Of a stretch of 64,000 nucleotides of DNA, positions 1 through 64,000 are shown piece after piece. The position numbers and the translations under genes are program-made. Source of the DNA: Haloprofundus halophilus (GTDB lineage: Archaea; Halobacteriota; Halobacteria; Halobacteriales; Haloferacaceae); contig NZ_QQRR01000002.1 in assembly GCF_003439925.1 (NCBI RefSeq), positions 806,001 to 870,000 on the forward strand, read 5' to 3'. Below the pieces are notes generated by a model. The model saw only the letters and a list, made by a program, of their open reading frames with translations, was not told the DNA's origin and did no database searches. Positions within the stretch are counted from its first letter, which is position 1. Every line of letters begins with the position of its first letter.

Positions 1-1
1 C

Positions 2-394
2 GAGATACACGAGGCGCTCGCCGACAGCGACTACGTCGTCGTCGCCGCGCCGCTAACCGAGACGACAGAGAAACTCATCGACGCGGAGGCGTTCCGGACG
101 CTGCCGCCGCACGCGGTGCTCGTCAACGTCGGCCGCGGTCCCATCGTCGACACCGACGCGCTCGTTTCGACACTCCAGACGAACGGTCTCCGCGGCGCGG
201 CGCTAGACGTGACCGACCCCGAACCGCTCCCGCAGGAACATCCGCTGTGGTCGTTCGACAACGTGCTCATCACGCCGCACAACGCGGGCCACACGCCGAA
301 GTACTGGGAGCGCCGCGCGGACATTATCGCGCGGAACCTCGACAAGGTCGAGGAGACGGGCGAGTTCGAAAACTTGGAGAATCAGGCGGATTAG
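2..394 (+). CDS. D-2-hydroxyacid dehydrogenase, C-terminal part (5' end outside window)
   Basis: The reading frame enters from the left edge and stops at TAG 392-394, leaving about 130 residues. It has the conserved NAD-dependent 2-hydroxyacid dehydrogenase block LVNVGRGPIVDTDAL, followed by DPEPLP with the acid of the catalytic relay and TPHNAG with the catalytic histidine. The family reduces 2-keto acids or oxidises D-2-hydroxy acids (glyoxylate, phosphoglycerate and similar). The C-terminus is short and has no ACT domain, which argues against a full SerA. The exact substrate cannot be told from this half. Confidence 0.9.
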   Translation, partial: EIHEALADSDYVVVAAPLTETTEKLIDAEAFRTLPPHAVLVNVGRGPIVDTDALVSTLQTNGLRGAALDVTDPEPLPQEHPLWSFDNVLITPHNAGHTPKYWERRADIIARNLDKVEETGEFENLENQAD

Positions 395-418
395 AGCAGA
401 CCGGTTACAATTCGCTCG

Positions 419-1129
419 CTACTCCACCGCGTTCCGCAGCGTCCCGATTCCCTCGTAGGTGATTTCGACCACGTCGCCCGGTTCGATGGTGCCGGGGTTC
501 GCTGGGCTACCGAACGCGATTGCATCGCCAGGCTGGAAGGTGAATCGCTTCGAGAGGTAGGAGACGATTTCGTACGGACCGAACAGCATCAGTTCGGTGT
601 TCGCCTCCTGTCGGCGCTCGCCGCTCACGTCGGTGTGCATGTCGAGGTTTCGCGGGTCCAGCTCCGTTTCAATCCACGGCCCCAACGGACCGGAGCCGTC
701 GAACGCTTTTCTGGCCGTCCGGCCCTGCTGGTCGAGGGCGTCCACGTCGTTCATGATGGTGTAGCCGCGGACGTACTCCGGAACTTCGTCGACCGAGATG
801 TCGTGGCACTCCTCGTCGACGACGGCGACGAGTTCGCCCGCGTACGTGAGTTCCTCCGTGAACGCGGGGTACAGAATCGGCTCCTCGTGGGCGATAACCG
901 AGGTCGGCGGCTTGATGAAGAAGTCGGGTTCCTCGGGTCGCTCGTACTCCATCTGGTCGAGCGTCGCGGCGTAGTTGCGGCCGACGCAGTACAGCGCCGA
1001 CGGTTCGCACGGTGCGAGCAGGTCGCCGTCTTCACCGACGACGTACTCGCCGTCGTCTGCGAGGATGGTTCCGTCTCGGTACTCGCCCTCGCGCGGGCCG
1101 TCAGGGGTCTGGATACGGGCGATTCGCAT
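419..1129 (-). CDS. Fumarylacetoacetate hydrolase (FAH) family protein
   Basis: This 236-residue protein belongs to the metal-dependent FAH/2-hydroxyhepta-2,4-diene-1,7-dioate isomerase fold that cleaves or isomerises acylpyruvate-type acids. It shows the family pattern of an N-terminal YCVGRNYA segment, acidic metal ligands in the middle (YAGELVAVVDEE), the NDVDALDQQ-RTARKAFDGSGPLGPW block around residue 130-150, and a C-terminal GSPANPGTIEPGDVVEITYEGIG block. The ATG at 1127-1129 is the first good start. The gene converges on the hydroxyacid dehydrogenase. The substrate is unknown: acylpyruvase or oxaloacetate decarboxylase activity is possible. Confidence 0.9.
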   Translation of the reverse strand: MRIARIQTPDGPREGEYRDGTILADDGEYVVGEDGDLLAPCEPSALYCVGRNYAATLDQMEYERPEEPDFFIKPPTSVIAHEEPILYPAFTEELTYAGELVAVVDEECHDISVDEVPEYVRGYTIMNDVDALDQQGRTARKAFDGSGPLGPWIETELDPRNLDMHTDVSGERRQEANTELMLFGPYEIVSYLSKRFTFQPGDAIAFGSPANPGTIEPGDVVEITYEGIGTLRNAVE

Positions 1130-1284
1130 GGTTGTTCGTCTTGTTGCGTCTCGAAAGGCGTACCGGAAACGGCGGAGCCTGCGCCTCAGAGTTCGGTGAG
1201 CCCACTATTCCGTGACCCCAGTCCACTCGATTGAAGTGTGGCGTCTGTGGCTATCCCTGGATTTTGACAGAAATTGCGTGCTGC

Positions 1285-1299
1285 ATACAGAGGATGCAT
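1285..1299 (+). repeat. Right-end remnant of the 81-bp island repeat (E0)
   Basis: ATACAGAGGATGCAT matches the right end of the three complete elements downstream. An element of normal length would begin near 1219, but no left end can be recognised there, so this copy is degenerate or truncated. It marks the left border of the accessory island. Confidence 0.6.
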
Positions 1300-1313
1300 C
1301 TCTGACTCCTTTA

Positions 1314-1934
1314 TCAGAGCGGCCACTCATTCCGTGTGAATAGGTCATCAAGGGCGTCAGGGAGAGTGTTGAGCTTGTAGTCTACCCACTTAGTGAACGG
1401 CGTGTGGTGCCTGATTTCTCTCCACTCGTCGTCTGTTTCCGCACTCACCTGCACTACACGCTCAAAGAATTCGAAGAGGTAGAGATGTTCTTGCTCCGCC
1501 ATCCCTGACTCAGGGTCTTCCCCCAGCCTGTAAATTCGCTTTGCCTCGGTGTACGCCTCCTCTACTCCAGCCAGCTCACCGACCAACCGAAAGTCACCGA
1601 TATATTCGTACCAGACGCCTCGACGGGCCCTCTCGAACCAATACTCATCTTCAGGGACGGGTAGATGGCGAGCGTTGAGGTCTTCAGCGACCAGAATCCC
1701 TTGCTTGCAACGGTTGACACACTGGTCACGAGTTCCAGCTAAACGATAACAGACGCCAGCGAGAAGAAACATGTATTCCCCTTTGCAAGCGGTCGTCGCG
1801 GGGAACCCAGGCGGAGAGTCACCGAGATACTCGTAAGCTGCCGCCGTGAACCAATCGCCAGCAGCAGAGAACTCGCCGCGCCTACGGTGAGCCTCGGCGT
1901 TTTCTACATGTTCCCATGCAGTTTCGCAGGTCAT
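1314..1934 (-). CDS. Hypothetical TPR-like cytosolic protein
   Basis: This 206-residue protein has no recognised catalytic motif. Its N-terminal half is helical with the look of TPR/alpha-solenoid repeats (ENAEAHRRRGEFSAAGDWF, then GVEEAYTEAKRIYRLGE), and it has several cysteines (KGEYMFLLAGVCYRL, CVNRCKQG). No signal peptide or membrane segment is visible. It lies alone between the island remnant at 1285 and the complete element at 2011. Its codon use is AT-richer than the flanking core genes, consistent with transfer. The function is unknown. Confidence 0.75.
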   Translation of the reverse strand: MTCETAWEHVENAEAHRRRGEFSAAGDWFTAAAYEYLGDSPPGFPATTACKGEYMFLLAGVCYRLAGTRDQCVNRCKQGILVAEDLNARHLPVPEDEYWFERARRGVWYEYIGDFRLVGELAGVEEAYTEAKRIYRLGEDPESGMAEQEHLYLFEFFERVVQVSAETDDEWREIRHHTPFTKWVDYKLNTLPDALDDLFTRNEWPL

Positions 1935-2010
1935 TGGACCAGATAATCACCACTCTCTGATAACCATTCGGCGGTACGCCCCGACCACTTCCGAGTCAGA
2001 CTGCTGTTGC

Positions 2011-2091
2011 ATACGCGCTGTGTATTCAGCAGCCGGTGAGCGAACCCCTCGATAGCTGTCAGTAACGGAGTGCAAGATACAGAGGATGTGT
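2011..2091 (+). repeat. 81-bp island repeat with terminal inverted repeats (E1)
   Basis: The left end ATACGCGCTGTGTAT (2011-2025) and right end ATACAGAGGATGTGT (2077-2091) are imperfect inverted repeats of one another. About 88% of the whole element is identical to the copy at 4152-4232. It lies between the TPR-like gene and the methyltransferase gene. Confidence 0.85.
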
Positions 2092-2132
2092 ACCGCAGAT
2101 TCATGATAGGTAATTGGATATAGTGAAAGGCC

Positions 2133-2741
2133 ATGGGCGATCGGTCCGAAACAGGAGACGAAGCGGATTGGTGGAACGAGGTGTATAGAAGTGAGACAGT
2201 TCCACCGTGGGACATCGGTCACCCACAACCAGCGCTCGTGGATGCCATCGAAAGTTATGAATTGACCGGCCCAATCCTCGACGTTGGATGTGGCACCGGG
2301 ATACACGCACTCTGGGCTACAGAACGAGGATACACAGCTCTCGGCATCGATTTCTCCGAGGTAGGTATTGAAGTGGCACAAAAGAGGGCCAGAGAGCAAG
2401 GTCTGGACGCCGATTTTCGTGTTGCAAATGCGCTGAACCTCCCAAGCAATCTCGGGCCGTTCAAGACGGTGTTGGATAGTGGGCTCTTCCACGCCTTCGA
2501 GACAGACGAACGGGAAACCTACGCTCGTGAACTCGCCGCAGCCGTCTCGTCGGGTGGACACCTCTTTCTCGTCGGCTTCGCCGAGGGCGCTACCGAGAAC
2601 GCGGGGCCGAATCCACTCACTCCAGACGATATTCACTCTGCGTTCGGAAATCAGTGGACGGTCCACGAGACCCAGGAGAGTGTGTTTGAAACACGAGTAC
2701 GTTCCGAGCAAGGGCTCCTCGCCGTCGTCGAACGGGTTTGA
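2133..2741 (+). CDS. Class I SAM-dependent methyltransferase
   Basis: The product is 202 residues. Motif I ILDVGCGTG (about residues 48-56) forms the SAM-binding loop, with the acidic end of strand 2 in LGIDFSEVG and a motif-IV-like VLDSGLFHAF. The start MGDRSETGDEADWWNEVYRS-ETVPPWD resembles thiopurine/thiol methyltransferase-like proteins (a WNE..Y motif followed by PPWDIG), so a small-molecule thiol or selenol substrate is plausible but unproven. The gene is an island cargo gene directly downstream of an 81-bp repeat and has lower GC than the core genes. Confidence 0.9.
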   Translation: MGDRSETGDEADWWNEVYRSETVPPWDIGHPQPALVDAIESYELTGPILDVGCGTGIHALWATERGYTALGIDFSEVGIEVAQKRAREQGLDADFRVANALNLPSNLGPFKTVLDSGLFHAFETDERETYARELAAAVSSGGHLFLVGFAEGATENAGPNPLTPDDIHSAFGNQWTVHETQESVFETRVRSEQGLLAVVERV

Positions 2742-2820
2742 GTATCGCATCGATGTCAAGTGATTTGAACATCACTTCTCATCAGACGAATTTTCCCCTG
2801 TACCGGATGCGGCTTTCGAC

Positions 2821-3288
2821 TCACTCTAACGGCTGTGCGTAGTCAACTTGCTTTGGCTGGAAGCTCAGATTACGGTAGAACCGGCGTGCGCCCTCGTTCT
2901 GCCATTCACAGGAGACCTTGAGGAGATCACAACCCTGCTCGCGAGCCATTTTTTTCACCCGCTCGACGGCCTCTGTTCCGTGGCCTCGATTTCGGTGGTC
3001 TTCGTCGATAGCGAAGTTCACGATGCGGAGGTACCGTGAGTACTGACGGGAACCGTGGTTGCCCTCACGAAGCGTGACGAACCCGATTGTATCACCTGTG
3101 TGGACGATGAGGTAGTCAGTGATATCCTCGTCGTCAAGGTGAGCGCGGAAGCCACCGTCGGGGACCTCGTTGACGTCCGTGTACGTGAGTTCGTTCAGTC
3201 CGGAGTAATCCTCCATCGCTTTCGCGAGGTCGTACCAGCGACCGACAAGCGCATTAAGGTCGTCAGCGGTGGCTTCGACGAGTTCCAT
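2821..3288 (-). CDS. GNAT-family N-acetyltransferase
   Basis: This 155-residue protein transfers an acetyl group from acetyl-CoA to an unknown amine. The acetyl-CoA pyrophosphate loop is RNRGHGTEAVERVKK (R-x-x-G-x-G), preceded by the beta-4 strand LRIVNFAIDEDH and followed by CEWQNEGARRFYRNLSF, the usual motif B. The methionine of MELVEATADD was chosen as the start; a frame extension to 3303 adds only MRSFR. It shares a cassette-like segment with the convergent methyltransferase gene, with no repeat element between them. Confidence 0.88.
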   Translation of the reverse strand: MELVEATADDLNALVGRWYDLAKAMEDYSGLNELTYTDVNEVPDGGFRAHLDDEDITDYLIVHTGDTIGFVTLREGNHGSRQYSRYLRIVNFAIDEDHRNRGHGTEAVERVKKMAREQGCDLLKVSCEWQNEGARRFYRNLSFQPKQVDYAQPLE

Positions 3289-3420
3289 ACGGAAACTCCT
3301 CAACGTTGGCTCTTTAGATTTCGCTCGGTGTGCTTCGTTCTAGCACGTCTTGGAACACCAGCGGCGGCGAACGGGGGGAACGGCTTCTCTATGTCCACTA
3401 CCGAGGGCTTCGGTTGACCG

Positions 3421-3501
3421 ATACGCGCTATGTATACAGCACGCACGATTCAAACTGCTCAACTTTCGTCAGGATCAACGTGACCGACTCAGAGGATGTA
3501 T
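3421..3501 (+). repeat. 81-bp island repeat, divergent centre (E2)
   Basis: The left end ATACGCGCTATGTAT (3421-3435) and the right-end core CAGAGGATGTAT (ending 3501) are conserved and the total length is exactly that of the other copies. The roughly 50-bp centre is unrelated to theirs. Conserved ends with a variable middle of fixed length is what would be expected of a recombination site. Confidence 0.8.
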
Positions 3502-3647
3502 TTCGCATAGAGACGCAGTTTATTCCGACTCAGCGAATATGAATCATCGCGAAGTAGCGCATGCGAATTGCTTGTTTAATTCCGACTCCGATCGACCTCA
3601 GGAGAAATTTCCTATGAATTAAATGGCTTTGTTTGAAGTATGGGATA

Positions 3648-4061
3648 ATGAAACGGCGGTCGATTCTCGCTGTACTCGGTGTCGTCGGTGGCGCTGGATG
3701 GATTGGATATGGCCGATTCCAGTCCGGTCGAGAGGGACGGGTCTACTGGCGACAGATGGCAGCCGATGCTGGCGGAGAACCAGGGTCGTTGATTGTACTG
3801 ACCGAGTCGCGTAAGCCCGATGGAGCAGTGAGCCGTACAATTCACGACAAGTATACAGACGCGTTCGACAACGGAACGTATGTCTCGAAGGACCTCCACC
3901 GCGCTCTCAAACACAAGTTCGGCTCCGACGAACCCTATTATCTCATTCGATACGAAGACCACGACTGCAATGGTATCCCCGGTGATGAAGGGGGCAATGC
4001 TGTCGAAGTATCACGGGAGAAGTTTAATGATCTTCAAATTGGCGACTGCGTGAAAAAGTAG
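3648..4061 (+). CDS. Exported hypothetical protein (Tat/Sec signal)
   Basis: This 137-residue protein starts at the ATG of MKRRSILAVLGVVGG; an upstream in-frame ATG at 3633 adds MKYGI. The N-terminus has twin arginines followed by a hydrophobic stretch to about residue 22, which fits a Tat or Sec signal or anchor. There is no lipobox. The mature part (QSGREGRVYWRQMAADAGG and onward) holds two cysteines (DHDCNG and IGDCVKK) that could form a disulfide. No family is recognised. It is a single-gene segment bounded by the 81-bp repeats at 3421 and 4152. Confidence 0.75.
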   Translation: MKRRSILAVLGVVGGAGWIGYGRFQSGREGRVYWRQMAADAGGEPGSLIVLTESRKPDGAVSRTIHDKYTDAFDNGTYVSKDLHRALKHKFGSDEPYYLIRYEDHDCNGIPGDEGGNAVEVSREKFNDLQIGDCVKK

Positions 4062-4151
4062 ATTCGGTTTAGCGAAACCCCCTCGAATCATGCGGGGTCG
4101 GGAGCCAGTAGTAATACGATTAGGTTACCACGAGTACCAAATTTACGACCG

Positions 4152-4232
4152 ATACGCGCTATGTATTCAGCAGTCGGTAAGCGAACTCCTCGACGGCTGT
4201 CAGTAACGGGATGCAAGATACAGAGGTTGTAT
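4152..4232 (+). repeat. 81-bp island repeat with terminal inverted repeats (E3)
   Basis: Left end ATACGCGCTATGTAT (4152-4166), right end ATACAGAGGTTGTAT (4218-4232). The reverse complement of the left end matches the right end at 11 of 15 positions. The element has the same orientation as E1 and E2. Confidence 0.85.
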
Positions 4233-4339
4233 TTATCAAGCGACCATCGCCAGTTTTAGCCGATTGATGAAGAAACACTTGTTCGGTACAAATGCTTAGT
4301 ACCCGAAAGTTTTTGCTCAACTGTTGGTAGATTGCTCCT

Positions 4340-4480
4340 ATGGTTGATTTAACATTATCCTCGGTCCTTCTACTGTGGATTGCTATTATGACAGCGGTTT
4401 ACGCTGGGGTATATCTGGCCCTTCAGATGTTTTTCGGACAAAACAATCCAGTTACAGGGATGGAAGAGCAGAACCAATGA
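4340..4480 (+). CDS. Small single-pass membrane protein, 46 aa
   Basis: The ATG at 4340 opens a 46-codon frame ending TGA 4478-4480. Residues 6-33 form one hydrophobic helix (LSSVLLLWIAIMTAVYAGVY then LALQMFF) followed by a short polar tail ending MEEQNQ. This is the arrangement of small single-pass membrane proteins. It is the only plausible gene in the segment between repeat E3 and the left-end remnant at 4535. No homologue is recognised, so its status as a gene rests on composition and position. Confidence 0.5.
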   Translation: MVDLTLSSVLLLWIAIMTAVYAGVYLALQMFFGQNNPVTGMEEQNQ

Positions 4481-4534
4481 CGAATGTGTACGGCCACTCG
4501 TTGAGGAGTCCACCAGAAGGTAACACTGTGACCG

Positions 4535-4556
4535 ATAAGCGCTCTCTATTCAGCAC
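4535..4556 (+). repeat. Left-end remnant of the 81-bp island repeat (E4)
   Basis: ATAAGCGCTCTCTATTCAGCA resembles the left ends of E1-E3 with three substitutions. No right end follows at the expected distance near 4615. It marks the right border of the island, mirroring the right-end remnant at its left border. Confidence 0.55.
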
Positions 4557-4599
4557 GGTCTCACCAAACTGTCACCAACTATAGGCTTCAACGGGCCCT

Positions 4600-4835
4600 G
4601 GTGTACGAAAATCGCGGAGCGATTTTCGGCCGACGACTGAGCGGAAACGCGAAGCGTCGAAGCGAAGGAGGAGTGTCCTCGTGAGCGAAGCGAACGAGGG
4701 CTCGTCAGAGCTTGTCTCTGACGGTGCTTTTGGTCCGAGAGCAGACGCTTCGCGTCTGCTAAGCCTTCGCGGTTCCACCGCGAAGACAGCTTTTGCCGAG
4801 GGCCGCCGAAGGCGGCCCGCAGCGCAAAAGGTGGG
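4600..4835. repeat. Cluster of short palindromes after the island (4481-4837 has no gene)
   Basis: No gene is seen between 4481 and 4837. The stretch is packed with perfect or near-perfect hairpins: CGAAAATCGC/GCGATTTTCG, GTCAGAG/CTCTGAC, GCAGACGC/GCGTCTGC, CTTCGCGG/CCGCGAAG and GGGCCGCC/GGCGGCCC. It ends in an AAAAGGTGG string just before the asd stop. A related series occurs at 57960-58090, next to tRNA-Ser, with the same phrases (GTCAGAGC..GCTCTGAC, CGCGAAGACAG, TTTTGC.., AAAAGGTGG). Confidence 0.6.
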
Positions 4836-4837
4836 TT

Positions 4838-5872
4838 CTAGACCCAGCCTTCCTCAACCAGCAACTCACCGTTCAGCACGCTCGCGCCCGCCGCACCGCG
4901 AATCGTGTTGTGCGCGAGGCAGTTGTACTTGATACCCGAACTCGTCTCCTGAATCCCGCCGGCGGAGATGGCCATCCCGTCGCCGTGCATCCGGTCGAGC
5001 CGCGGTTGCGGGCGGTGGGGGTCGTCGAACACGCGGATGAGCGGCTCGGGCGCGCTCGGGAGGCCGATGCCGGGGAACTCGCGCATCGCGTCGGCGATGT
5101 CGTCGACCGAGGGGTCGGCTTCGAGTTCCGCGAAGACGTTTTCGAGGTGGCCGTCGAGCGTCGGAATCCGGTTGCACGAGGCCGAGACGTCGGCGTCGTG
5201 CAGCGAGAGCTCCGCGCCGTCGAAGGAGCCGAGCAGTTTCCGAGATTCGCTCTCCATCTTCTCCTCCTCGCCGCCGATGTGTGGGATGGCGTTGTCGATG
5301 ATCTCCATCGAGGTGACGCCGGAGTAGCCCGCACCCGAGACCGCCTGGAGGGTCGAGACGTGGACGCGTTCGAGGCCGAACGCGTCGAGCGCGGCGAGCG
5401 TCGGCGTCATCGTGATAGTCGAGCAGTTCGGGTTCTTGATGAGCGCGCCGTCCCAGCCGCGCTCGTCGCGCTGGACCTCGATGAGTCCGAGGTGGTCAGC
5501 GTTGACCTCCGGGATGGTGAGCGGCACGTCGGGGGCCATTCGGTCGTTCGAGGAGTTCGAGGAGACGACGTAGCCGGCCTCCGCAAAGTCGGGTTCGACG
5601 TCCGCGGCCGCCGAGGAGGGGAGCGAGGAGAAGACGAGGTCCAGGTCGTCGGGCACGTCGTCGACGGCGGTTCGTCGGACTTCCATCCCGGCGACGTCGT
5701 CCGGGATGGGTGTGTCGACGCGCCACTTCGCCGCGTCGCGGTAACTCTCGCCCGCGCTCTCGTCGCTCGCGGTGACCGCCGCGAGTTCGAAACTCGGGTG
5801 TCCGTCGAGAAGTTGGATGAATCGCTGTCCGACCGCACCGGTTGCGCCGAGGATGCCAACGCGTACTGCCAT
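4838..5872 (-). CDS. asd: Aspartate-semialdehyde dehydrogenase
   Basis: This 344-residue enzyme reduces aspartyl-4-phosphate to aspartate semialdehyde with NADPH, the branch point to lysine, threonine, methionine and isoleucine. The N-terminal nucleotide loop is GILGATGAVGQRF, the catalytic cysteine is in NPNCSTITMTP, and the C-terminal signature is SSGIKYNCLAHNTIRGAAGA. It belongs to the archaeal/fungal-type subfamily. The ATG of MAVRVGILGATG was chosen because an upstream in-frame extension is rich in non-conserved residues. The gene stands alone, immediately right of the hairpin cluster that closes the accessory island. Confidence 0.97.
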   Translation of the reverse strand: MAVRVGILGATGAVGQRFIQLLDGHPSFELAAVTASDESAGESYRDAAKWRVDTPIPDDVAGMEVRRTAVDDVPDDLDLVFSSLPSSAAADVEPDFAEAGYVVSSNSSNDRMAPDVPLTIPEVNADHLGLIEVQRDERGWDGALIKNPNCSTITMTPTLAALDAFGLERVHVSTLQAVSGAGYSGVTSMEIIDNAIPHIGGEEEKMESESRKLLGSFDGAELSLHDADVSASCNRIPTLDGHLENVFAELEADPSVDDIADAMREFPGIGLPSAPEPLIRVFDDPHRPQPRLDRMHGDGMAISAGGIQETSSGIKYNCLAHNTIRGAAGASVLNGELLVEEGWV

Positions 5873-5929
5873 TAGCGTGTGGGTGGGTGACACTCGCATA
5901 AGTGGGTTCGGATTCGGTCGCATTTTCTC

Positions 5930-6400
5930 GTAAATTCGTGAACATTGGGGGGTTTGACGCCTGCTTTGGCCATTTACTGAGAGACCCTCGGCGGTCGACC
6001 GAGTCGAGTTCGAGTCCGTCGGCGAAGCGGGTCGAAACCCGTATGAGGGCGCGGAGAGTACGTCGACTGCGTGCCTTTAGTCCCCGCCCGAGTGTTCCCA
6101 CTTCGGGAGCGATGACCGCGCGGCGAACCCGGGCGCGCAACATCAGTGCAACCGCCGTCCGGCCCAAAGAGACGGCTGCCTGGCACGAGGGTTTCCCGGC
6201 CGACGCGGCATGCCGCCACGGGATGAGGCCGGCCGTTAGTGTCCCGGGCAACATTCTACAGCTCCGACCGGTGAGTTCCACGACCAGCCCCGACTTCCTC
6301 CACACCGGAACAACCGATACTACAGAAAACCGTTCGATAACCGTCAAACCTGTCGCCAACACCCTGTAATCGTGGTCAACGAAACACGCTCGTCCACCGT
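5930..6400. other. Long gene-free region with many hairpins; possible structured RNA
   Basis: Between asd and the cold-shock gene (5873-6495) no convincing gene is seen. Overlapping frames on both strands lack family motifs and are arginine- and serine-rich. The DNA holds many local inverted repeats: CGGTCGACCG near 5994, GGGT-CGAA-ACCC (a tetraloop-like hairpin) near 6028, CCCGAGTG/CACTTCGGG near 6090, CCGTC/GACGG near 6155 and GCGGCATGCCGC near 6201. A T-run lies near 6400 on the plus strand. I could not match it to RNase P RNA, SRP RNA or a known riboswitch. Confidence 0.4.
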
Positions 6401-6495
6401 TTTTCCAGTTCGGCCACTGATGGTCAATTTATCTAACGTGGCGGCGCTACAAATTCGCAAGCCTTATTCGTGAACGGCGACTGGTTTCAAAAGCA

Positions 6496-6690
6496 ATGGC
6501 GAAAGGCGAAGTTGATTTCTTCAACGACACTGGCGGCTACGGTTTCATCTCGACGGACGACGCGGACGACGACGTTTTCTTCCACATGGAGGACGTTGGC
6601 GGCCCTGACCTCGAAGAGGGACAGGAAGTGGAGTTCGACATCGAGCAGGCCCCGAAGGGCCCGCGCGCGACGAACCTCACGCGCCTGTAA
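6496..6690 (+). CDS. Cold-shock domain protein
   Basis: This 64-residue single-domain OB-fold RNA chaperone has the RNP1-like GGYGFIS and RNP2-like DVFFHMEDV motifs that stack on single-stranded nucleic acid. A TATA-like CTTATTC at 6461-6467 lies about 30 bp upstream of the ATG, predicting a very short leader. A nearly identical gene lies at 48325-48519 on the other strand. Expression during growth-rate or temperature shifts is likely from the family but is not shown here. Confidence 0.95.
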   Translation: MAKGEVDFFNDTGGYGFISTDDADDDVFFHMEDVGGPDLEEGQEVEFDIEQAPKGPRATNLTRL

Positions 6691-6824
6691 AGCAGTTTAG
6701 TACGCCGCTTTCGCGGCAAAACGACCCCACATTCTGTTATTTTCGAGTCCGTAGCGGTGACGCTGGGTAACGAGCGCCCGTCGGCGAACGACACGGTGAG
6801 GCGCAGCTATCGCCTCCGCGCCGA

Positions 6825-7373
6825 TTAGAGGCGACGGCCCGAGTCGAATCGGTCGTCGGTGAGATACACGTCGCCGTCTCGACACTCGACCTCGATGGCG
6901 TCGAGCGACTGCCCGCGGCACGGCCCTCGCGTACAGAACCCGTCGCCGCGGACGAACCGCGCCCCGTGTTCGTGACAGACGATGTGGTCGTCGGTCGTAC
7001 GAGCGCCGAATCCGGGGTCGAGTCTGACGTGTGGTTTATGCGGGCAGGAGTTTCGCCACGCGTACACTTCGTCGCCGCTGCGTTCGAGTATCCCCTCGGT
7101 TCCGCGCTGTCCGTTAATGGCCTCGAACCGAACCGTTCCCCTCGTGGGCACGTCGTCGACGGCGACGAGTCGACGCGGATCGGTCGGCGGGTCGGCTTTC
7201 GGGGACGACGAGCCGGTCTCGTCGGTGGCGTCGGCGTCGGTTCCGAGGCGCTCGTCGTCGACAGCGAACCGAAACGTCGCGTCGCCGACTTCGACGGACC
7301 CGTCGGTGTCGTAAACTCGAAACGCCTCCTCTTCGCCGTCGCTCTCGACGGTGACTCGGATTGAGTCGTCCAT
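6825..7373 (-). CDS. Rieske (2Fe-2S) domain protein
   Basis: This 182-residue cytosolic protein has an acidic N-terminal half of about 80 residues with a small beta-rich segment. A C-terminal Rieske domain follows, whose cluster ligands are visible as CPH (in RNSCPHKPHVRLD) and CHEH (in VCHEHGARF), the C-x-H...C-x-x-H pattern. There is no signal peptide or membrane anchor, so it is a soluble ferredoxin-type Rieske rather than a bc1 subunit. The ATG at 7371-7373 was chosen. It is divergent from the Gfo/Idh oxidoreductase 139 bp away, and a functional link is possible but unproven. Confidence 0.9.
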   Translation of the reverse strand: MDDSIRVTVESDGEEEAFRVYDTDGSVEVGDATFRFAVDDERLGTDADATDETGSSSPKADPPTDPRRLVAVDDVPTRGTVRFEAINGQRGTEGILERSGDEVYAWRNSCPHKPHVRLDPGFGARTTDDHIVCHEHGARFVRGDGFCTRGPCRGQSLDAIEVECRDGDVYLTDDRFDSGRRL

Positions 7374-7511
7374 GCACGAGTGTTCACGGGCGCGAGCAAC
7401 GATAGCTTGTCGGCGACACGCCTCTCGTCTTCTCGCGAGGTCGACGCAGGGAGCGACGCGACCCGTTCCGGAATGACCAGAATCATTGCCGCGACGGTAC
7501 TCTTCGACGCC

Positions 7512-8504
7512 ATGTCGACCGAACCGGTTTACGACGTGGGAATCGTCGGCTGCGGCGTCATCGGGAACCGACTCGCCGAATCGTTCTCCGCTCACGAACG
7601 GACGAACGTCTGGGGGGCCTGCGACCTCGTCGAGTCGAAAGTCGAGGCGTTCGCCGACGAGTACGACTGCGCGGCGTTCACCGATTACCGAGAGCTCATC
7701 GGAACCGAGGCCGTCGACGTCGTCTACGTCGGTATCCCGCCGACCGGCCACCTCGAAGTCGCACAGGTCGCGCTCGAACGGGAGAAGGACGTCATCTGCG
7801 AGAAACCGCTCGCCGAGAACGCCGCGGAGGGCGAGAAGATGGTCGAACTCGAGGCGTCCTCCGAGCGGACGACGGCCGTCAACCTCCCGTTCCGGTACAC
7901 GCCCGGGTTCGTCGAGATGCGAGAACGCATCCACGCCGGGGACGTGGGCCGTCCGAAGCGAATCAATCTCGACTTCAGATTCCCGCAGTGGCCCCGCGAG
8001 TGGCAGGACGTGGAGTGGCTGAAGAGCAGAGAACAGGGCGGTCCGCTCCGCGAGGTCGGAACGCACTTCCTGTTCGGCGTGCAGGAGATTTTCGGTTCCG
8101 TGGAGCGACTCAGCGCCGAGGTCACCTACACCGGTCCGGAGACGTACGAGGAGTCCATCGTCGGCTACTTCGAGGTCGACGGCGTCCACGGAACGCTCGA
8201 CCTGCTCTGCGACCACGAGCAGTCGGAGGAGAACTCGATTACGGTCGTCGGGTCCGAGTCGTCGCTGACGCTGACCGAGTGGTACAAACTCGTCGAGAAC
8301 CGCGGTGACTCCGAAGCGGGAGACGTGACGACGCTCAACGAGATGCGCGAGCAGACGACGCTGACGCTCGTCGACGAGTTCGTCACCTCGCTCGATGGCG
8401 GCGACGGAAACCTGGTCTCCTTCGAGGAGGCACAGCGGGTGCAGCGCGTCGTCGACGCGGTGTTCGCCTCCGAGGGGACGATGCGAGAACTCGGCGACGG
8501 CTGA
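7512..8504 (+). CDS. Gfo/Idh/MocA-family NAD(P)-dependent oxidoreductase
   Basis: This 330-residue protein has an N-terminal Rossmann fold with GIVGCGVIGNRLAESF and the family's catalytic-lysine motif EKPLAEN near residue 94-100. The C-terminal half is the alpha/beta dimerisation domain (FRYTPGFVEMRERI, VGTHFLFGVQEIF). Members oxidise or reduce sugars, inositols and biliverdin-like substrates; the substrate here is unknown. The ATG of MSTEPVYDVGIVG was preferred over an upstream in-frame start at 7380, whose extension is non-conserved in character. Confidence 0.92.
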   Translation: MSTEPVYDVGIVGCGVIGNRLAESFSAHERTNVWGACDLVESKVEAFADEYDCAAFTDYRELIGTEAVDVVYVGIPPTGHLEVAQVALEREKDVICEKPLAENAAEGEKMVELEASSERTTAVNLPFRYTPGFVEMRERIHAGDVGRPKRINLDFRFPQWPREWQDVEWLKSREQGGPLREVGTHFLFGVQEIFGSVERLSAEVTYTGPETYEESIVGYFEVDGVHGTLDLLCDHEQSEENSITVVGSESSLTLTEWYKLVENRGDSEAGDVTTLNEMREQTTLTLVDEFVTSLDGGDGNLVSFEEAQRVQRVVDAVFASEGTMRELGDG

Positions 8505-8553
8505 GTCCGCCGAGGGCGGAACAGCCATATCGCTGCTTCGCACTCGTGGACGT

Positions 8554-8769
8554 GTGAACCGCGATCGCTTCGTCCAACTCTCGTTTCTGGCGTTCGGCCT
8601 CATCCTCGTCAGTTTCGTCGTCATGGGGACGAGCAGAATATTTCTCCCCTACGGCGTCGCGCGGCTGCTCGCCGCGCCGACGTTCTTCGCGGCGTTCAGC
8701 CTCGTCGTCTACCTGTTCGTTCGCGCCGCGCTCTCGTTTTTCGGCGTCGTTCCCATCGAAGAGACGTGA
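8554..8769 (+). CDS. Small two-pass membrane protein
   Basis: A GTG at 8554 opens a 71-residue frame with two hydrophobic helices (about residues 8-28, FLAFGLILVSFVVMG, and 36-60, LAAPTFFAAFSLVVYLFV) joined by a short loop. It begins 49 bp after the oxidoreductase stop and is probably cotranscribed. No domain is recognised. GTG was preferred because upstream in-frame codons lose the membrane-protein composition. Confidence 0.7.
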   Translation: MNRDRFVQLSFLAFGLILVSFVVMGTSRIFLPYGVARLLAAPTFFAAFSLVVYLFVRAALSFFGVVPIEET

Positions 8770-8971
8770 CGAAGGAGTGAAGACGTCTATCGGGGGCTGG
8801 CAGGCGGCGAGGCTCCCAGCACGCGGAGGGTCGCCGCACAACCGCCTCGTTCCCCGCGCGTCACGTCGTCAGCGCACGGGCGGGAGTGGTCGCGCTCTCC
8901 CGGATAAACGTTCGTGAGAGCGCGTCTCCCACTATCGGAACGTCTTTTCGCACCGCCTTCGAAGCGCGCCC

Positions 8972-10291
8972 ATGGAAGTCAAGCGAATCGCGGATCTCGG
9001 CCCCGACGAGCGCGACGCGCTGTTCGAGCGCGACGCGGGCGTCGACGCCGTCCGCAGCGACGTGCGCGACATCGTCGGCCGCGTACGCGAGGAGGGAGAC
9101 GTGGCGCTCCGGGAGTTCTCCCGCGAGTTCGACGGCGTCGAAGTCGGCAACGTCGACGTGACGGACCTCGCCGAGCGAGCGTACGACGACATCGACGAGG
9201 GGATGCGCGAGGCCATCGAGACGGCCGCCGACAACGTCCGCGAGTTCCACGAACGGCAGGTTCCTGAGGACTGGCGCGCCGACTTCTCGGGGAGGGAACT
9301 CGGCCGCCGGTTCCGCCCGCTCGAACGCGTCGGCGTCTACGTTCCCGGCGGCGCGGCCGCCTACCCGTCGAGCGCGCTGATGGGCGTCATCCCGGCGAAA
9401 GTCGCGGGCGTCGAGTACGTCGCCGTCGCCACGCCGCCCGCCGACGAGATCAACCCGGTGACGCTCGCGGCGATTCACGCTGCCGGCGCGGACGTGGTGT
9501 ACGCCGCGGGCGGCGCGCAGGCCATCTCCGCGCTCGCCTACGGCACGGAGACGGTCAACGCGGTCCAGAAGGTCGTCGGTCCCGGTAACAAGTGGGTGAC
9601 GGCGGCGAAGGCCGAGGTCCGCGGCGACGTCGAAATCGACTTCCTCGCCGGACCGAGCGAGATTCTGGTCGTCGCCGACGAGACGGCGACGCCGAGGTTC
9701 GTCGCCGCCGACCTCCTCGCGCAGGCCGAACACGACCCCGAGGCCTCGGTCGTCGCTGTGACGGACGACGAGGAGACGGCCGAGGCCGTCGCCGAGGCGG
9801 TCGAAGCCGGTGTCGACGACCGCGAGCGCAGCGGCGTCATCTCCGAGGCGCTCGACAACGACGCGAGCGGTATTCTCCTGGCGCGCTCGATGCCCGAGGC
9901 CGTCCTCTTCGCCGAGGAGTACGCCGCCGAACATCTCTCGATTCAGGCGCGCGACGACGAGGAGCTTCTCGACCGCATCACCAACGCCGGAAGCGTGTTC
10001 CTCGGGCCGTACACGCCCGTCGCAGCCGGCGACTACGCTTCCGGAACGAACCACGTGCTGCCGACGAACGGCGGCGCGAAACTGTACGGCGGTCTCTCCG
10101 TCGACACGTTCGTCCGCTCGACGACGGTCCAACGCCTCGACGAACCGGGCCTGAACGCGCTCTCGGGGACGATTACGACGCTCGCGGAGGCCGAAGGGCT
10201 GGAAGCCCACGCCGAGAGCGTCCGCGTTCGACTCGACGAGACGGACGGCGGAGACGGTGCGGACGGCGGGGACGACGCGGACGACGAATAG
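8972..10291 (+). CDS. hisD: Histidinol dehydrogenase
   Basis: This 439-residue zinc enzyme performs the last two steps of histidine synthesis, oxidising L-histidinol to histidine with two NAD+. Recognisable blocks are [33 protein letters not shown], the signature [16 protein letters not shown], and the zinc/catalytic region AAEHLSIQ with [13 protein letters not shown]. The C-terminus carries a haloarchaeal glycine/aspartate-rich tail ([15 protein letters not shown]). The gene stands alone, with no other his genes in the window. An inverted repeat TTCCAAAA/TTTTGGAA (10326-10371) follows the stop and may help end transcription. Confidence 0.97.
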
Positions 10292-10481
10292 CGGAACGTA
10301 GGGACACTGTTCGAGGACCCACGAATTCCAAAAATTCTAGAACTTGTTCGATTTTCACAACTTTTGGAAGAGAGTGCAAACGTCTCGGACCGTGCGGGCC
10401 GCGCCAGCCACGTTTCGCCGGCGTCGCTCGGCCCTGTGAATCAGCGTCACAGTTAACACCTTTCGGACGATACGCTCAGCC

Positions 10482-10847
10482 ATGAGTACCGAATCCGTCG
10501 ATGGTGACGCCGAAACACCGGTGAAGGTGACCGAGAGCGCGGCGTCGGAAGCGCTCTCGCTTCTGGAGGGTGAGGGACTGGACACCGACGTCGCGGGGCT
10601 CCGCCTCTTCGTCCAACAGGGCGGTTGTGCGGGCCTCTCGTACGGAATGCGCTTCGACGACGAACCCGAATCGGACGACGCGGTGACGGAACACCACGGC
10701 CTCCGCATCTTCGTCGACCCGGCGAGTCGCCGCTACATCGGCGGGAGCGTCCTCGACTACGAGGGCGGCCTGCAGGCCGCGGGCTTCCACGTCGAGAACC
10801 CGAACGTCGTCTCCGAATGCGGCTGCGGCGAGAGCTTCCGCACCTAG
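10482..10847 (+). CDS. HesB/IscA-family iron-sulfur cluster assembly protein
   Basis: This 121-residue A-type carrier delivers Fe-S clusters to apo-enzymes. The three conserved cysteines are present: one in QQGGCAGLSYGMRF and the pair in SECGCGESF near the C-terminus. The acidic N-terminal extension (MSTESVDGDAETPVKV) is typical of haloarchaea. The neighbouring gene encodes a small Cys4 protein 36 bp downstream, so the two may be cotranscribed. Confidence 0.95.
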   Translation: MSTESVDGDAETPVKVTESAASEALSLLEGEGLDTDVAGLRLFVQQGGCAGLSYGMRFDDEPESDDAVTEHHGLRIFVDPASRRYIGGSVLDYEGGLQAAGFHVENPNVVSECGCGESFRT

Positions 10848-10883
10848 AAACGTAATTAACTCCAGTCGCCCGTAGTCGAACGC

Positions 10884-11129
10884 ATGGAACTGGAACTCGC
10901 GACGACGCCCGCAGACGACACCGTCTACGTCGACCGCAGCGACGGCGAACGCGGATCGAAAGCGCCGTTTTTCACCACGTACGTCTCAGAGTCACGCGAC
11001 GTTCGCTGGGGGTATCTCTGCGGCAACTGCGAGACGTTCGACAACGCGATGGACACGATGGGCCGCATCGAGTGCAACACCTGCGGGAACATCAAGAAGC
11101 CCGACGAGTGGGACGCCGCCCACGAGTGA
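10884..11129 (+). CDS. Small zinc-binding protein (DUF5816-like)
   Basis: This 81-residue haloarchaeal protein has two CxxC knuckles near the C-terminus (YLCGNCETF and IECNTCGNI) that should bind one zinc ion. The N-terminal half is acidic and beta-rich (DDTVYVDRSDGERGSKAPFF). Assignment to the DUF5816 group is from recall of the family's look, and the function is unknown. It is followed by three tandem 18-bp repeats. Confidence 0.8.
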   Translation: MELELATTPADDTVYVDRSDGERGSKAPFFTTYVSESRDVRWGYLCGNCETFDNAMDTMGRIECNTCGNIKKPDEWDAAHE

Positions 11130-11145
11130 GGCCGCCGGACGAAGT

Positions 11146-11206
11146 GTGTCGATTCGGACCAGCGTGTCGATTCGGACCAGCGTGTCGATTCGGACCAGCG
11201 TGTCGA
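11146..11206 (+). repeat. Three tandem 18-bp repeats
   Basis: The unit GTGTCGATTCGGACCAGC occurs three times without a gap (11146-11163, 11164-11181, 11182-11199), followed by a partial fourth unit GTGTCGA. It begins 16 bp after the stop of the zinc-binding protein. Confidence 0.95.
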
Positions 11207-11291
11207 CCGTACACCTCTCGCTCAGAAGTTCGGGACTGTTTTCGGCGACTGTGACAAGGTTTATCAAACACGCGGGTGTACGTTCGCTCAC

Positions 11292-11642
11292 ATGGCCCCT
11301 GTTACCATGCCACCGGTCGAGGCAGCCAAGACGATTTTCACTCGCCTCGGCTACACCGTATCCGGAGAGGGGACGGACCTACGGGCCGAACGAAAGTGGC
11401 GCACCGTCCAAGTGACGGCCGTCGCAGACGACGACACGATGGGTCGCACGCTCGCCGACGGCGGGCGCGACGACGGCCCGCCGTTCCGATGTTTCGTCAC
11501 CTGGGACGAACACGCCGACTCGCTCTGTCGACGACTCGAACGCACCGCCCGGACCTACGAGTGGGCGGTTATCAGCGTCGGCGACGGCGACGCCGACGAC
11601 AACTATCGAGTCATCCGCGAAGACGTTCCAGCCGTCGCCTGA
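11292..11642 (+). CDS. Conserved haloarchaeal hypothetical protein
   Basis: This 116-residue cytosolic protein begins MAPVTMPPVEAAKTIFTRLG. It reads as a small alpha/beta domain with a strand pattern (DLRAERKWRTVQVTAV, RCFVTWDEHAD, YEWAVISVGD) and no catalytic signature. The second methionine, at residue 6, is an alternative start. A short gap separates it from the MscS-like gene on the same strand. The function is unknown. Confidence 0.75.
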   Translation: MAPVTMPPVEAAKTIFTRLGYTVSGEGTDLRAERKWRTVQVTAVADDDTMGRTLADGGRDDGPPFRCFVTWDEHADSLCRRLERTARTYEWAVISVGDGDADDNYRVIREDVPAVA

Positions 11643-11697
11643 CGGTCGCTCGACTGTCGGGGGCGGAATTTATCAGTTCGGCGGTTACTTTTCGGCT

Positions 11698-12246
11698 ATG
11701 CAGCCACCCGTCTTACAGACCGGCGTCGTCGACGACGCCGTAGCGGCGTTTCTCACCCAGCTAGTCGACGCGATTCCGGTGCTCCTCGTCGGAGCGCTGT
11801 TTCTGCTGATCGCGGCGACGGTCGTCAAACTCGTCCTCTTCGTCGTGAGGGTGGCGTTGCGACGAGCGCTCCCAGGCGAGTCGCCGGCCTACCGGCAGTT
11901 CGTCGCGACCATCGTCTCGGTGTTTCTCTGGTTCGCCGTCGCGCTGTCGTTCCTCTCCATCGTCGGTCTCGAAGGCATCGCCGCGTCGCTCGGAACCGCC
12001 GCGGGGTTCGTCGCCCTCGGCGTCTCCTACGCCACCTCGGGGATGATCGCGGACGCGGTCGCCGGCGTCTACCTGCTGCGCGACCCCGACTTCAACCCCG
12101 GCGACCGGGTCGTCGCCGGCGACGTAACCGGCGAGGTCGTGAGCATCGAACTCCGCAAAACCCGTATGCGGGTCGAAGACGACACCGTCGTCCGCAGCAA
12201 CGCCGAGATAGAGAAGAAGTGGACGAAGCTCGACGACTACGCCTGA
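11698..12246 (+). CDS. Small MscS-type mechanosensitive channel
   Basis: This 182-residue protein has two N-terminal helices (residues about 22-45 and 66-90), then the pore-lining helix GTAAGFVALGVSYATSGMIA and the beta-domain start DPDFNPGDRVVAGDVTGEVVSIELR characteristic of MscS. It lacks the large C-terminal vestibule of full-length MscS. The family vents solutes on osmotic downshock, which matters for a salt-in halophile. The start MQPPVLQ fits the membrane topology. Confidence 0.9.
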   Translation: MQPPVLQTGVVDDAVAAFLTQLVDAIPVLLVGALFLLIAATVVKLVLFVVRVALRRALPGESPAYRQFVATIVSVFLWFAVALSFLSIVGLEGIAASLGTAAGFVALGVSYATSGMIADAVAGVYLLRDPDFNPGDRVVAGDVTGEVVSIELRKTRMRVEDDTVVRSNAEIEKKWTKLDDYA

Positions 12247-12346
12247 GACGCGGAGAGCGCCGGCGACTCCCGAACTCCGACCGCTGCCCGCGTCGGCGAC
12301 CCCCCGGGTCCGCACTGCTTATCTGTTCCGCCGCGCAACCACCGGT

Positions 12347-13297
12347 ATGTTCGTCGGGCACGCGGTTTTCGCCTTCGCGCTGGTCGCCGGTGCGGCCGCG
12401 ATTCGCGGCGTCGACTCGACGCGCGCGCTCTCCCTGGGAGCGGTCGCCGCGGCGTTCGCCGCCGCCCCCGACGTTGACATCGCCTACGCGTTCGTCGGCG
12501 TCGTCGGCGCGCAGACGACCGACGCGCTCTCGGTCGCCTCGCAGTTCTGGCAAACCGGCAACCTCGTCCACCGAGCGATGACGCACTCCGTGCTCGTCGC
12601 GCCCGTCGTCGCCGTCGCGGCGGCGCTGTGGCTTCGCGGCCGTCGTCTGCGGCGGCGGCGGGAACTCGTCGCGGCCGTCGCGCTGCTGGCGGCGGTCGTC
12701 ACCGTCGCCGCCGCCGTCTCCGGCGGCCTCGGCGCCGTCGTCGTCTCGCTGTTCGTCGCCGTCGCCGTCGCCATCGCGGAGGGAGTCGAGCGCTGGACCG
12801 ACCTGAGTCCGCGCGCGACGTTCTCGACGGCGCTGGTCGGACTGGTCTCGCACCCGTTCGGCGACCTGTTCACCGGGTCGCCGCCGGAGATGTTCTACCC
12901 GTTCGACGCGACGCTGTTCGCGGACCGACTGTCGTTCAGCGTCGACCCGACGCTGAACCTGCTGGGCGCGTTCGGTCTCGAACTGCTCACCATCTGGACG
13001 GCCCTCGTCGTCGCGCTCTCCCTCTCCGGTTACTCGCTCCGTGACGCCATCGACGGGCGCGCGGCGCTGGGTGCGGCGTACGCCGTCAGCGTGCTGCTCA
13101 TCCCCGCGCCGACGCTCGAACTGTCGTACCCGTTCGTGTTCAGCGTCCTCGCCGTCGGGATGGTCGGTGCGGCCCCCCGCGTCGGAATCCGGAGTCGACG
13201 AGTAGAACTACCGGACAGAGTCGCTGCCCTCTGTACCGGTCTCGCGGCGGTGAGTATCGCCGGATTCGCGTATACGGTCGCGTATCTCGTCGCCTGA
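12347..13297 (+). CDS. Membrane-bound metal-dependent hydrolase (DUF457/YdjM-like)
   Basis: This 316-residue polytopic membrane protein carries the family signature near the N-terminus: MFVGHAVFAFALV with an early histidine, AAAPDVDI with paired aspartates, and HRAMTHSVL with the histidine pair, which together form a putative metal site. Six or more further hydrophobic segments follow. Members resemble phospholipase/LexA-regulated YdjM proteins, and the true substrate is unknown. Confidence 0.88.
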   Translation: MFVGHAVFAFALVAGAAAIRGVDSTRALSLGAVAAAFAAAPDVDIAYAFVGVVGAQTTDALSVASQFWQTGNLVHRAMTHSVLVAPVVAVAAALWLRGRRLRRRRELVAAVALLAAVVTVAAAVSGGLGAVVVSLFVAVAVAIAEGVERWTDLSPRATFSTALVGLVSHPFGDLFTGSPPEMFYPFDATLFADRLSFSVDPTLNLLGAFGLELLTIWTALVVALSLSGYSLRDAIDGRAALGAAYAVSVLLIPAPTLELSYPFVFSVLAVGMVGAAPRVGIRSRRVELPDRVAALCTGLAAVSIAGFAYTVAYLVA

Positions 13298-13391
13298 GTC
13301 GGTCGTGACCGCACCGCCGCGGTCCCGACTCGGCGCGCGAGCGGCCGCCGTAGTGGGAAGCCTTTTGCTCGGAACAGAACGATAGGGGCCC

Positions 13392-14039
13392 ATGAATCGG
13401 TCGGGACTGAGCCACGTCGTCGAAAACGAGCGGACGAACGCGGCCGTCGGGTGGGTCTTCGTCGCCGTTCTCTGCGCCGCCGGGACGGGGGAACTGCTGA
13501 CCGGCGAACTCGTTCAGGCGGGGTTCGTCCTCGCCACCGCCGGACTGGCCGCCGTTCCGGCCGTCGCCTACCGGAACCCGCGGGCGATGCTGCCGTGGGA
13601 GGTGCTGGCGCTGGCGGTGCTCCCGGTCGTCGGACAGGCGTTCGTCGGCGGTCAGACCATCGACGGCGTGACGCTCAGCGGACGCGTCGTCCGTTACTTC
13701 GCCGTCGCCGCCGTCGCGCTCGTCGTCGCCGTCGAACTCGACGTGTTCACGCCCGTGCGGATGAACGACTCCTTCGCCGTCCTGTTCGTCGCCGTCACGA
13801 CGATGGCCGCCGCCGGGGTGTGGGCCGTCGTCCAGTGGCTCTCGGACCTCTATCTCGGCACTGAGTTCCTCCTAGACGGCCGCCCCGGAGACGTCGTCCA
13901 CACCGCGATGATGTGGGACTTCGTCGCCGCGACGCTCGCGGGCGTCGGGGCCGGACTGCTGTTCGAGTTCTACTTCCGCCGCCGTTCGCACGCCCGCGAG
14001 CGGCTTCCGGCGACCGTCGGCGGAGGTGAGAGCCGATGA
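13392..14039 (+). CDS. Multipass membrane protein, unknown function (first of a pair)
   Basis: This 215-residue protein has about six hydrophobic helices, a lysine-poor cytosolic tail ending FEFYFRRRSHARERLPA, and acidic loops. A conserved-looking segment DVVHTAMMWDFVAATLAGVG resembles the second gene's WDHMTHTLS segment, so the two may be distant paralogues of a DUF2238-like family. Its stop overlaps the next start by four bases (ATGA), implying translational coupling. Confidence 0.8.
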   Translation: MNRSGLSHVVENERTNAAVGWVFVAVLCAAGTGELLTGELVQAGFVLATAGLAAVPAVAYRNPRAMLPWEVLALAVLPVVGQAFVGGQTIDGVTLSGRVVRYFAVAAVALVVAVELDVFTPVRMNDSFAVLFVAVTTMAAAGVWAVVQWLSDLYLGTEFLLDGRPGDVVHTAMMWDFVAATLAGVGAGLLFEFYFRRRSHARERLPATVGGGESR

Positions 14040-14713
14040 GAGTACGTGAGAAACTCGGCATCAACGGTCGGCGGCAGACCCAGTTGGCGCGGCTGATGCA
14101 GCTGTTTCTCGTCGGGATGGTCGCCATCGGCGTCGAACGCGGCGATGTGGGCGTCGTCGTCAACGCCGGCGTCGGCCTCGGCGTGACGTACCTCCCGGCC
14201 CTTCTGGAGCGGGATTACCACATCCCGATGGACGCGGGACTGACGCTGTGGGTGACGACGGCCGTCTTCCTCCACGCCATCGGTAGCGGCGGGCTTCCCG
14301 GCGTCGAGACGGGGCTCTACCGCCAGTTCTGGTGGTGGGACCACATGACGCACACGCTGTCGGCGTCCATCGTCGCCGCCGTCGGCTACACCGTCACCCG
14401 CGCGCTGGACGTCCACACCGACGCGGTCGAGCTCCCGCCGCGGTTCGTGTTCGTGTTCATCCTCATGTTCACCGTCGCCTTCGGCGTGTTCTGGGAGGTA
14501 CTGGAGTTCGCCATCGGCGAGGTCGCCGCGATGACCGGCGGCGACCCGGTGTTGACCCAGTTCGGCCTCAGCGACACGCTCGTCGACATCATGTTCAACA
14601 CGCTCGGCGGCGTCGTCGTCGCCATCTGGGGGACCGCACACCTCTCGGATGTCGTCGGCGCGGTGGCGGCGAGGTTCGGCGGGAGTCGGACGAAGTCGGA
14701 GCAGGCGAAGTAA
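14036..14713 (+). CDS. Multipass membrane protein, DUF2238-like (second of a pair)
   Basis: This 225-residue protein has about six membrane helices. Notable conserved-looking residues are WWWDHMTHTLSASIVAAVG and VFWEVLEFAIGE, plus SDTLVDIMFNTLGG, that is, polar His/Glu/Asp residues within membrane segments as in the DUF2238/YjdF-like group. It starts inside the last codons of the preceding gene (4-bp overlap). The substrate or role is unknown. The gene is followed at once by 34-bp tandem repeats. Confidence 0.8.
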   Translation: MRVREKLGINGRRQTQLARLMQLFLVGMVAIGVERGDVGVVVNAGVGLGVTYLPALLERDYHIPMDAGLTLWVTTAVFLHAIGSGGLPGVETGLYRQFWWWDHMTHTLSASIVAAVGYTVTRALDVHTDAVELPPRFVFVFILMFTVAFGVFWEVLEFAIGEVAAMTGGDPVLTQFGLSDTLVDIMFNTLGGVVVAIWGTAHLSDVVGAVAARFGGSRTKSEQAK

Positions 14714-14723
14714 CCGGACGGGG

Positions 14724-14804
14724 CGGACGCGTCGCCGAGAACGTGCACCGATGGGGACGGACACGTCGCCGAGAACGTGCATCGACAGGAACGGACGCGT
14801 CGCC
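14724..14804 (+). repeat. Tandem 34-bp repeats (2.4 copies)
   Basis: Units at 14724-14757 and 14758-14791, plus a 13-bp partial unit at 14792, share CGGACGCGTCGCCGAGAACG with few changes. The array starts 11 bp after a stop codon. Confidence 0.9.
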
Positions 14805-14870
14805 ACCGTTTCTCGGAACGTGTGACCGTCGTGTGCATTTTTACCGTCACGAACCGTAGTCGCACCCGAG

Positions 14871-15065
14871 ATGGTGTTCAAGAAGATCACGCTCATCGGA
14901 CAGAGTGACGAGGGATTCGAAGCGGCCGTCGACGACGCCGTCGACCGCGCCGAGGAGACCCTGGAGAACGTCTACTGGGTCGAAGTGGACGAGTTGATGG
15001 TCGAGATGGCCCAGGACGGGCGACAGTACCAGGCCGAGGCGACCGTCGCCTTCAAGCTCGAATAA
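14871..15065 (+). CDS. Dodecin (flavin-binding storage protein)
   Basis: This 64-residue protein has a beta-alpha-beta-beta layout. MVFKKITLIGQSDEGFEAAV, then DRAEETLENVYWVEVDELM with the tryptophan that stacks on flavin, and QYQAEATVAFKLE all fit haloarchaeal dodecins. The family forms dodecameric shells that bind riboflavin/lumichrome and protect the cell from photochemical damage. A TATA-like TTTTACC near 14838 lies about 30 bp upstream. Confidence 0.95.
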   Translation: MVFKKITLIGQSDEGFEAAVDDAVDRAEETLENVYWVEVDELMVEMAQDGRQYQAEATVAFKLE

Positions 15066-15106
15066 AGCCGCAGGCTTCTTACCGCGGCCGCTCCGACGCG
15101 GAGTGA

Positions 15107-16480
15107 ATGCCGCGGTTGCTCCACTACTCCGACATAGAGAACGTCTACGACGACCCCGAGCGCGCGGGCCGGCTCGCGGGGCTGCTCTCCTCGCTCGGCG
15201 GCCCCGACTCGCTCGTCGTTGGCAGCGGCGACAACACCTCGCCGGGCGTCCTCGCGCTGGTCTCGAAGGGCCGACAGGCGCTCGACTTCTTCCGCGCCGT
15301 CGGCAGCGACGTGGAGACGTTCGGCAACCACGACTTCGACTACGGTCCCGACGCGACCCGCCAGTTGGTCGTCGACGCCCCGCAGACGTGGGTGAGCGCG
15401 AACGTCCGCGACGAGGAGGGCGAGCGGTTCGGCCGCGACGAGGGCGTCGTCCCGTGGACCGTCGAAACCGTCGAGGGCGACGATATCGGCTTCTTCGGCC
15501 TCACCGACCCCGCGACCGACTCGCTGAACCCGCAGGCCGCCGAACTGACGTTCACCGACCCGTACGAGGCGGCCGAGCGCGCCGTCGCCGACCTCCGCGA
15601 CGAGGGCGTCGACTACGTCGTCGCCGTCTCCCACCTCGGCGCGGGCGACGGCGAACTCGCCGAGCGGGTGAACGTCGACGCGGTTCTCGGCGGGCACGTC
15701 CACTCGGCGCGAGTCGAGTACGTCGACGACACGCTCCTCCTGCGACCCGGCGTCAACGGCCGGACGGTGCTCGAAGTGACGCTCGACGGAGACGGCGCAC
15801 GCGCGCAGCGCCACCGGCTCGGAGAGCGAGACGCGCCGGTCGACGGGGCGCTCGTCGCGGCGCTTCGGAGCCGACTCGCCGAGTCCGGCCTCGACAGCGT
15901 CGTCGGCGAGGCGGAGACGCCGATGCGGCGGAGCGAGGGGATCGTCTTCGGCGGCGAGTGCGCCGTCGGCAACTTCGTCGCCGACGCGTACCGCTGGGCG
16001 GCCGACGCCGACGTGGGCCTGCAGAACAGCGGCGGCATCCGGAACGGTCCGCCGCTGTCGGGCGAAGTGACCGTCGCCGACCTCGTGAGCGTCGTCCCCT
16101 TCGCCGAACCCGTCGTCGTCGCCGAACTCACGGGCGAGGAGCTGTTGACGGCGTTCCGGCAGGCCGCGGGCGGCGCGGTCGACTTCGGCGAACCGCACTG
16201 GTGGCACGGCCACGTCAGCGGCGCGACGCTCCGGTGGGACGACGACCGAAACGACCTCGACGGGGTCCGCGTCGGCGGCGACCCCGTCGACCCCGACCGA
16301 CTGTACCGCGTCGCGACGGCGGAGTATCTCCTGCACAGCGACCACGAGTTCCCGGTTATCGAGCAGCGCCACCGCGCGGGCGAGTACGGCATCCAACACG
16401 AGATACTCGCCGAGTACGCCCGCGAGTTCGGCGTCTCAGCGAGCGTCGACGGTCGGATTCGACGGCCGACGAGCGAGTGA
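15107..16480 (+). CDS. 5'-nucleotidase family metallophosphatase
   Basis: This 457-residue protein has the UshA/5'-nucleotidase layout. An N-terminal calcineurin-like domain contains GSGDNTS, GNHDFDYG, AVSHLG and GGHVHS. A C-terminal nucleotide-specificity domain contains NSGGIRNGPPLSGEVTVADL. No signal peptide is present, so it is predicted cytosolic, unlike many relatives. The first metal motif reads HYSDIENV where D-x-H is usual, so one ligand may be replaced. It is followed by a tandem duplication spanning its own stop codon and then by a UspA gene. Confidence 0.9.
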   Translation: MPRLLHYSDIENVYDDPERAGRLAGLLSSLGGPDSLVVGSGDNTSPGVLALVSKGRQALDFFRAVGSDVETFGNHDFDYGPDATRQLVVDAPQTWVSANVRDEEGERFGRDEGVVPWTVETVEGDDIGFFGLTDPATDSLNPQAAELTFTDPYEAAERAVADLRDEGVDYVVAVSHLGAGDGELAERVNVDAVLGGHVHSARVEYVDDTLLLRPGVNGRTVLEVTLDGDGARAQRHRLGERDAPVDGALVAALRSRLAESGLDSVVGEAETPMRRSEGIVFGGECAVGNFVADAYRWAADADVGLQNSGGIRNGPPLSGEVTVADLVSVVPFAEPVVVAELTGEELLTAFRQAAGGAVDFGEPHWWHGHVSGATLRWDDDRNDLDGVRVGGDPVDPDRLYRVATAEYLLHSDHEFPVIEQRHRAGEYGIQHEILAEYAREFGVSASVDGRIRRPTSE

Positions 16481-16520
16481 CCGGGGTCGACGGCCGGCGA
16501 GCGAGTGACCGGAGTCGACG
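16461..16520 (+). repeat. Tandem 28-bp repeat across the nucleotidase stop codon
   Basis: GACGGCCGACGAGCGAGTGA and the following eight bases (16461-16488) are repeated at 16489-16516 with two changes, and a third copy begins at 16517. The TGA stop (16478-16480) lies in the first unit. Confidence 0.85.
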
Positions 16521-16626
16521 GGCGACGTTCGCCGAGCGTCCGTTCGGTAGGCGAGACGGTACGTCTCCGGTACCTATCGCGGACCGGATAGAAATATTCA
16601 CACCTGCGAACGCTGACCGTCCTGTA

Positions 16627-17055
16627 ATGACGTTGGTTGTCGTCCCGGTTCGGTACCCGTTGACCAGCCACTCGAAGGCGACGTTGCGCGAAGCGGTGCG
16701 CATCGCCGAGGAACGAGACGCCGAGCTGACCGTCCTCCACGTGAACCTCTACCAGAACGGCGAGAACGTCACCCGAGCGGAGCTGAAACGGGCCACGCAG
16801 GCGGAGTTCGGCCGCGTGTCGCGCGCCCGTTACGTCATCCGCCGCGGCTTCCTCGTCGAGGAGACGATTCTCGAAGAGGTCGCCGCCGAGGGCGCGGACA
16901 TCGTCGTCATCGGGTCGAAACAGGCCGGGCGCTGGCGACGAATGCTCCGGAAGTTCCTGGACGACCCCGACATCGAGTCGTACCTCCGCGAGAAGCTCGA
17001 CTGTACGGTCATCACCGTCCGCGCCGACGGCGAGACGAGTACGATAGCGGGCTGA
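16627..17055 (+). CDS. Universal stress protein family (UspA-like)
   Basis: This 142-residue single-domain protein has a Rossmann-like alpha/beta fold: MTLVVVPVRYPLTSHSKATL, strand DAELTVLHVNLY, and GADIVVIGSKQAGRWRRM. The G-x-x-x-x-G-x-S ATP loop of classical members is only partly matched (GSKQAGRWRRML). The ATG at 16627 follows a region with a TATA-like GAAATATTC near 16592, predicting a short leader. Its role in stress tolerance is inferred from the family. Confidence 0.88.
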   Translation: MTLVVVPVRYPLTSHSKATLREAVRIAEERDAELTVLHVNLYQNGENVTRAELKRATQAEFGRVSRARYVIRRGFLVEETILEEVAAEGADIVVIGSKQAGRWRRMLRKFLDDPDIESYLREKLDCTVITVRADGETSTIAG

Positions 17056-17084
17056 GACGACGGAAAAACGGGACCAGCACCGAT

Positions 17085-18227
17085 TCAGATGCCGAACGTC
17101 GCCCGGAGCATGTCGCGGGTGCCGGGACCGAGCCCCACCGCGAGCGCCGCGATGAGAAGCAGCATCGCGTAGCGCGGACTCTCCTCGAATATCTCCGGCT
17201 CGAAGATCCAGATGATGAACACCGCGGCGGCGAGTTTCACGAGCAGGAACGGCCACGCGTCGCCGGTCACCGCGAGCACCGACGCCGGCAACACCGCGGC
17301 GGTGACGTCGACGATGCCCTGATTCACCGGATGCTTCGGGACGAGGTTCGGCCCCGCGCCGAGCGCCGGCATCCAATCGAGACCGACGACGTTGGCGACG
17401 CCGTCGAGGGCGTGCCCCCAGATGAGCAGCAGGCCGATGTAGGCGGTTCCGGCGTTGAGTTCGGGCCGGTACGTCTCGACGAGCCACCACGTGACGGCGG
17501 TGGCGACGGTGGTCGCGACGAGCATCACGGTGATGACCTGGGGGTAGAACGTGACGTACTCCGTCGTCGCCGCGAGGTAGCCGAGATACGCGAGCGTCAC
17601 CGCGAGGACGACCGTCCCGATAGCCGCCAGCGGCCGGTAGAACTCGTCGAGCACGCCGCGGCGCGAGAGCGTCACGGTGGCGACGACGGCCGCGAGCGTG
17701 ACGAAGAAGACGGTGAAGTAGATGAACGGGCTGATGATGAGCGCGCTCCAGGGGAACGGGATAGCGGGTTCGACGCCCGCGCGCATCGCCGCGATACCCG
17801 CGTCTTCGACGACGCGGAGCGCCCCCCCGAACAGCATGAACGGGAACAGCGCGTAGAAGAGTTTGCGACTCGTGCCGATGTCGAGGCGGCGAAGGAGCAG
17901 GACGACGCCGCCGAGCATCAGGAGGAGGGTGACGACGTAGCCGGCCTCCGAGACGAGCGTGTAGCCGGGGTAGGCGACGAAGCCCGTCGCGGACTGACAC
18001 GCCGCGGCGCTGTCGAGGAGCGTCGTCGTGCCGTCGGCGCGGACGGCGCACGTCGCGCCTTCGCCGTCGGCGACGACCGGGCCCCAGAAGTAGTGCCAGA
18101 GGAAGCCATCGTAGACGATGCGGGGAAAGAGAAGCGACCCGCCGACGAGGGCGGCGAGGAGCGCGGCCATCGCCGCGAGCCACGTCCGCTCGGGGTTCGC
18201 CTCCACGCGGTCTGCGACCGTTGACAT
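17085..18227 (-). CDS. DUF63 family multipass membrane protein
   Basis: This 380-residue archaeal integral membrane protein has about ten hydrophobic segments. It has family-like blocks [13 protein letters not shown] in the first extracellular loop, [27 protein letters not shown]-type helix text ([17 protein letters not shown]) and the central [12 protein letters not shown]. No biochemical function is established for DUF63. The gene is downstream of lrp on the same strand, separated by repeats. Confidence 0.92.
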
Positions 18228-18293
18228 ACCCGAACTGCCGGAGTGACGCGTGTTGAGGGTTCCGGTCTCGGGCGTTCGAGACGGATAGACGGG

Positions 18294-18366
18294 ACTGCCG
18301 AGCGGCAGAACGAGCGAGTCGCCGCTCAGAGCGGCAGAACGGGCGAAGCGACGCTCAGAGCGGCAC
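18294..18366 (-). repeat. Tandem ~29-bp repeats across the lrp stop codon
   Basis: CGCTCAGAGCGGCA at 18352-18365, which includes the complement of the Lrp stop codon, recurs at 18323 and in part at 18297. The spacing is 29 bp, followed by AGAACGRGCGA. This is another duplication of a gene's 3' tail. Confidence 0.8.
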
Positions 18367-18804
18367 TCCGGCGCGTTCGTACTCCGTGCCGAGGATGACC
18401 ATCGTCTGCGAGCGCGAGAAGCCGTCCATCGCCGCGATGTGGTCGAACATCAGTTCGCGCAGCCCCTCCGTGTCGGGGGCGAACACCCGGAGCATCACGT
18501 CCCACTCGCCGGTGGTCAGGTAGATCTCCTTGACCGCGTCGAGCTCTTCGAGGCGCTCCAGCGCCTCCGCCTCATGGCCCTGTTCGACGCGGAGGCCGAC
18601 CAGCGCCGACGTGCCGTATCCCGCCGCCTTCGGGTCGACTTTGGCGTGGTACCCCTCGATGACGCCGGCGTTCTCCATCCGACCCACCCGGTCGTGGACG
18701 GTCGCACTCGACATGTCGATTCGACGTGCGATCTCGCTGAACGGGGTGCGGGCGTCCTCCTGGAGGATGCGGAGAATCGCACGGTCCGTGTCGTCGAGTT
18801 CCAT
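18355..18804 (-). CDS. Lrp/AsnC-family transcriptional regulator
   Basis: This 149-residue protein has an N-terminal winged helix ([20 protein letters not shown] then [16 protein letters not shown]) and a C-terminal RAM ligand-binding domain ([20 protein letters not shown] then [17 protein letters not shown]). The family binds DNA as octamers and senses amino acids. The start is the ATG of [11 protein letters not shown]. The target genes cannot be assigned from the sequence. Confidence 0.95.
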
Positions 18805-18887
18805 GCGCGCAACTGGACGGCCGGCGACTTCTGCCTACCGAATCGTGCAACCGGTCGGCAATCGTCGACGTTCGGCGGACCTCCCGG

Positions 18888-19742
18888 TCAGTCGTCCAGT
18901 TTCTCGATACCGCGGGCCGCGGCGAGCACCTCGTCGTGGACCGCGCCGTTGGAGGCGACGAGTCCCTTCGAGTCGTGTCGCCAGCGGTCGCCCTCCAGGT
19001 CGGTGACGGTGCCGCCCGCGCGCCGGACCATGTACACGCCGGCGACGGTGTCCCACGGGTTCGTGACGATGTTCGTCATCGTCCCCTCCAGCGACCCGTC
19101 GGCGACCATCGCCAGCACGGCCTGCGCACAGCCGAATCGCCGCATGTCGCCGAACCGCTCGACGATTTCGCGCGTCGCGGCCGCGTACTCGTCGCGGTGG
19201 TCGAAATCCCACCAGACTGTGGGGACGACGGTGCTCTTCTCGGGGTCGGTCTCGCCGCTCACCGAGACCTCGTGTCCGTTTCGGTAAACCGCGTCGGCGT
19301 CGGCGACGTACGTGTCGCCGAGTGCTGGGAGGGCGCTCGCGGCGGCGACGGGTTCGCCCTCGCGGACGGCGGCGACGGCCGTCGCCCAGATGCGGATGTT
19401 CCGGACGTAGTTGTTCGTCCCGTCGATGGGGTCAACGACCCACGCGTCGCCGTCGTCGGGGACCGTTTTGAGCGCGTCGTCGGCCCGCGGGCCTCGCCCG
19501 CTCGCCTCTTCCGTCGCGCGCGGCGCTACGCTCTCCTCCCCCACGAGTTCGTCTTCGGGAAAGGCGTCGGCGATGACGTCGGCGACGCGGGCCTGCGCGT
19601 CTCTGTCGGCCTGCGTGACGACGTCGGTCTTGCCCTCTTTCGTCTCTACGTCGATGCCGCGTCGAAAGCGGTCGAACGCGACTGCCGCGCCCGCCTCGGC
19701 GGCGCGTCGGGCGACGGCCGCGCGAAGTGAAACGTCTGCCAT
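18888..19742 (-). CDS. Inositol monophosphatase / fructose-1,6-bisphosphatase family
   Basis: This 284-residue Mg2+-dependent phosphatase has the family metal motifs LVGEESV, WVVDPIDGTNNYVRN and PWDTVAGVYMVRRAGG. In archaea such enzymes act on inositol-1-phosphate and/or fructose-1,6-bisphosphate. The ATG of MADVSLRAAVARRA was chosen over an upstream in-frame ATG that adds 23 poorly structured residues. The substrate is not resolvable from the sequence. Confidence 0.92.
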   Translation of the reverse strand: MADVSLRAAVARRAAEAGAAVAFDRFRRGIDVETKEGKTDVVTQADRDAQARVADVIADAFPEDELVGEESVAPRATEEASGRGPRADDALKTVPDDGDAWVVDPIDGTNNYVRNIRIWATAVAAVREGEPVAAASALPALGDTYVADADAVYRNGHEVSVSGETDPEKSTVVPTVWWDFDHRDEYAAATREIVERFGDMRRFGCAQAVLAMVADGSLEGTMTNIVTNPWDTVAGVYMVRRAGGTVTDLEGDRWRHDSKGLVASNGAVHDEVLAAARGIEKLDD

Positions 19743-20260
19743 TGGTAGGTCGGCGGCCGACCGGACCGAATAGGCGTCGATTTCGATACGCGATACGTCG
19801 GCGGTGCGCACTCTGCGCGGTGAAAACGGGTTACGTCGACGCGACGCTCCGCGTCTCGGTGTGTGAGAAGACGAGAATCACAAATTGGACTCGGACGGGG
19901 GACGTTTTCAGCCGCCCTAACGGCCCATCCGACTCACGTCGGTTTCGCGAACGCCGTTTTCACGTCGTCCGTTACTTGACCTTCTTCTGGCCTCGTACGG
20001 CCAAATGCGGGCGGGGTCGGTTCTCCTGCGACGCGTTGACCTCGATTTCCTCTTACGGATTTCTTGGTGTTTGCGTCTAACCGCGTCCGGTGTGAACGGG
20101 TGCGGTCGTCCGGTGTATCCTTGCGATCCTCGCATACTGTGCTATGTTACCCACCAACATGAATCTTTTCTCACGGCCGGCGATACGTCGCCGTCGGTCC
20201 GACGAGTTCCCGTCGGGTCGCCACGGAGGTTCATGTACCGTCCCCGCCTATCGACGCTCG
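19743..20260. other. 518-bp gene-free region
   Basis: No supported gene is seen. The minus strand carries a basic open frame (19917-20135) with un-haloarchaeal codon use that I do not accept. The minus strand can form CCGAC-GTGA-GTCGG, a GNRA-type hairpin (19928-19941), and GGCC-GTACGA-GGCC (19990-20003). These could belong to the leader of the phosphatase gene at 18888-19742 or to a small RNA, but nothing more can be said. Confidence 0.35.
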
Positions 20261-20884
20261 ATGGCCGACTATCCGCTGAAACAGCGGTTCGTTCTCGACA
20301 CCTCGCTGTTTCTCTCCGACGAGATTCGCGCGGAGGGCGAGACGATGGAGGACGCGCTCGTCCGACTGCTGGACACCTTGGCGCTGGCGAAACTCCGGCT
20401 CAACATCTCCTGTTACATGCCGCCGTCGGTGCACGACGAACTGATGGTCGTACTCCGGAACCGCGGCGTCGACGAGGAGGCGACGGCCCAGTTGAACACG
20501 TGGGTCATCCGTAAACACCCCTCGCGCTTCGAGGTGATGATTCCGGCCGAAGTCGTCTCGCGGTTCATGCACGAGATGAGCTCCCGCGTCGACAGCGGGC
20601 TGCGCGTCGCCGAGGACGCCGTCCGCGACGCCGCCGAGGCGGGCGTCGCCGACGCTGCCATCTCGGACCTCCGTCACGACTACCGGAAGACGCTCCGACG
20701 CGGCGTCGTCGACTCGCAGGAGGACTTCGACCTGCTGGTACTCGCCCGCGAACTCGACGCCGGCGTCGTCACCGAGGACACGGGTATCATCGACTGGGCG
20801 GAGGACTTCGGCCTCCGCTACCTCCGCGGACGGGACTTCCCGAACCTGCTCGAAGCGTACCTCGACGCCAGTTTCGAGGTCTGA
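20261..20884 (+). CDS. RNA ligase partner protein (PIN-like nuclease)
   Basis: This 207-residue protein has a PIN-type nuclease fold. The first acidic site is [15 protein letters not shown], and the C-terminal acidic pair lies in [17 protein letters not shown] and [10 protein letters not shown]. The length and sequence style match the family named RNA ligase partner protein, normally encoded beside an archaeal Rnl3-type RNA ligase. No ligase gene is next to it here. The ATG of [15 protein letters not shown] was preferred to an upstream in-frame ATG at 20144 whose extension is not PIN-like. Probable role: RNA end processing or repair. Confidence 0.88.
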
Positions 20885-20930
20885 GACGCCGCACATCGGC
20901 CGTTCGAAGTAATTAACTCAGTTCTGAAAT

Positions 20931-20944
20931 AGAGTAGTTTTATG
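20931..20944 (+). promoter_or_regulatory. TATA box deciding a leaderless start
   Basis: GTAGTTTTATGCC centred near 20938 lies about 30 bp before the ATG at 20969. It overlaps an upstream in-frame ATG at 20942, which therefore would not be transcribed. Confidence 0.6.
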
Positions 20945-20968
20945 CCCGTCGACGTAGAACGCGTTCCC

Positions 20969-21265
20969 ATGCACCCAGAAACTGCCGCTCGACAGCTGAA
21001 GTACCTCGCCGACACGCGCTTCGAGGAGGACAGTGCCAGTCACTGGGAGGAGTACGCCTACAACGACGTGTTCGAGTACGTCTACGAGAACGGCGAGCGC
21101 CAGCACATGACCGACCTGGTCAGTCGCATCTGCGAGGAGATGGACGACGGATGCCGACCGACCGCCGACGAAGCGCAGATGTTCGCCGACAGCCTCGTGA
21201 CCGAGGGCGGACGACCGCTGACCGACGGCGGTTCCGGTAACGGAAGCTCGTCGCGAGCGCAGTGA
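20969..21265 (+). CDS. Conserved haloarchaeal hypothetical protein
   Basis: This 98-residue acidic helical protein begins MHPETAARQLKYLADTRFEE. The start is set by the TATA box about 30 bp upstream. The middle (YAYNDVFEYVYENGERQHMT, DLVSRICEEMDDGC) reads as a compact helical domain, and the C-terminus is a low-complexity GGSGNGSSSRAQ tail. No function is recognised. The tRNA-Leu locus follows. Confidence 0.75.
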   Translation: MHPETAARQLKYLADTRFEEDSASHWEEYAYNDVFEYVYENGERQHMTDLVSRICEEMDDGCRPTADEAQMFADSLVTEGGRPLTDGGSGNGSSSRAQ

Positions 21266-21486
21266 AGCGACGGCGGCGAGAAGCAATCTGAAGGAGTTGT
21301 CGGCGGCGACGAGGCAGTAGGGTTCCCGCTTTTTCGGTGCTCAGTAGTCGCGTAGCGGCGTCGCTGGCGAGGACGCGACTCGGACAGTACGGCGAAGCCG
21401 CTCGGCGGTCGATTTCGACGAGAAGTTTTGCGAGGGAAGAGCGCTCCGAGAGCGGTCTTCCGCATCACGGGGGTGAACCCCGGCGA

Positions 21487-21550
21487 TGCGAGGGGAGGGA
21501 TTTGAACTACGTCCGGACGCCGAGGCGACCGGCCTCATTCAAATCCTCCC
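21487..21550 (-). repeat. tRNA-Leu 3'-end mimic in a hairpin
   Basis: Positions 21487-21507 are identical over 21 nt to the 3' end of the tRNA-Leu gene (discriminator, acceptor 3' strand, T-stem, T-loop). The other arm (ATTCAAATCCTCCC, 21537-21550) is its inverted repeat. The mimic lies 86 bp beyond the 3' end of the tRNA. Confidence 0.9.
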
Positions 21551-21593
21551 GTTGTGCACGTTCACGCCGCCGCGTGAGTGCGGCGGCGATTAG

Positions 21594-21677
21594 TGCGAGG
21601 GGAGGGATTTGAACCCACGGACCTCTACAGGAGCGGATCTTGAGTCCGCCGCCGTTTCCGGGCTTGGCTACCCTCGC
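21594..21677 (-). tRNA. tRNA-Leu (CAA)
   Basis: Read on the minus strand the acceptor stem is GCGAGGG/CCCTCGC with discriminator A and U8 present. The anticodon stem-loop is GCGGA-CTCAAGA-TCCGC (anticodon CAA), followed by a long class II variable arm and a TTCAAAT T-loop. The total is 84 nt with no intron. The T-stem has a T-T mismatch at its second pair. CCA is not encoded. Confidence 0.95.
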
Positions 21678-21810
21678 ACGCAGTTTTCGGTGGAACCTCG
21701 GAACGCTAAAACGTTCCGGAACTCGCGGCACACCCGGGGTAGATACGGGTTCGAGAACGGAGAGCGAGCGTCCGAAACACCTACGCACTCGCCGAAACCA
21801 TCCCGGAACC

Positions 21811-22836
21811 GTGACGACGATTCCGGCGGAGGCGCGAGAGCGAATCGAGGACGCGCTCCGCGAACTCGAAGCCGAACGCGATGTCTCGGTCGTGCTCGCC
21901 GTCGCTCGCGGGAGCCACGCGTGGGGGCTCGACTCGCCGGAGAGCGACTACGACGTGGGCGTCGTCTACGCGCCCCGCGACCTCCGGACGGGGTTTCACC
22001 TCTCCAAACCGCGCGACACCGTCGAGCGGACGTTCGGGGCCGACATCGAACTCTCGGGGTGGGACGTGACGAGGTTCGCCACACTCCTCTCGCAGTCGAA
22101 CGACGGGGCGATCGACGCGCTCCGGAGTCCGATTCGATACCGCGAGCGGTTCGACGCCGACGCGCTCCGCGAGTACGTCGAGGCGACGTTCGACCCGGCG
22201 AGTCTCTACTACTGCTACCGCGGCATCGCGAAGTCGAACTACCGGAAGTATCTCTCGTGGCACCTCGTCGACAGCGAAAAGCAACTGTATCCCATCGTCG
22301 AGCGCACCGACGAGGCGTACGTCGTCCGCAGTCGCGGGAGCGACGGGGAGTTCACGATTCCGCGCCACCTCGTCGATAGCGAGGAACCGGCGCGTATCCC
22401 CGCCGAACACGTCGAGTCGAAATCGGCGAGCGGAGCGGAACATCCGTCGCACGAGTTCGTCGAGCGAACCGTCCGGTCGACGAAGATCAGACAGACGGTG
22501 AAGCGAAACCTCGCGGTGCTCGTCGCGGTGATGAGCGCGCGATACCTCCTGGCCACGGGCGAGGCCGGCGCACACGAACTCCCGCACGTCGACGTCCCGA
22601 CGTTCCTCGCCGAGCAAGCACCGGACGTCTTCGACGACGACCTGCTCGCGCTGGCTGAGGAACTGGTCGAGCGAAAGCGCCGGGGAGACGACGGAGAAAT
22701 CGGCGACCGAATCGGCCCCGAGACGGCGACGCTCCCCGAGAAAATCGACTACGAGACGCACGCTCGACCCGGTCCGGACGCGTCGAAGTTGGACGAGTTC
22801 GTCGACGAGATGCTCGACGCCGCGGCGGAGCCGTAG
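21811..22836 (+). CDS. RlaP-type nucleotidyltransferase (RNA repair associated)
   Basis: This 341-residue protein has the polymerase-beta-type active site [20 protein letters not shown] (residues about 31-50, G-S...D-x-D). The conserved follow-up region [13 protein letters not shown], the helix [16 protein letters not shown] and [20 protein letters not shown] fit the COG3541/RlaP family, often linked to T4-type RNA ligases. The GTG start at 21811 ([16 protein letters not shown]) begins the conserved part. It lies 135 bp beyond tRNA-Leu. Confidence 0.88.
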
Positions 22837-22903
22837 CGCCGAGCGAGTCGAGCGGGCTTCGGACCACCGATGCAGTTACCCGTCTCGACGCGGACTCACC
22901 GAT

Positions 22904-23383
22904 ATGGACGAGCACACCCGCGACCCGAGCGTGGCCCCGCCGCTCGGCGACCCGACCGGGTGGCGCGCGGACAACCGGTGGGAACACGCTACGCTCCGCC
23001 GCGCCGTCGAACACGGCGTCCGCCTGTTCAACGCCGGCGAGTTCCACGAGAGCCACGACTGCTTCGAGGACGAGTGGTACAACTACGGCAGCGGCACCAC
23101 CGAGAGCGCCTTCCTCCACGGGATGGTGCAGGTCGCCGCGGGGACGTACAAGCACTTCGACTTCGAGGACGACGACGGGATGCGCTCGCTGTTCCGGACC
23201 GCGCTCCAGTATCTCCGCGGCATCCCGGACGACTTCTACGGCGTCGACCTGCCCGAGGTTCGAGAGACGATGCGGGCGGCGCTGGAGGACCCGACCGCAC
23301 TGGATGGCTTTCGCATCAGCCTCGACGACCACCGACCGACGGCGTACGAATCCGACTACGAGTACGCCGACCGTCTCGACTGA
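22904..23383 (+). CDS. DUF309 family protein
   Basis: This 159-residue helical protein carries the DUF309 signature [31 protein letters not shown] and [20 protein letters not shown] follow. The His/Glu cluster suggests a metal or catalytic site, but the function is unknown. It is probably cotranscribed with the aspartoacylase-like gene 91 bp downstream. Confidence 0.9.
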
Positions 23384-23474
23384 ACTTTCCCGGTTCTCTC
23401 GGTGGCGTCGACGCGATGACAGCTCTCCGGGAGTTTCTAAAACGATATCACCGTCCCCCGCTTTGGCCACGTTC

Positions 23475-24278
23475 ATGCGTGTTCACCAACTGGGTGAGGG
23501 GACACCCGAAGTCGCCGTCGTCGCCGGGATTCACGGCGACGAGCCGTGCGGTCCGCTCGCGGTCGAACGCCTGCTCGCCGAAGAGCCGACCGTCGAACGC
23601 CCCGTCAAACTCGTCGTCGCCAACGAGGAGGCGCTCGAACGCGGCGTTCGCTACCTCGACGACGACCTCAACCGCTCCTTTCCGGGGTCGGCCGACGCCG
23701 AGAGCCACGAGCGCCGCCTCGCGTACGACCTCGTCACCGAACTCCGCGACTGCACGGTGTTGGCGTTGCACTCCACGCAGTCGACGCCGCGACCGTTCGC
23801 CGTCGTCGACTCGGTCGACGCCGTCGCCCGCGCGGTCTGCCCGCACCTCCCGGTCGACGTGCTCGTCGAGACCGACGGCTTCGCGGAGGGTCGGCTCATC
23901 GACCACGCCCACACCGTCGAAGTCGAGTGCGGGTTACAGGGCAGCGACGAAGCCGCCGAGAACGCCTACGACCTGATTCGCGGCTTCCTCGCGGCGACGG
24001 GCGTCCTCCCGGCCCCCGAGAGCGCCGACCGCCTGGACGCGGGGCTGAGCGACGAGGTGTCCGTCTTCCGACTGGCGGACGAGATACCGAAGCCGCCCGC
24101 CGGCGAGTACGAGGTGTTCGCGACGAACTTCGAGGCGGTCGAGGCGGGCGCACGGTTCGCCACCTACGACGGCGAAGAACTCGCCGCGGAAGTCGACTTC
24201 TACCCGGTGTTGCTCTCGCCGTACGGTTACCCCGACCTGTTCGGCTACACCGCCGAGCGAGTCGGCACCCTGGAGTGA
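23475..24278 (+). CDS. Succinylglutamate desuccinylase/aspartoacylase family protein
   Basis: This 267-residue zinc carboxypeptidase-fold protein has its zinc ligands in VAGIHGDEPCG (H-x-x-E) and LALHSTQS, the substrate arginine in LNRSFPGSADAE and the general base in HTVEVECGLQG. The family hydrolyses N-acyl amino acids; the substrate is unknown. The ATG of MRVHQLGEGTPEVAVVAG is the start. It is a distant paralogue of the gene at 40956-41981. Confidence 0.9.
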   Translation: MRVHQLGEGTPEVAVVAGIHGDEPCGPLAVERLLAEEPTVERPVKLVVANEEALERGVRYLDDDLNRSFPGSADAESHERRLAYDLVTELRDCTVLALHSTQSTPRPFAVVDSVDAVARAVCPHLPVDVLVETDGFAEGRLIDHAHTVEVECGLQGSDEAAENAYDLIRGFLAATGVLPAPESADRLDAGLSDEVSVFRLADEIPKPPAGEYEVFATNFEAVEAGARFATYDGEELAAEVDFYPVLLSPYGYPDLFGYTAERVGTLE

Positions 24279-24323
24279 GACGGCGAGAGAAAGCGACCCG
24301 ACGCCGACGCGCCGAGAGTCGAC

Positions 24324-24773
24324 TCAGTTCTCCTTCGGTTCCAGTTCGACGAGCGTCAGCGACCGGTCGAGGTGGCAGTAGTCGTGCGGCGGGTCGCCGA
24401 CGATAGACTGGATGCGGTACTCCTCGTCGAAGTCGGCGCCGTCGGGTTCGCAGAACTCGTGGCTCGGACACTCGGTGTGCGGACACGGCCCCTGCAGGCG
24501 GGCTTTGCTCCCGGCGTACGCCCCCTTCGAGGGGACGTTCGCCGGAACCGGCGCGGGTTCGACTTCGACGGCGCGGACGCCCCCGTCGTGGACCGCGCAT
24601 TCGAGGGTCTGAGTGTTCTCGCGGACGTCGAGGACGCGGTAGCGCGTCCCCTCCGAGAGGTTCAGACACTGCTTTCGGTACGGACACCCCTTGCAGGCGG
24701 TGGACTCGCCCTCGTAGACGAACTCTCGGCCCGGTTCCGCCAGGCGGGTGCCGATGAGCGTGACGGTCGACAT
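24324..24773 (-). CDS. UPF0179 family cysteine-rich protein
   Basis: This 149-residue archaeal protein has two cysteine clusters, CKGCPYRKQC (about residues 27-36) and CPHTECPSHEFC (about 97-108). They could hold a zinc ion or Fe-S cluster. The rest is a beta-rich scaffold (TRYRVLDVRENTQTLEC). The function is unknown although the family is conserved across euryarchaea. It converges with the aspartoacylase-like gene. Confidence 0.92.
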   Translation of the reverse strand: MSTVTLIGTRLAEPGREFVYEGESTACKGCPYRKQCLNLSEGTRYRVLDVRENTQTLECAVHDGGVRAVEVEPAPVPANVPSKGAYAGSKARLQGPCPHTECPSHEFCEPDGADFDEEYRIQSIVGDPPHDYCHLDRSLTLVELEPKEN

Positions 24774-24842
24774 GAGCGGGCGTTTGACGGCCTCGGTGTT
24801 AAGCCTCGCGTCCGTCGGACACCGGGTCGGCCGAACCGACGC

Positions 24843-25229
24843 TCAGCTCTCGCGGCCGGTGAGTTCGTCGAGCTTCTCGAAGTACTCCTCGCGCGGAACC
24901 TGGTACAGCGACCGGTACTCCACCTCGCCGTCGGCGAACCGACGCGCGCACTCGACGGCGCCGTCGACGCCGGCCGCTCGGGAGTCGTACTCGGTGGTCT
25001 CGGCCTCGATCTCGGGCTCTAACAGGAGCGTCACGTGCCACGTGTCGGTCTCTATCTGGGAGGCACCCGGTCGCCGCTTCCGCGAGCCGTTGCTGAGAAA
25101 CACCGTCGGCATACAGGGGGCGGGGAACTGCTGGCTGTCGAACACGTCCGGTCGGTAGGCGAGAATCGCCCGGCCCTCCGGTTCGTCGTTCCAGACGGTC
25201 CACCCGTCGGGGAGCGCATCGAAGCTCAT
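24843..25229 (-). CDS. Conserved haloarchaeal protein (DUF5820-like)
   Basis: This 128-residue cytosolic protein begins MSFDALPDGWTVWNDEPEGR. It has a beta-strand then helix layout (AILAYRPDVFDS, DTWHVTLLLEPEIEAETTEY, AVECARRFADGEVEYRSL) and no catalytic signature. The DUF5820 label is from recall. On the minus strand a TATA-like GATTTATGTA near 25358 lies about 100 bp upstream, inside the first copy of the 136-bp duplicated block. Confidence 0.8.
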   Translation of the reverse strand: MSFDALPDGWTVWNDEPEGRAILAYRPDVFDSQQFPAPCMPTVFLSNGSRKRRPGASQIETDTWHVTLLLEPEIEAETTEYDSRAAGVDGAVECARRFADGEVEYRSLYQVPREEYFEKLDELTGRES

Positions 25230-25329
25230 ACGAGGGAGTTCGGTCGCCGAGCGGTTAAGCCGACCCGTTCGTCGTCGCGGGTCGCGTTCGACGCTCGGCG
25301 CCGGTCGGTCGCGGCTCCCGTCTCCCGGT

Positions 25330-25465
25330 ATTACCCCTCGAAAGTGCGAGCGAGTACATAAATCTCTCTCGTGATAGGTTCGGGAGCGTCGTCCATCGTC
25401 GCTGCGTCTGCCTATTTCCCCGTTCCAATTTCGTGAACGGACCCGAAATTGGGAAAAGACTTATG
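25330..25465 (+). promoter_or_regulatory. 136-bp promoter/operator block, copy 1
   Basis: This copy differs from copy 2 (25923-26058) at only about six positions. It contains the inverted repeat CCAATTTCG/CGAAATTGG (25425-25433, 25444-25452) with a 10-bp spacer, directly followed by the BRE/TATA-like GAAAAGACTTATG. It would start transcripts near 25490, ahead of the 33-codon ORF. A TATA-like GATTTATGTA on the opposite strand near 25358 makes the block possibly bidirectional. Confidence 0.75.
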
Positions 25466-25501
25466 CAGGAAAATCGTCTAAGTGCCAAATACTTGTGGTT
25501 T

Positions 25502-25517
25502 CCTCCTGGTCCTGGAC
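25502..25517 (+). repeat. 16-bp direct repeat, copy 1
   Basis: CCTCCTGGTCCTGGAC recurs exactly at 25696-25711. The pair brackets the 33-codon membrane ORF. Confidence 0.9.
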
Positions 25518-25561
25518 AGTCCAAGAGGTTCTGCAAGTAGCACAGAGAGGCAAGTCAAAAC

Positions 25562-25663
25562 ATGGACATTACCATCGTAGTGCCGTATGAAATATCTCTA
25601 CTAGCGATACAAATTGTGCACGTTGGAGTGACATACGCGCTACTCAGTAAGAACGAAAACTAG
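25562..25663 (+). CDS. Putative 33-aa membrane peptide
   Basis: ATG 25562 to TAG 25661-25663. The peptide MDITIVVPYEISLLAIQIVH continues with VGVTYALLSKNEN: a single hydrophobic helix with a charged tail. The DNA is clearly AT-richer than the core genes. It sits 70-75 bp downstream of the predicted transcription start of promoter copy 1 and between two 16-bp direct repeats. No homologue is recognised, so its reality is uncertain. Confidence 0.4.
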   Translation: MDITIVVPYEISLLAIQIVHVGVTYALLSKNEN

Positions 25664-25695
25664 GGGAGCACATAGTCAGTGGGAACTGGCTGTGC

Positions 25696-25711
25696 CCTCC
25701 TGGTCCTGGAC
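25696..25711 (+). repeat. 16-bp direct repeat, copy 2
   Basis: This is an exact second copy of CCTCCTGGTCCTGGAC, 194 bp after the first. Confidence 0.9.
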
Positions 25712-25721
25712 GTATAGACAT

Positions 25722-25967
25722 ATGACTGCACCACTTATAATCTTTTATCTGAGCTATGTGGTGACCTCTGGATATTCACTTTCTGAATTTTTGGTTTTTA
25801 TTGCCACGAGTAGCGTCAGCAATATGAGTTCGAGTGAGTTTAGTGAAACTCAGTCGTACCTGAGCAATGTCAACTTGTTCAATATACAACACCGAACCAA
25901 CCGGCCGCTCTCATCGCTCGAAATTACTCCTCGAAAGTGCGAGCGAATACATAAATCTCTCTCGTGA
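25722..25967 (+). CDS. Putative 81-aa small membrane protein ending in the repeat block
   Basis: From ATG 25722 the frame reads MTAPLIIFYLSYVVTSGYSL, then SEFLVFIATSSVSN, giving two hydrophobic segments, then a serine-rich polar half. The last 15 codons (25923-25967) lie inside the second copy of the 136-bp block, so the C-terminus is probably not native. Codon use is AT-rich and unlike its neighbours. It may be a real transferred gene truncated by the duplication, or spurious. Confidence 0.3.
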   Translation: MTAPLIIFYLSYVVTSGYSLSEFLVFIATSSVSNMSSSEFSETQSYLSNVNLFNIQHRTNRPLSSLEITPRKCERIHKSLS

Positions 25968-26058
25968 TAGGTTCGGGAGCGTCGTCCATCGTCGCTGCGT
26001 CTATCTATTTTACCGTTCCAATTTCGTGAACGGACCCGAAATTGGGAAAAGACTTATG
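25923..26058 (+). promoter_or_regulatory. 136-bp promoter/operator block, copy 2 (prkA promoter)
   Basis: This is the second copy of the duplicated block. The inverted repeat CCAATTTCG/CGAAATTGG occupies 26018-26026 and 26037-26045 and is followed by GAAAAGACTTATG with the TATA centre near 26053. Transcription should start near 26080. An operator-like palindrome abutting the BRE suggests control by a dimeric regulator. Confidence 0.75.
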
Positions 26059-26209
26059 TATGCTACTGACTCACACTCTAAATAGTCTCGGACAACTCCG
26101 AGGTGGATGCAGCAATCACCCTCCCCGTACCGCTCGCCAAACGAGAGCCGTTCTGTGTCGTTCGCAGTCGCCGATAACGTCGTCGTGCGCGAAGGAGGTG
26201 TGTCAAACG

Positions 26210-26371
26210 ATGTCACGGACGAACGACTGTCGGCCACGACTACCACGCCCCACGGCGCGAGCGACGCGTCAGCGGACCGGCGAGTCGCGGCCGGTCGTCG
26301 CGCGACGGAGCTTTCGTCCGCGACAGGCGCCCGTCCGCAGACTACACGAGACTCCGTCAGTGATACAATGA
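26210..26371 (+). CDS. Possible arginine-rich upstream ORF of prkA (53 aa)
   Basis: ATG 26210 follows a strong Shine-Dalgarno-like GGAGGTG (26194-26200). The frame ends in a TGA that overlaps the chosen prkA start as ATGA (26368-26371). The peptide MSRTNDCRPRLPRPTARATR and onward is extremely basic, opposite to the acidic proteome, which is also what shadow frames in GC-rich DNA look like. If translated, it could couple ribosomes to prkA. Confidence 0.3.
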   Translation: MSRTNDCRPRLPRPTARATRQRTGESRPVVARRSFRPRQAPVRRLHETPSVIQ

Positions 26372-28440
26372 ACGGCGAAATCGAAACCCTCGAAGACCTG
26401 AGCCAGCACTACCAGGACTCCGTGCCAGCGGACCTCCGCGAGGCGAACACGTTCGACTGGTACCTGCGCGAACTGTACGACGACCCGCGCATCGCTCGCA
26501 ACGCCCACCAGCGCGTTGCCGACATGTTCGACTACTACGGCACCGAGTACGACGAAGACGCCGGTGTCGTCGAGTACCTCATGGCGTCGGAAGACCCCCT
26601 CCACGAGGGCGAGAACATCTTCTACGGCCGCGAGGTCCACGAGTCCATCCACGAGTTCGTCAACAAGGTGAAAAGCGGCGCTCGCGGACTCGGCCCCGAG
26701 AAGCGTATCAAACTCCTTCTCGGCCCGGTCGGGTCCGGCAAGTCGCACTTCGACCTGATGGTCCGACGCTACTTCGAGGACTACACGATGCGCGACGAGG
26801 GGCGGATGTACACCTTCCGGTGGACGAACCTCTGCGACGTCATCCGCGACCAGGACCCCGCCGACGACACCGTCCAGTCGCCGATGAACCAGGACCCCAT
26901 CGTGTTGCTTCCGCAGGAACAGCGCGACAGAGTCATCGAGCGACTGAACGAGAACCTCGACGCGCCGTACACCATCCGCAACGAGCAGTCGCTCGACCCC
27001 GCCAGCGAGTTCTACATGGACAAACTGCTGGCGGAGTACGACGACGACCTCCAGTCGGTGTTGGAGAACCACGTCGAGATCATCAGACTCGTCGCCAGCG
27101 AGAACAAACGCCAGTGCATCGAGACGTTCGAACCGAAGGACAAGAAGAACCAGGACGAGACGGAACTGACGGGCGACGTCAACTACTCGAAGCTCGCGGT
27201 GTACGGCGAGTCCGACCCGCGCGCGTTCGACTACTCGGGTGCGTTCTGTAACGCCAACAGGGGTCTGTTCTCCGGCGAGGAGCTGCTGAAACTCCAGCGG
27301 GAGTTCCTCTACGACTTCCTGCACGCGAGTCAGGAACAGACCATCAAGCCGAAGAACAACCCCCGAATCGACATCGACCAGGTCATCGTCGGGCGGACGA
27401 ACATGCCCGAGTACCGCGACAAGAAGGGCGACGAGAAGATGGAGGCGTTCAACGACCGGACGAAACGCATCGACTTCCCGTACGTCCTCGAGTACACCCA
27501 GGAGGCCGAAATCTACCGCAAGATGCTGCGGAACGCCGACGTGCCGCACATGCACATCGAGCCGCACGCGATGGAGATGGCGGGACTGTTCGGCGTGCTG
27601 ACGCGCATCACCGAACCCGACGGCGAGCGCATCTCGCTGACGCAGAAGGCGAAAGCGTACAACGGCGAGATAGACGACGGCGACGACGTGGACGTGAAGA
27701 AGCTCCGCGAGGAGGGAGAGTCGAAAGCCGACATCGCCGAGGGGATGGAGGGCGTCTCCGCGCGCTTCATCGGCGACGAGATTGCCGAGGCCATCATGGA
27801 CTCGACGCACCGCGGCCGCGACTACCTCAGCCCGCTCTCTATCTTCACGCACTTCGAGGAGAACCTCGAGAACCACGGCTCCATCCCCGAGGAGAACGTC
27901 GAGCGCTACCACCGCTACCTGGAGATGGTGCGCGACGAGTACAAGGAGCGCGCCATCGAGGACGTGCGCCACGCGCTCGCGTACGACTTAGACGAGATTC
28001 AGCGGCAGGGCGAGAAGTACATGGACCACGTGATGGCGTACATCGACGACGCCACCGTCCGCGACGAACTCACCGGCCGCGAGCAAGACCCCGACGAGAA
28101 GTTCCTCCGCTCCGTCGAGGAGAAACTGGAGATTCCGAGCGACCGCAAGGACGACTTCCGACAGGAAGTGAGCAACTGGGTCTCGCGGCGCGCCCGCGAG
28201 GGCACGTCGTTCAACCCGCAGGACAACGACCGCCTCCGCCGCGCGCTGGAGCGCAAACTGTGGGAGGACAAGAAGCACAACATCAACTTCTCCGCGCTGG
28301 TGTCGGCGAACGAACTGGACGACGACGAGCGCAACGCCTGGATAGACGCGCTCGAAGAACAGGGCTACTCCCGCGAGGGGGCGCGCGAAGTGCTCGAGTT
28401 CGCCGGCGCGGAGGTGGCCAAAGCCGAACTTGAGACGTAA
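26368..28440 (+). CDS. PrkA-family serine protein kinase / AAA+ ATPase (PrkA1)
   Basis: This 690-residue protein matches the PrkA/YeaG length and layout. The N-terminal AAA+ domain has Walker A LLGPVGSGKSHFD (about residues 110-122). The central ATPase part has QVIVGRTNMPEYRDKKGDEK, and the C-terminal PrkA domain has GRDYLSPLSIFTHFEENLEN. The start is MNGEIETLEDLSQHY; an open frame extends 87 codons upstream to 26107 with low-complexity, non-conserved text. It is the first gene of a four-gene operon, four bases ahead of PrkA2. In bacteria PrkA/YeaG acts with YeaH and SpoVR/YcgB in starvation and sporulation stress. The role in archaea is not established. Confidence 0.93.
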   Translation: MNGEIETLEDLSQHYQDSVPADLREANTFDWYLRELYDDPRIARNAHQRVADMFDYYGTEYDEDAGVVEYLMASEDPLHEGENIFYGREVHESIHEFVNKVKSGARGLGPEKRIKLLLGPVGSGKSHFDLMVRRYFEDYTMRDEGRMYTFRWTNLCDVIRDQDPADDTVQSPMNQDPIVLLPQEQRDRVIERLNENLDAPYTIRNEQSLDPASEFYMDKLLAEYDDDLQSVLENHVEIIRLVASENKRQCIETFEPKDKKNQDETELTGDVNYSKLAVYGESDPRAFDYSGAFCNANRGLFSGEELLKLQREFLYDFLHASQEQTIKPKNNPRIDIDQVIVGRTNMPEYRDKKGDEKMEAFNDRTKRIDFPYVLEYTQEAEIYRKMLRNADVPHMHIEPHAMEMAGLFGVLTRITEPDGERISLTQKAKAYNGEIDDGDDVDVKKLREEGESKADIAEGMEGVSARFIGDEIAEAIMDSTHRGRDYLSPLSIFTHFEENLENHGSIPEENVERYHRYLEMVRDEYKERAIEDVRHALAYDLDEIQRQGEKYMDHVMAYIDDATVRDELTGREQDPDEKFLRSVEEKLEIPSDRKDDFRQEVSNWVSRRAREGTSFNPQDNDRLRRALERKLWEDKKHNINFSALVSANELDDDERNAWIDALEEQGYSREGAREVLEFAGAEVAKAELET

Positions 28441-28444
28441 ACCC

Positions 28445-30718
28445 ATGCGCGAAGATTACATTCGCGCCGCCGACGCCGAGTTGCGCGGCGCGTACGAGGA
28501 GCCGATGAGCCTCGAAACGTACGTCGACGCGGCGTTCGAGTCGCCCTCCATCGCCTCGCACGCCTCGAAGTACCTCTTAGAGGCCATCGAGTCGATGGGG
28601 ACGCGGACCGTCGTCGAAGAGGGCGAGGAGCGTCGGCGCTACCGTTTCTTCGACGACCCCCACAACGACGGCGAGCACGCCATCCTCGGCAACACCGAGG
28701 TTCTCAACGGCTTCGTCGCCGACCTCAGAACCATCGCCGCCGACCGCGGCAAGAGCGAGAAGATCCTCTGGTTCGACGGGCCGACGGCGACCGGGAAATC
28801 GGAGCTAAAGCGGTGTCTCATCAACGGGCTTCGGGAGTACTCGAAGACTCCCGAAGGACGGCGCTACACCGTCGAGTGGAACGTCTCGACGGCCTCCGAC
28901 ACCCGGGGACTGAGCTACGGCGGCGACGAGTCGGGCGAGAACGAGGACAACTGGTACGAGAGTCCGGTGCAGGTCCACCCGCTGACGGTGTTCCCGCCGG
29001 ACGTGCGCGAAGCGCTCCTGACGGACCTGAACGACTCGTCGGGCGACCACATCCCGACGGTCGTCGACGAGGAACTCGACCCGTTCTCGCGGGAGGCGTA
29101 CTCCTACCTCGAAGAGCAGTACCGCCGCAACGGGAAGGTCGACCTGTTCTCGGCGGTGGCCGACACGCGCCACCTCCGCGTGAAGAACTACGTCGTCGAC
29201 GTGGGCAAGGGCATCGGCGTGCTGCACTCCGAGGACGACGGCAGTCCGAAGGAGCGACTCGTCGGCAGTTGGATGCCGGGGATGCTCCGCGAACTCGACT
29301 CGCGGGGGCGAAAGAACCCGCAGGCGTTCAGCTACGACGGGGTGCTCTCGCAGGGCAACGGCCTCCTCACCATCGTCGAGGACGCCACCCAGCACTCCGA
29401 TCTGCTCCAGAAACTGCTGAACGTCCCCGACGAGGGGCGCGTGAAGTTGGACAAGGGCATCGGGATGGACCTCGACACGCAGTTGCTCATCATCTCCAAC
29501 CCCGACCTGGGCGTCGAACTCGACAAGTTCGCCGACCGGAACGGGCGCGACCCGCTGAAGGCGCTGAAGCGCCGCCTCGACAAACACGAGTTCCGCTACC
29601 TCACGAACCTGAGTCTCGAAAGCCAGCTCATCCACCGGGAGCTGACGAGCGAGACGGCGGTGTGGGAGGACGTCGACTACAGCGAAATCGAAGCGCGCAT
29701 CCGCGAACCGGTCACCGTCTCGGTGCGCGACGAGGGCGGCACCGTCGTCGACCGCGAACTCGCGCCCCACGCCGTCGAGGCGGCGGCGCTGTACAGCGTC
29801 GTCACCCGCCTCGACGGCGAGGACCTCCCCTCGGGACTGACGCTGGTCGACAAGGCGCTGCTGTTCGACCGCGGCTACCTCCAGGAGGGCGACGAGCGGC
29901 GGACCGTCGACGACTTCGAGTTCGACCGCGACGGCGAGGAGGGGACTCACGGTATCCCCGTGACGTACACCCGAGACACCGTCGCCGACCTGCTCCAACG
30001 CGAGAGCGAGCGCGCCCACGCCGACCTCCCGGTCGAACGGGTCGTCATGCCGGACGACGTGCTCGACGCGATGGCCGACGGACTCCGAGCCGCACCGGTG
30101 TTCTCTCGCGGCGAGGTCGCCGAGTACGAGTCGCGCCTCGCGAGCGTCAAGGGCTACATCTTCGACCAGCAGGAGCGCGACGTGCTCGACGCCATCCTCG
30201 CGGAGAAACACGTCGAACAGGAGACGGTCGCCGAGTACGTCGAACACGTGTACGCGTGGGCGGGCGACGAGGAGATAGAGACCGAACGCGGCCCCGTCGA
30301 AGCCGACGCGCTGCTGATGAAACTGTTCGAGACCGAACACCTCGGCCGGTTCGACGACGACGCGTACACCGGCAACGACCCGTCGCCCCAGGTGGCGCAG
30401 TTCCGCCGCGAGAAGGTCATCTCCGCGCTGAACCGCTACGCGTGGGAGAACCGCGACGAGGGGTTCGCGGTCCACAAGGTCGACTTCACCGAGATTCCGG
30501 TCATCCGGGCCGTCCTAGAGAACCACGAGTGGAGCGACGTGCAGCGCCTGTTCGAGGACTTCGACCCGCGCCAGTGGGAGGACCCGCCGGCGAACACCGA
30601 GACGGCGCGGCTGAAGGAGAAGACCGTAGAGCGGATGGTGAAGGCGGGCTACTCGGCGGCCAGCGCCGAGCTGACCAGCCGGAAGGTGATGCGAGAGGTG
30701 AGCTACAGATGGGACTGA
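28445..30718 (+). CDS. Second PrkA-family protein (PrkA2)
   Basis: This 757-residue protein has Walker [16 protein letters not shown] near residue 115. A long insert follows ([40 protein letters not shown]), and the C-terminal PrkA-like helical domain contains [20 protein letters not shown]. Overall similarity to PrkA1 is low, so it is an ancient paralogue. The start ATG at 28445 follows the PrkA1 stop closely; an in-frame ATG at 28430 adds MRRKP. The 3' end overlaps the yeaH start by 10 bp. A paired-kinase arrangement suggests the two form one complex. Confidence 0.9.
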
Positions 30719-32031
30719 GAGACGACCTCGAACGGTTCCGCGAAGTGGGCGAAGAGCGCCGCGAAGACCTCGAAGAGTTCATCAGCTACGGTGACCTCGG
30801 CGGGTCGGGCGCGAACAGCATCAACATCCCCATCAAGGTGGTGGACCTCCCGGAGTTCGCCTACGACGTCCGCGACCGCGGCGGCGTCGGACAGGGACAG
30901 GGAGGGACGCCTGACGTGGGCCAGCCCGTCGGCCCGCCGCAACCCGGCGACGGCGACGGCGACGAGGAGGGCGACCCCGGCGAGGAGGGTGCAGACCACG
31001 AGTACTACCAGATGGACCCCGAGGAGTTCGCCCAAGAGCTCGACGAGCAGCTCGGATTAGACCTCGAACCCAAAGGCAAGGAGGTCATCGAGGAGATAGA
31101 GGGCGACTTCACCGACGTGACGCGAAGCGGCCCGAACAGCACGCTCGACTTCGAGCGCCTGTTCAAGGAGGGGCTGAAGCGCAAGCTCTCGATGGACTTC
31201 GACGAGGAGTACGTCAGAGAGGCGCTGAAAGTCGAGGGCAAGGACGCCGAAGACGTGTTCCGCTGGGCCCGAGAGAACAACATCCTCGTCTCGTGGGCGT
31301 GGGTCGACGACGCCTACGGCGACGTCCCCGACGACGAGCGCGACAAGTGGTCGAGCTTCGAGGAGATGGAGGAGAACGTCGAACGGACGACCACGCTCCA
31401 GCGCATCCGCCGCGAGGGCCTGCGCGAAGTGCCGTTCCGCCGCGAGGACGAGCGCTACCGCCACCCCGAGATAATCGAGAAGAAGGAGAAGAACGTCGTC
31501 GTCGTCAACATCCGCGACGTGTCGGGGTCGATGCGCGAGAAGAAGCGCGAACTCGTCGAGCGGACGTTCACGCCGCTCGACTGGTATCTGACCGGCAAGT
31601 ACGACAACGCCGAGTTCGTCTACATCGCCCACGACGCCGAGGCGTGGCAGGTCGAGCGCGAGGAGTTCTTCGGCATCCGCTCGGGCGGCGGCACGAAGAT
31701 TTCCTCTGCGTACGAACTCGCCGCGGCGATTCTCGAAGAGGAGTACCCGTGGCACGAGTGGAACCGCTACGTGTTCGCGGCGGGCGACAGCGAGAACTCC
31801 TCGAACGACACGACCGAGAACGTCGTGCCGCTGATGGAGGATATTCCGGCGAACCTGCACGCGTACGTCGAGACGCAACCCGGCGGCAACGCCATCAACG
31901 CGACGCACGCCGAGGAGGTCGAACGGGCGCTCGGCGGCAGCGGAAACGTCGTCGTCGCGCGCGTCTCGCGCCCCGAGGACGTGATCGACGCCATCTACGA
32001 CATCCTGAGCACGGAGGACGACGACCAATGA
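30709..32031 (+). CDS. YeaH/YhbH family (DUF444) VWA-domain protein
   Basis: This 440-residue protein starts [20 protein letters not shown] and has an acidic glycine-rich linker (residues about 60-95). A C-terminal von Willebrand A domain carries the MIDAS motif [12 protein letters not shown] and downstream [17 protein letters not shown]. The family partners PrkA and SpoVR in bacteria. Its start lies inside the end of PrkA2 and its stop overlaps the SpoVR start (ATGA), which shows tight translational coupling. Confidence 0.95.
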
Positions 32032-34052
32032 GACCGAACCGACTGACGGCGAGAAAGGAAGCGACGAAACTCGAAGAACCGACGCGCGAGGCGGCGGCGC
32101 TCGCGCGAAAACTCGGCCTCGAACCGTACCCGGTGAACTACTGGGTCGTCAGCTACGACGAGATGAACGCGCTCATCGCCTACGGCGGCTTCCAGACCCG
32201 GTACCCGCACTGGCGCTGGGGGATGACGTACGACCGCCAGCAGAAACAGGACCAGTTCGGGATGGGCAAGGCGTTCGAGATCGTCAACAACGACGACCCG
32301 AGCCACGCGTTCCTCCAGGAGTCGAACACGCTGGCCGACCAGAAGGCGGTCATCACCCACGTCGAGGCCCACGCCGACTTCTTCGCCAACAACAGTTGGT
32401 TCGGACTGTTCGGCGGCGACCTCGACGCCGCGGCGATGCTCGAACGCCACTCCGAGGCCATCGCGAACTACATGGAGGACCCCGAAATCGACCGCGCGGA
32501 GGTCGAGAAGTTCATCGACGCGGTGCTCTGCTTGGAGGACTGTATCGACCAGCACCGCCCGTTCGACGAGGCGGCCGACCCCCGCGAGCGGACGACGCCC
32601 GAGGACCTCCGCGAGCGACTGGAGGGGATGAACATCTCCGACGAGGTGCGCAGACAGGTGTTCGACGAGGAGTGGCTCGACCGACTGGCCGAGGCCGAGG
32701 AGGCCGCCGCCGACCTCACCGACCCGCAGAAGGACGTGCTCGGCTACCTCCAGCAGCACGGGATGCAGTACGACGAGGAGGAGGGGAGAGCCGCCGAGAT
32801 GGAGCCGTGGCAGCGCGACGTGCTCGACATGCTGCGGACGGAGGCGTACTACTTCGCCCCGCAGAAGATGACGAAGGTGATGAACGAGGGGTGGGCCGCC
32901 TACTGGGAGTCGCTGATGATGGGCGAAGAGCGGTTCGCGGGCGAAAACGAGTTCCTGCTGTACGCCGACCACCAGGCGAAGGTGCTCGGGTCGCCGGGGC
33001 TGAACCCGTACAAACTCGGCAAGGAACTGTGGGAGTACATCGAGAACACGACGAACCGCCGGGAGGTGGCCGACAAACTCCTCCGCGTCGAGGGCGTCTC
33101 GTGGCGCAACTTCCACGAAGTCGTCGACTTCGACGAGGTGCAGGGGCTCCTGCAACCGAACCCCGCGCTCGACGGCATCCGTCCGGACACGCTGGACGAA
33201 CTCGTCGCCCTGGGCGACGACCCGCGCGTCGACGCCGAGACACTCGACCGAGCGGTTTCCGAGTACGCCGCCGACGAACTCGACGAGGACGAGCGAACCG
33301 TCGACGTCGACAAGTACCCGTGGAAGGTGCTCACCTACGAGGGACTCGCCGAGCGGCATTTCTCGCTGGTCAAACCCCAAAACCGGGGCTTCCTCGGCCG
33401 CATCCGGCGCTCGGAACTCGAACAGCTCTCGCGCTACATGTTCGACGACGAGCAGTACGCGACGGTCGAGGAGGCGCTCGCGGCTATCGACCACGCCGCC
33501 GGGTGGGACCGGATGCGCGAGATCCGCGAGAGTCACAACGACGTGACGTTCCTCGACGCGTTCCTCACGCAGGAGTTCGTCACGACCAACCACTACTTCA
33601 CCTACGAGTTCACCCGCGCCAGCGGTGACTTCCGCGTGACGAGCACCGACTACCAGGACGTGAAGAAGAAACTGCTGCTGCAGTTCACGAACTTCGGCAA
33701 ACCCACCGTCGCCGTCTACGACGGCAACTACGGCAACCGGAACGAACTGCTCTTGGGCCACCAGTACAACGGCATCATGCTCGATTTGGGCGAGGCCAAG
33801 CAGGTGCTGAAGCGGACGTACGACCTGTGGGGCCACCCGGTGAATCTGATGACGATCATCAAAGAGTACGACGACCACGACGTCGAGGTGGCCCGCCGGC
33901 GTAACCGCGAACCGACGCCCGTCGAGAACGGTATCCGTATCCGCTACGACGGCGAGACGTTCGAGCACCACGACCTCGAACCGGAGCTGAGAGAGCGGAT
34001 CGCCGCCGGCGACATCGACTACGACACGAAACCCGACGAGTGGCTCTCGTAG
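32028..34052 (+). CDS. SpoVR family protein
   Basis: This 674-residue protein has the family N-terminus [17 protein letters not shown] then [20 protein letters not shown], the conserved [15 protein letters not shown], the [20 protein letters not shown] helix and the [20 protein letters not shown] region near the C-terminus. In Bacillus SpoVR affects spore cortex, and in enterobacteria YcgB is a stationary-phase protein, but the biochemistry is unclear. It is last in the PrkA1-PrkA2-YeaH operon. A T-rich string near 34108 may end transcription. Confidence 0.96.
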
Positions 34053-34171
34053 GGACCTCTTCGGCGTACTGTCCCCGAACTCTCGGCCGTCGTTCCCCCC
34101 TTCCCGTATTTTTCTTCCCGGAGAAAAGCACAAAGAAATCCGATAGCTTCTTGTTATTTCAGTGGAGACGA

Positions 34172-34726
34172 ATGGCTATCATGGGAGCAGCGCTCCGACG
34201 GCGACAGAGGGGGAGCGACCGGCAGAAGTCGCTCGCGGAGACGGACATCTACGACGTGTTGAAAAACGAGCGTAGACAGCACGTCGTCGAACTGCTCGCG
34301 GACCGAGCAGAGACGCAGTCGGTCAGAGCGCTCTCCGAGCACATCGCTTCGATCGAGACGGACAGCGACACTCCCCCACGCAACGTCCGTCACAGCGTCT
34401 ACGTCTCGCTCTGCCAGACGCACATCCCGAAACTCGACGACCTCGGTATCGTCGACTACGACGCCGACGCGAAAGACGTCGCTCCCGGACAGCACACCCA
34501 GACCGTCGCCGCGTATCTGCTGGACACGCCCGCCGACCGGTCTCGACACGACGAGTACTATCTCGGTTTCGGCGTCCTCGGGTCCGCGCTCGTCGCCGCC
34601 GGCGTACTCGGCGCACCCGTCCTGTCGGCCGCTCCGGCAGTCGTCGGGTTGGCGTTTCTGGTGCTGACGGCGCTCGCGGCCGGCTTTTTCGTCGCCCGTA
34701 GTCGCTTTCCGGCGCTCCGACGCTGA
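34172..34726 (+). CDS. Winged-helix membrane-anchored regulator (DUF7344-like), copy 1
   Basis: This 184-residue protein starts MAIMGAALRRRQRGSDR. The N-terminal winged helix contains DIYDVLKNERRQHVVELLAD, then RALSEHIASIE, RNVRHSVYVSLCQTHIPKLD and DLGIVDYD. Two C-terminal membrane helices (about residues 133-153 and 158-176) follow. This haloarchaeal family reads as membrane-tethered transcription factors. It is 119 bp after spoVR and may be cotranscribed or respond to the same stress. A closely related gene follows. Confidence 0.82.
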   Translation: MAIMGAALRRRQRGSDRQKSLAETDIYDVLKNERRQHVVELLADRAETQSVRALSEHIASIETDSDTPPRNVRHSVYVSLCQTHIPKLDDLGIVDYDADAKDVAPGQHTQTVAAYLLDTPADRSRHDEYYLGFGVLGSALVAAGVLGAPVLSAAPAVVGLAFLVLTALAAGFFVARSRFPALRR

Positions 34727-34855
34727 GACGGGACGTTCGTCACCTCCCGAACGTGGTCTCGGGGTACAGTCGTATCGCCTCGCCCCCTGCCAGACGGCGT
34801 AACGCACCAACACGGTTCGCGGTTCCGACACTCCAGACAGCATGACAATCCCCCG

Positions 34856-35371
34856 ATGACGCGAACGGAGACCGAGAAGCCACCGGCCGACCAACTCTCC
34901 GAAGCCGACGTTCACGACGTCCTTCGGAACGACCGGCGACGGCTGACGCTCGAACGACTCGCCGAGACCGGCGAGGAGACCGTTCGGGACCTCTCCGAGC
35001 ACATCGGCGCGATAGAGTCCGGCGAGGACCCGCCGCCGCGGAACGTGAGACAGAGCGTCTACATCTCCTTGCACCAGACGCACCTGCCGAAACTCGACGA
35101 CCTCGGCGTCGTCGACTACGACGACAACTCGAAGAACGTCTCGCTGGAGGGCAACGCCGACCGAGTGCTCGCCTACATGCGATTTTCCGGCACCGACGAC
35201 CCCGACGCGCCGCCGTACGCGTTGGGCATCGGTGTGTTGGGCTTACTGTTTATCGCTCTCTGGATGTCTCTCCCCGATACCGTCGGTCCCGTCGTCGCCG
35301 CGGGATGTGCACTGCTCTTCGCCGTTCTCACGGCGTACGAAGCGCATACGTATCTCTCTCGGGACGAGTAA
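34856..35371 (+). CDS. Winged-helix membrane-anchored regulator (DUF7344-like), copy 2
   Basis: This 171-residue paralogue of the preceding gene matches it through DVHDVLRNDRRRLTLERLAE, DLSEHIGAIESGEDPPPRNV and SVYISLHQTHLPKLDDLGV. Two membrane helices lie at the C-terminus. The shared HQTHLPKLD recognition-wing motif is nearly identical across all three neighbours. It converges with the third copy. Confidence 0.82.
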   Translation: MTRTETEKPPADQLSEADVHDVLRNDRRRLTLERLAETGEETVRDLSEHIGAIESGEDPPPRNVRQSVYISLHQTHLPKLDDLGVVDYDDNSKNVSLEGNADRVLAYMRFSGTDDPDAPPYALGIGVLGLLFIALWMSLPDTVGPVVAAGCALLFAVLTAYEAHTYLSRDE

Positions 35372-35414
35372 TACCGACGCGGGAGTACGGAGTGCTGCGC
35401 CGAACCGGACCCAC

Positions 35415-36050
35415 TCAGCGCGTATCGAGAAGTCGTCTCAAGCGTCCCTCGCGCTCGGGAGCGGTCGATGCGAGTTCGGCCGGGAGCTCGGTCGCGCCGA
35501 GTCGCGTCCGCCGCATCCGGTAGGCGTGGACGCTCGCCGAGACCAGCAGTGTCCCCGCGATGAGTGCCGCGTACGTGAGGTCCGAGACCTGTGTGAACGG
35601 CGGCACTCCGGCACCGGTCGCCGCGAGCGCGGCCAACGAGACGCTCGCCAACCCGAGGTAGTACTGGCTCCACGAAACGTCGTCGCGCTCGACGACTTCG
35701 AGGTACGCGTCGAGTTCCGTCGCTCGCTCGGTGAGCGTCGCCACCCCCCGACCCTGTTCGTAGTCGATGATGCCGTAGCTGTCGAGCTTCGGTAGATGCG
35801 TCTGGTGCAACGAGGTGTAGACGCGCTTTCGCTGCTTGTACGTCAACTCCTCGATGCGACAGTCGTTCTCCCACGCGGCGACCTGCTCGGCCAACTCGCG
35901 GATAGTGAGCGGTTCGCCGACCCGCTTGAGGTGGTGCAACACGTACCGGCGCCGGTGGTTCGATAGTATCGAAAAAGAGACGTCTCTCGACAGTCGCTCC
36001 TCGGAAGGCTGCTCGGTTGGACGACCCGTTAGTAGCTCCGTGTTCGCCAT
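35415..36050 (-). CDS. Winged-helix membrane-anchored regulator (DUF7344-like), copy 3
   Basis: This 211-residue protein is the most divergent of the trio. FSILSNHRRRYVLHHLKRVG and then TIRELAEQVAAWEND form the first half of the winged helix, and RKRVYTSLHQTHLPKLDSYG the second. Two membrane helices (about residues 139-160 and 170-185) and a basic tail follow. It is transcribed toward copies 1 and 2. A clear AT-rich promoter region (36060-36130) lies upstream. Confidence 0.85.
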   Translation of the reverse strand: MANTELLTGRPTEQPSEERLSRDVSFSILSNHRRRYVLHHLKRVGEPLTIRELAEQVAAWENDCRIEELTYKQRKRVYTSLHQTHLPKLDSYGIIDYEQGRGVATLTERATELDAYLEVVERDDVSWSQYYLGLASVSLAALAATGAGVPPFTQVSDLTYAALIAGTLLVSASVHAYRMRRTRLGATELPAELASTAPEREGRLRRLLDTR

Positions 36051-36190
36051 TGTACTCCCCTATCGACAGTTCTATTCGGTGACCGAGTATTATCTGTTTG
36101 GGAGAATTTCAATATAGTTATAGTATACTACAAAACAGAAGATACCGGAGAGAATCGACGCCGTAGCTCCGAGTGCGGCGTCGGAAGAAG

Positions 36191-36251
36191 TGCTCGGTAG
36201 GGGATTTGAACTACCGGAACGTCGCTACACTCGTTCCGTAATTCAAATCCC
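36191..36251 (-). repeat. tRNA-Glu 3'-end mimic in a hairpin
   Basis: Positions 36191-36211 are identical over 21 nt to the 3' end of tRNA-Glu. The sequence GGATTTGAACTACCGGAACG pairs with CGTTCCGTAATTCAAATCC (36232-36250) around a 10-nt loop, with one mismatch and one bulge. It lies 74 bp beyond the tRNA's 3' end. Confidence 0.9.
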
Positions 36252-36285
36252 TACACTCGCATTTCACTCATCGAATCCGTGAAAA

Positions 36286-36360
<75 letters not shown>

Positions 36361-36420
36361 GACGTTCTCAACTGTCGCCCAGAGAAGTTTAAAGATTCCG
36401 TTACGCCGTCGGTGTGCGTG

Positions 36421-38394
36421 TTATTTCCCCTCGAACTCCGGTTCGCGGTCGCTGGAGAAGGCCATGACTCCCTCCATCAGGTCGTCGGTCGTAAACAGGA
36501 TGCCGAACGCCTGCGCTTCGACCTCCAGTCCGGCCTCGGTGTCCTCCCAGCCGCGGTGCATCGCGCGCTTCGTGTAGCGCTGGGCGATGGGCGGACCGCC
36601 GGCGAGCGACTGCGCGAGTTCCATCGCCTCGGCTTCGAGTTCGTCGTTGTCGACGACGCGGTTGAGGAAGCCGTAGTCGGCCATCGTCTCGGCGTCGTAG
36701 CGCTCCGCCGTAAAGATTATCTCCTTCGCGCGGCCGGTGCCGACGATGCGCTGGAGGCGGACGGTGCCGCCCCACCCCGGTAGAAGGCCGAGGTCGTGTT
36801 CCGGTTGGCCGAGTTCGGAGCGCTCGGTGGCGATGCGGAGGTCCGCGCACGCGGCGAGTTCCATTCCGCCGCCGAGACAGTAGCCGTCGATGCCGACGAC
36901 GACGGGCTTGTCGCACTCTTCGAGTTTGCCGAACGTCTGCTGACCCTTCCGCGAGAGTTCGACGGCCGGAATCGGGTCCGCGCCGCCGGCGGCCATGCTC
37001 GTCACGTCGGCTCCAGCGGAGAACGCTCGGTCGCCGGCGCCGGTCAGGAGGATGGCGCGCACCTCGTCGTCCTCGCTCAGCGCGTCGATGGCGTCGGAGA
37101 GGTCGTCCATCAGGTCGCCGCTGATGGTGTTGAGGCGGTGCGGTCGGTCGAGGACGACGTGAGCGACGGCCCCTTCCATCTCGACGCGGACGTTGTCGAA
37201 CTCCAGGGAACCCTCCTCGCCGTCGTCGCCGCCGTGGAACCCTTCGCCCGATTCGGCGAGTTCGCGGAGGTGGTCGACCACCTCGTAGCGTTCCGCGTCG
37301 GTCTCCTCGCGCAGTTCGTCGAGCGTCTCGACGAGCGTCGAGAGACCCGCGTCGTCGGCCATCTTCGCCGGACCGTCCGGGAAGCCGCCGCCGAGCATCA
37401 CCGCGCGGTCGATGGCGTCGGCGTCGGCGACGTCGTTCTCGACGAGCGCCGCGACTTCGTTGGCCATCACGGCGAGCAGTCGGTGCTTCACGTCGTCGCG
37501 GGCGGCGTCCGTCGGCACGTCGACGCCGCCGTTCTCGTAGTCGTAGAAGCCCTTGCCGGTCTTCTTGCCGAGGTTCTCGTTTTCGACTTTCTCCGCGAGG
37601 AGGGGACACGGTTCGTAGGCGTCACCGAGCACCTCGTGCATGTACTCGAGGACGTGGTAGCCCACGTCGATACCGACCTGGTCTGCGAGTTCGAAGCTGC
37701 CCATCGGCAGGCCGATGTCGAACTTCGTCGTGCTGTCGACCTCCTCGACGGTGGCGACGTCGTCGTGGACGATCCACGCCGCCTCGTTCATCAGCGGGAC
37801 GAGGATGCGGTTGACGATGAACCCGGGACTGTCCTTTCGGACGCGGACCGGCGATTTCCCCATCGACTCGGCGAGACCTTCCACGAGGTCCATCGTCTCC
37901 TCGTCGGTGTGCGCGCCGGAGATGACTTCGACCAGCGGCATCCGGACGGGGGGATTGAAGAAGTGCATCCCGCAGAACCGCTCGGGTCGTTCGGTCACCT
38001 CCGAGAGTTCGGTGATGGAGAGACTCGACGTGTTCGTCGCGAAGACGGTGTGGTCGGGGGCGTTCGCCTCCAGTTCCCCGTAGACGTCCTTCTTTATCTC
38101 CATCTTCTCGGGGACGGCCTCGATGACCACGTCGGCGTCGGCGACGGCGTCGCCGAGGTCGACGACGGGCGTGACCCGTTCGAGCGCGGCGTCGGCTTCC
38201 TCCTCGGTTAGCTGGTCTTTCTCGGCCAGCTTCCCGAGACTCCACTCGATCTGGTCGTAGCCGTTCCGGACGAACTCCTCGTTGATGTCGCGCAGCACCA
38301 CGTCGTAGCCGGCGAGCGCCGCGACCTCCGCGATGCCGTGGCCCATGTTCCCCGCACCGAGAACGGTGATACTGTTGACGTCATCCAGTTCCAT
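36421..38394 (-). CDS. Fused 3-hydroxyacyl-CoA dehydrogenase / enoyl-CoA hydratase
   Basis: This 657-residue bifunctional beta-oxidation enzyme has an N-terminal NAD domain (ITVLGAGNMGHGIAEVAALA), the dehydrogenase signature GMHFFNPPVRMPLVEVISG and KDSPGFIVNRIL, then a C-terminal crotonase domain. The crotonase domain has the oxyanion-hole segments FSAGADVTSM and GYCLGGGMELA. It also has the catalytic region PEHDLGLLPGWGGTVRLQRI. The order dehydrogenase-then-hydratase is the reverse of bacterial FadB and is known in archaea. The ATG of MELDDVNSITVLG was chosen over one 18 codons upstream. Confidence 0.95.
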   Translation of the reverse strand: MELDDVNSITVLGAGNMGHGIAEVAALAGYDVVLRDINEEFVRNGYDQIEWSLGKLAEKDQLTEEEADAALERVTPVVDLGDAVADADVVIEAVPEKMEIKKDVYGELEANAPDHTVFATNTSSLSITELSEVTERPERFCGMHFFNPPVRMPLVEVISGAHTDEETMDLVEGLAESMGKSPVRVRKDSPGFIVNRILVPLMNEAAWIVHDDVATVEEVDSTTKFDIGLPMGSFELADQVGIDVGYHVLEYMHEVLGDAYEPCPLLAEKVENENLGKKTGKGFYDYENGGVDVPTDAARDDVKHRLLAVMANEVAALVENDVADADAIDRAVMLGGGFPDGPAKMADDAGLSTLVETLDELREETDAERYEVVDHLRELAESGEGFHGGDDGEEGSLEFDNVRVEMEGAVAHVVLDRPHRLNTISGDLMDDLSDAIDALSEDDEVRAILLTGAGDRAFSAGADVTSMAAGGADPIPAVELSRKGQQTFGKLEECDKPVVVGIDGYCLGGGMELAACADLRIATERSELGQPEHDLGLLPGWGGTVRLQRIVGTGRAKEIIFTAERYDAETMADYGFLNRVVDNDELEAEAMELAQSLAGGPPIAQRYTKRAMHRGWEDTEAGLEVEAQAFGILFTTDDLMEGVMAFSSDREPEFEGK

Positions 38395-38509
38395 GGCCGA
38401 ATCCTCGGTTGCCGTCAGTTTCAACGTTTCCCTCGTGGATTCGGACAACTCCGTTTCAGTTTACGCAAATGGTTCGTGGAGATTCTGCCGGTCGGCCGGT
38501 AGAGCGGGG

Positions 38510-38655
38510 GAAAACGCGGCGGACGGCGACGCACTGTCCGACCGGCCGAGCGAGTCGAGGGTGATGCGGCGCGAGTCGGAAACGATGCGGCGAGAATCCG
38601 AGGCGATTCGGTGGAAGCCGAGAGCGACGCAGCAGGAGTCGGGAGCGACGCGGCG
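38510..38655. repeat. Degenerate tandem repeats after the glycosylase gene
   Basis: Imperfect units of about 14-30 bp built on GATGCGGCGMGARTCGGA recur through this stretch (TGCGGCGCGAGTCGG, TGCGGCGAGAATCCG, GACGCAGCAGGAGTCGG, GACGCGGCGCGAACG). It begins directly beyond the stop of the gene at 38663. Confidence 0.6.
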
Positions 38656-38662
38656 CGAACGC

Positions 38663-39256
38663 TCAGGAGTCGGATTCGTACTCGGCCCAGATGTACTTCG
38701 TCGCGACCGAACGGAACGGCCGCCACGCTTCGGCGACTTCTCGCATCTCCGCGCGCGTTATCTCCTCGCCGTCGCCGTACAGCAGTTCGATACCTCGTCG
38801 GACGGCGAGGTCGCCCAGCGGCAGGACGTCCTCTCGCTCGAGGACGAACAGGAGGTACATACGCGCGGTCCACTCGCCGACGCCTTTGATTTCGGTGAGT
38901 CGGTCGACGACCTCGTCGTCGGTGTGTGCGGCCAACCCCTCCTTCGTGTAGTCGTTTCGCCGGAACGCCCGGGCGGCGTTGCGCAGATACTCGGTCTTCA
39001 TCCGCGAGAGCCCCGCGTCGCGCAGCGCCGCCTCGTCGGCGTCCAGCACCGCCTCCGGCGTCACGTCGCCCTCCAGCAGCTCGAAGACGCGCTCTCTGAC
39101 GGCGGCGGCGCTCGCGGTGGAGAGCTGTTGGTTGATGATGGAGATGCAGAGTCGCTCGTACTCGCTCCAGTTCGGTTCGGAGTAGGGGTCGTGTCTGTCG
39201 ATGAGTTCCGCCATCACGGGGTCTCGGCGGAGCACGGTTTCGGCCTCGTCGGTCAT
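38663..39256 (-). CDS. HhH-GPD DNA glycosylase (3-methyladenine/AlkA type)
   Basis: This 197-residue base-excision repair enzyme removes alkylated purines. The helix-hairpin-helix is LTEIKGVGEWTARMYLLF and the catalytic aspartate is in PLGDLAVRRG. The N-terminal IINQQLSTASAAAVRERVFE also fits AlkA-like proteins. There is no C-terminal Fe-S cysteine cluster, so it is not MutY/Nth. The start is MTDEAETVLRRD. Confidence 0.92.
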   Translation of the reverse strand: MTDEAETVLRRDPVMAELIDRHDPYSEPNWSEYERLCISIINQQLSTASAAAVRERVFELLEGDVTPEAVLDADEAALRDAGLSRMKTEYLRNAARAFRRNDYTKEGLAAHTDDEVVDRLTEIKGVGEWTARMYLLFVLEREDVLPLGDLAVRRGIELLYGDGEEITRAEMREVAEAWRPFRSVATKYIWAEYESDS

Positions 39257-39397
39257 ACTGTGGATGGTCGAATCACGGGGTGCGGAGGCAAATGCGTCCC
39301 GATTCCGACACTCGCGAGGGGAGACGCAGCGAAACGGCAGTAGAGAGAAGGAGAGACAGCAGCGGGTGAGAGACGGGGCTCGTGACGACCGAGTCTG

Positions 39398-40759
39398 TTA
39401 CTCGAGGTACTCCTCTTCGCGTTCGTCGTCGTCCTTGGCGTCGGCGTCTGCGCGGCGACGGACGTCGACGCGGTAGTGTTCGAGGATGTCGCGGCCCAAG
39501 AGGAGCGGGAAATCCATGTGGCTGCGGTCCTCGACGCTCGCGGTCACCGTGTGCTGGTTGCCGCCGATACCGATGACGAGGTCGACGACCGGGCGGGCCT
39601 TCCCGCGCTTCATGCTACCGGATTTGACGCGCGTCATGCTCTTGATTGGACCCGCGCCGATTTCGGCGGCGAGCGACGTATCGATGCTCGTCCGGGTCGC
39701 GCCCGTGTCGGATTTAGCGAGCGCCTGCGTCGACCCGCTGGTACCGCTGACGACCACGTCCTCGATGTAGCCAATCATCGGCACCTCCTCGTTCTCCGGG
39801 GGTTCGATGCGCGGCATGCACGACGGCCGCGAGTCGTCGAGCGTGCTCGACAACTCCTCGACGCGCACGTCGTCGACGTCGCCGCCGGCGCGCTCGATGG
39901 CCAACTGCGCGATGTACGGCGCGGGGCTCTTGCCGGTCGCTTTGTACAGCCCCTTGAACCCGGCCGTCGGGTTCACTTCGAGGACGTACCAGCCGTCGTT
40001 GCCCTCCACGAGGTCGACGCCGGCGTAGTCGAGGCCGATGACCTCTGACGCGTAGAGCGCGGTTTCGGCCGCCTCGTCGGGCATCGTCTCGGTGGCGTTC
40101 TGGACGTCGCCGCCGAGGGCGACGTTCGTCCGCCAGTCGCCCTCGGGGGCGTAGCGGTGCATCGCGCCGACGATCTCCTCGCCGACGACGTAGACGCGCA
40201 GGTCCCGGTGTCGGTCGCTGTCGCGTTCGATGAGCTCCTGCAGGAACGCCTGGCGGTTGCCGACCTTCGGGTTGACGGGTTCGGTGAGGTCGACCTTCCA
40301 CGTCCCGCCGCCGTGGGTGCCGATGGCGGTCTTGTAGACGCCCACGTCGCCGAACTGCTGTCGGCCCTGGTTCAGTCGGTCGTTCGAGAGCGCCAGCAGC
40401 GCGTCCGGAACCTGGATGTTCCAGTCGGCCAGCGTCGCCGCCGTCGCGAACTTGTGGATAGCCGTCAGCACCGCGCCGGGTTCGTTCAGCATCGGCCGTA
40501 CGCGGTTGAACGTCGTCGCGAGACCGAGTCCCTCGGCGGGTTCTTCGGTGTTCGAGAGGAGCAGTCGGTTCGCGATGACGTCGACACTGGGTTCGATGGA
40601 CACCTCGCTGTCCTCGATGCTCATCGCGGTGTTCTCGCGGCGAAGCCACACGGGCTCGTGACCGAGTTCCTCGACGGCGTTGAGGATCGCCTTCGTCTCT
40701 TTGCTGTTGTGCAGCGAGAGAACCCCGACGCGCACCGTCTCGTCGTCTGAAAGTGCCAT
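39398..40759 (-). CDS. RimK-type ATP-grasp ligase fused to an ATP-dependent zinc protease domain
   Basis: This 453-residue fusion has an ATP-grasp domain at residues about 90-290. It contains KTAIGTHGGGTWKVDL, RVYVVGEEIVGAMHR, and the acidic Mg site GLDYAGVDLVEGNDG then YVLEVNPTAGFKGLYK. A retropepsin-like RimB/zinc-protease domain follows at about 320-430 (PMIGYIEDVVV, DTGATRTSID, HMDFPLLLGRDIL). RimK adds glutamates or other amino acids to a protein C-terminus or small acceptor. It is divergent from an aspartoacylase-like gene, recalling bacterial rimK/rimB/deacylase clusters. The acceptor is unknown. Confidence 0.93.
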   Translation of the reverse strand: MALSDDETVRVGVLSLHNSKETKAILNAVEELGHEPVWLRRENTAMSIEDSEVSIEPSVDVIANRLLLSNTEEPAEGLGLATTFNRVRPMLNEPGAVLTAIHKFATAATLADWNIQVPDALLALSNDRLNQGRQQFGDVGVYKTAIGTHGGGTWKVDLTEPVNPKVGNRQAFLQELIERDSDRHRDLRVYVVGEEIVGAMHRYAPEGDWRTNVALGGDVQNATETMPDEAAETALYASEVIGLDYAGVDLVEGNDGWYVLEVNPTAGFKGLYKATGKSPAPYIAQLAIERAGGDVDDVRVEELSSTLDDSRPSCMPRIEPPENEEVPMIGYIEDVVVSGTSGSTQALAKSDTGATRTSIDTSLAAEIGAGPIKSMTRVKSGSMKRGKARPVVDLVIGIGGNQHTVTASVEDRSHMDFPLLLGRDILEHYRVDVRRRADADAKDDDEREEEYLE

Positions 40760-40924
40760 GTGAGAAGATATACCCGACCCAGTTTCAAAGATATGCCGGT
40801 CTGACCCCTGTTGGGGCCATCGAAAGGGAGTACGACTCGGGCATCTCGTCGCGACGGTGCGCGGCGGAGTGTAATCGAACCGCTGGCAATTTGAACACGT
40901 TCTCGCCGTCGACGTTCATATTGG

Positions 40925-40937
40925 TGTTTATATACGA
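40925..40937 (+). promoter_or_regulatory. TATA box for the aspartoacylase-like gene
   Basis: GTGTTTATATACG lies about 25 bp before the ATG at 40956, predicting a leaderless or nearly leaderless transcript. Confidence 0.6.
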
Positions 40938-40955
40938 CCCCGCCCGAGGGAGCCC

Positions 40956-41981
40956 ATGAGCGACGACTCGTCCTTCACCTACAACGGGGGGAGGGTCGAC
41001 CCGGGCGAGACGCAGAACCTCCGGTACAGCGTGAGTGAGACGTACCTCGGCGACCCGGTTCGGATTCCGGTCACCATCGTCAACGGCGAGCGCGACGGGC
41101 CCACGGTGTTTCTCTCGGCGGCGGCGCACGGCGACGAACTGAACGGCATCGAAGTGGTTCGGACCGTCGCCCACGGGTGGGACCACGACGAGCTCCGCGG
41201 GACGCTCGTCTGCATGCCCGTCCTGAACGTGCCGGGGTTTCTCGCCCAGCAGCGGTATCTCCCGATTCTCGACCGCGACCTGAACCGCTCGTTTCCGGGG
41301 TCGGAGAGTTCGACGAGCGCGAAGCGGATGGCGTACCAGATCTTCCAGAACTTCATCGAGCCGTGCGACGTCGGCCTCGACTTCCACACCTCCACCCGCG
41401 GTCGGACGAACATGCTCCACGTCCGCGGTAACCTCGCCGACGAGGGCGTGAACCGACTCGCGCGCGCCTTCGGTTCGAACGTCATCCTCGACGGCGAGGG
41501 GCCGGACGGGTCGCTCCGCGGGGAGGCGACGCGCGCGGGCGTCCCGACCATCACGCTGGAGATGGGCGAGGCGCACCGCTTCCAGCGGGGGCTCATCGAC
41601 GAGGCGCTCGACGGCGTCCGAAGCGTCTTCGCCGAGTACGGCCTCACCGAGACCGACAGCGTCCGCTGGCCGGGGTGGCGGACGGTCATCACGGGCGACC
41701 GCGAGAAGACGTGGATTCGCGCCGACGCCGGCGGCATCGTCGACATGCACTACTCGCGGGGGGCGCTCGTCCACGAGGGCGACCGCATCTGCACCATCAC
41801 GAACCCGTTTCTCGACGACAACATCGCCGTCGAAGCGCCGTTCACGGGGCTGCTCGTCGGTATCTTGGAGAACCCGGTCGTCTACCCGGGCAACCCCATC
41901 TGCCACCTCGTCGAGCTGAGCACGTCGACGCGGCGGGTGCTCGAACGCGAGCAGTCGCCGGCCGCAGAGGCCGAGACCTGA
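40956..41981 (+). CDS. Succinylglutamate desuccinylase/aspartoacylase family protein
   Basis: This 341-residue zinc deacylase has its ligands in SAAAHGDELNGIEV (H-x-x-E) and GLDFHTSTRGR, the substrate arginine in LNRSFPGSESSTS and the general base in ITLEMGEAHRFQRG. A C-terminal beta domain follows (GIVDMHYSRGALVHEGDR), as in AstE/AspA relatives and lipoyl-like caps. It is divergent from the RimK fusion, and the pair may build and trim the same N-acyl or glutamylated product. The AspA-like gene at 23475 is a shorter relative. Confidence 0.93.
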   Translation: MSDDSSFTYNGGRVDPGETQNLRYSVSETYLGDPVRIPVTIVNGERDGPTVFLSAAAHGDELNGIEVVRTVAHGWDHDELRGTLVCMPVLNVPGFLAQQRYLPILDRDLNRSFPGSESSTSAKRMAYQIFQNFIEPCDVGLDFHTSTRGRTNMLHVRGNLADEGVNRLARAFGSNVILDGEGPDGSLRGEATRAGVPTITLEMGEAHRFQRGLIDEALDGVRSVFAEYGLTETDSVRWPGWRTVITGDREKTWIRADAGGIVDMHYSRGALVHEGDRICTITNPFLDDNIAVEAPFTGLLVGILENPVVYPGNPICHLVELSTSTRRVLEREQSPAAEAET

Positions 41982-42120
41982 CGTGTCGGCGGGCGTCTCG
42001 TCGTCGCTGGAAACGTTCTTCAGTTCGAGATAGAAAGCGGCAAAACAGGACGACCGCCCCGGTTCGGCGCGCGGATACACGTAACTTCTATAGCACCCCG
42101 GTTCCGAGACTCACGGGAGT

Positions 42121-42513
42121 ATGAGTCAATCGTACAATCGAGGCCTCGTGGAGGACTTCGGCCGCTGGCGGGAGTTCTCGGCCGGCATGTGGGCCTGGAT
42201 TTTCCACAAGTTCACCGGATGGGTGCTGGTGGGCTACTTGTTCACCCACATCGCCGTCCTCTCGACGGCGCTGACGGGCGCGAGCGCCTACACCAACACC
42301 ATCCAAGGGCTGGAAGCACTCGCTGTCGTGCGCATCCTCGAAGTGGGGCTGCTCGCGGTGGCCGTGTTCCACATCCTCAACGGGCTCCGACTGCTGTTCG
42401 TCGACCTCGGCGTCGGACTGGAGGCACAGGACAAGAGTTTCTACGCGTCGCTGGTACTGACGGGCGCGATCGTCGTCGCCAGTATCCCGACGTTCGTCTC
42501 GGGGGCGTTCTGA
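42121..42513 (+). CDS. sdhC: Succinate dehydrogenase cytochrome b subunit
   Basis: This 130-residue protein has three membrane helices. [19 protein letters not shown] and [17 protein letters not shown] supply the histidines expected for haem b ligation. It is the first gene of sdhCDBA, with a Shine-Dalgarno-like GGGAG just before the ATG. It is separated from sdhD by a single base. Confidence 0.93.
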
Positions 42514-42514
42514 G

Positions 42515-42886
42515 ATGGCCGAACGCTACTCCTCGTTCGAGCGCGGCGGACGCCGGTGGCTCTGGCAGCGCATCACGGCGGCGTTCCTCGTCGTCGTGCT
42601 CGCGTTCCACTTCTTCCTGCTCCACTTCGTCAACCACGCCGACGAGGTGACGTTCGCGATGAGTCAGGCGAGAATGGAGTCGCTGACGTACTTCTCGTTG
42701 ATGATTCTGTTCCTCGTCACCGCGACGTTCCACGGCGTCAACGGCGTCTACAACGCACTCGTCAACCAAGGGCTGACCGGCACGAAACTGAGCGTCGTGA
42801 AGTGGACGCTCGTCGTCGCCAGCGCGGTTCTCATCATCCAGGGCGTTCGGACCGCACTCGCGTGGTCCGGAGGCATTCCACTCTAA
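42515..42886 (+). CDS. sdhD: Succinate dehydrogenase membrane anchor subunit
   Basis: This 123-residue protein has three membrane helices (ITAAFLVVVLAFHFFLLHFV, LTYFSLMILFLVTATFHGVN, WTLVVASAVLIIQGV) and histidines in the first two. It sits between sdhC and sdhB, which it abuts, and anchors the catalytic subunits to the inner face of the membrane. Confidence 0.93.
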   Translation: MAERYSSFERGGRRWLWQRITAAFLVVVLAFHFFLLHFVNHADEVTFAMSQARMESLTYFSLMILFLVTATFHGVNGVYNALVNQGLTGTKLSVVKWTLVVASAVLIIQGVRTALAWSGGIPL

Positions 42887-42887
42887 C

Positions 42888-43784
42888 ATGAGCACGCAAG
42901 TACCCGAAACACAGGAAGCGGACGAATCGGAGGCGGAGACCGAGGCGGAGTCGGTCCCCGTCGCACAGCAGCGACGCCAACAGCGGAAGGCCGAGCGCCG
43001 CGAGCACGTCGCCGAGCGCGAACGCGAGCGGACCGAAGAGGAAGCCGCGAGCGACGAGAGTCGCTACCACCTGAAGGTGTTCCGCTACGACCCCGAAGTC
43101 GAGGGGAAGCAGGAACCGCGGTTCGACGAGTTCCACGTCCCCTACCACAAGGGGATGACCGTCCTCGACGCGCTCATCTACGCGCGGGACCACTTCGACT
43201 CCTCGCTGACGTTCCGACACTCGTGTCGACAGGCCATCTGCGGCTCCGACGCAATGTTCGTCAACGGCCGCCAGCGGCTCTGCTGTAAGACGCAGCTGTC
43301 GGACCTCGAAGAGCCCGTCCGCGTCGAACCGCTGCCGCACCAGGAGGTCGTCAAGGACCTGGTCGTCGACATGGAGCACTTCTACGACCAGATGGAGGCG
43401 GTCGAGCCGTTCTTCCAGACGAACGACCTGCCCGACGGCGAACTCGAAGAGCAGCGCCAGACCCGAGAGAACCGCGAGAAAGTGAAGATGTCGACGCGCT
43501 GCATCTGGTGCGGCGCGTGCATGTCCTCCTGCAACATCGCGGCCGGCGACAACCAGTATCTCGGCCCGGCGGCCATCAACAAGGCGTACCGCTTCGCGAT
43601 GGACGAACGCGAGGGCTCGGACATGAAGGAGCATCGCATGCGCATCCTCGAACAGGAACACGGCGTCTGGCGCTGTCAGACGCAGTTCTCCTGCACCGAG
43701 GTGTGCCCGAAAGACATCCCGCTGACGGCCCACATCCAGGAACTCAAGCGAGAGGCCGTCAAGAACAACCTGAAGTTCTGGTAG
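42888..43784 (+). CDS. sdhB: Succinate dehydrogenase iron-sulfur subunit
   Basis: This 298-residue protein has an unusual acidic N-terminal extension of about 55 residues (ESEAETEAESVPVAQQRR). It is followed by the 2Fe-2S domain (CRQAICGSDAMFVNG then LCCKTQ) and the 4Fe-4S/3Fe-4S domain (CIWCGACMSSCN, CQTQFSCTEVCPKDIP). It passes electrons from the flavoprotein to quinone. The inverted repeat GTGAAC-CTCAA-GTTCAC (43784-43800) begins at its stop codon. Confidence 0.97.
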   Translation: MSTQVPETQEADESEAETEAESVPVAQQRRQQRKAERREHVAERERERTEEEAASDESRYHLKVFRYDPEVEGKQEPRFDEFHVPYHKGMTVLDALIYARDHFDSSLTFRHSCRQAICGSDAMFVNGRQRLCCKTQLSDLEEPVRVEPLPHQEVVKDLVVDMEHFYDQMEAVEPFFQTNDLPDGELEEQRQTRENREKVKMSTRCIWCGACMSSCNIAAGDNQYLGPAAINKAYRFAMDEREGSDMKEHRMRILEQEHGVWRCQTQFSCTEVCPKDIPLTAHIQELKREAVKNNLKFW

Positions 43785-43800
43785 TGAACCTCAAGTTCAC
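43784..43800 (+). promoter_or_regulatory. Inverted repeat between sdhB and sdhA
   Basis: GTGAAC-CTCAA-GTTCAC forms a 6-bp stem starting on the last base of the sdhB stop. It is the only sizeable spacer in the operon (45 bp) and could be an RNA hairpin that sets the sdhA:sdhB ratio, or an operator. Confidence 0.45.
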
Positions 43801-43829
43801 CCAGTCCTAACAACGCTCAGAAATTAGAT

Positions 43830-45686
43830 ATGTACGAACACGACGTAATCGTAGTCGGCGCGGGCGGCGCCGGCTTGCGCGCCGCTATCGCGGCGCAGGA
43901 AGAGGGGGCGGACGTAGCCATCGTCTCGAAACTCCACCCCGTACGCAGTCACACTGGCGCGGCCGAGGGCGGTATCAACGCCGCGCTCCGCGAGGGCGAC
44001 TCGTGGGAGGACCACGCGTACGACACGATGAAGGGGTCGGACTACCTCGGCGACGCCCCGGCCATCGAAACGCTCTGCCAGGACAGCCCGAAAGAGACCA
44101 TCCAACTCGAACACTGGGGGATGGCGTTCTCCCGCGACGACGACGGCCGCGTCAGCCAGCGGCCGTTCGGCGGCCTCTCGTTCCCGCGGACGACGTACGC
44201 GGGCGCGGAGACGGGCCACCAGTTGCTCCACACGATGTACGAGCAACTCGTCAAGCGCGGCATCAAGGTGTACGACGAGTGGTACGTGCTCAACCTCGCC
44301 ATCTCCGACGAGGAGGTCCCCGAGGACCGCACCTGCCACGGCATCGTCGCCTACGACATCCAGTCCGGCGAGGTGTCGGGCTTCCGCGCCCGCAACGGGG
44401 TCATCCTCGCGACGGGCGGACCCGGTCAGGTGTACGACCACACGACCAACGCCGTCGCCAACACCGGCGACGGGGTGGCGATGGCGTACCGCGCGGGCGT
44501 CCCGATGGAGGATATGGAGTTCATCCAGTTCCACCCGACGACGCTGCCGTCGACGGGGGTCCTCATCACCGAGGGCGTCCGCGGCGAGGGGGGCATCCTC
44601 TACAACGAGAACGGCGAGCGCCTGATGTTCGAGTACGGCTACGCGAACAACGCCGGCGAACTCGCCTCCCGCGACGTGGTGTCGCGCGCCGAGTTGACCG
44701 AGATCAACGCCGGCCGCGGCATCGACGACGAGTACGTCCACCTCGACATGCGCCACCTCGGCGAGGAGCGCATCATCGACCGACTGGAGAACATCGTCCA
44801 CCTCTCGGAGGACTTCGAGGGCGTCGACCCGCTCGAAGAGCCGATGCCGGTCAAACCCGGTCAGCACTACGCGATGGGCGGCGTCGAGACCGACGAGAAC
44901 GGCGAGACGTGCATCACCGGCCTCTACGCCGCCGGCGAGTGCGCCTGCGCCTCGGTCCACGGCTCGAACCGGCTCGGCGGCAACGCGCTGCCGGAACTCA
45001 TCGTCTTCGGGCGGCGCGCCGGCGCACACGCCGCGGGCAAGGACCTGGGCACGGCCGAGATCACGACCGGCAAGCGCGGCGAGTGGGAGGCAGGCGAAGT
45101 CGACACGCCCGTCGCACCCGGTTCGGTTCGGTCGCCGGACGACAGCGCCGTCGCCGACGGCGGTGAGAAGGCCGCCGACGGTGGAGCGGTTGCTGCGACG
45201 GGCGACGAAATCGTCACCCGCGCCGTCGACGCCGAGAACCGACGCATCGAGCACCTCATGACTAAAGAGGACGGGGTCCAGCACGCCGAGATTCGTTCCG
45301 AGGTCCAGAAATCGATGACGCGACACGTCAACGTCTTCCGCGAGAAGGAGGGCCTGAAACAGGCGCTGCGCGACCTCAGGGAGGCCCGCGAGCGCTACAC
45401 CGACGTGTACGTCAACGACCCCTCGCGGACGTACAACACCGACCTCATCCAGACCATCGAGACGCGGAACATCCTCGACCTCGCGGAGGCGATCACGCTC
45501 GGCGCGCTCGCACGAGAGGAGTTCCGCGGCGCGCACTGGCGCAAGGAGCACCAGGAGCGCGACGACGAGAACTGGCTGAAGCACACGATGCTGTCGTGGA
45601 ACGACGGCGCGCCCGAACTGTGGTACAAGCCGGTCATCCTCGAAGGCGAGGAGAAGACGTACGAACCGAAGATCCGTAGCTACTGA
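43830..45686 (+). CDS. sdhA: Succinate dehydrogenase flavoprotein subunit
   Basis: This 618-residue protein has an N-terminal FAD fold (VVGAGGAGLRAAIAAQEEG), a covalent-flavin region around SKLHPVRSHT, the catalytic-region blocks EFIQFHPTTLPSTGVLITEG and GSNRLGGNALPELIVFGR, and a capping C-terminal domain. A low-complexity acidic insert (residues about 430-460, DDSAVADGGEKAADGGAVA) is typical of haloarchaea. It oxidises succinate to fumarate in the TCA cycle. A hairpin terminator follows the stop. Confidence 0.97.
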   Translation: MYEHDVIVVGAGGAGLRAAIAAQEEGADVAIVSKLHPVRSHTGAAEGGINAALREGDSWEDHAYDTMKGSDYLGDAPAIETLCQDSPKETIQLEHWGMAFSRDDDGRVSQRPFGGLSFPRTTYAGAETGHQLLHTMYEQLVKRGIKVYDEWYVLNLAISDEEVPEDRTCHGIVAYDIQSGEVSGFRARNGVILATGGPGQVYDHTTNAVANTGDGVAMAYRAGVPMEDMEFIQFHPTTLPSTGVLITEGVRGEGGILYNENGERLMFEYGYANNAGELASRDVVSRAELTEINAGRGIDDEYVHLDMRHLGEERIIDRLENIVHLSEDFEGVDPLEEPMPVKPGQHYAMGGVETDENGETCITGLYAAGECACASVHGSNRLGGNALPELIVFGRRAGAHAAGKDLGTAEITTGKRGEWEAGEVDTPVAPGSVRSPDDSAVADGGEKAADGGAVAATGDEIVTRAVDAENRRIEHLMTKEDGVQHAEIRSEVQKSMTRHVNVFREKEGLKQALRDLREARERYTDVYVNDPSRTYNTDLIQTIETRNILDLAEAITLGALAREEFRGAHWRKEHQERDDENWLKHTMLSWNDGAPELWYKPVILEGEEKTYEPKIRSY

Positions 45687-45695
45687 AACGCGGCA

Positions 45696-45711
45696 GCCCG
45701 TTTTTTCGGGC
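45696..45711 (+). terminator. Hairpin/T-run terminator after sdhA
   Basis: GCCCG-TTTTTT-CGGGC directly follows the sdhA stop. It combines a short GC stem with a T6 loop. Confidence 0.6.
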
Positions 45712-45756
45712 GAACCGACCAACGGCTATTAGTTCGCACCGGTTGTAGTATCGTCC

Positions 45757-45854
45757 GGAAGGGTGGCTCAGTGGTAGAGCAACCGCCGTTCGGGTGCGCA
45801 CGCATCCACGGTGGATTACTTAGGCTTCGCGTGGTTCGACTCCCGCCCCTTCCG
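45757..45854 (+). tRNA. tRNA-like structure, isotype unresolved
   Basis: GGAAGGG (45757-45763) pairs with CCCTTCC (45847-45853). U8, G9 and a canonical D-arm GCTC-AGTGGTA-GAGC follow the 5' strand. Near the 3' end is T-loop-like TTCGACT with stem GCG(T)GG/CCCGC carrying a bulged T. The middle contains CCGCC/GGTGG around an inner hairpin GGGTGCG-CA-CGCATCC, which may be an intron. The variable region is about 14 nt. Removing 13-15 nt gives candidate anticodons CGG or TCG, neither of which yields a fully standard tRNA. It may be an intron-containing, unusual or decayed tRNA. Confidence 0.45.
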
Positions 45855-46067
45855 CTCGCGCCGACGAACGGCAACGAGTCGGCGACGAATCGGCGACGAA
45901 CGCTCGGACAGATCGCGTCGATTCACGACGACAGTCGAAAACTCACCGCCCGAAGGCGGAGCCTACCGGCGGGGTGAAAGGTTACTCGAATCCACAGTAA
46001 TCCTTCGAGACGCCCCGAGGCGCTCGAAATCGACCGCTCCGGGCGGGTTCGACGACTGTCGTAGAGG

Positions 46068-46098
46068 GATTTTATTATTGTCGAACCCATCGGGTCGA
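46068..46098 (+). promoter_or_regulatory. TATA box and overlapping imperfect palindrome
   Basis: GATTTTATTATTG (46068-46080) is followed by CGAACCC-ATC-GGGTCGA (46083-46099 region) at the expected transcription start of the small HTH gene. This layout would suit autoregulation. Confidence 0.4.
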
Positions 46099-46103
46099 AC
46101 AAG

Positions 46104-46328
46104 ATGATGTCGCAGTCCAGCCAACGGGCGACCGTTCCCGATACGCTCCGTTCACCGCGCGCAAAACTCGTGTACCTGTACCTCTCGACGCACGGCGAGG
46201 CCACCGTCGCAGAACTGCAAGAGAGCCTCGCGATGACGAAGCTCACACTCTACAGCATCCTTCGAACGCTTCAGGGGGAGGGACTCGTCGGCCGCGACGC
46301 CAGTTCCGACCGCTACTCGCTGGTCTGA
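46104..46328 (+). CDS. Small winged-helix DNA-binding protein (MarR/TrmB-like)
   Basis: This 74-residue protein is essentially one winged helix: RAKLVYLYLSTHGEATVAEL, QESLAMTKLTLYSILRTLQG and EGLVGRDASSDRYSLV. There is no ligand domain. Two adjacent ATGs (46104, 46107) are both possible. It converges on the small zinc-ribbon gene with a 4-bp gap. Confidence 0.85.
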   Translation: MMSQSSQRATVPDTLRSPRAKLVYLYLSTHGEATVAELQESLAMTKLTLYSILRTLQGEGLVGRDASSDRYSLV

Positions 46329-46332
46329 CGGA

Positions 46333-46491
46333 CTATCGGTTTCTCGGAGCGCGCGCTTTTCTGACGGTCGCTCCGTCCCTCACCATGTCGTCGCAGCGCG
46401 GGCAGACCCGCGGATTTTCCACTTCGTCGGGCGTGAAGACGCGAGCGTACGCTCGGGTGACGAACGCCCCGCAGTTCGCACATTCAGGCAT
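46333..46491 (-). CDS. 52-aa zinc-ribbon protein (DUF7563-like)
   Basis: The minus-strand frame runs from ATG (46489-46491) to TAG (complement at 46333-46335). It has two CxxC knuckles, PECANCGAFV and RVCPRCDDMV, a linker VFTPDEVENP and a basic tail. A TATA box TTTTATATATGG centred near 46515 lies about 24 bp upstream, so the transcript should be leaderless. This arrangement supports it strongly as a real small gene. The function is unknown. Confidence 0.8.
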   Translation of the reverse strand: MPECANCGAFVTRAYARVFTPDEVENPRVCPRCDDMVRDGATVRKARAPRNR

Positions 46492-46509
46492 GTCGATACG
46501 TTTCGATGG

Positions 46510-46521
46510 TAGCCATATATA
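46510..46521 (-). promoter_or_regulatory. TATA box for the 52-aa zinc-ribbon gene
   Basis: On the minus strand, TTTTATATATGG lies 20-30 bp before the ATG, with purine-rich BRE-like sequence upstream. Confidence 0.65.
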
Positions 46522-46534
46522 AAATTTACCGCAC

Positions 46535-46621
46535 TCAGAGCAACGCCAGCAGTACGCCGACGAGAATCAGGGCGAACAGGAACGATACGACGCCGAGGAA
46601 GAATCGGTCTGCGTTGTCCAT
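46535..46621 (-). CDS. 28-aa membrane peptide
   Basis: ATG at 46619-46621 (complement), stop at 46535-46537. The product MDNADRFFLGVVSFLFALIL continues VGVLLALL. It has six polar residues and then one uninterrupted membrane helix to the C-terminus. High GC3 codons (TTC, CTC, GTC, CTG) match highly biased haloarchaeal coding sequence, which supports it despite its size. It lies upstream of the zinc-ribbon gene on the same strand. Confidence 0.55.
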   Translation of the reverse strand: MDNADRFFLGVVSFLFALILVGVLLALL

Positions 46622-46674
46622 CGTACCGAGAGTGAACTCCGTTTCGACATAAACGTTCGCCGGTCGGTGAACGT

Positions 46675-47298
46675 TTACGGCTCTCTGTGAAACCCGCGAA
46701 CCGACGCCTCCACCGAGAGCAGGGCCGCCGACACCAGCAGACAGACGGCGGAGACGAGTGCGAGAACCGAGACGTCGACGACGGTGACGCCGAGACCCGT
46801 CTGCGCGAAGGGGTTACCGCCGCCGGCGGCGACGTATCTCTCGACCGCGTCGACGCCGCCGAACCCGAGCAGGACGAACGCGTGGACCATCGCCGTCGCG
46901 AAACTGCCGGTGAAGAATCCGAGCAGCGAGCAGACGGCTTCGGCGTTGAGCAACTCGCGCGCTTGCGTCTCGTTCATCGTCCGGCCCAGTCGAAGCCGCC
47001 AGACGCCGACCGCAGCGTGGCCGACGCCGGTCAGCGCGACGAGCGAGACGGCGACCAGACCCACGAACGCGACCTTCGGAGCCGCGAAACCGATGCGTTC
47101 GGGGAGATACGCCCGCCGAACCGCCTCCGGGAGGACCGCGAGCGCCGGATACAACCCCGCCAGCGAGAACAGCAGATAGCTCTGCCAGGTGAGTTTTCGG
47201 GTGAGCGATTGCTGAAAGAGGCTGTGTCGCTCCGCTTGCAGTCGCTCGTAGGCGGATTCGCCCAAGAGCGCGTCGGCAATCGGATCCTCGACGGACAC
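46675..47298 (-). CDS. Four-helix membrane protein, unknown function
   Basis: This 207-residue protein starts MSVEDPIADALLGESAYERL with a cytosolic amphipathic N-terminus. Four hydrophobic segments follow (SYLLFSLAGLYPALAVL, VAFVGLVAVSLVALTGVGHA, LLGFFTGSFATAMVHAFVLL, VSVLALVSAVCLLVSAALL). The TATA box ATAGATATAAATAG (minus strand, 47320-47333) sits about 27 bp before the ATG, so the start is well supported. Confidence 0.78.
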   Translation of the reverse strand: MSVEDPIADALLGESAYERLQAERHSLFQQSLTRKLTWQSYLLFSLAGLYPALAVLPEAVRRAYLPERIGFAAPKVAFVGLVAVSLVALTGVGHAAVGVWRLRLGRTMNETQARELLNAEAVCSLLGFFTGSFATAMVHAFVLLGFGGVDAVERYVAAGGGNPFAQTGLGVTVVDVSVLALVSAVCLLVSAALLSVEASVRGFHREP

Positions 47299-47334
47299 GC
47301 TGGTGGGTCTCTGTTCTCACTATTTATATCTATC

Positions 47335-47430
47335 GACTGTGTGAACGAATGTCGTTCGCCGTCTCGCCGAACCGACGGCGAGCGAACAGCGCACGAGTGT
47401 CGTGCGTCCGTCTGACGTAGGTATATAACG
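47335..47430 (-). ncRNA. Possible small RNA or long-leader segment
   Basis: On the minus strand, a second TATA-like GTTATATACC (47421-47430) lies upstream of two hairpins: GCACGA-CAC-TCGTGC (47389-47403) and GTTCGCTCGCCGTC/GACGGCGAAC (47350-47386). They lie upstream of the proximal promoter of the membrane-protein gene. They could be a small RNA or an alternative structured leader. Confidence 0.25.
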
Positions 47431-47559
47431 TTGCTTCGCCCACGTATCACTCAGCAGTACTGTACTGCTCGACAAAGAGTCGCGGGCGCACCGCGACACC
47501 TGACACACCTTCTCGAAACCGTCGTCGGCGCAGAGCGCCCGCCATCGGCGTAGTCCGGG

Positions 47560-48186
47560 TTATCGGACGTCGGCTGAGCGCCGGAACAGTCGAAGCGTGT
47601 CGTTGTCGAGCCGTTCCGACGCCGTTTCGGTGAATCCGCGGGCGGAGAAGATCCGGCTCCAGCGGCGGTGGTACAGCGGAACCGCGTCGTCGACGTAGTT
47701 CACCTCGGGCGTCTCCGCGTCCGCGTCGCCTTCGATCTCGACGGTGAGGAGGCAGTCGGCCGCGACGCGCGCGAGTTCGTCGAACACCCACTCGTTGTCG
47801 GGGTGGATGTGCTGGAGCGTCTCCACCGAGTAGACGACGTCGAACGCGTCGTCGTCGAACGCCGAGACGACGCTCTCGATGGCGTCGATGTAGAACGTTC
47901 CCGCGGCGGCGAGCTCGGGGTACGCCTGTCGCATCACCGTCATCGCCTCCTCGTTGACATCGATGCCGTGGAGGTTTCGGTACCCGTTGTCGTGCAGGTG
48001 CGCGAGATGTCGACCCGAGCTACAGCCGAGCTCCAGAATCGACGGCTCCGGCTCGGAGTCGGCGGTGCGCTCGATGTGTCGACGAATCGCCTCGCTGGTC
48101 TCGTCGGGACCGTAGTGGGCGTAGTAGTCCGGGGAGAACTCGCCGGAACGCTCGGCCCATCGCTGACGGAGTTCGTCGGGGGTCAT
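47560..48186 (-). CDS. Class I SAM-dependent methyltransferase
   Basis: This 208-residue protein has SAM motif I ILELGCSSGRH (about residues 49-59), the motif II acid in GIDVNEEAM, and motif IV-V DDDAFDVVYSVETLQHIHPD. An N-terminal helical cap (DELRQRWAERSGEFSPDYYA) may set the substrate. The substrate is unknown. A near-perfect palindrome AGCAGTAC-T-GTACTGCT (47452-47468) lies downstream of its stop. Confidence 0.9.
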   Translation of the reverse strand: MTPDELRQRWAERSGEFSPDYYAHYGPDETSEAIRRHIERTADSEPEPSILELGCSSGRHLAHLHDNGYRNLHGIDVNEEAMTVMRQAYPELAAAGTFYIDAIESVVSAFDDDAFDVVYSVETLQHIHPDNEWVFDELARVAADCLLTVEIEGDADAETPEVNYVDDAVPLYHRRWSRIFSARGFTETASERLDNDTLRLFRRSADVR

Positions 48187-48324
48187 AGCTAATCGAGCAC
48201 GGCCGCGCGGTTAAGTAGCCGGTTTCGACGGGCGGTGACCGGTGTCGCTCGAAGCGAGGCGCTCCGGAGTCGTCGTCAAAAATGAAAACGGTGGTCGAGA
48301 ATCGATGCTGCCGCGGCTTCGAGA

Positions 48325-48519
48325 TTACAGTCGGGTGACGTTCGTCGCGCGCGGGCCTTTCGGGGCCTGCTCGATGTCGAACTCCACTTCCTGTCCCTCT
48401 TCGAGGTCCGGGCCGCCGACGTCTTCCATGTGGAAGAAAACGTCTTCGTCCGCGTCTTCAGTCTCGATGAATCCGTAACCGCCGGTGTCGTTGAAAAAGT
48501 CGACCGTACCTTTCGCCAT
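48325..48519 (-). CDS. Cold-shock domain protein (second copy)
   Basis: This 64-residue protein differs from the gene at 6496-6690 at only a handful of positions (MAKGTVDFFNDTGGYGFIET versus the other's start) and has the same DVFFHMEDVGG RNA-binding face. The minus-strand TATA-like GGGTTATGAG near 48553 is about 30 bp upstream. Two near-identical copies suggest gene dosage or differential regulation. Confidence 0.95.
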   Translation of the reverse strand: MAKGTVDFFNDTGGYGFIETEDADEDVFFHMEDVGGPDLEEGQEVEFDIEQAPKGPRATNVTRL

Positions 48520-48821
48520 TGCATCTAGTCTGAGTCGCTACCCACTCATAACCCTTTTGAGCGAATCGGGGGGTGCGGACCCGCACCTGGAGTCGTCGGG
48601 AGCGGTTCTCCGCGGCCGCGTGTCGGCGATAGACGCGGCCACACCGCCCGCTAATGGTCGACAACCGCTCCGACCGGGTCGCGGCGAACGCGACGCCGAA
48701 GACGATTCGAGCGCGGTACCGATAGCCGACTGGTCCATCGCAACGCCGATGGCGACACCGAGTGTCATCTCTGCACCGGCGTTCTGCTGTGAACTGTCCT
48801 CGCTGCGCTCCGAAAAGGGAG
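48520..48821. other. Gene-free stretch upstream of the cold-shock gene
   Basis: Apart from the cold-shock promoter near 48550, nothing convincing is seen. A 76-codon minus-strand frame (48538-48768) overlaps that promoter and has no motif, so I leave it out. Hairpins are present (GGGTGCGGACCCGCACC near 48572). Confidence 0.4.
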
Positions 48822-48893
48822 AGCCAGGAGTGGGATTTGAACCGCGGTCGTTCCGCTCACGGTGCTCGCGTCACTCCCTGATTCGAATCCCAC
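48822..48893 (-). repeat. tRNA-Thr 3'-end mimic in a hairpin
   Basis: Positions 48822-48842 match the 3' end of tRNA-Thr over 20 of 21 nt. GTGGGATTTGAAC (48830-48842) is mirrored by GATTCGAATCCCAC (48880-48893). The mimic ends 89 bp from the tRNA. Confidence 0.88.
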
Positions 48894-48931
48894 CGTCTCG
48901 CTCGTGCGTCCTCGTTACGGTCGGACAGAAG

Positions 48932-49005
48932 AGCCAGGAGTGGGATTCGAACCCACGAAGTCTCGATTACAAGTCGAGTGCATGAACCGCCCATGCTCTC
49001 CTGGC
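48932..49005 (-). tRNA. tRNA-Thr (TGT)
   Basis: On the minus strand the acceptor is GCCAGGA/TCCTGGC with discriminator T. The anticodon stem-loop is CTCGA-CTTGTAA-TCGAG (anticodon TGT) and the T-arm is GTGGG-TTCGAAT-CCCAC. The D-arm is GCAT-GGGCGGTTC-ATGC. Position 8 reads G rather than the near-universal U, and position 14 G rather than A, which is unusual. The length is 74 nt with no intron. Confidence 0.92.
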
Positions 49006-49015
49006 GCGCCGTCAG

Positions 49016-49501
49016 TTATCGGTCCGCCGGGTCGTTATTATCGTTTTCGACACGCTTCTCCAGCTCGACGCGGTGGAGGCGGTAGCCGCGGCGTTCGTAC
49101 AGTCTGCGGGCGGCGTCGTTGCCGGCCATCGCTTCGAGTCGGATCACGTCCGCGCCGGCGCCGGCGAGCGCGCTCTCGGCGGCATCCAACAGGGCGCTTC
49201 CCACGCCGTCGTTGCGGTACTCGGGGTCGACGTAGACGTTCTGAATCGTGCCGCGGGAGATGTCCTGTTCGTAGCCGTCGACCTCCGGTTCGAACATGAC
49301 GAAACCGACGATGTCGGAGTCGCGAGCGACGAGCAAACCACCGACGATGATGTGGCGCGTGATGGCGTCGTAGATCTGCTCGCGGTTCTCCTCGGCGCGG
49401 AGGTGCGACCCGAACTCGCGCTGTCCGTCCGCGAGCGCCACCCAGAGATCCGCGATACGGCCCGCCTCGGTCATCTCGGGAGGTTCTATCTGGACGCTCA
49501 C
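49016..49501 (-). CDS. GNAT-family N-acetyltransferase
   Basis: This 161-residue protein has its acetyl-CoA loop in YRNDGVGSALLDAAESAL. The preceding strand is GTIQNVYVDPEY, and motif B is RLEAMAGNDAARRLYERRGY. The GTG at 49499-49501 (MSVQIEPPEMTEAGRIADLW) starts the domain; the frame runs further upstream through AT-rich, non-conserved text. It begins just beyond tRNA-Thr on the same strand. The substrate is unknown. Confidence 0.88.
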   Translation of the reverse strand: MSVQIEPPEMTEAGRIADLWVALADGQREFGSHLRAEENREQIYDAITRHIIVGGLLVARDSDIVGFVMFEPEVDGYEQDISRGTIQNVYVDPEYRNDGVGSALLDAAESALAGAGADVIRLEAMAGNDAARRLYERRGYRLHRVELEKRVENDNNDPADR

Positions 49502-49625
49502 GTGGCCTCGTCTCCGTCCCGACGTGCGAAACCGTCTCTGTTCGACTCGATAATATATTTTCAGTATCACACACCATAGAGTTTTCTGCAATCGGCATCC
49601 GTGAGCGCCTTCCGGCGTCGGAATG

Positions 49626-49638
49626 AAGAAATACTTAT
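49626..49638 (+). promoter_or_regulatory. TATA box of the livHMGF operon
   Basis: ATACTTATAAGTG is a strong TATA element about 45 bp before the livH ATG. A GGTGA Shine-Dalgarno-like string (49662-49666) lies in the short leader. Confidence 0.65.
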
Positions 49639-49678
49639 AAGTGTTCCACGTCCGCACACATCATGGTGATAGTTAACA

Positions 49679-50800
49679 ATGGGTATTGGTGAAACCTACT
49701 CCCGGAGCCGTCGGTTCGTCGACAGACGGCCGCTGACGCACACGGTCGGCGCCGCGGCGGGGGTCGTTCTCGTGTTGTATCTTCTGTGGGTGCTCGTCGC
49801 GCAGTTGGCGAGCGGAGAGTTGCGAATCTACGAGCTCGGCGCACTGATGTGGGACGGGCTGATGCGCGGACTCGTCATCGGTCTCGCGGGCGTCGGCCTG
49901 TCGATGACGTACAGCATCCTGAACTTCGCGAACTTCTCGCACGGCGATTACATCTCCGCCGGCGCGTTCTCGGGGTGGGCGACGACGTACCTCGTCGCCG
50001 GTCTCGGCCGCGCCGACGTCGGGTCGCTGTTGCTCGTCGGGGCGGGCGGGTCGGTGTTCGGCGGCGCGCTCGGCGTCGGTATCTCGACGACGCCGCTGGC
50101 GGTCGTCCTCGGCGTCGTCGTCGCCGGCGTCGGCGGGGTTCTGCTCTCGCTGTTCGTCGACCGAACCGTGTTCAAACCGCTCCGCGACGAGGACGGTATC
50201 ACGCTGCTCATCGCGAGCATCGGCGTCGCCTTCGCGCTTCGCTACCTCATGCAGTTCGTCTTCGGCTCCGACGTTCGAGGGACGACCTCGCAGCCGCCGG
50301 CGTACTCGTTCTACGTCGTCGACGGGTGGGTCCGCGTCAACTACCACGACATGACGCTCCTCGTCGTCGCCGGCGGCCTGATGGTCGGCGTTCACCTGCT
50401 CCTCCAGCGCAGCAAACTCGGCAAGGCGATGCGAGCGATGTCTGACAACGGTGACCTCGCCCGCATCACGGGCATCCCGACCGAACACGTCGTCCGCTGG
50501 ACGTGGATCATCGGCGGCGCGCTCACCGGCGTCGCGGGCTACATCTTCGTGCTCTGGAAGGGGACGCTCGCCTTCGACGACGGGTGGCTGCTCCTGCTTC
50601 TCATCTTCGCGGCGGTCATCCTCGGCGGCATCGGCTCGGTGTACGGCGCTATCGCCGGCGGCATCGTCATCGGCCTCACCGCGTCGATGGCCGTCATCTG
50701 GATTCCGTCGGCGTTCGCCCGCGCGGCCGCGTTCGCCGTGATGATTCTCATCCTGTTGGTGCGCCCGCAGGGCATCTTCGCCGGGAGGACGACGGCATGA
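49679..50800 (+). CDS. livH: Branched-chain amino-acid ABC transporter permease
   Basis: This 373-residue polytopic membrane protein has the LivH permease motif ILNFANFSHGDYISAGAFSG. The cytosolic coupling loop is SKLGKAMRAMSDNGDLARIT-GIPTEHV. About eight helices are visible, and the N-terminus is longer than in bacterial LivH. The stop overlaps the livM start (ATGA). With livM, livG, livF and livJ it imports branched-chain amino acids or related solutes. Confidence 0.93.
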   Translation: MGIGETYSRSRRFVDRRPLTHTVGAAAGVVLVLYLLWVLVAQLASGELRIYELGALMWDGLMRGLVIGLAGVGLSMTYSILNFANFSHGDYISAGAFSGWATTYLVAGLGRADVGSLLLVGAGGSVFGGALGVGISTTPLAVVLGVVVAGVGGVLLSLFVDRTVFKPLRDEDGITLLIASIGVAFALRYLMQFVFGSDVRGTTSQPPAYSFYVVDGWVRVNYHDMTLLVVAGGLMVGVHLLLQRSKLGKAMRAMSDNGDLARITGIPTEHVVRWTWIIGGALTGVAGYIFVLWKGTLAFDDGWLLLLLIFAAVILGGIGSVYGAIAGGIVIGLTASMAVIWIPSAFARAAAFAVMILILLVRPQGIFAGRTTA

Positions 50801-52167
50801 GCGCCGACGGCGAGAACGAGGGCGCGACGAAGAGTCGCGTCGACGACGTACTCGGGAGGCTCCGCGACGGCGACGCGGGACTGATTCTGCTCGTCCTCGG
50901 CGGCATCTATCTCGCGTACATCCTCAGCGGCGTCGTCCTCGGCTACCAGCTCCGCGGACAGCTGAACTCGATCGCCGCGCTGACGTTCTACATCGGCGTC
51001 TTCGCGCTGTTGGCGCTGGCGCTGAACCTCCACTGGGGGTACACCGGTCTGTTCAACATCGGCGTCGTCGGTTTCATGGCCGTTGGTATCTACGTGATGG
51101 CGCTCGTCTCGAAGCCGGTGTACACCCCGGGCGGGGCCGCGCAGGTCGGCGGACTCGGACTCCCGCTGTGGGTCGGCGTTCTGGCCGGGATGCTCGCGGC
51201 GGCGGTGTTCGGGTTCGTCGTCGCGTTACCGGCGTTACGGTTGCGGGCGGACTACCTCGCCATCGTCACCATCGCGATGTCCGAAATCGTCCGTTTCTCG
51301 TTTCTCTCCAGCGAGTTCCAGCGCTTCGAACTGTTCGGCAACCCGGTCGGCTTCGGCGGCGGTTCGGGGCTCATCCTCGACTACACCGCGCCGCTGGAGG
51401 CGTTCTTCCGGACATTCGGGCTCTGGGACGCCTACCTCGGCGTCGTGCGGGCGTTCGGTACGTTCGGGCCACTGAACCTGAACAACCCGAAACCCATCGT
51501 CGACAATCTCGTCTACGGCGGCGTGTTGCTGCTGTTCGTCGCGGGCTACTACTGGCTCCTGAAGCGGACCGGCGAGTCGCCGTTCGGCCGCGTGCTGAAG
51601 GCGATTCGAGAGGACGAGGACGTGGCGAACGCGCTCGGCAAGAACACCAACCAGTTCAAGGTGAAATCGTTCATGCTCGGCTGTGCGCTCATGGGTCTCG
51701 CCGGCATCCTCTGGTTGGCCGGACAGGGCGCGGTGACGCCGAACTTCTTCCGCCCGCGCATCACCTTCTTCGTCTGGATCGCGCTCATCATCGGCGGCGC
51801 GGGGTCGAACACGGGCAGCGTCCTCGGCGGTGCTATCTTCGCGGGCGTTCTGTACCAGGGACCGCTGTACCTCAAGAACGTGCTGGAGGCGGTGCTCCCG
51901 CAGACGAACGCGCCGAACAGTTTCGGCCCGGCGGTGGCACCCATCTTCCAGTCGTTCGACGTGCTCCCGTTCGTCTGGTACACCCTCGACAGCATCCGAC
52001 AGCTCCAGTTGGTCATCATGGGCCTCGTGCTCATCTGGCTGATGCACAACCGGCCCGAAGGGTTGCTCGGCCACCGTAAGGAGATCGCCGCGAGTATCGA
52101 CCTCTCGCGGCCGACGCGGTCGTCGACGCCGGCGACGGCCGCGGACGGAGGTGAGCGCGATGAGTGA
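50797..52167 (+). CDS. livM: Branched-chain amino-acid ABC transporter permease
   Basis: This 456-residue polytopic protein has LivM landmarks NLHWGYTGLFNIGVVGFMAV, LPALRLRADYLAIVTIAMSE, the coupling loop SPFGRVLKAIREDEDVANAL and ALIIGGAGSNTGSVLGGAIF. A loop of about 50 residues between helices is longer than in bacteria. It overlaps livH at its start and the LivG start at its end. Confidence 0.93.
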   Translation: MSADGENEGATKSRVDDVLGRLRDGDAGLILLVLGGIYLAYILSGVVLGYQLRGQLNSIAALTFYIGVFALLALALNLHWGYTGLFNIGVVGFMAVGIYVMALVSKPVYTPGGAAQVGGLGLPLWVGVLAGMLAAAVFGFVVALPALRLRADYLAIVTIAMSEIVRFSFLSSEFQRFELFGNPVGFGGGSGLILDYTAPLEAFFRTFGLWDAYLGVVRAFGTFGPLNLNNPKPIVDNLVYGGVLLLFVAGYYWLLKRTGESPFGRVLKAIREDEDVANALGKNTNQFKVKSFMLGCALMGLAGILWLAGQGAVTPNFFRPRITFFVWIALIIGGAGSNTGSVLGGAIFAGVLYQGPLYLKNVLEAVLPQTNAPNSFGPAVAPIFQSFDVLPFVWYTLDSIRQLQLVIMGLVLIWLMHNRPEGLLGHRKEIAASIDLSRPTRSSTPATAADGGERDE

Positions 52168-53131
52168 GACGACCGGACCGAACGAATCGACGAACGAGGC
52201 GGTACCGAACGAATCGACGAACGAGGCGGTACCGAACGAATCGACGAACGAGGCGGAGACCGACGAGATGAGCGAGACCACGAAGACGACTGAGACGACG
52301 CAGTCGACGGCCGCACAGCAACCGACGGAGGCGGTCGACGACCCGACGTCGACGGACCCTGCCGAGTACCCGCTACGCGTCGAGAACCTCCGCAAGACGT
52401 TCGGGGGCATCGTCGCCGTCGACGACGCGAGTTTCGAGGTCGAACGCGGGACGCTCACCGGCCTCATCGGTCCGAACGGCGCGGGGAAGTCGACGACGTT
52501 CAACCTCATCACCGGGATGTACACGCCCGACCGGGGACGCGTCGTCTTCAACGGCGAGGAGATCACCGGACTGCCGCCGCACCGCGTCGCCGACCGAGGA
52601 TTGGTCCGAACGTTCCAGATCGCCCGAGAGCTCTCCGAGATGACGGTACTGGAGAACATGATGCTCGCGCCGAAGCACCAGCGCGGCGAGGCGCTGTGGC
52701 GGTCGGTGACTCCGGGCGTCCGCAACGACGTGGTCGAACAGGAGGGAGAGTTGCTCGACAGGGCGTGGGAGATGCTCGACTTCTTCGAGATAGACCACCT
52801 CGCCGAGGAGTACGCGGGCAACCTCTCGGGCGGCCAGCGAAAACTGCTGGAGATGGCGCGCGCGCTGCTGACCGACCCCGACATGCTCCTGCTGGACGAA
52901 CCGTTCGCGGGCGTCAACCCCTCGCTGGAACACCGTCTACTCGAACACGTCCACGAGTTGCGCGAACAGGGCTACACGTTCCTGTTGGTCGAACACGACA
53001 TGGACCTCATCATGGAGAACTGCGAGCACGTCATCGTCATGCACCAGGGGAAGGTGCTCACCGAAGGGACACCGGCCGACATCAAGCAGAACGAACAGGT
53101 CGTCGAGGCCTACCTCGGGGGGACCGTATGA
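52160..53131 (+). CDS. livG: Branched-chain amino-acid ABC transporter ATPase with repeat-bearing N-terminus
   Basis: This 323-residue protein has about 70 low-complexity Thr/Glu/Asn-rich residues before the ABC domain, including three 9-residue repeats (PNESTNEAV). The ABC domain has Walker A GLIGPNGAGKSTTFN, signature NLSGGQRKLLEMARA and Walker B MLLLDEPFAGVNP. The LivG-type C-terminus is HVIVMHQGKVLTEGTPADI. The repeat tail is not part of the family and looks like a recent expansion. Confidence 0.93.
   Translation: MSETTGPNESTNEAVPNESTNEAVPNESTNEAETDEMSETTKTTETTQSTAAQQPTEAVDDPTSTDPAEYPLRVENLRKTFGGIVAVDDASFEVERGTLTGLIGPNGAGKSTTFNLITGMYTPDRGRVVFNGEEITGLPPHRVADRGLVRTFQIARELSEMTVLENMMLAPKHQRGEALWRSVTPGVRNDVVEQEGELLDRAWEMLDFFEIDHLAEEYAGNLSGGQRKLLEMARALLTDPDMLLLDEPFAGVNPSLEHRLLEHVHELREQGYTFLLVEHDMDLIMENCEHVIVMHQGKVLTEGTPADIKQNEQVVEAYLGGTV
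52177..52257 (+). repeat. Three tandem 27-bp repeats inside livG
   Basis: Units 52177-52203, 52204-52230 and 52231-52257 are almost identical and in frame, encoding repeated PNESTNEA. In-frame repeat number could vary between strains without breaking the gene. Confidence 0.95.
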
Positions 53132-53832
53132 CGCTCCTCAAGGTGCGCGACCTCGACGCCGGCTACGGCGACTTACAGATTCTCACCGACGTCGACCTGA
53201 ACGTCGAAGACGGCGAGTACGTCACCATCGTCGGCCCCAACGGCGCGGGAAAGTCGACGGTGATGAAATCCGTCTTCGGGCTGACGACCCACATGGGCGG
53301 CACCGTCAGCTTCGACGACACCGACATCACGGGTGCGAACCCCGAGGACATCATTCGACTCGGCTTGGGCTACGTCCCGCAGAACGACAACGTGTTCGGG
53401 GCGCTCACCGTCCAAGAGAACCTCGAGATGGGCGCGTACATCCTCGACGACGTCCCACAGAACTCGCTCGACATGGTGTACGAGCGGTTCCCCATCCTCC
53501 GAGAGCGACGCGAGCAGAAGGCCGGAACGATGAGCGGCGGTCAGCAGCAGATGCTGGCGATGGGCCGCGCGCTGATGCTCGACCCAGACCTGCTCCTCCT
53601 CGACGAACCGAGCGCCGGACTCGCGCCGGACCTCGTCGACGAGATGTTCGACAAGATCGACGAGATAAACGAGGCCGGGACGGCTATCCTGATGGTCGAA
53701 CAGAACGCGAAGGAGGCGCTCAGACGCTGCGACCGCGGCTACGTCCTCGTCAACGGACGGAACCGCTACATGGACACCGGAGAGGCGCTGTTGAACGACG
53801 ACGAGGTCAGACGGGACTTCCTCGGCGGGTAG
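53128..53832 (+). CDS. livF: Branched-chain amino-acid ABC transporter ATPase
   Basis: This 234-residue protein has Walker A IVGPNGAGKSTVMKS, signature TMSGGQQQMLAMGRA, Walker B LLLLDEPSAGLAPD and the LivF-type ILMVEQNAKEALRRCDRGYV. It overlaps livG at its start. A T7-run near 53884 after the stop probably ends the operon. Confidence 0.95.
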   Translation: MTLLKVRDLDAGYGDLQILTDVDLNVEDGEYVTIVGPNGAGKSTVMKSVFGLTTHMGGTVSFDDTDITGANPEDIIRLGLGYVPQNDNVFGALTVQENLEMGAYILDDVPQNSLDMVYERFPILRERREQKAGTMSGGQQQMLAMGRALMLDPDLLLLDEPSAGLAPDLVDEMFDKIDEINEAGTAILMVEQNAKEALRRCDRGYVLVNGRNRYMDTGEALLNDDEVRRDFLGG

Positions 53833-53913
53833 TCGGTCGCCTCAACCCCTTGTCGTCACCGAGACGAGGACACTCCGAAACGGCTTTTTTCGACGCGTGA
53901 ACGTGTAGACTCC

Positions 53914-54240
53914 ATGCGAGAGAACCACCGTTCGATGCCCGAGCAACAGCAGGTCGCCGCGTTTCTCGACGAGTACGAGATGCACGCCGACCCGGCGTAC
54001 CAACTGCTCGACCTGACGTCCGAAGTCGGCGAACTCGCCGCCGACGCGACGAAATCCTCGCAGTGGGGCGCGTCGCCCGAGGAACTCGACGTGGAGAGCG
54101 ACGAACTCGGCGACGCGCTCTTTTCGCTTCTGACGGTCGCCGAGTCGCTCGACATCGACGCGGGCGACGCGCTCCGCGAGTCGCTCGAGAAGTATCAGCG
54201 GCGAATCGTCGACACTGGAAGCGCGTCGTCGGGCGAATAA
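53914..54240 (+). CDS. MazG-like nucleotide pyrophosphohydrolase
   Basis: This 108-residue all-alpha NTP pyrophosphohydrolase fold has the metal-binding helices LLDLTSEVGELAADATKSS (E-x-x-E) and ESDELGDALFSLLTVAESL (E-x-x-D). The family removes aberrant NTPs or (p)ppGpp-like nucleotides. Either ATG 53914 or 53935 (MPEQQQVAAF) may be the start. It lies between the converging liv transcription units. Confidence 0.88.
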   Translation: MRENHRSMPEQQQVAAFLDEYEMHADPAYQLLDLTSEVGELAADATKSSQWGASPEELDVESDELGDALFSLLTVAESLDIDAGDALRESLEKYQRRIVDTGSASSGE

Positions 54241-54266
54241 AATCGGAGTCGAACCTGTCGTCGGGC

Positions 54267-55643
54267 TCAGCTACTGAGCGCCGCGTCGATGACCGACGAG
54301 TACGACGACTCGCCGATGTTGAACGACACCTGGTTCGTCACCGTGCCGTCGAACTCGCTCTCGAACACTTCGGCGAAGCGCTCGGAGAGCTGTTGGCCGT
54401 AGTCGTTGTTGACGTACAGCGTCGCCGCGGATTCGGCGTCGAGGCGCTCGGAGGCGACCTGCGCCATCACGCGGCCCTGCAGGAAGTCCGAGGGTGCGGT
54501 CCGGAAGATGAAGTCGTTGTCGTCGAGGTTCGAAACCGACAGCGCCGTACTCGACGGCGAGCAGCCGACGACCTCGTTCGGGATGAACGCCTCCTGGGAG
54601 ACGGGGACGTTGACGCCCGAGGACGCCGACCCGCACACCGCGGGGACGCCCGCGCTGACGAGCGAGTTCGCCGCCGAGACGCCGGCGTCCGGCGAGGTCT
54701 GCGAGTCTTCGATCTGCGCGTTAACCGTGAGGTCGACGTTCGCGTCGTTGACCTGCATCACGGGGAGTCGCGCCGCGCGAATCATCGGCTGACCGACCGA
54801 CGCGAGGTCGCCCGTCTCCGGGAGGAGGATGCCGACCGACACCTCGCGCCCGAGGCCGCCGGGTCCGCTGTCGGCGGAGTCGCCCGCGCCGTCGGGGTTG
54901 TCGCCCTCGAACGACTGCGTCTCGATCGTCGGCGTCTCCTGAGAACTCTGACCGGCGAACTCCCAGATGGCGTACGCCGCGGACGCGGGGTCGCCCTTCT
55001 CGTTGAAGTTCGTCGAACTCGACGCACCCTGGTAGTTGATGTCGTCGCCGTTGGCCGCCGCCTCGACGGCTTCGACGAAGTTCTGCGGTCCGAACTCCTC
55101 GCCGCCGGGGTTGGCGATGCGGCGGAGCTGGTCGCGAATCGCCGGACCGCTGTTCTCGCCGGCGGCGACGTTCGCGAGGATGAGAAGCGCCACCGAGTCG
55201 TACGACTGAGAGGTGAAGACGCTGGGAGCGGCGTCGTACTCGTCCTGGAACAGTTGGTTGAACGCGTCCTGGTTCGGCCCACCCGCCGCCGGCGCGGTGC
55301 CGGTGACGTTCGCCATATCGTTGCCGACCTGACCGGGCATATTTCCGTCCTGCAACCCGTCGGGGACGAGAATCGATTCGCCCCCGTCGCTGGCGCTGTA
55401 GTAATCGCGGAACAGTTGGATGCCGCTCTCGGGGTAGCCGATGACGACGAGAGAGTCGGGACCGTCTCCGCCCCCGTTGTCGCCGCCGCCACCGCCGCTA
55501 CCGTTGCCACCACCGCCGCCGTTACCCCCGTCACCGCCGTTTCCGCCGTCGTCACCGGGGCCTTGTACACAGCCGGCGAGGCCGACCGCGCCGGATACGC
55601 CGACCGCTTTCAGGAAGTTGCGTCGTTGGATACCACGTGCCAT
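54267..55643 (-). CDS. livJ: Branched-chain amino-acid ABC transporter substrate-binding lipoprotein
   Basis: This 458-residue exported lipoprotein has a twin-arginine signal (MARGIQRRNFLKAVGVSG) ending in the lipobox LAGC. A Gly/Asp-rich spacer of about 35 residues follows, then a type 1 periplasmic-binding fold (REVSVGILLPETGDLASVG, YVNNDYGQQLSERFAEVFE). There is one odd feature: the mature part begins with a C-terminal-like lobe (FRDYYSASDGGESILVPDGL) before the typical N-terminal lobe, so the domain order may be permuted or duplicated. It should deliver substrate to LivHMGF. Confidence 0.88.
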   Translation of the reverse strand: MARGIQRRNFLKAVGVSGAVGLAGCVQGPGDDGGNGGDGGNGGGGGNGSGGGGGDNGGGDGPDSLVVIGYPESGIQLFRDYYSASDGGESILVPDGLQDGNMPGQVGNDMANVTGTAPAAGGPNQDAFNQLFQDEYDAAPSVFTSQSYDSVALLILANVAAGENSGPAIRDQLRRIANPGGEEFGPQNFVEAVEAAANGDDINYQGASSSTNFNEKGDPASAAYAIWEFAGQSSQETPTIETQSFEGDNPDGAGDSADSGPGGLGREVSVGILLPETGDLASVGQPMIRAARLPVMQVNDANVDLTVNAQIEDSQTSPDAGVSAANSLVSAGVPAVCGSASSGVNVPVSQEAFIPNEVVGCSPSSTALSVSNLDDNDFIFRTAPSDFLQGRVMAQVASERLDAESAATLYVNNDYGQQLSERFAEVFESEFDGTVTNQVSFNIGESSYSSVIDAALSS

Positions 55644-55644
55644 G

Positions 55645-55672
55645 TTACCGCATGGTAAGGACAATTTATAAA
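55645..55672 (-). promoter_or_regulatory. livJ promoter with palindrome at the start site
   Basis: On the minus strand the TATA box ACTTTATAAATTG (55660-55672) precedes the ATG by about 22 bp. Between them lies the perfect palindrome TTACC-GCAT-GGTAA (55645-55658), ideally placed for a repressor. Confidence 0.55.
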
Positions 55673-55759
55673 GTTACGCCTTCTTAGCTGACATTTCCCG
55701 CCGCGCGCCATGCCGCAGTCCCGCGGTTCCTGTACGAACGACGGAGAGCGGTTCCTCCG

Positions 55760-56347
55760 CTACACGTCTCGGCAGTCCGAACAGACGAGTTGCCCGTTGA
55801 CGTTCGAGAGCGTTCGTGCCAGCGACCCGCACACTTCACAGATGCTCTGCGAGGAGTACGTCTCCGAGTCGATGCCGCCGTTGGTCTCGGCGTTCGGCGG
55901 GCCGTCGGCGTCGCCGAACTCGGGGTGATCCGCGGGAGTCCGCTCCTGTCCCTCCGTTCGCATCTCCTCTTGAGTCAGCGTCGCCGCCATCAACACGTCG
56001 CGTTCGGTGAGCAGGCCGACGAGTTCGCCCTCGTCGACGACGAGCGCCCACGGCGTCGCTTCCGAGCGCATCCGGTCCTCGGCGACGACGAGCGCGGTCT
56101 CCGACTCGACCGTCGGCTCCGGGTCGACCATCACCTCGGAGACGGACGTGTCGTCGGCGTCGTCCAACACGACGCCGAGCGCCGTCCGCGAGGGGACGAC
56201 ACCGACCGGTTCGTTCCCTCGGAGGACGACGATGCAGTCGGCGTCCTCCTCGAACATCAACTCCGCGGCCGCCCGCACCGAGTCCGACTCGCTCACCCCG
56301 ACGAACTCCCGCTCCATGGCATCGCGTACCGTGACATCGGTGTTCAT
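55760..56347 (-). CDS. Twin CBS-domain protein with C-terminal zinc ribbon
   Basis: This 195-residue protein has two CBS motifs (MNTDVTVRDAMEREFVGVSE then GNEPVGVVPSRTALG, and SVSEVMVDPEPTVESETALV then DEGELVGLLTERDVLMAA). They form an adenosine-ligand-sensing Bateman module. An acidic linker and a zinc knuckle pair (SICEVCGSLA and QLVCSDCRDV) follow. The ribbon suggests contact with RNA polymerase, nucleic acid or a partner protein. The role is otherwise unknown. Confidence 0.9.
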   Translation of the reverse strand: MNTDVTVRDAMEREFVGVSESDSVRAAAELMFEEDADCIVVLRGNEPVGVVPSRTALGVVLDDADDTSVSEVMVDPEPTVESETALVVAEDRMRSEATPWALVVDEGELVGLLTERDVLMAATLTQEEMRTEGQERTPADHPEFGDADGPPNAETNGGIDSETYSSQSICEVCGSLARTLSNVNGQLVCSDCRDV

Positions 56348-56506
56348 GGTACAGTGTTCGCCCGAATCGGGCTAAAATCTACCTCCAGTAGAGTTAATCC
56401 GCCGGGCGTGCTATCTTTCTGGCCCGCGAATTCGAACTTCCGCGGTCCCTCGCGCCGAACGGCGGAAACAGTAAGTTCAAACCGCTCGGCGCACGCCTAC
56501 CGAGTA

Positions 56507-57202
56507 ATGACTATCCCCTCGTTCGTCATCGGCATCGCGGGCGGTACGGGGGCGGGGAAGACGACCGTCTCGCGGCTCATCACCGAGAGCGTCGGCGAGT
56601 CGGTGACGCGAATCCCGCTCGACAACTACTACGAGGACCTCGGTCACCTCGACTTCGAGGCGCGGACCGAGGTCAACTACGACCACCCCTCGGCGTTCGA
56701 GTGGGGGCTGTTGCGCGAACAGCTACGCTTGCTCACGGAGGGCCAGTCCGTCGAGATGCCGCAGTACGACTTCGAGGCCCACGACCGAAAGGACGAACGC
56801 GTGACCGTCGACCCGACGGACGTCATCATCCTCGAAGGGATTCTCTCGCTGTACGACGAGGAGGTGAACGAGATGATGGACCTGCGTCTGTACGTCGAGA
56901 CGGACGCCGACGTCCGCATTCTCCGACGAATCGACCGCGACGTAGTCGAACGCGGCCGGGACCTGGAGGGCGTCATCGACCAGTATCTCTCGACGGTCAA
57001 ACCGATGCACGAGCAGTTCATCGAACCCACGAAGAAGCACGCCGACCTCATCATCCCGGAGGGGGCAAACAGCGTCGCTGTCAACCTCCTAGAGGAGAAG
57101 GTGCGCGCGGAGGTCGCCGGGGACGTCGCGCGCGACTGGGAGCGGGAGACGTTCGACCGCGAGGTGTCGGACGCGGTGACGCTGAGCGAGTCCGAACCTT
57201 AG
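56507..57202 (+). CDS. udk: Uridine kinase
   Basis: This 231-residue P-loop kinase phosphorylates uridine/cytidine using ATP or GTP in pyrimidine salvage. Walker A is GIAGGTGAGKTTVSR. RIPLDNYYEDLGHLDFEART with YDHPSAFEW binds nucleoside, and IILEGILSLYDEEVNEMMDL, then RILRRIDRDVVERGRDLEGV, form the lid region. The ATG at 56507 begins the conserved fold. It converges with the small acidic gene that follows. Confidence 0.95.
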   Translation: MTIPSFVIGIAGGTGAGKTTVSRLITESVGESVTRIPLDNYYEDLGHLDFEARTEVNYDHPSAFEWGLLREQLRLLTEGQSVEMPQYDFEAHDRKDERVTVDPTDVIILEGILSLYDEEVNEMMDLRLYVETDADVRILRRIDRDVVERGRDLEGVIDQYLSTVKPMHEQFIEPTKKHADLIIPEGANSVAVNLLEEKVRAEVAGDVARDWERETFDREVSDAVTLSESEP

Positions 57203-57203
57203 C

Positions 57204-57521
57204 TCACGACCGGGTGCGGGTGAAGTTCTCCGCGCCCTCGTAGAACCAGAATCCGTTGTCGCGCATGGCTCGACCGACCGCCTTGTGGAAGTCGACGAAG
57301 TCCGAGAACTCCTCCTGGTCGACGTGCTCGAAGATGTCGCGGAGCGCGACGACGCGTTCGTAGTCGAGACGAATCGGGTCGTCGCCGTACTCGGAGACGA
57401 ACTCGTCGCGGTTCAGCGGGAAATCCTCCTCTTCGTCTATCTTCTTGGCGATGACGGCGTGGCCGTACTTGCGACGTCCTTCGCTGCCCTGTTCGCCGTC
57501 GGGGTCGTGTGGCCAGTCCAT
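57204..57521 (-). CDS. Conserved haloarchaeal protein (DUF5785-like)
   Basis: This 105-residue acidic protein starts MDWPHDPDGEQGSEGRRKYG and continues AVIAKKIDEEEDFPLNRDEF. No catalytic motif or membrane segment is visible. The very characteristic N-terminus matches a family I recall as DUF5785, whose function is unknown. Its stop is 1 bp beyond the udk stop, on the opposite strand. Confidence 0.85.
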   Translation of the reverse strand: MDWPHDPDGEQGSEGRRKYGHAVIAKKIDEEEDFPLNRDEFVSEYGDDPIRLDYERVVALRDIFEHVDQEEFSDFVDFHKAVGRAMRDNGFWFYEGAENFTRTRS

Positions 57522-57568
57522 ACCCGGCAGTTGGGCGGTGGTCGCAAAACCGTTACCCTTCTCAGCCC

Positions 57569-57624
57569 ACCGTCACTGCGTGTGCGGATACGGTCGACCG
57601 TCACTGCGTGTGCGGGTACGCGTC
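57569..57624. repeat. 28-bp tandem repeat at the 3' end of the zinc-ribbon gene
   Basis: ACCGTCACTGCGTGTGCGGA (57569) recurs at 57597 with a single G/A change within the first 24 bp. The second copy encodes the last codons and stop (complement) of the 58-aa gene, and the first lies just beyond it. Confidence 0.85.
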
Positions 57625-57777
57625 GAGTTCGACGAACGACGTCGACCCGCAGGCGGCGCACTCGGTCGGCGGTTCGTAGTGGCGGTCGGTACCCTCGCCG
57701 CCGGTAGTCGTACCGACGTAGATGAGGTGACAGTTCTCGCAGACGAACTCCCGCGGGCGTTCGGGTACGTGTGACAT
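57601..57777 (-). CDS. 58-aa zinc-ribbon protein
   Basis: The minus-strand frame runs from ATG (57775-57777) to TGA (complement 57601-57603). It reads MSHVPERPREFVCENCHLIY, with a second knuckle PTECAACGSTSFVEL. This gives four cysteines in a beta-ribbon. The GC-rich codon use matches core genes. It is most likely a small nucleic-acid or protein-binding ribbon, and its stop lies inside a tandem repeat. Confidence 0.8.
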   Translation of the reverse strand: MSHVPERPREFVCENCHLIYVGTTTGGEGTDRHYEPPTECAACGSTSFVELDAYPHTQ

Positions 57778-57844
57778 ACGATTTCGTCGTCGGCCGACGG
57801 TTTGTAACTTCGTTGTGGTTTTTCTGAGTGTTCGCGCGAAAATG

Positions 57845-57923
57845 CGGTGGGACTGGGATTCGAACTCGCCGAGACGGTCGCTCCCTTCGGTCGCGCTGCG
57901 ACTCGTCCGCTCGAATCCGGGTC
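57845..57923 (-). repeat. tRNA-Ser 3'-end mimic in a hairpin
   Basis: Positions 57845-57865 are identical over 21 nt to the 3' end of tRNA-Ser (58091-58111). GACTGGGATTCGAAC is mirrored by GCTCGAATCCGGGTC (57909-57923). Here the spacer to the tRNA is 225 bp because a palindrome cluster has been added. Confidence 0.88.
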
Positions 57924-57949
57924 GTTTCCAGTTGTCGTACCGCGAGCGA

Positions 57950-58090
57950 GGCCGAAAGGCCGAGAGAGTGGCCTCTTTGGTTCACCGTCAGAGCAAAGCT
58001 CTGACGAGCCTTCGCTCACTCCGTTCGCGAAGACAGATTTTTGCGCCGAGTGGTCGCGCGGAGCGCGACCCGAGGCGGAAAAAGGTGGAG
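57950..58090. repeat. Palindrome cluster next to tRNA-Ser (no gene 57778-58090)
   Basis: Hairpins GAGGCC-GAAA-GGCC, GTCAGAGC-AAA-GCTCTGAC, TTCGCTCACTCCGTTCGCGAA and GTCGCGC-GGA-GCGCGAC run in series and end AAAAAGGTGG. The series shares order and wording with the cluster at 4600-4835 and is therefore a dispersed repeat family. Confidence 0.6.
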
Positions 58091-58173
58091 CGGTGGGACT
58101 GGGATTCGAACCCAGGAGGCCGAAGGCCACCTGCTTTCAAGGCAGGCGCAATAGTCCACTCTGCCATCCCACC
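58091..58173 (-). tRNA. tRNA-Ser (TGA)
   Basis: On the minus strand the acceptor is GGTGGGA/TCCCACC with discriminator G and U8 present. The anticodon stem-loop is CCTGC-CTTGAAA-GCAGG (anticodon TGA), the class II variable arm is GTGGCCTTCGGCCTC and the T-arm is CTGGG-TTCGAAT-CCCAG. The length is 83 nt with no intron. Confidence 0.95.
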
Positions 58174-58216
58174 AGCATCGGTACTACCGGCGGTCTCCTC
58201 TAAGTCCTGTCGGTCC

Positions 58217-58972
58217 TCAGTTACGGACGACCCGCGGTTCCCCGTCCTCGGCGACGACTCGAAGCCCGTGTTCCGCGACGAACTCCGCGGTGTGTTTGGG
58301 CACGATGCGGCCCGCCTCGCGTCGGGCGTGCAGCATCGGCAGGACGGTGAGAAGGTCCTCGCCCGTCCCGACGGTCGGCTGCATCGGGACGAAGTCGACG
58401 TCGAGCCCCGCGTCGTGACCGTGCGCGGCGAGCGTCTCTATCTCGGGGTGGGTGAACGCCCCGGCGAAGTCGATCGGTTCCGTGAACGCCGCGTAGTAGC
58501 TCCGACCGTTCGTCGAGGGGCCGAGCACGACGGGCGTGGTACGGAGCTTCATCGCCGCCGAGTCGACGAGCGTCCGGGTCAGAAACGGGGCGTTCCCGCG
58601 GACGACGGCGACGGACCGCGCGTCCTCGGCGTTCAGGAGGTGCGAGACGGTGTTGCCCGCGCGGGCGTCGAACGTCGAGCCGACCTGTTTTTCGACGCGG
58701 ACGTCCGAGAGGTCGCCGAGCGTGTCGGCGGCGAGCGCGCGAACCGCCGCGGCCGCCGGTTCGTCGGTGACGAACTCGTCGGGGAGCAGGTCGTCGGGGC
58801 GGTAGTTGACGAGCAGTTCGCCGCCAGAGCGGGCGGCGGCGAGAAACGCGTCTCTCAGCATCGCGGCGTAGAACTCCGCGGCTTCGTCCTCGGTGAGCGG
58901 GCTCGTCTCGGCGAGCTCGGGGAGCACGAGTCCGGGTCGCGGCGGGTCGGCGAACACGGCGACGACGGTCAT
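58217..58972 (-). CDS. Probable glycosyltransferase-like protein (DUF2064-like)
   Basis: This 251-residue protein starts MTVVAVFADPPRPGLVLPEL. The opening PPRPG..LP then LTEDEAAEFYAAMLRDAFLA, and the absence of a membrane segment, recall the DUF2064/glycosyltransferase-A-like family, here without its usual lysine-rich start. GNTVSHLLNAEDARSVAVVR and TTPVVLGPSTNGRSYYAAFT could form the nucleotide-sugar pocket. The start was chosen over an upstream in-frame ATG. The assignment is moderate and the function unknown. Confidence 0.75.
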   Translation of the reverse strand: MTVVAVFADPPRPGLVLPELAETSPLTEDEAAEFYAAMLRDAFLAAARSGGELLVNYRPDDLLPDEFVTDEPAAAAVRALAADTLGDLSDVRVEKQVGSTFDARAGNTVSHLLNAEDARSVAVVRGNAPFLTRTLVDSAAMKLRTTPVVLGPSTNGRSYYAAFTEPIDFAGAFTHPEIETLAAHGHDAGLDVDFVPMQPTVGTGEDLLTVLPMLHARREAGRIVPKHTAEFVAEHGLRVVAEDGEPRVVRN

Positions 58973-59144
58973 ACGCAGTCCTCGTCGCGGCGGCGCCTTG
59001 AACCCGCTGGTGTGCGTCGCCGGACCTGGTGCGTCCGGCGACCGCATCGTCGCCGACCGTCGTCACTGGTCGGCGTCGAATCGGGAGGAAGCCGAATCGA
59101 GAGCAAGAGTTCGCGGCTGCGCGCGCCCGTCGCAGCGCGAACCG

Positions 59145-59555
59145 TTATCGGTGTCGAGGGAGCTCGTAGACGTCGACTTCGCCGGTGCTGAAGACGACGA
59201 CCTCGTACTCGTCGTAGGTGAACCCGACGTAGCGCATCGGCGTCGCTTCCGGCGTCGCGTTACTCGACAACACCGCCTCCGCGAACCCGAGGTCGATGAC
59301 GTTTCCGATCGGCGGCTGTAGCTGGAGCGGTTCGGTGTTCTTCGCCCGTGCGAGTGCTTTTGCGACCGCGAACGTCAACGTGTCCGGGTCGTCCGGGTCG
59401 TACGTTGCGTTTGCGACCTCCGTGCGGCGTGCGGTGACGAACTCGTCCACCGACGCACTCGACTCCGAGAAGTCAGAATCGGTCGAACGCTCGGGGCTCG
59501 ACGTCCGACTCGGTTCATCAGTTGAATCTCCCTTCGAGTTGCCCGGTCCATCCAT
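59145..59555 (-). CDS. HalOD1 output-domain protein
   Basis: This 136-residue protein has a Ser/Asp-rich disordered N-terminal 35 residues. The haloarchaeal output domain follows: LTFAVAKALARAKNTEPLQL, PPIGNVIDLGFAEAVL, then beta strands YVGFTYDEYEVVVFSTGEVD. Such domains are found alone or on response regulators. A minus-strand TATA-like ATTTAAATTGG near 59585 predicts a leaderless transcript. Confidence 0.85.
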   Translation of the reverse strand: MDGPGNSKGDSTDEPSRTSSPERSTDSDFSESSASVDEFVTARRTEVANATYDPDDPDTLTFAVAKALARAKNTEPLQLQPPIGNVIDLGFAEAVLSSNATPEATPMRYVGFTYDEYEVVVFSTGEVDVYELPRHR

Positions 59556-59744
59556 GTCCGTCAGTTGTGCCGGCGTACCAATTTAAATGCTTTATGGATT
59601 ATTTCCTAGAGTTGTGAATGACAATTTTACTAGTGAACGTCGTTCGCTGAACAGAGTCCGATCTTTCGTTGATACTGATTCGATTGTATCAAAATAGATG
59701 AGTGACAGGAAATGCTCTTTGTCCCTACTCCCGATGCGTTCCGT

Positions 59745-59942
59745 ATGGAACCCCTCGGACAGGTCACACGACTCGCCGTCGGCGGCGTCGCGGCGGTCGG
59801 CCTCGGCGCGGCGCTGACGTTTCTGGCAACCGGACTCACCGCCGCGACGGTCGTCACGGTAATCCTCGTCGCGGTGTTCGTCGCCGCGGCGGTTCGGTTT
59901 GCGGTCCGACGCGCGGGGAGGACGGAGACGCCGTACTGGTAG
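59745..59942 (+). CDS. 65-aa two-helix membrane protein
   Basis: From ATG 59745, MEPLGQVTRLAVGGVAAVGL and LTAATVVTVILVAVFVAAAV give two hydrophobic helices with a short basic tail (RRAGRTETPYW). An in-frame ATG at 59712 would add 11 residues. A small unknown haloarchaeal membrane protein. It converges with the uracil-DNA glycosylase gene across 26-bp tandem repeats. Confidence 0.65.
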   Translation: MEPLGQVTRLAVGGVAAVGLGAALTFLATGLTAATVVTVILVAVFVAAAVRFAVRRAGRTETPYW

Positions 59943-59959
59943 TCTCGGGCGGCGGTGTC

Positions 59960-60038
59960 GGAGCGCGCGGGTCGGGCCGCGCTATCGGAGCGTGCGGTCG
60001 GGCCGCGCTATCGGAGCGTGCGGTCGGGCCGCGCTATC
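59960..60038. repeat. Three tandem 26-bp repeats between convergent genes
   Basis: GGAGCGTGCGGTCGGGCCGC plus GCTATC is perfectly repeated at 59987-60012 and 60013-60038, with a slightly altered 27-bp copy at 59960-59986. The array ends inside the stop region of the glycosylase gene (stop at 60034). Confidence 0.95.
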
Positions 60039-60669
60039 GGCCGCGTCGACCCTTCGTCTGGCGGTAGTCGCGGCCGAAGACGTTCTCCGTGACGTGTTCG
60101 ACGAACGCCTCGGTCTGCTCGTCGGTCTGTCTGTCGAGTTCGACCATCGGCACGAGTTCGAAACCGCGGCCGCGAATCGTCGTCGCGTGTTCCTCGTCGA
60201 CGTCGAAGCTCTCGACGCGCCGGGTGGTGTAGTCGAACGCCAGCGCTTCGAGCGCCCGCTGGCCGACGGGGACGATAATCTGGGGGTTTATCATCCGTAT
60301 CTCGGCGTTGAGATACGGCTCGCACGTCTCTATCTCAACGTCCGTCGGCCCGCGTTCGGGGTGGCGACAGCGCGTCAGATTCGTCAGAAAGACGTTCTGG
60401 AGGTCCGGCTCGGTCGACTCCGGCGTCGACCGCGAGAAGCCGAGTTCGCCGAGCACGTACTGGAGTCGCTCGCCCGCCGCGTCGCCGACGAAGGGAATCC
60501 CCGCCTCGTCGGCCCCCGCGCTCGGCATCTCGCCGACGAACACGAACTCCGCGCCCACGTCGCCGTAGCCGTGGACGATGCTCTCGCGCGTCTCGCAGAG
60601 CGCCGGACAGTTCGTACAGTTCTCGTCCATGCTGAAGGGGTTCTCCAGCGTGTGCTGGTGGGCGTCCAC
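60034..60669 (-). CDS. Family 4 (Fe-S) uracil-DNA glycosylase
   Basis: This 211-residue enzyme removes uracil from DNA. Fe-S ligands are in CTNCPALCETR and then TRCRHPERGPTDVEIETC. The active-site motif GEMPSAGADEAGIPFVG-DAAGERL and the VPVGQRALEALAFDYTTRR region fit thermophile/halophile UDGa. The GTG at 60669 (MDAHQHTLENPFSMDENC) is preferred; the ATG at 60630 is an alternative. Confidence 0.92.
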   Translation of the reverse strand: MDAHQHTLENPFSMDENCTNCPALCETRESIVHGYGDVGAEFVFVGEMPSAGADEAGIPFVGDAAGERLQYVLGELGFSRSTPESTEPDLQNVFLTNLTRCRHPERGPTDVEIETCEPYLNAEIRMINPQIIVPVGQRALEALAFDYTTRRVESFDVDEEHATTIRGRGFELVPMVELDRQTDEQTEAFVEHVTENVFGRDYRQTKGRRGR

Positions 60670-60744
60670 GGCGGGTGTTGGTGAGGACGAGATAAAACGG
60701 TGCGGGGGCGAGGGCGTCAAGCGGGACCGCCGAGCGGTCGACGA

Positions 60745-61032
60745 CTACCGCCGCAGCCCGCCCTGTTCTTTGATGTTCATGATGTGGCGGACGTTCAGGT
60801 AGATCTCCTCGGGCGAGGTGTCGCCGTCGGGGTCGTAGAGGTCGCTCACGCGGTAGAGAATCGCCGACAACTGCCGACTCTCGGAGCTGTCGCCGTACAC
60901 GTCCTCGGCGACCTCGCGGAGCACCCGAACGCGCTCGTCGTCGGCGGGGAACTCGGCGTCGGAGTCCGGAGCCATCTGCCAGTCCGGTTCGTCGTCTCCG
61001 GCGTTCTCGGCGTCCACGGACTCCTCCGTCAT
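60745..61032 (-). CDS. Conserved haloarchaeal protein downstream of mrp
   Basis: This 95-residue acidic protein begins MTEESVDAENAGDDEPDWQM. It has a helical C-terminal half (RVRVLREVAEDVYGDSSESR, AILYRVSDLYDPDGDTSPEE). Its start overlaps the stop of the Mrp gene (ATGA), so translation is coupled and a shared role is likely. No known family is recognised beyond haloarchaeal conservation. Confidence 0.75.
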   Translation of the reverse strand: MTEESVDAENAGDDEPDWQMAPDSDAEFPADDERVRVLREVAEDVYGDSSESRQLSAILYRVSDLYDPDGDTSPEEIYLNVRHIMNIKEQGGLRR

Positions 61033-62072
61033 TTCTGCGACCGGAGCTTCATCCGGTTGACGACGCCGACGTTGTTGGCGACGTTCTCGGTCAGCACGCG
61101 GAACGCGTCGGCCGTCTCGTCGTCTTCCTCCAGCACGATGGGTTCGCCGCCGTCGCCGCCGGTTCGCACGTCGGGGTCGAGCGGAATCCCGCCGAGATAC
61201 GGGAGGTCCGTCTCCTCGGCGAGCGCTTTCCCGCCGCCGGAGCCGAAGATGTCGTGGCTGCTGCCGCAGTCGGGGCAGACGAAACTCGACATGTTCTCGA
61301 CCACACCGAGGACGCTCGTGTCGTGGGTGCCGAACATCCGCAGTCCCTTCCGGGCGTCGTCGAGCGCCACGTCCTGCGGCGTCGTGACGATGACCGCGCC
61401 GGTGAGGGGGAGCGTCTGCAGGATGGTCAGCTGCGTGTCGCCGGTTCCGGGGGGGAGGTCGAGCACGAGGTAGTCGAGCTCGCCCCACTCGACGTCCTCG
61501 ACCAACTGCGTCAGAATCTTGTGGACCATCGGGCCGCGCCAGATGACGGGGTCGTCGTCGCCGACGAGAAATGCCATCGACATCAGTTTCATCCCGTACT
61601 TCTCGGGCGGGACGATGGTCTCCTCGGCCGTCGCCTGCGGGTGGTCGTCGGCGGCGACCATCCGCGGGACGTTCGGGCCGTAGACGTCGGCGTCGAACAG
61701 GCCGACGCGCGCGCCGAGTTGCGACAGTCCGGCCGCGAGGTTGACCGCGACGGTCGATTTGCCGACGCCGCCCTTACCGGAGGCGACGGCGATGACGTTC
61801 TTCACGCCGGGAAGCACCTGCTCGCTCTGCGAGAGCGACGAGGGCGTCTTCGCCGAGAGGTCGGCTTCGAGTCCCGCCTCCGAGAGCACTTCGCGGACGC
61901 GAGTCGCGATGTGCGTCTCGTTCGGGGCGTAGGGCGCACCGAGCGCGAGCGATACGCGAGCGACGCCGTCGTCGACGTCGACGGCGTTGACCAACCCGAG
62001 CGAGACGATGTCCTCGCCGAGGTCGGGGTCTTCGACCTCCCGAAGGAGGTCTCGTACGTCGGCTTCGTCCAT
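61029..62072 (-). CDS. Mrp/NBP35-family iron-sulfur cluster carrier ATPase
   Basis: This 347-residue protein has an N-terminal MIP18/DUF59-like domain (DEADVRDLLREVEDPDLGED then VDVDDGVARVSLALG). The ParA-type ATPase domain has VASGKGGVGKSTVAVNLAAG, VGLFDADVYGPN and YLVLDLPPGTGD. The C-terminal CPDCGSSHDIFGSGGG carries the CxxC used to hold a bridging cluster. It loads Fe-S clusters onto apo-proteins. The overlapping downstream gene is unknown. Confidence 0.95.
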   Translation of the reverse strand: MDEADVRDLLREVEDPDLGEDIVSLGLVNAVDVDDGVARVSLALGAPYAPNETHIATRVREVLSEAGLEADLSAKTPSSLSQSEQVLPGVKNVIAVASGKGGVGKSTVAVNLAAGLSQLGARVGLFDADVYGPNVPRMVAADDHPQATAEETIVPPEKYGMKLMSMAFLVGDDDPVIWRGPMVHKILTQLVEDVEWGELDYLVLDLPPGTGDTQLTILQTLPLTGAVIVTTPQDVALDDARKGLRMFGTHDTSVLGVVENMSSFVCPDCGSSHDIFGSGGGKALAEETDLPYLGGIPLDPDVRTGGDGGEPIVLEEDDETADAFRVLTENVANNVGVVNRMKLRSQK

Positions 62073-62268
62073 GCCCTCATGGTGGGTCCGTCGCTCGAAT
62101 AAGGGTTATGTAAGCGGCGGCAGGCCGCGGCGGCCGAGAAACCTCCATCGCGCTACCGGGGCCGTCACCACGCTATCGAAAGTCGTCGCGTCGTCGAAGT
62201 CGTCACCACGCACCGAGAAGTCCGTCACACCGCGGGCTACTAGTACTCACTCTGCGTCACAGTGAACC

Positions 62269-63405
62269 ATGCGATTCACTCTCACGAACGAGCAGCGAGC
62301 ACTCAGAGACGACGCCCGGGAGTTCGTGGAAACGAACGTCGTTCCGCGGGCCGCCGACCTCGACCGGGACGGTGCGTATCCCGCCTCGATTCTCGACGAA
62401 CTCGGCGAGCGGGGCTACGCGGGGCTGACCGTCTCCGAATCGTACGGCGGCCGCGGCGAGGGGATGGTCGAACTGGCGCTCGTCACCGAGGAGCTGTCGG
62501 CCGGGCTGATGGCCGTCGCGAGCGCAGTCGCGCTGCACCTCGGCGTCGCCGAAATCGTCGAACGGTTCGGGACCGACGCCCAGAAGGACCGCCTGCTCCC
62601 CGACATGGCGAGCTACGACCGCGTCGGCGCGCTCGGTCTCAGCGAGGAGAACGCCGGCAGCGACAAGCGAGGGATAGAGACGACGGCGACGCGGGAGGGC
62701 GACGAGTGGGTGCTCGACGGCCACAAGCGGTGGGTGACGAACTACGACGACGCCGATGTCGTGCTGACCTACGCGCGAACCGGCCCCCCCGAGAACGCCC
62801 CCCGGAACGTCACCGCGTTTCTCGTCCCTGCCGACGAGTTCGAGGTCGACACCGTCTGGGAGACGCTCGGCGCGAGAAGCGTGAAATCGCCGAAGGTGGC
62901 GCTCTCGAACGTCCGGGTCCCGGACGAGCGACGAATCGGCGAGGTGGATGAGGCGCTCGTCCAGCGCGGGAGCGCGACGACCGGCGTCAACGTCCCCGCC
63001 CGCGCCGTGGGTCTGGCCCGCGCGGCGCTCGAAGACGCCGTCGCGTACACGAGCGGGCGCGAGCAGTTCGGCGGGCGAATCGGTGACTACCAGGGCGTCC
63101 GGTGGCGCGTCGCCGAGATGGCTCGCCGCGTCGACACCGCGCGCCTGCTCACGCTCCGGGCCGCGGACTACGCCGACCGCGGCCGCGACGCGACTCGCGA
63201 GTTCGGGATGGCGAAGGTGTACGCCACGGAGGCCGCCGTCGACGTGACGAACGACGCGCTCCAACTCCACGGCGGCGTCGGGTACACGACGGACCGGTCG
63301 GTCGAACGGTACCTGCGCGACGCGCGCCTCCTGACTATCGCCGGCGGCCCGAACGAGGGGCACCGCGACACGGTCGCAGACGCGGTGTACGAGCGCGAAA
63401 CGTAA
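62269..63405 (+). CDS. Acyl-CoA dehydrogenase
   Basis: This 378-residue FAD enzyme has RFTLTNEQRALRDDAREF, GALGLSEENAGSDKRGIETT (FAD/substrate-binding segment), GREQFGGRIGDYQGVRWRVA and QLHGGVGYTTDRSVERYLRD. The usual C-terminal catalytic Glu in YEGT reads IAGGPNEGHRD here, so the base must be elsewhere, as in isovaleryl-type enzymes, or the chemistry differs. The last codons and stop lie in a tandem repeat. Confidence 0.92.
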   Translation: MRFTLTNEQRALRDDAREFVETNVVPRAADLDRDGAYPASILDELGERGYAGLTVSESYGGRGEGMVELALVTEELSAGLMAVASAVALHLGVAEIVERFGTDAQKDRLLPDMASYDRVGALGLSEENAGSDKRGIETTATREGDEWVLDGHKRWVTNYDDADVVLTYARTGPPENAPRNVTAFLVPADEFEVDTVWETLGARSVKSPKVALSNVRVPDERRIGEVDEALVQRGSATTGVNVPARAVGLARAALEDAVAYTSGREQFGGRIGDYQGVRWRVAEMARRVDTARLLTLRAADYADRGRDATREFGMAKVYATEAAVDVTNDALQLHGGVGYTTDRSVERYLRDARLLTIAGGPNEGHRDTVADAVYERET

Positions 63406-63451
63406 CGGTGTACGAGCGCGAAACGTAACGGTGTACGAACGCGAAACGTAA
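63383..63451 (+). repeat. Three tandem 23-bp repeats that include the stop codon
   Basis: CGGTGTACGAGCGCGAAACG plus TAA is repeated at 63383-63405, 63406-63428 and 63429-63451 (one change). The first unit carries the acyl-CoA dehydrogenase stop. Confidence 0.97.
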
Positions 63452-63601
63452 TTCGGTGAGCACCGACTTCTGCAACCGGCGACGACACTACCCCGCGGCC
63501 GAGGGCGGCGAGCGTCCGCGGCCGCGCAGTAACCGAATGTAGTTACATCCGCGCCGAACGTTCCCGCTCATTTAAGCGCGTTCGGACGAACACCACGACA
63601 C

Positions 63602-64000
63602 ATGCTCACGGACGACTTCGGCAGGGACGTCACCGGCGTCCGCATCTCGCTCACGGACCGGTGTAACTTCGACTGCGTCTACTGCCACAACGAGGGGTTG
63701 GGCGACACCCGCGGCCCGATGGACCCCCAGGACGACGAGATGAGCGCCGACGACGTGGTTCGGTTCCTCGAAGTCGTCGAGGAGTTCGGCGTCCGGAAGG
63801 TGAAGTTCACCGGCGGCGAACCGATGCTGCGACAGGACCTCGAAGAGATCATCGAGCGCACGCCCGACTCGATGGAGACGTCGTTGACGACGAACGGGAC
63901 GTTCCTCCCCGGCCGCGCGGAGGACCTGAAGGCGGCCGGACTCGAACGCGTCAACGTCTCCCAGGACGCGCTCGACCCGCAGGCGTTCGCCGATATCACC
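63602..64000 (+). CDS. moaA: GTP 3',8-cyclase MoaA (3' end outside window)
   Basis: The N-terminal 133 residues of a radical-SAM enzyme of molybdenum-cofactor synthesis. [20 protein letters not shown] is followed by the cluster motif [25 protein letters not shown] and [20 protein letters not shown] agree with MoaA. The C-terminal 4Fe-4S cluster region lies beyond the window. The ATG at 63602 begins the conserved region. Confidence 0.95.

Follow-up and report, generated by a model that had tools for sequence, protein, structure and literature searches.

The window analysed here, a 64,000-nt stretch of the Haloprofundus halophilus genome, contains an operon in which genes for PrkA (PF08298/PF06798), a second PrkA-like protein, YeaH (DUF444) and SpoVR lie in a row, the SpoVR match falling below its equivalog cut-off (Table 1). 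PrkA operons are widespread stress systems, and the PrkA encoded here is 94-95% identical to that of H. marisrubri and Halegenticoccus. The start of prkA had earlier been placed at 26107; we replace it with 26368 (MNGEIETLEDL...), since the ATG at 26107 is ACG in H. marisrubri and the start at 26368 is conserved across families. The longest ORF (26107-26367) would add 87 residues to PrkA from a start that is not conserved. Judging from these comparisons, the 87-residue extension should probably not be annotated.

Upstream of prkA, a promoter-bearing block is present twice on the same strand. A repeat finder delimited 155 nt at 92% identity, within which self-BLAST recovered a high-identity core of 136 bp (25330-25465 and 25923-26058; 95.6% identity, spacing 593 bp) at an E-value of approximately 1e-60, so that the similarity of the two blocks is not due to chance. 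The duplication of this block is real, and because the copies differ by 4-8%, an assembly artefact is argued against. The original prediction of two 136-bp copies with about six differences is therefore borne out over the core; only its left limit shifts, as a less similar stretch extends the repeat by about 20 bp on that side. The block begins just before a distal TATA-like box and ends with the core TATA; in both copies a BRE/TATA element (GAAAAGACTTATG) abuts a palindrome. Copy 1 ends at its TATA, and both the start-site region and the leader are absent from it.

Table 1 Features of the prkA locus, with positions in the window.
Feature	Position	Strand	Basis or remark
Promoter block copy 1, distal TATA-like box to core TATA	25311..25465	+	native left flank (DUF5820 gene) adjoins, as in congeners
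Distal TATA-like box TACATAA, copy 1	25355..25361	+	kept in all five Haloprofundus
Palindrome CCAATTTCG-N10-CGAAATTGG, copy 1, candidate operator	25425..25452		exact-site search; left arm varies in genus
Core TATA copy 1 (ACTTATG), end of duplicated block	25459..25465	+
AT-rich insert, 44% GC, ~420 bp, unique to genome	25466..25886		sequence searches
16-nt direct repeat CCTCCTGGTCCTGGAC, first copy	25502..25517	+	shuffle test
ORF1, 33 aa, MDITIVVPYEISLLAIQIVHVGVTYALLSKNEN, hydrophobic; may encode a small membrane peptide	25562..25663	+
Strong hairpin directly after ORF1, possible terminator or attenuator	25664..25699	+	region z = -2.46
16-nt direct repeat, second copy	25696..25711	+
ORF2, 81 aa, N-terminus hydrophobic, unlikely to be a gene	25722..25967	+	overlaps copy 2
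Promoter block copy 2, native prkA promoter	25904..26058	+	runs on into prkA as in congeners
Distal TATA-like box TACATAA, copy 2	25948-25954	+	kept in all five Haloprofundus
Palindrome CCAATTTCG-N10-CGAAATTGG, copy 2, candidate operator	26018..26045		exact-site search
prkA core TATA box (copy 2)	26052..26058	+	alignment of 33 loci from different families
Start-site region CTAAATAGTCTCGG, conserved, with predicted 5' hairpin (CTCGGA-CAAC-TCCGAG); outside the duplication	26078..26103	+	locus alignment; genome model
prkA leader, ~285 nt, inferred untranslated	26084..26367	+	locus comparison
prkA (AAA_PrkA and PrkA C-terminal)	26368..28440	+	domain match
prkA2, second PrkA-like gene	28445..30718	+	domain match
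yeaH (DUF444)	30721..32031	+	domain match
spoVR	32028..34052	+	137.6 bits, under equivalog cut-off 679, yet sole match

An alignment of 33 loci defined a conserved prkA core promoter in haloarchaea, comprising a BRE-like AAG, a TTAT(A/G) TATA box, CTCA approximately 15 nt further on and then TAAATAGTMTCGG. When the core promoter and start region were modelled together, the model matched 229 of 392 haloarchaeal genomes (E <= 0.01) and gave a single match in nearly all of them, the downstream prkA gene being checked for part of the matches only; where a genome gave a second match, it represented the tandem copies of Halobium and Halobonum discussed below or a weak site elsewhere. Since the core promoter is nearly always single-copy and prkA-linked across haloarchaea, a second copy is unusual. 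Copy 2 has its BRE and TATA at the fixed distance from the inferred start region, and this conservation upholds its proposed role as the promoter of the prkA operon, while copy 1 retains the BRE/TATA and nothing further of the layout.

Predicted leaders at haloarchaeal prkA loci range from 100 to 330 nt and end at the conserved prkA ATG. The sequence ACAATG at this start codon is invariant in a 28-sequence alignment. Most loci have a predicted 5' hairpin beginning at AGTMTCGG (mean z -1.40 vs 0.04 in control windows; 67 loci, many of them related), which rests on single-sequence folds, as RNAalifold returned no consensus pair in the start-region alignment. Together with this predicted hairpin, the prkA leader is a candidate regulatory RNA of haloarchaea. 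A search of 25200-26500 gave no Rfam match up to E = 5, so that no known structured RNA leader was recognised there. We rejected a single stable RNA fold spanning the entire leader (z only -1.1), an upstream ORF overlapping the prkA ATG (ACAATGA), for which the start and end frames disagree in loci L006 and L009, and 28-nt matches in other families (L011-L015), which proved on inspection to be unrelated coding sequence.

The distal element of the block also has counterparts elsewhere, with a similar TATA-like box found in the same zone of 28 of 67 prkA loci against 2.6 expected. In many haloarchaea it lies at lineage-specific distances of ~107, 120 and 129 bp from the prkA core TATA. Helical phasing between the two boxes was not established, the corrected distance classes stepping by ~13 and ~9. 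Between the boxes, the predicted 9-10-9 palindrome abutting the BRE/TATA is exact in both copies. The genome-wide search that had been suggested for it found exact sites only in these two copies in the 3.47-Mb genome and two more at three mismatches; recurrence at other promoters, as for the operator of a regulon, was not seen. The palindrome is recognisable in all five Haloprofundus species with a drifting left arm (9/9 pairs here, 8/9 in three congeners and 6/9 in one) and no compensatory change among the five, whereas the other genera inspected carry other sequences at that place. Being confined to the genus and drifting in its left arm, it is a candidate operator only: it may serve that role, but the symmetry that had suggested it is not kept across the five species. 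In Ca. Halobonum tyrrellensis (L154), each promoter copy has a perfect 18-bp palindrome (GTCGGACGCGCGTCCGAC), unlike that of Haloprofundus, between its distal and its core TATA.

Four congeners each have a single block with the DUF5820 gene to its left and prkA to its right, and this genome thus carries an extra unit of ~593 bp. Aligning these relatives, proposed as a means of telling which copy is ancestral, did not separate them, since neither is consistently congener-like over the 13 differing columns and the two stand at about the same distance from the congeners. Recombination probably created the unit or brought it in, and gene conversion, described as efficient in Haloferax volcanii (PMC8223754, PMC11276520), may keep the copies alike.

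The segment between the copies contrasts with flanks of ~65-70% GC and matched nothing in its own genome, the four congeners, phages or plasmids. A transposon or MITE insertion is not supported, as the genome holds no further copy and no terminal inverted repeat was apparent on inspection between the 16-nt direct repeats. An exact 16-mer repeat was never reached in 3000 shuffles (maximum 14). Enclosed by this repeat, ORF1 has no match in Pfam or NCBIfam, and the hairpin that follows it is without a T run. The second small ORF of the original prediction is probably not a gene, as it extends into copy 2 and no convincing relative was found. The segment between the copies could be a neutral scar: foreign or displaced DNA carrying a stretch homologous to the promoter would have recombined into the prkA promoter and later been reduced to a meaningless remnant. 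This is quite possible, and it is the main rival to a reading, set out below, in which a membrane peptide shares the prkA promoter. One crossover between homologous stretches yields exactly the order repeat-insert-repeat, and the AT-rich unique DNA, the clean single-copy state of the congeners, the isolation of ORF2 and the non-significant homology of ORF1 would all fit.

What a scar explains less readily is the recurrence of the arrangement. Self-comparison of 86 prkA upstream regions, a set in which Halobonum was entered twice (L044 and G242) and some loci are closely related so that counts are not independent, showed the promoter in tandem in just three genomes, namely this one, Halobium salinum and Ca. 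Halobonum tyrrellensis. A further ~120 prkA upstream regions, partly from the same species as the first set, yielded no tandem copy. The spacings are nearly equal at 593 bp here, 594 in Halobium (97% identity over 299 nt) and 610 in Halobonum (85% over 205 nt), and the copies enclose small ORFs of 33, 40 and 42 aa, respectively. ORF1 is analogous in position and size to the ORFs of the other two genera, just upstream of prkA and accompanied by a second prkA-type promoter. A hydropathy scan (ATG, 24-75 aa, one hydrophobic stretch) detected a small hydrophobic ORF in 5 of the 86 loci, two of which are among the three duplicated ones (p ~0.008 if loci are independent).

The three layouts differ in detail. 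Halobium shares the small membrane ORF and an AT-rich spacer with the window, but its repeat runs from the BRE through the whole leader, its ORF occupies the place of the prkA start and it is without the 16-nt direct repeat. In Halobonum (L044, L154), the repeat begins at the distal TATA-like box and takes in the core promoter, as in the window, but continues over about half the leader; its spacer has 64% GC, and its peptide is only mildly hydrophobic and failed the scan. Its ORF is likewise enclosed by an exact 16-nt direct repeat, the second copy of which begins ~33-35 nt past the ORF stop in both genomes, although the repeat sequences differ. In genome G263 (locus L010), a small single-helix ORF precedes prkA and is a relative of the Halobium peptide, but no promoter duplication is detectable. 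As the repeat ends differ between genera, the duplications either arose independently or go back to an old arrangement that conversion tracts of unequal length have overwritten.

Shuffle tests relate the ORFs of Halobium, Halobonum and G263 to one another (p 0.001, 0.00025 and 0.02), and those of Halobium and G263, both upstream of prkA, are mutual best non-self six-frame matches among short ORFs, one longer reading frame scoring marginally above this pairing in one six-frame search. ORF1 aligns similarly with these peptides at a shuffle p of 0.06-0.09 and ranks second of 321 window ORFs against a three-sequence HMM (E = 3.6); its E-value of 1e-7 in another profile search arises because ORF1 itself was included in the profile. 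The related peptides in three genomes, the small-ORF layout in two other genera and the coincidence of the repeat with a functional two-TATA module all speak against a meaningless remnant. The original prediction had counted a duplication restricted to one isolate, with no conserved ORF between the copies, against itself. Within the genus the duplication is indeed limited to this genome, and conservation of the ORF could not be demonstrated; in other genera, however, the same architecture is seen again.

We tentatively propose, with a probability of roughly 0.45, that a small membrane-peptide gene has been wired to the prkA promoter and that its peptide is made together with the stress kinase. 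A second prkA module, consisting of the distal TATA-like box, the palindrome spacer and the core BRE/TATA, would then lie upstream of an AT-rich segment encoding a membrane peptide of ~33 residues. Judging from conservation, copy 2 would drive the PrkA operon via the intact start region and leader, as in relatives, whereas copy 1 would probably start a short transcript ~25 nt past its TATA that spans ORF1 and perhaps ends at the hairpin behind it. From sequence comparison we infer the activity of copy 1, the translation of ORF1 and its co-regulation with prkA, so that the peptide would be produced whenever the PrkA-YeaH-SpoVR proteins are. The 95.6% identity, which spans the whole two-TATA module, favours this proposal; against it stand the absence of the duplication from all four congeners, the non-significant homology of ORF1 and the lack in copy 1 of the most conserved element, the start-site region. 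Co-regulation of small ORFs with the kinase operon, as originally put forward, is strengthened by the same layout in two other genera, but it cannot mean equal output, since copy 1 is without the start region and leader, and control acting through the leader would not reach ORF1.

The extra copy might instead act on prkA itself, with read-through or interference from copy 1, or titration or cooperation of a regulator, altering kinase output. The same-strand tandem arrangement, the two TATA-like boxes per module and the missing T run of the ORF1 hairpin would permit this, but a strong hairpin separates the copies and the palindrome symmetry is not conserved even within the genus, and we consider such an effect improbable. 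A role for ORF1 as a small hydrophobic toxin, within a type I-like module for addiction or stress that uses the prkA promoter, is very improbable; the size and hydrophobicity of the peptide, the strong RNA structure and the patchy, lineage-specific presence would fit, but the Halobonum peptide is not strongly hydrophobic, and we know of no archaeal type I toxin-antitoxin system for comparison. As an unlikely extension of the shared-promoter proposal, very small membrane peptides may work with PrkA in some haloarchaea and have been captured repeatedly by duplication of its promoter, the 16-nt repeats of the window and Halobonum appearing as if they bounded an exchangeable cassette.

Across haloarchaea, the prkA promoter, start region and leader emerge from this analysis as conserved and nearly always single-copy, and the promoter doubling around a small ORF in three genera points to a partner peptide and a regulatory unit that can both be tested. 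The recurrent layout suggests that one switch at times serves both a small membrane peptide and the PrkA kinase. In the literature searched, which was covered without most subscription journals, we found neither a published account of prkA operon control in archaea nor a report of a doubled prkA promoter around a small ORF. Duplicated promoters are familiar, as are small membrane proteins; that literature gave no example of the two combined at prkA, a combination seen here in three genera.

The YeaG(PrkA) stress kinase of E. coli (PMC4664914) differs from haloarchaeal PrkA in being under bacterial control. Promoters of Haloferax volcanii, which have a CGAAA BRE and a TTWT TATA (PMC4983044), resemble the prkA promoter, in which AAG and TTAT(A/G) stand at a fixed distance from the inferred start region. 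In H. volcanii 72% of protein-coding transcripts are leaderless (PMC4983044), and unlike most of these, the prkA transcript would begin with an inferred leader of 100-330 nt.
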